A DNA stretch of 9,987 nucleotides from an uncultured Lachnospiraceae bacterium. GTDB lineage: Bacteria; Bacillota_A; Clostridia; Lachnospirales; Lachnospiraceae. A model generated the notes under the pieces. That model did no database searches, was not told where the DNA came from, and was given only the letters and a program-made list of their open reading frames with translations. The position numbers and the translations under genes are program-made. This document shows positions 1 through 9,987 of this stretch, one piece after another (positions within the stretch are counted from its first letter, which is position 1; each line of letters starts with the position of its first letter). Location of the stretch: contig CAMWMM010000140.1 in assembly GCA_947175285.1 (NCBI GenBank), forward strand, positions 1 through 9,987, given 5' to 3'.

Positions 1-323
1 CAGTACGGTCCAAATTCATGTATGATTGACAGTACGGTTTCCCTGTCTTTTTCCGTACAGATTACAGCGAGTTTTTCCAAGCATTCCAGTTGTTCATGCG
101 AGAGTGAGTTCTGATGTTTCCCTACACCGTCCATAAGAAAGTAACCGCCATTATAGCCCTGTTTTGAAACTACGGGAAGTTCTTCCCCTATGATTTCAAA
201 ATCCCTGCTTATGGACTTCCTGCCTACGCAGTACCTGCCCATAAGTTCCGCTACGGTCAGCTTCTTTCCCGACAGCAGCATACGCTCAATTTCCCTGCGC
301 CGCTGGAATGCATGGTCTACCAT
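1..323 (-). CDS. Helix-turn-helix (HTH_11/DeoR-like) regulator, C-terminus cut by window edge
   Basis: Reading the minus strand from the ATG at 323 gives 107 residues with no stop up to the window edge, so the C-terminus is missing. The start is supported by a purine-rich GGGGGTGA site just upstream (plus positions about 331-338). Residues about 10-60 look like a winged helix-turn-helix: REIERMLLSGKKLTVAELMG, then a recognition-helix stretch containing GRKSISRDFEIIGEEL, then a wing-like segment with QGYNGGYFL. This layout is typical of HTH_11 regulators. Small proteins of this sort are often found beside mobilization genes in Firmicute conjugative elements (family knowledge). It is divergent from mobC and shares the 382-nt region 324-705 with it, so it may regulate transfer genes (inference). 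No ligand-binding domain can be judged because the end is missing. Confidence 0.72.
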   Translation of the reverse strand, partial: MVDHAFQRRREIERMLLSGKKLTVAELMGRYCVGRKSISRDFEIIGEELPVVSKQGYNGGYFLMDGVGKHQNSLSHEQLECLEKLAVICTEKDRETVLSIIHEFGPY

Positions 324-705
324 TTTTTTCACCCCCTTTCCCGCTGTTTCTGATGTTAATTGTAAATAAAGTAATGTCCCCTCTGTGGGGGCATTGCCCG
401 AAAAAATTTTCAATTTTTTCCGCAATGGCTGGAAAGGCTGAAACCTTTCCAGTGAAGAATAGCAAGCACTGCCTGTGTTCCCTCACAGGCTGAATTTTTC
501 CAATTTTCCAAAAGACGGAAACTTGAAAAAATTGCTTGTAGGGGGAAGTTTCCCCCTAGCCCCCTCTGCGCTCAAAAATCACAAAATGTCCTGCCGGAAT
601 TTCTGAATTTTTTTTCACTCATTTTCTTGCACAAATATCCCCCGTAACGGGACAGAAGATTGTGTAAAATCCTTTCAACAATCCATTACAGAAAGGACAT
701 GAAAA
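324..705. other. Divergent non-coding region rich in inverted repeats; candidate oriT/control region
   Basis: This 382-nt stretch between the divergent HTH gene and mobC has no credible coding sequence. It holds several dyads: CCCC/GGGG at 378-390 with a 5-nt centre; GGAAAGG/CCTTTCC at 431-450 with a 6-nt loop; GCCTGTG/CACAGGC at 471-490 with a 6-nt loop; an imperfect 9-bp pair at 501-509/517-525; GGGGGAA/TTCCCCC at 541-556; and an enclosing perfect 10-bp pair, 411-420 with 525-534. Clustered dyads directly upstream of mobC are what one expects of an origin of transfer, because relaxosome proteins bind there (family knowledge). No nic site could be recognised. Some hairpins could instead be attenuators or operators. 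Confidence 0.45.
627..667. promoter_or_regulatory. Nested dyad upstream of mobC, possible operator or relaxosome binding site
   Basis: TTGCACAA at 627-634 faces TTGTGTAA at 660-667 (7 of 8 complementary). Between them lies the near-perfect palindrome CCCGTAACGGG at 641-651. The structure ends 38 nt before the mobC start. MobC-type ribbon-helix-helix proteins commonly bind such dyads at oriT and repress their own gene, so an operator or nic-proximal site is plausible (inference). I see no clear -35/-10 pair for mobC here; an AT-rich TAAAAT at 665-670 could be a -10. Confidence 0.4.
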
Positions 706-1047
706 ATGGCAAACAGAGAACGCAAAAATGAACTGAAAATATATCTAAGCGACGATGAACAATACATATTGGAGCAGAAAGTCAAAGCCTCCGGCATGAG
801 GGACAAATCATCTTTCCTGCGGCATCAGATTTTGTATGGCTACGTCTATGACCTTGACTATTCCGACCTGCGGGAATACAACACCACGCTTGGCAGAATC
901 AGCAACAATCTGAATCAAATAGCAAAGCGCATGAACGCCACAGGAAACATCTATGCCGCCGATGTAAAGCAAGTCAAAGAGTTAATGAAAAAAGTGTGGG
1001 ATACACAGAAATCCATGCTGTCAAAACAGCCATACATGAAGCTGTAA
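706..1047 (+). CDS. mobC: MobC-family relaxosome accessory protein
   Basis: A 113-residue protein starting at ATG 706, with an AAAGGA ribosome binding site at 692-697 and an 8-nt spacer. The N-terminus (about residues 8-45, KIYLSDDEQYILEQKVKASG and onward to SSFLRHQIL) resembles a ribbon-helix-helix DNA-binding fold. Residues about 58-105 hold the bacterial mobilization (MobC) signature, with GRISNNLNQIAKRMN near 63-77 followed by an amphipathic helix. Proteins of this family bind oriT and help the relaxase nick it in mobilizable plasmids and integrative elements. The length is usual for the family. The relaxase gene that normally follows mobC closely is not present: after the stop comes about 550 nt of non-coding DNA and then oppositely oriented cargo genes. 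mobC is therefore either separated from its partner by an insertion or uses a relaxase encoded elsewhere. Confidence 0.85.
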   Translation: MANRERKNELKIYLSDDEQYILEQKVKASGMRDKSSFLRHQILYGYVYDLDYSDLREYNTTLGRISNNLNQIAKRMNATGNIYAADVKQVKELMKKVWDTQKSMLSKQPYMKL

Positions 1048-1159
1048 ACCGAATCTGAAACCCCTGCCGGAGCAATATAATGTCCACTAATTTTTCTTCT
1101 CAAATGCGTAAAAAAGAAATCGCAAAAAATTTTGAATAAAGTCAAAATTCGACATTAAA

Positions 1160-1205
1160 AAAGGTGTATCGCTTAGAAGTTTTTACTCCATCACGATACA
1201 CCTTT
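1160..1205 (-). terminator. Rho-independent terminator-like hairpin (minus strand)
   Basis: AAAGGTGTATCG at 1160-1171 is perfectly complementary to CGATACACCTTT at 1194-1205, a 12-bp stem with a 22-nt loop. On the minus strand the stem is followed by a run of six T, the pattern of an intrinsic terminator. It could stop minus-strand read-through from the cargo operon before it becomes antisense to mobC. The 22-nt loop is longer than usual for a terminator, so this may instead be a repeat element with a terminator-like edge. Confidence 0.55.
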
Positions 1206-1450
1206 AGGTGCGGTATTCTGCCGTTATTTTTCTTTGTACGCTTTCGTACATTCCCATATTTTTTTATCATAATTTACTCCAATTTGTACCTTACCGATTA
1301 ACATTTGTTGCTTACACTATGGACAAAATAACGGAAAGTTTTCATGTATTGTAACATCTCGAATTTTTATCCACGTGTCATTATGGAAAACTGGGTATAA
1401 TATCCCTTTAACATCCATTTTACTTATAAACTTGTTTATGCTTTTTTAAG

Positions 1451-1488
1451 AAAACCAGTAGAATTCCAATTGAAAAACTACTGGTTTT
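1451..1488 (-). terminator. Terminator-like hairpin downstream of the aminotransferase operon
   Basis: AAAACCAGTAG at 1451-1461 pairs perfectly with CTACTGGTTTT at 1478-1488, an 11-bp stem with a 16-nt loop. It lies about 115 nt past the stop codon of the last gene of the minus-strand operon. On the minus strand the GC-containing part of the stem is followed by TTTTCTT, consistent with an intrinsic terminator for that operon. It is nearly symmetric, so it could also act on the plus strand. Confidence 0.55.
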
Positions 1489-1560
1489 GAGTCTATTTTG
1501 AAATGTTTAGTATAATATTTTTTCTTTATTCCATTTTACGAGTTCTTGATATGATACATT

Positions 1561-1588
1561 TCCAATTTTCTTTCATAATAAAATTGGA
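1561..1588. other. AT-rich 9-bp hairpin just after the last cargo gene
   Basis: TCCAATTTT at 1561-1569 and AAAATTGGA at 1580-1588 form a perfect 9-bp stem with a 10-nt loop. It begins 14 nt past the stop codon of the ArgD-family gene. No T tract follows on the minus strand, so it is a weak terminator candidate. It may protect the mRNA 3' end. Confidence 0.4.
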
Positions 1589-1602
1589 ATATACAATAAT
1601 AT

Positions 1603-2790
1603 TTAAAGTAACGTACCTGATAAGCACTCTCCTAAAATATTAAGTCCTATATCAATTTCTTTTTGCGAAATATTCAGCGGCGGCATAATCCGAAGTTTTT
1701 CTTTCGCAGTCAATATCAGAAGTCCGTTTTCCACACACTTCTTTGCAATTTCTCCTGCTTTCAAATCTTTCTTTAAGGACAGACCAAACATCAATCCTAT
1801 TCCTGATACATCAGTAATATTAGGCATAGCTGATAATTTTTCATGCATATAGTCAGATTTGGAATTAACAGCAGACAGAAAATCCGCATCGGCAACCTGA
1901 TTCAATACCTCAATCGCACCAGTACAGACAACCGGATTTCCTCCAAATGTTGAGCCATGATCGCCTGCCTGCAAAATATTTTCAGTCAGTTTATCCATGA
2001 GGATAGCACCAATTGGAAGTCCTGCTCCCAATCCTTTTGCCAGAGTAATCACATTGGGACGTACTTCATAATGTTCACAACATAAAAACGTCCCGGTTCT
2101 GCCCACTCCCGTCTGCACCTCATCCACAATAAGTAAAATGCCCTTTTCACGGCATACCCGTTCAGCCTCTTTTACATATTCTTTTTTCAGTACATTTACT
2201 CCGCTTTCACCTTGCACAAGTTCAAGCATAACTGCACATACTGTATCATCCATAGCTTCCTGCAGTGCATAAATGTCATTTGCCGGAACATACAAAAAAC
2301 CTTCTGTAAAAGGGAAGAAATGCTGATGAAATATATCCTGTCCTGTGGCAGAAAGTGTTGTAACCGTCCTCCCATGAAAAGAGTTTTTCAATGTAATAAT
2401 ACGATTACAATGCTCCCCTTTGGCTTCCATGCCATACTTCCTTGCAATTTTTATTGCCCCTTCATTTGCTTCAGCACCTGAATTTCCAAAGAAAACTTTG
2501 GAATATCCCGTTACTTTGCATAAACGTTCTGCTAAAAGGCTATCCGGCAACGTATAGAATAAATTAGAAGTATGCTGTAATTGTTTTACCTGAGAAACAA
2601 CAGCCTGAACCCATTTATCATTACAAAACCCTAATGAATTTGTCCCAATTCCACTACTAAAGTCTATATATCTTTTTCCCCAAAAATCTTCAGCCTGTGC
2701 TCCATACCCACTTTTTACCGCCACTGGAAAACGATTATAAGTATGAACAATATACTTTTGATCTTTCTCAAAAACATCACTATTTTTCAT
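1603..2790 (-). CDS. argD: Acetylornithine/ornithine-type class III aminotransferase
   Basis: A PLP-dependent class III aminotransferase of 395 residues, the usual ArgD length. Family members move an amino group from N-acetylornithine, ornithine, succinyl-diaminopimelate or GABA to 2-oxoglutarate in the cytoplasm. Visible motifs are DFSSGIGTNSLGF (43-55), GNSGAEANEGAIKIAR (102-117, phosphate binding), SFHGRT (137-142), VDEVQTGVGRTG (222-233) with the cofactor-contacting Asp, and AKGLGAGLPIGA (251-262) with the Schiff-base Lys at 252. STFGGNP follows at 280-286. I chose the ATG at 2790 because GGTGGTGA lies just upstream and homologous proteins begin near here; an upstream in-frame ATG at 2844 would add 18 unlikely residues inside serC. 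It overlaps serC by 11 nt, suggesting coupled translation. The rest of the arginine pathway is absent, so the real substrate is uncertain. Confidence 0.85.
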   Translation of the reverse strand: MKNSDVFEKDQKYIVHTYNRFPVAVKSGYGAQAEDFWGKRYIDFSSGIGTNSLGFCNDKWVQAVVSQVKQLQHTSNLFYTLPDSLLAERLCKVTGYSKVFFGNSGAEANEGAIKIARKYGMEAKGEHCNRIITLKNSFHGRTVTTLSATGQDIFHQHFFPFTEGFLYVPANDIYALQEAMDDTVCAVMLELVQGESGVNVLKKEYVKEAERVCREKGILLIVDEVQTGVGRTGTFLCCEHYEVRPNVITLAKGLGAGLPIGAILMDKLTENILQAGDHGSTFGGNPVVCTGAIEVLNQVADADFLSAVNSKSDYMHEKLSAMPNITDVSGIGLMFGLSLKKDLKAGEIAKKCVENGLLILTAKEKLRIMPPLNISQKEIDIGLNILGECLSGTLL

Positions 2791-3874
2791 GATATTCACC
2801 ACCGTTTTCAAACTCACGCATAAAATCAACCAAATGCTGCACACCCTCTATCGGCATGGCATTATATAAACTTGCTCTCATTCCGCCAATCGCCCGATGC
2901 CCTTTTATACTGATAATTCCATGTTTTTCAGCCTGCTTTATAAACTCTGCATCAATTGCATCTGACTTTGTACGGAAAGTTACATTCATTAAAGATCGAC
3001 TGTCTGCATTTGCCAGACCATAAAACAATGAGCTGGAATCCAGATAGTCATACAAGACTGCCGCCTTTCTTTCATTAATTTCTTTCATCTTCTCCAAGCC
3101 GCCCAATGACTGAATCCATTTAAGCACTTTACCTACCATATAGATATTGTAAGTCGGCGGCGTGTTGTATAACGACTTTTTATCCGCATGGATTTTATAT
3201 TGCAACATAGTTGGCGTATTCGGCAAAACAGTTTCGGAAATCAGGTCTTTATGCATTATAGCAATGACTAATCCGGCAGGTGCAAGATTTTTCTGCACAC
3301 CGCCAAAAAGCATACCATAATCTGAAACATTCATCGGTTCCGATAAAAAGCTGGAAGATATATCATTCACAAGTACCTTTCCATGACTGTTCGGACAGCA
3401 ATGAAATTTTGTTCCATAGATAGTATTGTTTTCACACATATATACGTAGTCTGAATCTTGAGATATTTCTAAATCACTGCAATCCGGGATATATGAAAAA
3501 TTGTCCCCTTCCGAAGATGCTGCAATATTGATCTGTCCGTATCTTTTCGCTTCCTCATATGCCTTCTTTGCCCAATATCCTGTCAAAATATAATCTGCTT
3601 TTCCATTCCGCATAAAATTCATTGGAATCATGGAAAATTGCAGGGAAGTTCCACCTTGCAGAAATAAAACTACATAATCGTTTGGAATCTTCATAAGTGT
3701 GCGTAAATTCTGCTCTGTTTCATCAATAATGGACTGGAACAGGGACGAACGGTGGCTGATTTCCATAACGGACATACCGCTGCCCTTATAGTCTAACATT
3801 TCATCTGCTGCTTCCTGCAAAACGGATTCCGGTAAAACTGCCGGACCTGCTGAAAAATTATACACATTTCTCAT
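2780..3874 (-). CDS. serC: Phosphoserine aminotransferase (SerC, class V)
   Basis: A 364-residue protein of normal SerC length. SerC converts 3-phosphohydroxypyruvate and glutamate to phosphoserine and 2-oxoglutarate in serine synthesis, and some members also act in vitamin B6 synthesis. The N-terminus carries NFSAGPA (6-12). HRSSLF (41-46), QGGTS (73-77), ENNTIYGT (148-155), NDISSSFLSEP with the cofactor-contacting Asp at 171, and GGVQKNLAPAG (191-201) with the Schiff-base Lys at 195 all match the family. GHRAIGGMRASLYNAMP near the C-terminus is the typical SerC substrate-arginine region. The ATG at 3874 has a perfect AGGAGG (plus 3881-3886) with a 6-nt spacer. It lies 41 nt after the EpsN-like gene and overlaps the ArgD-family gene by 11 nt. 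SerA and SerB are not in the window, so it may be a duplicate used for a related substrate. Confidence 0.92.
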   Translation of the reverse strand: MRNVYNFSAGPAVLPESVLQEAADEMLDYKGSGMSVMEISHRSSLFQSIIDETEQNLRTLMKIPNDYVVLFLQGGTSLQFSMIPMNFMRNGKADYILTGYWAKKAYEEAKRYGQINIAASSEGDNFSYIPDCSDLEISQDSDYVYMCENNTIYGTKFHCCPNSHGKVLVNDISSSFLSEPMNVSDYGMLFGGVQKNLAPAGLVIAIMHKDLISETVLPNTPTMLQYKIHADKKSLYNTPPTYNIYMVGKVLKWIQSLGGLEKMKEINERKAAVLYDYLDSSSLFYGLANADSRSLMNVTFRTKSDAIDAEFIKQAEKHGIISIKGHRAIGGMRASLYNAMPIEGVQHLVDFMREFENGGEYHEK

Positions 3875-3915
3875 AAAAAACCTCCTAAACTTCTATCGAA
3901 TCTACAACAGTAATT

Positions 3916-5043
3916 TTACTGCTGCCGGAACTGTTTCCTCACAATTTTTATGATACGCTCCATATCCTCTTCCGTATTTTTAATATCACTCGGCAAGCAA
4001 AGCCCTCTGTTAAAAATATCTTCACTTACGCTCATGCCATCCTCTACCTGAATAAAATCATATTCTTCAAATGCAGGCTGCAAATGCATCGGTTTCCATA
4101 TCGGTCTTGTTTCAATATTCTCAGCTTCTAAGGCATCCATAACCTGCGTTGGCGTTACACTGCTGTCTGGTGAAATCGTCATACAAGAAAGCCAGTTATT
4201 ATCAATACCGTCCTTGTTCAATGGATTCATTTCTATTTCTTTTATATCAGAAAAGGCTTCTTTATACGCTTTATAAATTTCGTGTTTCTTCTGTATATGC
4301 TCCTCAATATGCTGCATCTGACCGCACCCTATTCCAGCAACAACATTTGACATCCTGTAATTATATCCAATCGTAGAATGTTGATAATGTCTGGCAGGAT
4401 CACGAGCCTGTTTGGATAAAAAACGAGCTTTCTCTATGTCTTTTTCCTGTCTGGCAACCAGTATACCTCCGCCCGAAGTTGTAATGATCTTGTTTCCATT
4501 AAATGAATAAATCCCATAATCTCCGAAAGTACCCGTCATTTTTCCTTTATATGTCGTACCTAACGATTCAGCCGCATCTTCAATCAATGGAACATCATGC
4601 TCCTTGCAAAGAGCGCATATTTTGTCCATATTAGCTGATGTGCCGTACAAATGCACAGCCATGACAGCCTTCGGGTGAGGATATTTTTCAAATGCTTTTC
4701 TTAATGCCGTTGCATCCATATTCCATGTGTCACGCTCTGAGTCAATAAAAACCGGAACTGCTTTCTCATATCTGACCGGATTAACACTTGCCGCAAATGT
4801 CAGGGAAGGAACGAACACAATATCATTTTCTTTCACCCCTGCTAAAACAATTGACAAATGCAGTGCCGCTGTTCCAGACGACAGTGCAGCAGAAGAAGGT
4901 ACTCCCACATAAGCCGCCACTTTATCCTCAAATTCATCTACATTCGGTCCTAACGGTGCAATCCAGTTTGTTTCAAACGCTTTCTGAATATACTGCTCCT
5001 CCTCCGTATGCATGGTAGGAGTAGCCAAAAGAATTTTCTTCAT
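3916..5043 (-). CDS. epsN: DegT/DnrJ/EryC1 (EpsN-like) aminotransferase
   Basis: A 375-residue PLP enzyme of the DegT/DnrJ/EryC1/StrS family, which aminates 4-keto or 3-keto nucleotide sugars, usually with glutamate as donor. It resembles Bacillus EpsN closely from memory: NWIAPLGPNVDEFE (26-39), SSGTAALHLS (55-64), PVFIDSERDTWNMD (97-110), EDAAESLG (155-162), and SFNGNKIITTSGGG (180-193) with the Schiff-base Lys at 185. RPIWKPMHLQPAF near the C-terminus is also typical. The start is the second of two adjacent ATG codons: a GGGGG site at plus 5051-5055 is 7 nt from it but only 4 nt from the ATG at 5046, which remains an alternative. It lies 52 nt after the PhnW-like gene and 41 nt before serC. 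No glycosyltransferase or sugar-nucleotide dehydratase is nearby, so a sugar role is not supported by context and the substrate may differ. Confidence 0.85.
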   Translation of the reverse strand: MKKILLATPTMHTEEEQYIQKAFETNWIAPLGPNVDEFEDKVAAYVGVPSSAALSSGTAALHLSIVLAGVKENDIVFVPSLTFAASVNPVRYEKAVPVFIDSERDTWNMDATALRKAFEKYPHPKAVMAVHLYGTSANMDKICALCKEHDVPLIEDAAESLGTTYKGKMTGTFGDYGIYSFNGNKIITTSGGGILVARQEKDIEKARFLSKQARDPARHYQHSTIGYNYRMSNVVAGIGCGQMQHIEEHIQKKHEIYKAYKEAFSDIKEIEMNPLNKDGIDNNWLSCMTISPDSSVTPTQVMDALEAENIETRPIWKPMHLQPAFEEYDFIQVEDGMSVSEDIFNRGLCLPSDIKNTEEDMERIIKIVRKQFRQQ

Positions 5044-5095
5044 CATTCTGCCCCCTTACATTTTTATTCCTGTTCTTTTGATATAAAACAGGCTA

Positions 5096-6226
5096 TTAAG
5101 TATCATAGTGAATAGGTATCTGAATATTATTTTCTTTGAGTGCCTCATACAGAACAATAAAAAAGTCTTCGATATCCTTCTTTGTGATAGCTCCAAGCGC
5201 ACAAAGCCGAAATGTGTTCTGTGCCGATGTCTTTCCAGGATATATAGTAAATCCGCGCTCATAGCAATAATCATGTACCTTTTCAAAACTCCAGTTTTCA
5301 TCATCCGGGTATTTCACTGTAACGCCAAGACCTGCTTGTAATTCTCTTTTGATAATATCCTTGAAGCCAAGTTTATCAAGCCCTGCATGGATTGCCTCAA
5401 ACACCTCTGAATGTCTTTTCCATTTTGCATCTTCGCCTTCCGCAAAATATTCATCGAGTGCTTGACGAGCAGCATAAATAGTCTGGACGGGTGGCGTGAA
5501 ATGCATCTCGCCTGTTATCTCAAAAAAGTGATACTGCATATACAAATTGCAATAATACGAGCGTTTAGGATATGATGCTGATTTTTTAATCATTTCTATA
5601 TTTCCAATGACAAAAGAAAGCCCTGTCATTGCCATCAGTCCCTTTTGTGCAGATGCCATGCAGAAATCAATATTATCTCTTTCAATATCAATCGGACGCA
5701 TCGCATAAGTGGAAATTGTGTCTACTATAAAAACCGCATTATATTTATGTGCAAGTGAACCAATTTCTCTAACAGGATTTAAGATACCCGTACCTGTTTC
5801 ATTATGTGTTGCATAAACAAGCGCAATATCAGGATTTTCTTTTAATACCTGTTCCATCTTGTCTAAGTCTGGCAATTCATCTATCGGACATATAAAATTA
5901 AAGGACGGAAGACTATAATATTCACAAATTTCTGCCGCCCTCATACTGTAACTTCCATTATTGACAATCAATATCTTCTTTCCTTCAGGTAAAAGTGAAT
6001 TGATACACACATCCATAGTAAGCGTGCCTGAACCACAAAAAAGTATAGAAGTATATTTATTTAGATCACCATGCACAATCCTAACCAAATCCTCACGCAT
6101 CTGTTTCATCATTGATGAAAATTCTTTTTCGCGCGGACAAATATCAGGTACAACCTGCGCCATTTTTACGGTATCTGTTGTTGTTGCGGGACCGGGATTT
6201 AAAAGAATATTTCTTTTTATCTGCAT
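5096..6226 (-). CDS. phnW: 2-aminoethylphosphonate--pyruvate aminotransferase-like (PhnW) class V enzyme
   Basis: A 376-residue class V PLP aminotransferase. Characterised PhnW interconverts 2-aminoethylphosphonate plus pyruvate with phosphonoacetaldehyde plus alanine. The sequence shows LLNPGPATTTDTV (8-20), VVPDICPREKEF (25-36), FCGSGTLTMD (63-72), ATHNETGTG (139-147), FIVDTIST (166-173) with the PLP-contacting Asp, and ASAQKGLMAMTGLSF (191-205) with the Schiff-base Lys at 195. These match the PhnW group. I prefer the ATG at 6226: GGGGG at plus 6238-6242 is 11 nt away, while the in-frame TTG at 6235 is only 2 nt from it. The gene follows the LysE-type exporter by 20 nt. PEP mutase, phosphonopyruvate decarboxylase and phosphonatase are all absent, so a phosphonate substrate is unproven and another amino-aldehyde or keto acid is possible. 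Confidence 0.8.
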   Translation of the reverse strand: MQIKRNILLNPGPATTTDTVKMAQVVPDICPREKEFSSMMKQMREDLVRIVHGDLNKYTSILFCGSGTLTMDVCINSLLPEGKKILIVNNGSYSMRAAEICEYYSLPSFNFICPIDELPDLDKMEQVLKENPDIALVYATHNETGTGILNPVREIGSLAHKYNAVFIVDTISTYAMRPIDIERDNIDFCMASAQKGLMAMTGLSFVIGNIEMIKKSASYPKRSYYCNLYMQYHFFEITGEMHFTPPVQTIYAARQALDEYFAEGEDAKWKRHSEVFEAIHAGLDKLGFKDIIKRELQAGLGVTVKYPDDENWSFEKVHDYCYERGFTIYPGKTSAQNTFRLCALGAITKKDIEDFFIVLYEALKENNIQIPIHYDT

Positions 6227-6246
6227 ATTCAGCAATACCCCCTTTG

Positions 6247-6831
6247 CTATCTTAACATACTATATACACACTCTAATAAGGTCAGGGCAAGAATAATGTT
6301 AATCGCCCTATAATGTTTTTGATATGCCTTTTGTATCAGCACCCCCATACCAACCCATGTTAGTGTTGCAGCTGTTCCTATTGTTGCAATAATGAGTTCA
6401 AACAGCAGCAAAATCCATAAGGAAGTGTTGTAATCTGTGACATATCCTGTCAATGCAGTAATTCCAAATAAATAAATTTTTACATTGACAAACTGTAATA
6501 AAAATCCTTTTATAAATGATGCCGATTTTTCTGTATCACCTGTAGTTGGCTTGCTCAACGCAATATGGACTGCCAACCATAAAATATAAGCAGCTCCTAT
6601 ATATTTCATAATACCAAGCACATTCGGTAAAAAGGTACTTACCCCAAATACAAAAATTGCACATATAATCTGTACAACATAGTAGCCTGCAAAAATCCCC
6701 CAAAAAAGTGGTTTTCCTTTTTTATATCCATAGTTCGTTACTGTATTTAGTGCCAGAATATTCCCCGGTCCCGGAGTAAAAGCATTGATAACAGAATAGA
6801 TAAAAAAATTACCTAATACATAACCCGGCAT
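6247..6831 (-). CDS. LysE/RhtB-family amino-acid exporter
   Basis: A 194-residue membrane protein of usual LysE/RhtB length. It starts at ATG 6831 behind a strong AAAGGAGGC site (plus 6838-6846); an upstream in-frame ATG at 6876 would add a highly basic 15-residue segment running through this site and is rejected. It shows about five to six hydrophobic segments: roughly residues 5-25, 40-68, 74-92, 107-130, 138-160 and 176-192. The diagnostic FTPGPGNILAL (18-28) ends the first helix region, and FLLQFVNVKIYLFG (110-123) is the family's second conserved region. Members export lysine, arginine, threonine, homoserine, cysteine or O-acetylserine by proton antiport; the substrate cannot be read from sequence. 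It heads the aminotransferase block, 20 nt before the PhnW-like gene, and a LysR-type palindrome lies upstream. The context suggests it exports an amino acid made or handled by the four aminotransferases (inference). Confidence 0.9.
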   Translation of the reverse strand: MPGYVLGNFFIYSVINAFTPGPGNILALNTVTNYGYKKGKPLFWGIFAGYYVVQIICAIFVFGVSTFLPNVLGIMKYIGAAYILWLAVHIALSKPTTGDTEKSASFIKGFLLQFVNVKIYLFGITALTGYVTDYNTSLWILLLFELIIATIGTAATLTWVGMGVLIQKAYQKHYRAINIILALTLLECVYSMLR

Positions 6832-6907
6832 TTTTATGCCTCCTTTCCGTTTCTTTACCTTAGCACGGAACGTCATGTAATAGGTAATATCTGTTTTATA
6901 TGCTTTT

Positions 6908-6926
6908 ACATAGGGTGAGCCTATGT
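6908..6926. promoter_or_regulatory. Palindrome with LysR-type T-N11-A box upstream of the exporter
   Basis: ACATAGG at 6908-6914 and CCTATGT at 6920-6926 form a perfect 7-bp dyad with a 5-nt centre. It contains the T-N11-A pattern typical of LysR-family binding sites. It lies 77 nt upstream of the exporter start and directly after the lysR stop codon. On the minus strand a TATAAA (plus 6895-6900) follows 7 nt downstream and could be a -10 element. The likely reading is a regulatory site for the exporter/aminotransferase block. A weak terminator for lysR is the alternative. Confidence 0.5.
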
Positions 6927-6931
6927 TTTAT

Positions 6932-7831
6932 TTATGTCTGATACTGTTTCAAAGCCTCAACATAAATCTCCCCTAACTCTGATAGTTCTTTATCCTTGTT
7001 CAGTATGTATCCAATATGCATTACCTCATTTTCATCCAAAGGGATAGAAACGATAGAATCTCCCTGCAGGTATTTAGGGAAAATACCGCTTGAGATTGTA
7101 TATCCATCTAATCCAATCATCAGATTCACAATAGCAGCACGGTCACTGACCTTAATACTCCTGTCAGCAGGTTCGTTGCTGAAAAGTTCCTCTGAAAAAT
7201 TGGAGGATTCATAAGTTCCCTGCACAAAACTGAGCCGGGGATATGGTTTCAGATCATCCAGCTTAACAGATGTGCGTTTTGCCAACGGGTGGTTTATACC
7301 AATAAAGATGTGAGGTGTTGCCGTAAATAATTCATAAAAATTCAAATTATACTCTTCAAACAGCTTTCTCAGCACATTTGCATTACTGTTGCAAAGATAT
7401 AGGATTCCCAAATCACTAAACCTGTTTCGCACATCTTCCACAATCTGATGCGTCTGTGTTTCATTCAGGATAAACTCAAACCTTTCCTGTCCAAAATGCT
7501 GTATCAATTCCACAAACGCATTTGTCGTAAAGGTATAGTGCTGCGTGGAAACGCAAAATCTCTGTTTGGCAGGCTTTTTATCAATATATTTTGCTTCCAG
7601 AAGTTCCATCTGCTGGACTACCTGCCTTGCATATCCTAAAAACTCCATGCCCTCCTTTGTCAGTGCCACTCCTGCCCGGCATCGGCTGAAAATTGTTATT
7701 CCGGCTTCTTTTTCTACCTCTTTGATAGCACCGGACAGACTTGGCTGAGAAATATACAGTTCTTTCGCCGCTTCCGTAATAGAGCCTCTTTCTGCAACGA
7801 TTATCATATATTTTAATTGCTGTAGTGTCAT
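6932..7831 (-). CDS. LysR-family transcriptional regulator
   Basis: A 299-residue protein of standard LysR length, with GGAGG four nt upstream of the ATG at 7831. Residues about 2-62 form the LysR helix-turn-helix: MTLQQLKYMIIVAERGSITE, AAKELYISQPSLSGAIKEVEKEAG and TIFSR, then a linker helix to about 85. Residues about 90-297 look like the two-lobed periplasmic-binding-protein-type effector domain, with HIFIGINHPLAK and SDRAAIVNLMIGLDGYTISSG as recognisable stretches. It is encoded 100 nt before the exporter and on the same strand, not divergently as many LysR regulators are. The palindrome at 6908-6926 is a candidate binding site. LysR proteins beside LysE exporters often sense the exported amino acid (as with LysG/LysE), so a similar arrangement is likely here (inference). 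Confidence 0.92.
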   Translation of the reverse strand: MTLQQLKYMIIVAERGSITEAAKELYISQPSLSGAIKEVEKEAGITIFSRCRAGVALTKEGMEFLGYARQVVQQMELLEAKYIDKKPAKQRFCVSTQHYTFTTNAFVELIQHFGQERFEFILNETQTHQIVEDVRNRFSDLGILYLCNSNANVLRKLFEEYNLNFYELFTATPHIFIGINHPLAKRTSVKLDDLKPYPRLSFVQGTYESSNFSEELFSNEPADRSIKVSDRAAIVNLMIGLDGYTISSGIFPKYLQGDSIVSIPLDENEVMHIGYILNKDKELSELGEIYVEALKQYQT

Positions 7832-7875
7832 GCTTCCTCCAATCTAAGCAAACTATGGTATTTGGTATATTTATC

Positions 7876-7881
7876 ATTATA
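7876..7881 (-). promoter_or_regulatory. Candidate -10 element for lysR
   Basis: The 62-nt gap between the ACT gene and lysR contains a perfect TATAAT on the minus strand, 44 nt upstream of the lysR start codon. I find no good -35 at 16-18 nt, so it may need an activator or may be fortuitous in this AT-rich gap. If real, lysR has its own promoter in addition to read-through from upstream. Confidence 0.35.
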
Positions 7882-7893
7882 AAATGTTTTTCA

Positions 7894-8259
7894 TCAGACT
7901 ATATCATATCCAGCCGAAACTAATGCTTTTAAGGTTCTGTCAAAGTTTTCCTCTTTCACAAGAATATAATCTGTATTGAAAGTTGATACTGCAAAAATGC
8001 CAATTTTATTATCAGCAAGGATACAGGATAGTTTAGATAAAATTCCAATCAGTGAAAAATCTAACACTCCCTGTATTCTAAAGCCTTTCCACCCATCATC
8101 CCTCTCAGTGGTGTTTATAGGCGTATCCTCCGTAATACATACTAAAGAATATTCTTCATCTGTTTTTCCAATGAAATAAAACTCTTTATTCAAATCAATA
8201 TCAAGTTCTGATGCAACTTTACAAACAGTCAAAGAATAGTCCAATTTTTTAATTTCCAT
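7894..8259 (-). CDS. ACT_7 (CASTOR-like) amino-acid-binding domain protein
   Basis: A 121-residue cytoplasmic protein. The ATG at 8259 has GAGGTGA immediately upstream; an earlier in-frame start at 8325 would overlap the GNAT gene by 22 nt and lacks a comparable site. Residues about 59-120 match the ACT_7 pattern: GFRIQGVLDFSLIGILSKL, then a helix-strand stretch with LADNKIGIFAVSTFNTDYIL, then EENFDRTLKALVSAGYDI. The N-terminal half (1-58) resembles the partner domain found in these small proteins. ACT domains bind amino acids allosterically, and bacterial members of this type resemble the amino-acid sensor CASTOR1 in fold (family knowledge). It lacks a catalytic or DNA-binding partner domain, so it is probably a stand-alone sensor or protein regulator. 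It lies 44 nt after the GNAT gene and 62 nt before lysR, suggesting sensing of the same amino compound. Confidence 0.82.
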   Translation of the reverse strand: MEIKKLDYSLTVCKVASELDIDLNKEFYFIGKTDEEYSLVCITEDTPINTTERDDGWKGFRIQGVLDFSLIGILSKLSCILADNKIGIFAVSTFNTDYILVKEENFDRTLKALVSAGYDIV

Positions 8260-8303
8260 AATCACCTCAAAACTGACAGTTATAAACGTCAAATTTATTG
8301 TCT

Positions 8304-8723
8304 TTAAAGGCTTTTTTTCATCCAAACATGAGGACAGCCTTCATCATCATCAATATCACCAAATTCAGTAAAACCTAAATTTTGATAAAAAGCGGTTATC
8401 CTGCATTGGGCGTGTAAAGCTATACATTTTCCACCATTTTTTTGAATATATTTTTCTGCTTCTTTGATAATGACAGAACCTATATTTTTGCCACGATATT
8501 CTTTGATAACTGCAAGCCTGCCTAATATATATGTATTCATCACTGCATCCCAAAATATGCGGCAGGTTGCAATCGGCATCTTATCCCCGTCAAACATTAC
8601 AATATGTGTAGCGGTTTCATCTATATCATCAAATTCATTATGAAATCCCTGCTCATCTACAAATACTTTCTGTCTGACTTCTTTTGCATGATTGGGAATA
8701 CCCTCATATATCACGGTTTCCAT
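8304..8723 (-). CDS. GNAT-family N-acetyltransferase
   Basis: A 139-residue protein with the GNAT acetyl-CoA fold. The N-terminal VRQKVFVDEQGFHNEFDDID (16-35) is typical of a GNAT subgroup that includes ElaA-like and YjcF-like enzymes. Motif A is visible as LGRLAVIKEYRGKNIGSVII (67-86), with the pyrophosphate-binding RGKNIG at 77-82. ALHAQCRITAFYQNLGFTEFG (102-122) is motif B, and GCPHVWMKK closes the fold. The ATG at 8723 follows AGGAGG with an 11-nt spacer. It is the first gene of the minus-strand run and has a strong promoter just upstream. The substrate is unknown. Its position before an ACT sensor and an amino-acid exporter would fit acetylation of an amino compound (inference), but many GNAT genes are cargo with unrelated roles. 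Confidence 0.9.
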   Translation of the reverse strand: METVIYEGIPNHAKEVRQKVFVDEQGFHNEFDDIDETATHIVMFDGDKMPIATCRIFWDAVMNTYILGRLAVIKEYRGKNIGSVIIKEAEKYIQKNGGKCIALHAQCRITAFYQNLGFTEFGDIDDDEGCPHVWMKKSL

Positions 8724-8773
8724 AATAAATTTATCCTCCTAAATATCTGCTTGCCTCTATCAATAATATTGAA

Positions 8774-8802
8774 ATTATAGCACACGCCCAACCGGATCAC
8801 AA
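8774..8802 (-). promoter_or_regulatory. Sigma-A-type promoter for the GNAT-led operon
   Basis: On the minus strand a -35 TTGTGA (plus 8797-8802) is followed after exactly 17 nt by a consensus -10 TATAAT (plus 8774-8779). An upstream TG makes it an extended -10 (TGCTATAAT). Transcription would start near 8767, about 44 nt before the GNAT start codon. This is the best promoter in the window and could transcribe the entire eight-gene run, as no strong terminator is visible between its genes. Confidence 0.8.
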
Positions 8803-8946
8803 TGATATATATTGCTCTTTTGACCTCTCCTTTCTCTGTTCTTGGGCTTGATCCGTTTGCATACCTTGCGGTAATCCCGATACTCTGTCTAACAATTTTT
8901 CATATTTTCCAACAGATAGGAATATAAAAATCCTATGCTTTAACAT
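8797..8946 (-). CDS. Possible 49-residue small ORF or gene remnant
   Basis: An ATG at 8946, weakly preceded by AGGA, opens a 49-codon frame ending in TGA at 8797. Residues about 15-43 (YEKLLDRVSGLPQGMQTDQA and on to RSKE) are hydrophilic and less AT-biased than the surroundings. They vaguely resemble small phage or mobile-element proteins with an RVSGLP-type motif. The frame overlaps the -35 of the GNAT promoter. It may be a decayed fragment of an element gene; no function is claimed. Confidence 0.2.
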   Translation of the reverse strand: MLKHRIFIFLSVGKYEKLLDRVSGLPQGMQTDQAQEQRKERSKEQYISL

Positions 8947-8983
8947 AGTTTTTTCCTATATTTTAACACAATCTCCTATATTT
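8916..8983. repeat. Short AT-rich iterated repeats (TCCTATATTT)
   Basis: TCCTATATTT occurs at 8954-8963 and 8974-8983, exactly 20 bp apart. A related TCCTATGCTTT is at 8931-8941, and an inverted copy begins with ATAGGA at 8916-8921, pairing with TCCTAT at 8931-8936. CTATG/CATAG (8933-8937, 8944-8948) adds another small dyad. The set lies 115-180 nt upstream of the GNAT promoter and could bind a regulator or be a mobile-element remnant. Confidence 0.45.
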
Positions 8984-9020
8984 CATAATATATATCTACT
9001 GGTTATGCAATTTTTTCTGT

Positions 9021-9129
9021 ATTCCAAGAACCAGAATTCTTGAAGTTTATTTTCTTTACTTCTTGGATTCCGAAAATTAAAACTCTCGAAGTCATCTTTT
9101 TGAACTTCTGCAATTCTAAAAATCAGAAT
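9021..9129. repeat. Degenerate 46-bp tandem direct repeat, about 2.4 copies
   Basis: Copy A (9021-9066), copy B (9067-9112) and the start of copy C (9113-9129) all begin with ATTC at an exact 46-bp period. A and B agree at 29 of 46 positions, and 11 of the 17 differences are transitions. Copy C matches for its first 17 bases (ATTCTAAAAATCAGAAT), which form an ATTCT/AGAAT hairpin. GAAGT and ACTTC in copies A and B form a second small hairpin in each. The period is not a multiple of three, so this is not a protein repeat. Confidence 0.6.
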
Positions 9130-9200
9130 GTAACAATACTAAAAATAATTAGACTGAGTATAGTCATACTGAATCAATCCTATCCTAGAGACTTCCCTTT

Positions 9201-9352
9201 GCATCGTGGACAATGTGCATAACTGGCTATGGAGTCATGGATAACACTGTTCACAGCACATGGAAAAGCTAAAGTGCAGCTTTCCCACATCCTGCAAACA
9301 GCGTTACCCACAACTCCATAAACAGCCAGTTATACGACATTGCCCACAATGC
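9201..9352 (-). repeat. Long imperfect inverted repeat; candidate minus-strand structured RNA or ssDNA hairpin
   Basis: Bases 9201-9270 pair with 9278-9352 around a 7-nt loop (9271-9277). Of 70 aligned pairs I count 57 Watson-Crick, 12 that are A-C or C-A on the plus strand, and one C-C (9257/9291), with a 4-nt bulge at 9321-9324 and a 1-nt bulge at 9336. All 12 become G-U pairs on the minus strand. The arms also carry repeated DnaA-box-like 9-mers near TTATCCACA, spaced about 22-23 bp, including the reverse complement of TTATGCACA at 9214-9222. It may be a structured RNA, a folded ssDNA site used in transfer or replication, or a MITE-like repeat. Confidence 0.75.
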
Positions 9353-9507
9353 CTACGCCTACGGAAGCCATCTCATTCATTCTATCTTTCTATCTCAATC
9401 ACAAATATTTTGCTGGTTAAGAAAAGCCCTGCATATTATCATACACAGAGCCATTCTAATCTTTTATTCCCCTCTACATAGAGCGTTTTCTTTCTGTAAA
9501 ATTCATT

Positions 9508-9882
9508 TTACGGAGTTATACCTGCCTTTTTTGCAAAGTCGGCTTTTCTCCCGATAAGTTCCGACTGTTTTTCCTTTGGCAGATTGTTAAATAAATCCTC
9601 ATAGAAAACATCATCTAACTGCATTTCCCTAGCAAGCAAAAACACATTTAGATTGAAATATTCGTCCCAAAGCGCCTCAAACAAGCTGTTACTGTCTGTA
9701 TAGGTGTCAAGTTCCTCAAAGCCATATGACGGTGTATAGCACTGCAATTTAACAAAACCATACCTGCCCACATCAACCACTATCATATCCTCGTCCTCTA
9801 TTTCGTACAGTTCCGCAAACGCATCAATCACTTTGCGACACTTCTCCCGTTCTTCCTCCGTGATATATACCTTTTTTTCCAT
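9508..9882 (-). CDS. Conserved hypothetical element-type small protein
   Basis: A 124-residue acidic, soluble protein with no signal peptide or membrane segment. I prefer the ATG at 9882, 8 nt from GAGG (plus 9891-9894), over the ATG at 9888, which is only 2 nt from it. The N-terminal third is charged and helical (ITEEEREKCRKVIDAFAELY), followed by a beta-rich stretch (DMIVVDVGRYGFVKLQCYTP) and an aromatic, acidic middle with SLFEALWDEYFNLNVFLLAR. The end, NLPKEKQSELIGRKADFAKK, looks helical. Small proteins of this style occur in Firmicute integrative elements, but I do not recognise a family or function. Its ribosome site overlaps the stop codon of the partial gene upstream, so the two are probably co-transcribed. 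Its base composition looks more balanced than the cargo. Confidence 0.75.
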   Translation of the reverse strand: MEKKVYITEEEREKCRKVIDAFAELYEIEDEDMIVVDVGRYGFVKLQCYTPSYGFEELDTYTDSNSLFEALWDEYFNLNVFLLAREMQLDDVFYEDLFNNLPKEKQSELIGRKADFAKKAGITP

Positions 9883-9893
9883 GTCCATTACCT

Positions 9894-9987
9894 CTATCCT
9901 TTCAAATCGTGGAATATTGTTTTCAGTTCATTCAATGCTTCTAAACCACATATTTGAAATGCCACATACGCCATTTTATACGGAATA
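9894..9987 (-). CDS. C-terminal end of an unidentified gene cut by the window edge
   Basis: An open minus-strand frame enters at the window edge and ends at TAG (9894-9896), giving the last 31 residues, including YKMAYVAFQICGLEALNELK and ending in FHDLKG. There is no stop before the edge. The stop codon overlaps the GAGG site of the next gene, a typical operon junction, which supports it being real. The segment looks like a globular C-terminal helix of an element-encoded protein; the family cannot be named from so little. Confidence 0.6.
   Translation of the reverse strand, partial: IPYKMAYVAFQICGLEALNELKTIFHDLKG

Follow-up and report, generated by a model that had tools for sequence, protein, structure and literature searches.

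In the amb cluster of Pseudomonas aeruginosa, which is tied to the PLP-enzyme-poisoning amino acid AMB, the LysE-family exporter AmbA has been proposed to export AMB and to protect against it, export being suggested as self-protection (PMC4357302). Similarly, the gvg cluster of P. fluorescens WH6, responsible for 4-formylaminooxyvinylglycine (FVG), has one class III aminotransferase and the LysE-family exporters GvgJ and GvgK, on which FVG export and the survival of the producer depend, survival requiring at least one of the two (PMC8067088). Regarding the PLP enzymes themselves, 2-aminoacrylate stress, which is countered by RidA, is described as a case of simultaneous damage to several PLP enzymes by a single small molecule (PMC9127364). 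The locus analysed here, in which an exporter gene is followed by genes of PLP enzymes (hereafter the cassette), shares a LysE-family exporter with amb; amb differs in having NRPS and oxygenase biosynthesis genes and no spare PLP isozymes, whereas no biosynthesis genes were recognised in the cassette, and gvg differs in its MocR regulator, its carbamoyl- and formyltransferases and its single aminotransferase, taken as biosynthetic. RidA removes the reactive enamine, whereas the cassette proteins have no Rid-family match, and to our knowledge the RidA paradigm includes no spare isozymes. Self-resistance by a duplicated, insensitive target resembles the cassette in that a mobile or cluster locus brings along an isozyme of housekeeping type; the duplicated-target cases known to us copy one kind of target, whereas the cassette has up to five unrelated enzymes with only the cofactor in common. 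No described system of such composition was found in the open-access literature (PMC).

The window, i.e. the whole stretch of 9,987 nucleotides that was analysed, contains a minus-strand operon encoding an EamB-like LysE/RhtB exporter and enzymes of the PhnW/AepZ, LegC-type DegT, SerC and ArgD families (Table 1). ORFs and family scores bear out the preliminary description, made from the sequence alone, of an exporter and four aminotransferases of different PLP families in one tight operon. Its spacing, given as gaps of 20-52 nt and one 11-nt overlap, was recovered as gaps of 20, 49 and 41 nt with the ATG starts in Table 1 (the second becoming 52 nt if DegT starts at the next codon) and an 11-nt overlap of SerC and ArgD. 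Sequence and PDB alignments likewise placed the lysine reported for each enzyme in the expected local motif in 4/4 (SAQKGLM, NGNKIITT, GVQKNL and LAKGLG), and we take these to be the Schiff-base lysines. No known RNA elements or tRNAs were detected in the window.

Table 1. Features of the cassette in the window.
Feature	Position	Strand	Evidence and remarks
ArgD-family class III aminotransferase	1603..2790	-	ORF 1603-2844, ATG 2790; TIGR00707 above cut-off
SerC, separate SerC clade	2780..3874	-	NF003764, TIGR01364
LegC-type DegT aminotransferase	3916..5046	-	PF01041 331 bits; TIGR04181 380 bits
Deletion junction where fuller copies have MetY and EFR1	5061..5069	.	blastn against L032/L033; junction sequences
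PhnW/AepZ-family aminotransferase	5096..6226	-	ORF 5096-6235, ATG 6226; TIGR03301 above cut-off
LysE/RhtB exporter, nearest EamB	6247..6831	-	ORF 6247-6876, likely ATG 6831
Second box, dyad ACATAGG-N5-CCTATGT (T-N11-A), between LysR and exporter	6899..6926	-	
LysR-type regulator	6932..7831	-	PF00126/PF03466; median dN/dS 0.035
ACT_7 domain protein	7894..8325, likely start near 8259	-	PF13840 66.8 bits
GNAT N-acetyltransferase	8304..8723	-	Pfam PF13673/PF00583
Regulatory box ATAGG-N6-CTATG-N5-GCATA, upstream of GNAT	8934..8961	-	also at the same position in L033 and L107

Regarding family membership, scores above the cut-off were obtained for PhnW/AepZ (TIGR03301, 441 bits against 361), SerC (NF003764, 520.9 bits against 253; TIGR01364, 491 bits against 444) and ArgD (TIGR00707, 434 bits against a subfamily cut-off of 410), while no equivalog cut-off was reached by ArgD among the best 25 of 69 families. 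The LegC model score of the DegT enzyme lies below the cut-off of 420, and on its scores this enzyme is only of the DegT sugar-aminotransferase type. The exporter matched Pfam LysE (42.5 bits), and its best NCBIfam model, that of the E. coli cysteine/O-acetylserine transporter EamB (NF007653), reached 145.5 bits and yet remained below the cut-off of 193, so that by profile score the protein is assignable to the LysE superfamily (PF01810) only; unlike E. coli EamB, it is encoded in an operon that follows a LysR gene and a box. Neither pepM nor ppd was recognised by eye in the window, L032 or L033.

The block described initially stands as far as its five genes are concerned; its extent was drawn too narrowly, since the same dyad box precedes both the exporter and the GNAT-ACT-LysR genes, which are therefore part of the unit. 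GNAT adjoins the cassette in L033, L049 and L107, and an equivalent box is found before ACT or LysR in L032, L048 and L095. The exact box occurs 12 times in 397 genomes of the family, nine of these at cassette-type loci; among the three remaining occurrences, the match in L235 lies among unrelated genes and the other two were judged by cassette-gene content alone. Matches with up to two mismatches were hardly enriched (18, against 14 for a reversed-pattern control, genome-wide in 12 genomes), and therefore only exact matches and position were used. In other genera LysR, box and EamB are present without the enzymes, and the LysR-exporter loci read there, L096-L100, L103, L104 and L240, lack cassette PLP genes apart from a remnant of ArgD in L097.

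The cassette is not confined to this genome, and the gene order, which might have been unique to it, is shared by relatives. In fuller copies, genes for MetY, a fifth PLP enzyme, and for an EFR1 ferredoxin separate PhnW from DegT, and one of these copies, L032, additionally carries a gene for an HMGL-family synthase, inserted together with a duplicated box; judged by its junction, the window locus is a deletion derivative of such copies. The earlier statement that carbon-skeleton enzymes are missing holds for the window and fails for the fuller copies with MetY and for L032. Gene order is constant, and the 16 loci that keep one or more intact PLP genes show 8 different subsets of them, which is not the fixed committed set, kept together, of a biosynthetic gene cluster. 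A ribosome-site-like sequence is kept before the retained cistrons at the deletion junctions inspected by eye, and LysR, EamB and all five enzymes are under purifying selection, their median dN/dS being 0.035-0.14 at dS of about 0.5-0.9. In L135 and L136, which by eye have a common deletion junction, DegT is the sole survivor of the five enzymes, and only DegT is intact in L095; a dN/dS of 0.12 at dS 0.24 between L135 and L136 indicates that DegT remains constrained after loss of the others. Variable subsets and a DegT still constrained on its own speak for spare isozymes that are each useful independently, and against the steps of a linear pathway. The usual pathway partners of the enzymes, which might have lain just outside the block, were not seen in the ORF lists read for L031 (which starts inside the exporter and covers the downstream side only), L032, L033 and L107. 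Some copies have mobile flanks, distribution is sporadic and decay repeated; the cassette, apparently mobile and self-regulated, is carried by some relatives of common gut bacteria.

For each of the five enzymes (5/5) an ordinary paralogue lies elsewhere in the same binned assembly, whose contamination is 8.7% (SerC 65%, MetY 58%, ArgD 38%, DegT 66%, PhnW 80%), that of MetY being found with the L033 query as the window has no MetY. Four of them sit in their own pathway context, in aep, ser, arg and polysaccharide loci, and the ordinary MetY gene stands alone on reading. Samples of 24-40 genomes placed the nearest ordinary relatives at 72-73% in two other families for MetY, 54% in another family for ArgD and 84% in the own genus for PhnW, and with nearest relatives from different lineages the enzyme set looks assembled.

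The cassette SerC forms a separate clade with the loop GGTSLQ in place of the ordinary GGASQQ or GGASTQ, a position which presumably touches the cofactor phosphate. Residues K195, W101, D171, Q194, T238 and R333 are invariant in 63/63 cassette rows and R327 in 62/63, all of which we take to be pocket residues, while G198A was dropped as a cassette-specific active-site change, being present in only 19 of the 63 rows. Cassette-specific changes number two in PhnW (at positions conserved in 24 ordinary rows), 10 in MetY (one a gap; 6 ordinary rows), six in ArgD (three being gap columns at the N-terminus; 6 ordinary rows), 47 in SerC and 25 in DegT, the two larger numbers having few ordinary rows behind them (6 and 3, respectively). 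With the checked pocket residues kept and few cassette-specific changes in PhnW, MetY and ArgD, resistance is not evident from the sequence. The SerC profile had matches in 120 of 392 genomes of the order at E<=1e-180, the window scoring 756.2 bits and all others at most 656.4, near the genome's own ordinary SerC (647.9). At E<=1e-150 ArgD was found in its own genome only among 391 genomes of the class and 299 of the family, and a protein search gave many ArgD matches at 60-71%, part of them annotated as ordinary members of the acetylornithine or aspartate aminotransferase families. Cassette SerC seems to be linked to ArgD beyond this genus, and SerC relatives at 74-83% are present on metagenome contigs.

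Carriage by phages or plasmids was rejected, as the 7.1-kb block had no megablast match in phage or plasmid records, viral contigs contained no close ArgD or cassette-type SerC (SerC 50%, ArgD-like 32% or less), and the 14 plasmid matches to a cassette-type SerC were all below 60% identity. An anti-phage function was likewise discarded, since PADLOC lent no support and PhnW and DegT matched DndA/SspA only weakly and in part.

The best explanation, held tentatively and at somewhat less than even confidence, is that the locus may be a mobile cassette which confers tolerance of an amino-acid-like poison of PLP enzymes and is governed by a LysR of its own. LysR would sense the amino-acid-like compound and bind both box copies, switching on the GNAT-ACT-LysR and exporter-PLP-enzyme units; the EamB-like exporter would remove the compound, with GNAT possibly acetylating it, and the PLP enzymes, through lower sensitivity or a bypass role, would replace the poisoned isozymes of the host, which belong to the unrelated pathways of serine, methionine/cysteine, arginine, aminoethylphosphonate and amino-sugars. 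The poison could belong to the 2-aminoacrylate-type enamines, the oxyvinylglycines, the aminooxy acids or the aminothiols. In favour of this reading are the ordinary paralogues in the assembly, the variable subsets in constant order, the low dN/dS, the lone constrained DegT, the mixed origin of the nearest relatives, the dedicated boxes, the separate SerC clade and the precedents of amb and gvg. Of the two earlier suggestions, that of target-duplicate enzymes against a putative PLP-enzyme inhibitor fits better, with the LysR/box circuit, GNAT and ACT added to it.

Some observations run against the tolerance reading. PhnW and DegT are capsule- or glycan-type pathway enzymes and not obvious essential targets, central fold-type I enzymes such as GlyA or AspC are absent from the set, EFR1 has no clear part, and the LysR-exporter loci read in other genera have no cassette PLP genes apart from the ArgD remnant of L097 and, in L095, the intact DegT.

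Alternatively, and this we consider unlikely, LysR might raise serine, methionine/cysteine, arginine, AEP and amino-sugar amino-group metabolism in one niche, the exporter venting surplus cysteine or O-acetylserine and the enzymes being independently useful with no poison involved. This would suit the closeness of the exporter to EamB, the place of SerC and MetY in serine and sulfur-amino-acid metabolism and the observed purifying selection with independent loss, but partner enzymes of those pathways were not seen in the blocks read, ordinary isozymes are already present, and mobile flanks, sporadic distribution and repeated decay fit an occasional rather than a constant need. Improbable to a greater degree is a biosynthetic operon whose enzymes would act one after another, MetY coupling O-acetylhomoserine with a nucleophile, to give an unusual amino acid secreted by the exporter and detoxified in the producer by GNAT. 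Vinylglycine clusters do contain LysE exporters, gvg also one aminotransferase (PMC8067088, PMC4357302), the fuller copies bring MetY, EFR1 and, in L032, the synthase, and the SerC-ArgD linkage seems kept beyond the genus; however, the enzymes score as ordinary-family members, no committed carbon-skeleton, ligase or kinase step is common to the loci read, and the varying subsets and lone constrained DegT further weaken the original proposal that the block forms or interconverts an unusual amino acid. Least probable of all, genes might have gathered as cargo with no joint function behind the strong LysR promoter of a mobile LysR-EamB module and been kept individually or passively, as the enzyme-free modules of other genera, the insertion in L032 and the mosaic of nearest relatives would allow, but all five enzymes common to several loci are presumably, from their families, fold-type I PLP enzymes, the SerC-ArgD linkage seems deep and the order is constant.

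Returning to the tolerance cassette, it is conceivable, though rather doubtful, that a new kind of mobile protective element is represented here, guarding a cofactor class and not one target, in which LysR-controlled, mix-and-match PLP replacements with an exporter and an acetyltransferase would have spread in Lachnospiraceae, and, judging by contigs on which SerC and ArgD are linked, probably beyond, in answer to a poison of the habitat. If the tolerance reading is right, these bacteria would encounter a natural PLP-enzyme poison so frequently that a movable set of replacements is selected, the search for that poison could start directly from the cassette, its box and its LysR, and resistance by target duplication would be extended from a single enzyme to a cofactor class.

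Open reading frame analysis bore out the tight gene spacing of the preliminary description, and the expected lysine motif is in every one of the window's four PLP enzymes, as claimed there. That description left open that the gene order might be unique to this genome; it is not, and fuller relatives exist, in which a MetY (O-acetylhomoserine/O-acetylserine sulfhydrylase; TIGR01326, 576-579 bits, cut-off 495) and an EFR1-family ferredoxin (75.9 bits, cut-off 75) are located between PhnW and DegT. Both are absent from the window, which holds a reduced copy of the cassette. Its contig has 10,272 bases, nearly all inside the window, in a binned assembly of 5.6 Mb, 504 contigs and 8.7% contamination.

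Features of the window and of fetched loci of other genomes (L handles)
Sequence	Position	Strand	Feature
Window		minus	Block order: GNAT, ACT_7, LysR, EamB-like LysE/RhtB exporter, PhnW/AepZ, LegC-type DegT, SerC, ArgD
Window	5061-5069		PhnW end joins DegT start
Window	706-1047	opposite to block	NikA/MobC-type mobilisation gene, past the block's 3' end
Window	3-425		Weak HTH_11 protein at contig end
L031	5009-5608		TIGR04100-type radical SAM gene directly after ArgD
L032	16792-17394		TIGR04100-type radical SAM gene directly after ArgD (profile match)
L032	7779-9227		HMGL-family (homocitrate/isopropylmalate synthase-like) gene inserted between LysR and exporter
L033	1555-3198		RumMC-like radical SAM sactipeptide maturase, below family cut-off, few kb from cassette
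L047	8892-9974		Phage-type-integrase-like gene (by reading) abutting truncated PhnW
L145	9644-10885		First part of PhnW fused in frame to DegT by deletion

A PhnW query against genome contigs gave 26 loci, 12 of them with other cassette genes and the remainder with PhnW by itself or almost; additional loci were obtained via exporter searches. Cassette-bearing loci are mostly from Lachnospiraceae by record names, and strain and sample names suggest a gut habitat. The exporter was matched in 30 of 299 family genomes (E<=1e-20), at 68% identity or more in ten, the window's own included, and at 37% or less in the others, and in 8 of 38 genus genomes (E<=1e-10), with at least 78% in six, again including its own. 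One binned assembly (G016, 7% contamination) has two differing copies, L107 and L108.

The five PLP genes occur in variable subsets in a constant order. In the window and 27 fetched loci, counted as 27 places with L134, whose contig is exactly as long as that of L033, taken as the same place as L033 (L101 and L102, from one genome, may be two ends of a single copy), at least one PLP gene was intact, that is, a single open frame spanning >93% of the query, at 16 places, which carry eight different intact subsets; DegT was intact at 12, MetY at nine, SerC at eight, ArgD at six and PhnW at four, although assembly errors may account for some breaks. L032 and L033 have the full set intact, and four of the five are intact in the window (without MetY), L031 (without DegT), L048 (PhnW broken) and L107 (without PhnW), while L105 retains MetY, DegT and SerC, and L034 SerC and a barely intact MetY (residues 1-391 of 420). 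The sole intact PLP gene is MetY in L050 and in L049, which is cut off where its contig ends, and DegT in L055, L056, L095, L133, L135 and L136. Because remnants remain, such as PhnW pieces in L052, L053, L055, L056 and L095, the missing genes would appear to have been lost rather than never gained. In L047, transposase-like genes follow a truncated ArgD.

Among copies of at least 78% identity with intact frames, the latter restriction biasing against decay, with nearly identical and saturated pairs dropped and the duplicate L134 kept in the LysR, EamB, PhnW and ACT rows, median pairwise dN/dS was 0.035 for LysR, 0.075 for EamB, 0.104 for PhnW, 0.043 for MetY, 0.068 for DegT, 0.055 for SerC, 0.141 for ArgD, 0.122 for ACT, 0.182 for GNAT and 0.115 for EFR1 (three sequences), at median dS of 0.38-0.88. 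L135 and L136 have a common exporter-DegT junction (by eye), DegT as the only survivor of the five and, in L136, a broken exporter; their DegT genes gave a dN/dS of 0.12 at dS 0.24. L055 and L056 also have a common junction, but only about 10 differing sites (dN/dS 0.18). DegT can thus be worth keeping alone, which a linear pathway would not predict.

Regarding regulation, the LysR-exporter gap contains the dyad ACATAGG-N5-CCTATGT, which has the T-N11-A layout familiar from LysR sites and is also conserved at the enzyme-free LysR-exporter loci L096-L098. The longer box ATAGG-N6-CTATG-N5-GCATA, sought with up to two substitutions in 23 sequences (L146 repeats L033), is exact 5' of the exporter in 18 and present with one substitution in L055 and two in L100; it was not found there in L031, whose sequence starts inside the exporter, L053 or L099. 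A second exact box, at six of 22 places, precedes GNAT in the window, L033 (and L146) and L107, ACT in L032, and LysR in L048 and L095; the rest have the exporter box only. Letter shuffling predicts 0.2 matches across all these sequences, and a search of 397 family genomes gave 12 exact matches, spread over 10 genomes (reversed-pattern control, one); nine of the 12 lie at LysR-exporter loci (seven genomes) and three elsewhere. GNAT and ACT, with boxes upstream, are thus predicted to be part of the LysR circuit in copies having them, and LysR seems dedicated to it. In L032, the HMGL insertion brought a duplicated LysR-exporter gap with its own box, a third, with one substitution. LysR-exporter pairs without cassette enzymes, most with the same box, are found in other genera (L096-L100, L240); L097 has an ArgD remnant directly after the exporter, and L098 a cysteine-desulfurase-like gene (by reading) about 1.5 kb upstream of LysR.

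Among the best 120 of 7,998 scored proteins, full-length SerC matches drop from at least 74% to at most 69% identity. One branch (100/100, length 0.65) splits 63 cassette-type from 26 ordinary rows in a tree of 89, a split partly expected since rows were labelled by identity; judged from sequence, cassette SerC is a separate clade. Its loop, which we take to hold the cofactor phosphate, reads GG-T-S-L-Q vs GG-A-S-Q/T-Q in ordinary copies (T in 56 of 63 cassette rows, A in 26 of 26 ordinary ones; L in 61 of 63 vs 1 of 26). The longest contig was exactly as long as that of one of 120 listed ArgD matches for 11 of 58 cassette-type SerC proteins (ten at 74-80% identity, one at 93%) and 0 of 60 controls, two of which are partial cassette-type fragments; proteins P0179 and P0180 lie outside both lists. 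Oscillospiraceae and Desulfovibrionaceae bins are among the database names of such proteins, and the equal lengths are an indirect sign that the link between cassette-type SerC and ArgD reaches past the genus.

Elsewhere in the window's own assembly, each of the five enzymes has an ordinary counterpart: SerC (65% identity) adjoining a SerA-like gene, PhnW (80%) adjoining a PEP mutase fusion and phosphonopyruvate decarboxylase, each above cut-off, ArgD (38%) adjoining ArgB, above cut-off, DegT (66%) adjoining exopolysaccharide-type genes, and MetY (58%, L033 query). In 24-40 sampled genomes, the closest ordinary relatives are in two other families for MetY (72-73%), in another family for ArgD (54%) and in the window's own genus for SerC and DegT (67%) and PhnW (84%); with nearest relatives in different lineages, the set therefore looks assembled gene by gene.

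The NikA/MobC-like gene and HTH_11 protein point to an integrative or mobilisable element. Flanks differ among copies, with a serine recombinase and RepA_N (L107), RepA_N (L033), MobC (window), rpe and ychF (L145) or a mutS-like gene (L144, by reading only); searches of plasmid, phage and viral collections turned up no copy. The window lacks the TIGR04100-type gene, and an ABC transporter-like gene accompanies the maturase in L033.

The cassette PLP enzymes presumably have only cofactor and fold type in common. Tolerance to a putative amino-acid-like poison of PLP enzymes is the most likely reading, because one LysR circuit would govern spare PLP isozymes alongside an exporter for amino acids, an ACT protein and an amine acetyltransferase; against it, PhnW and DegT would be unusual targets, and comparison of cassette with ordinary sequences, SerC residues included, gave no evident insensitivity. 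A metabolic booster or biosynthesis of a product may instead explain the cassette, and both carry lower weight. In the passages cited, the LysE-type exporters AmbA of the AMB system (PMC4357302) and GvgJ/GvgK of the FVG system (PMC8067088) parallel the cassette exporter, and 2-aminoacrylate harms a number of PLP enzymes simultaneously (PMC9127364); MetB is listed with the proteins that high 2-aminoacrylate stress enriches, and ArgD with those that a PLP probe enriches in one workflow (PMC12172467), SerC being without mention in the passages of PMC9127364 and PMC12172467. Unlike the cassette, none of these parallels, as far as these passages go, pairs an exporter with several spare isozymes, and no description of such a set, which combines up to five unrelated PLP isozymes in varying selections, was found in the open-access literature searched. 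Efflux and the duplication of a target are themselves familiar forms of resistance.
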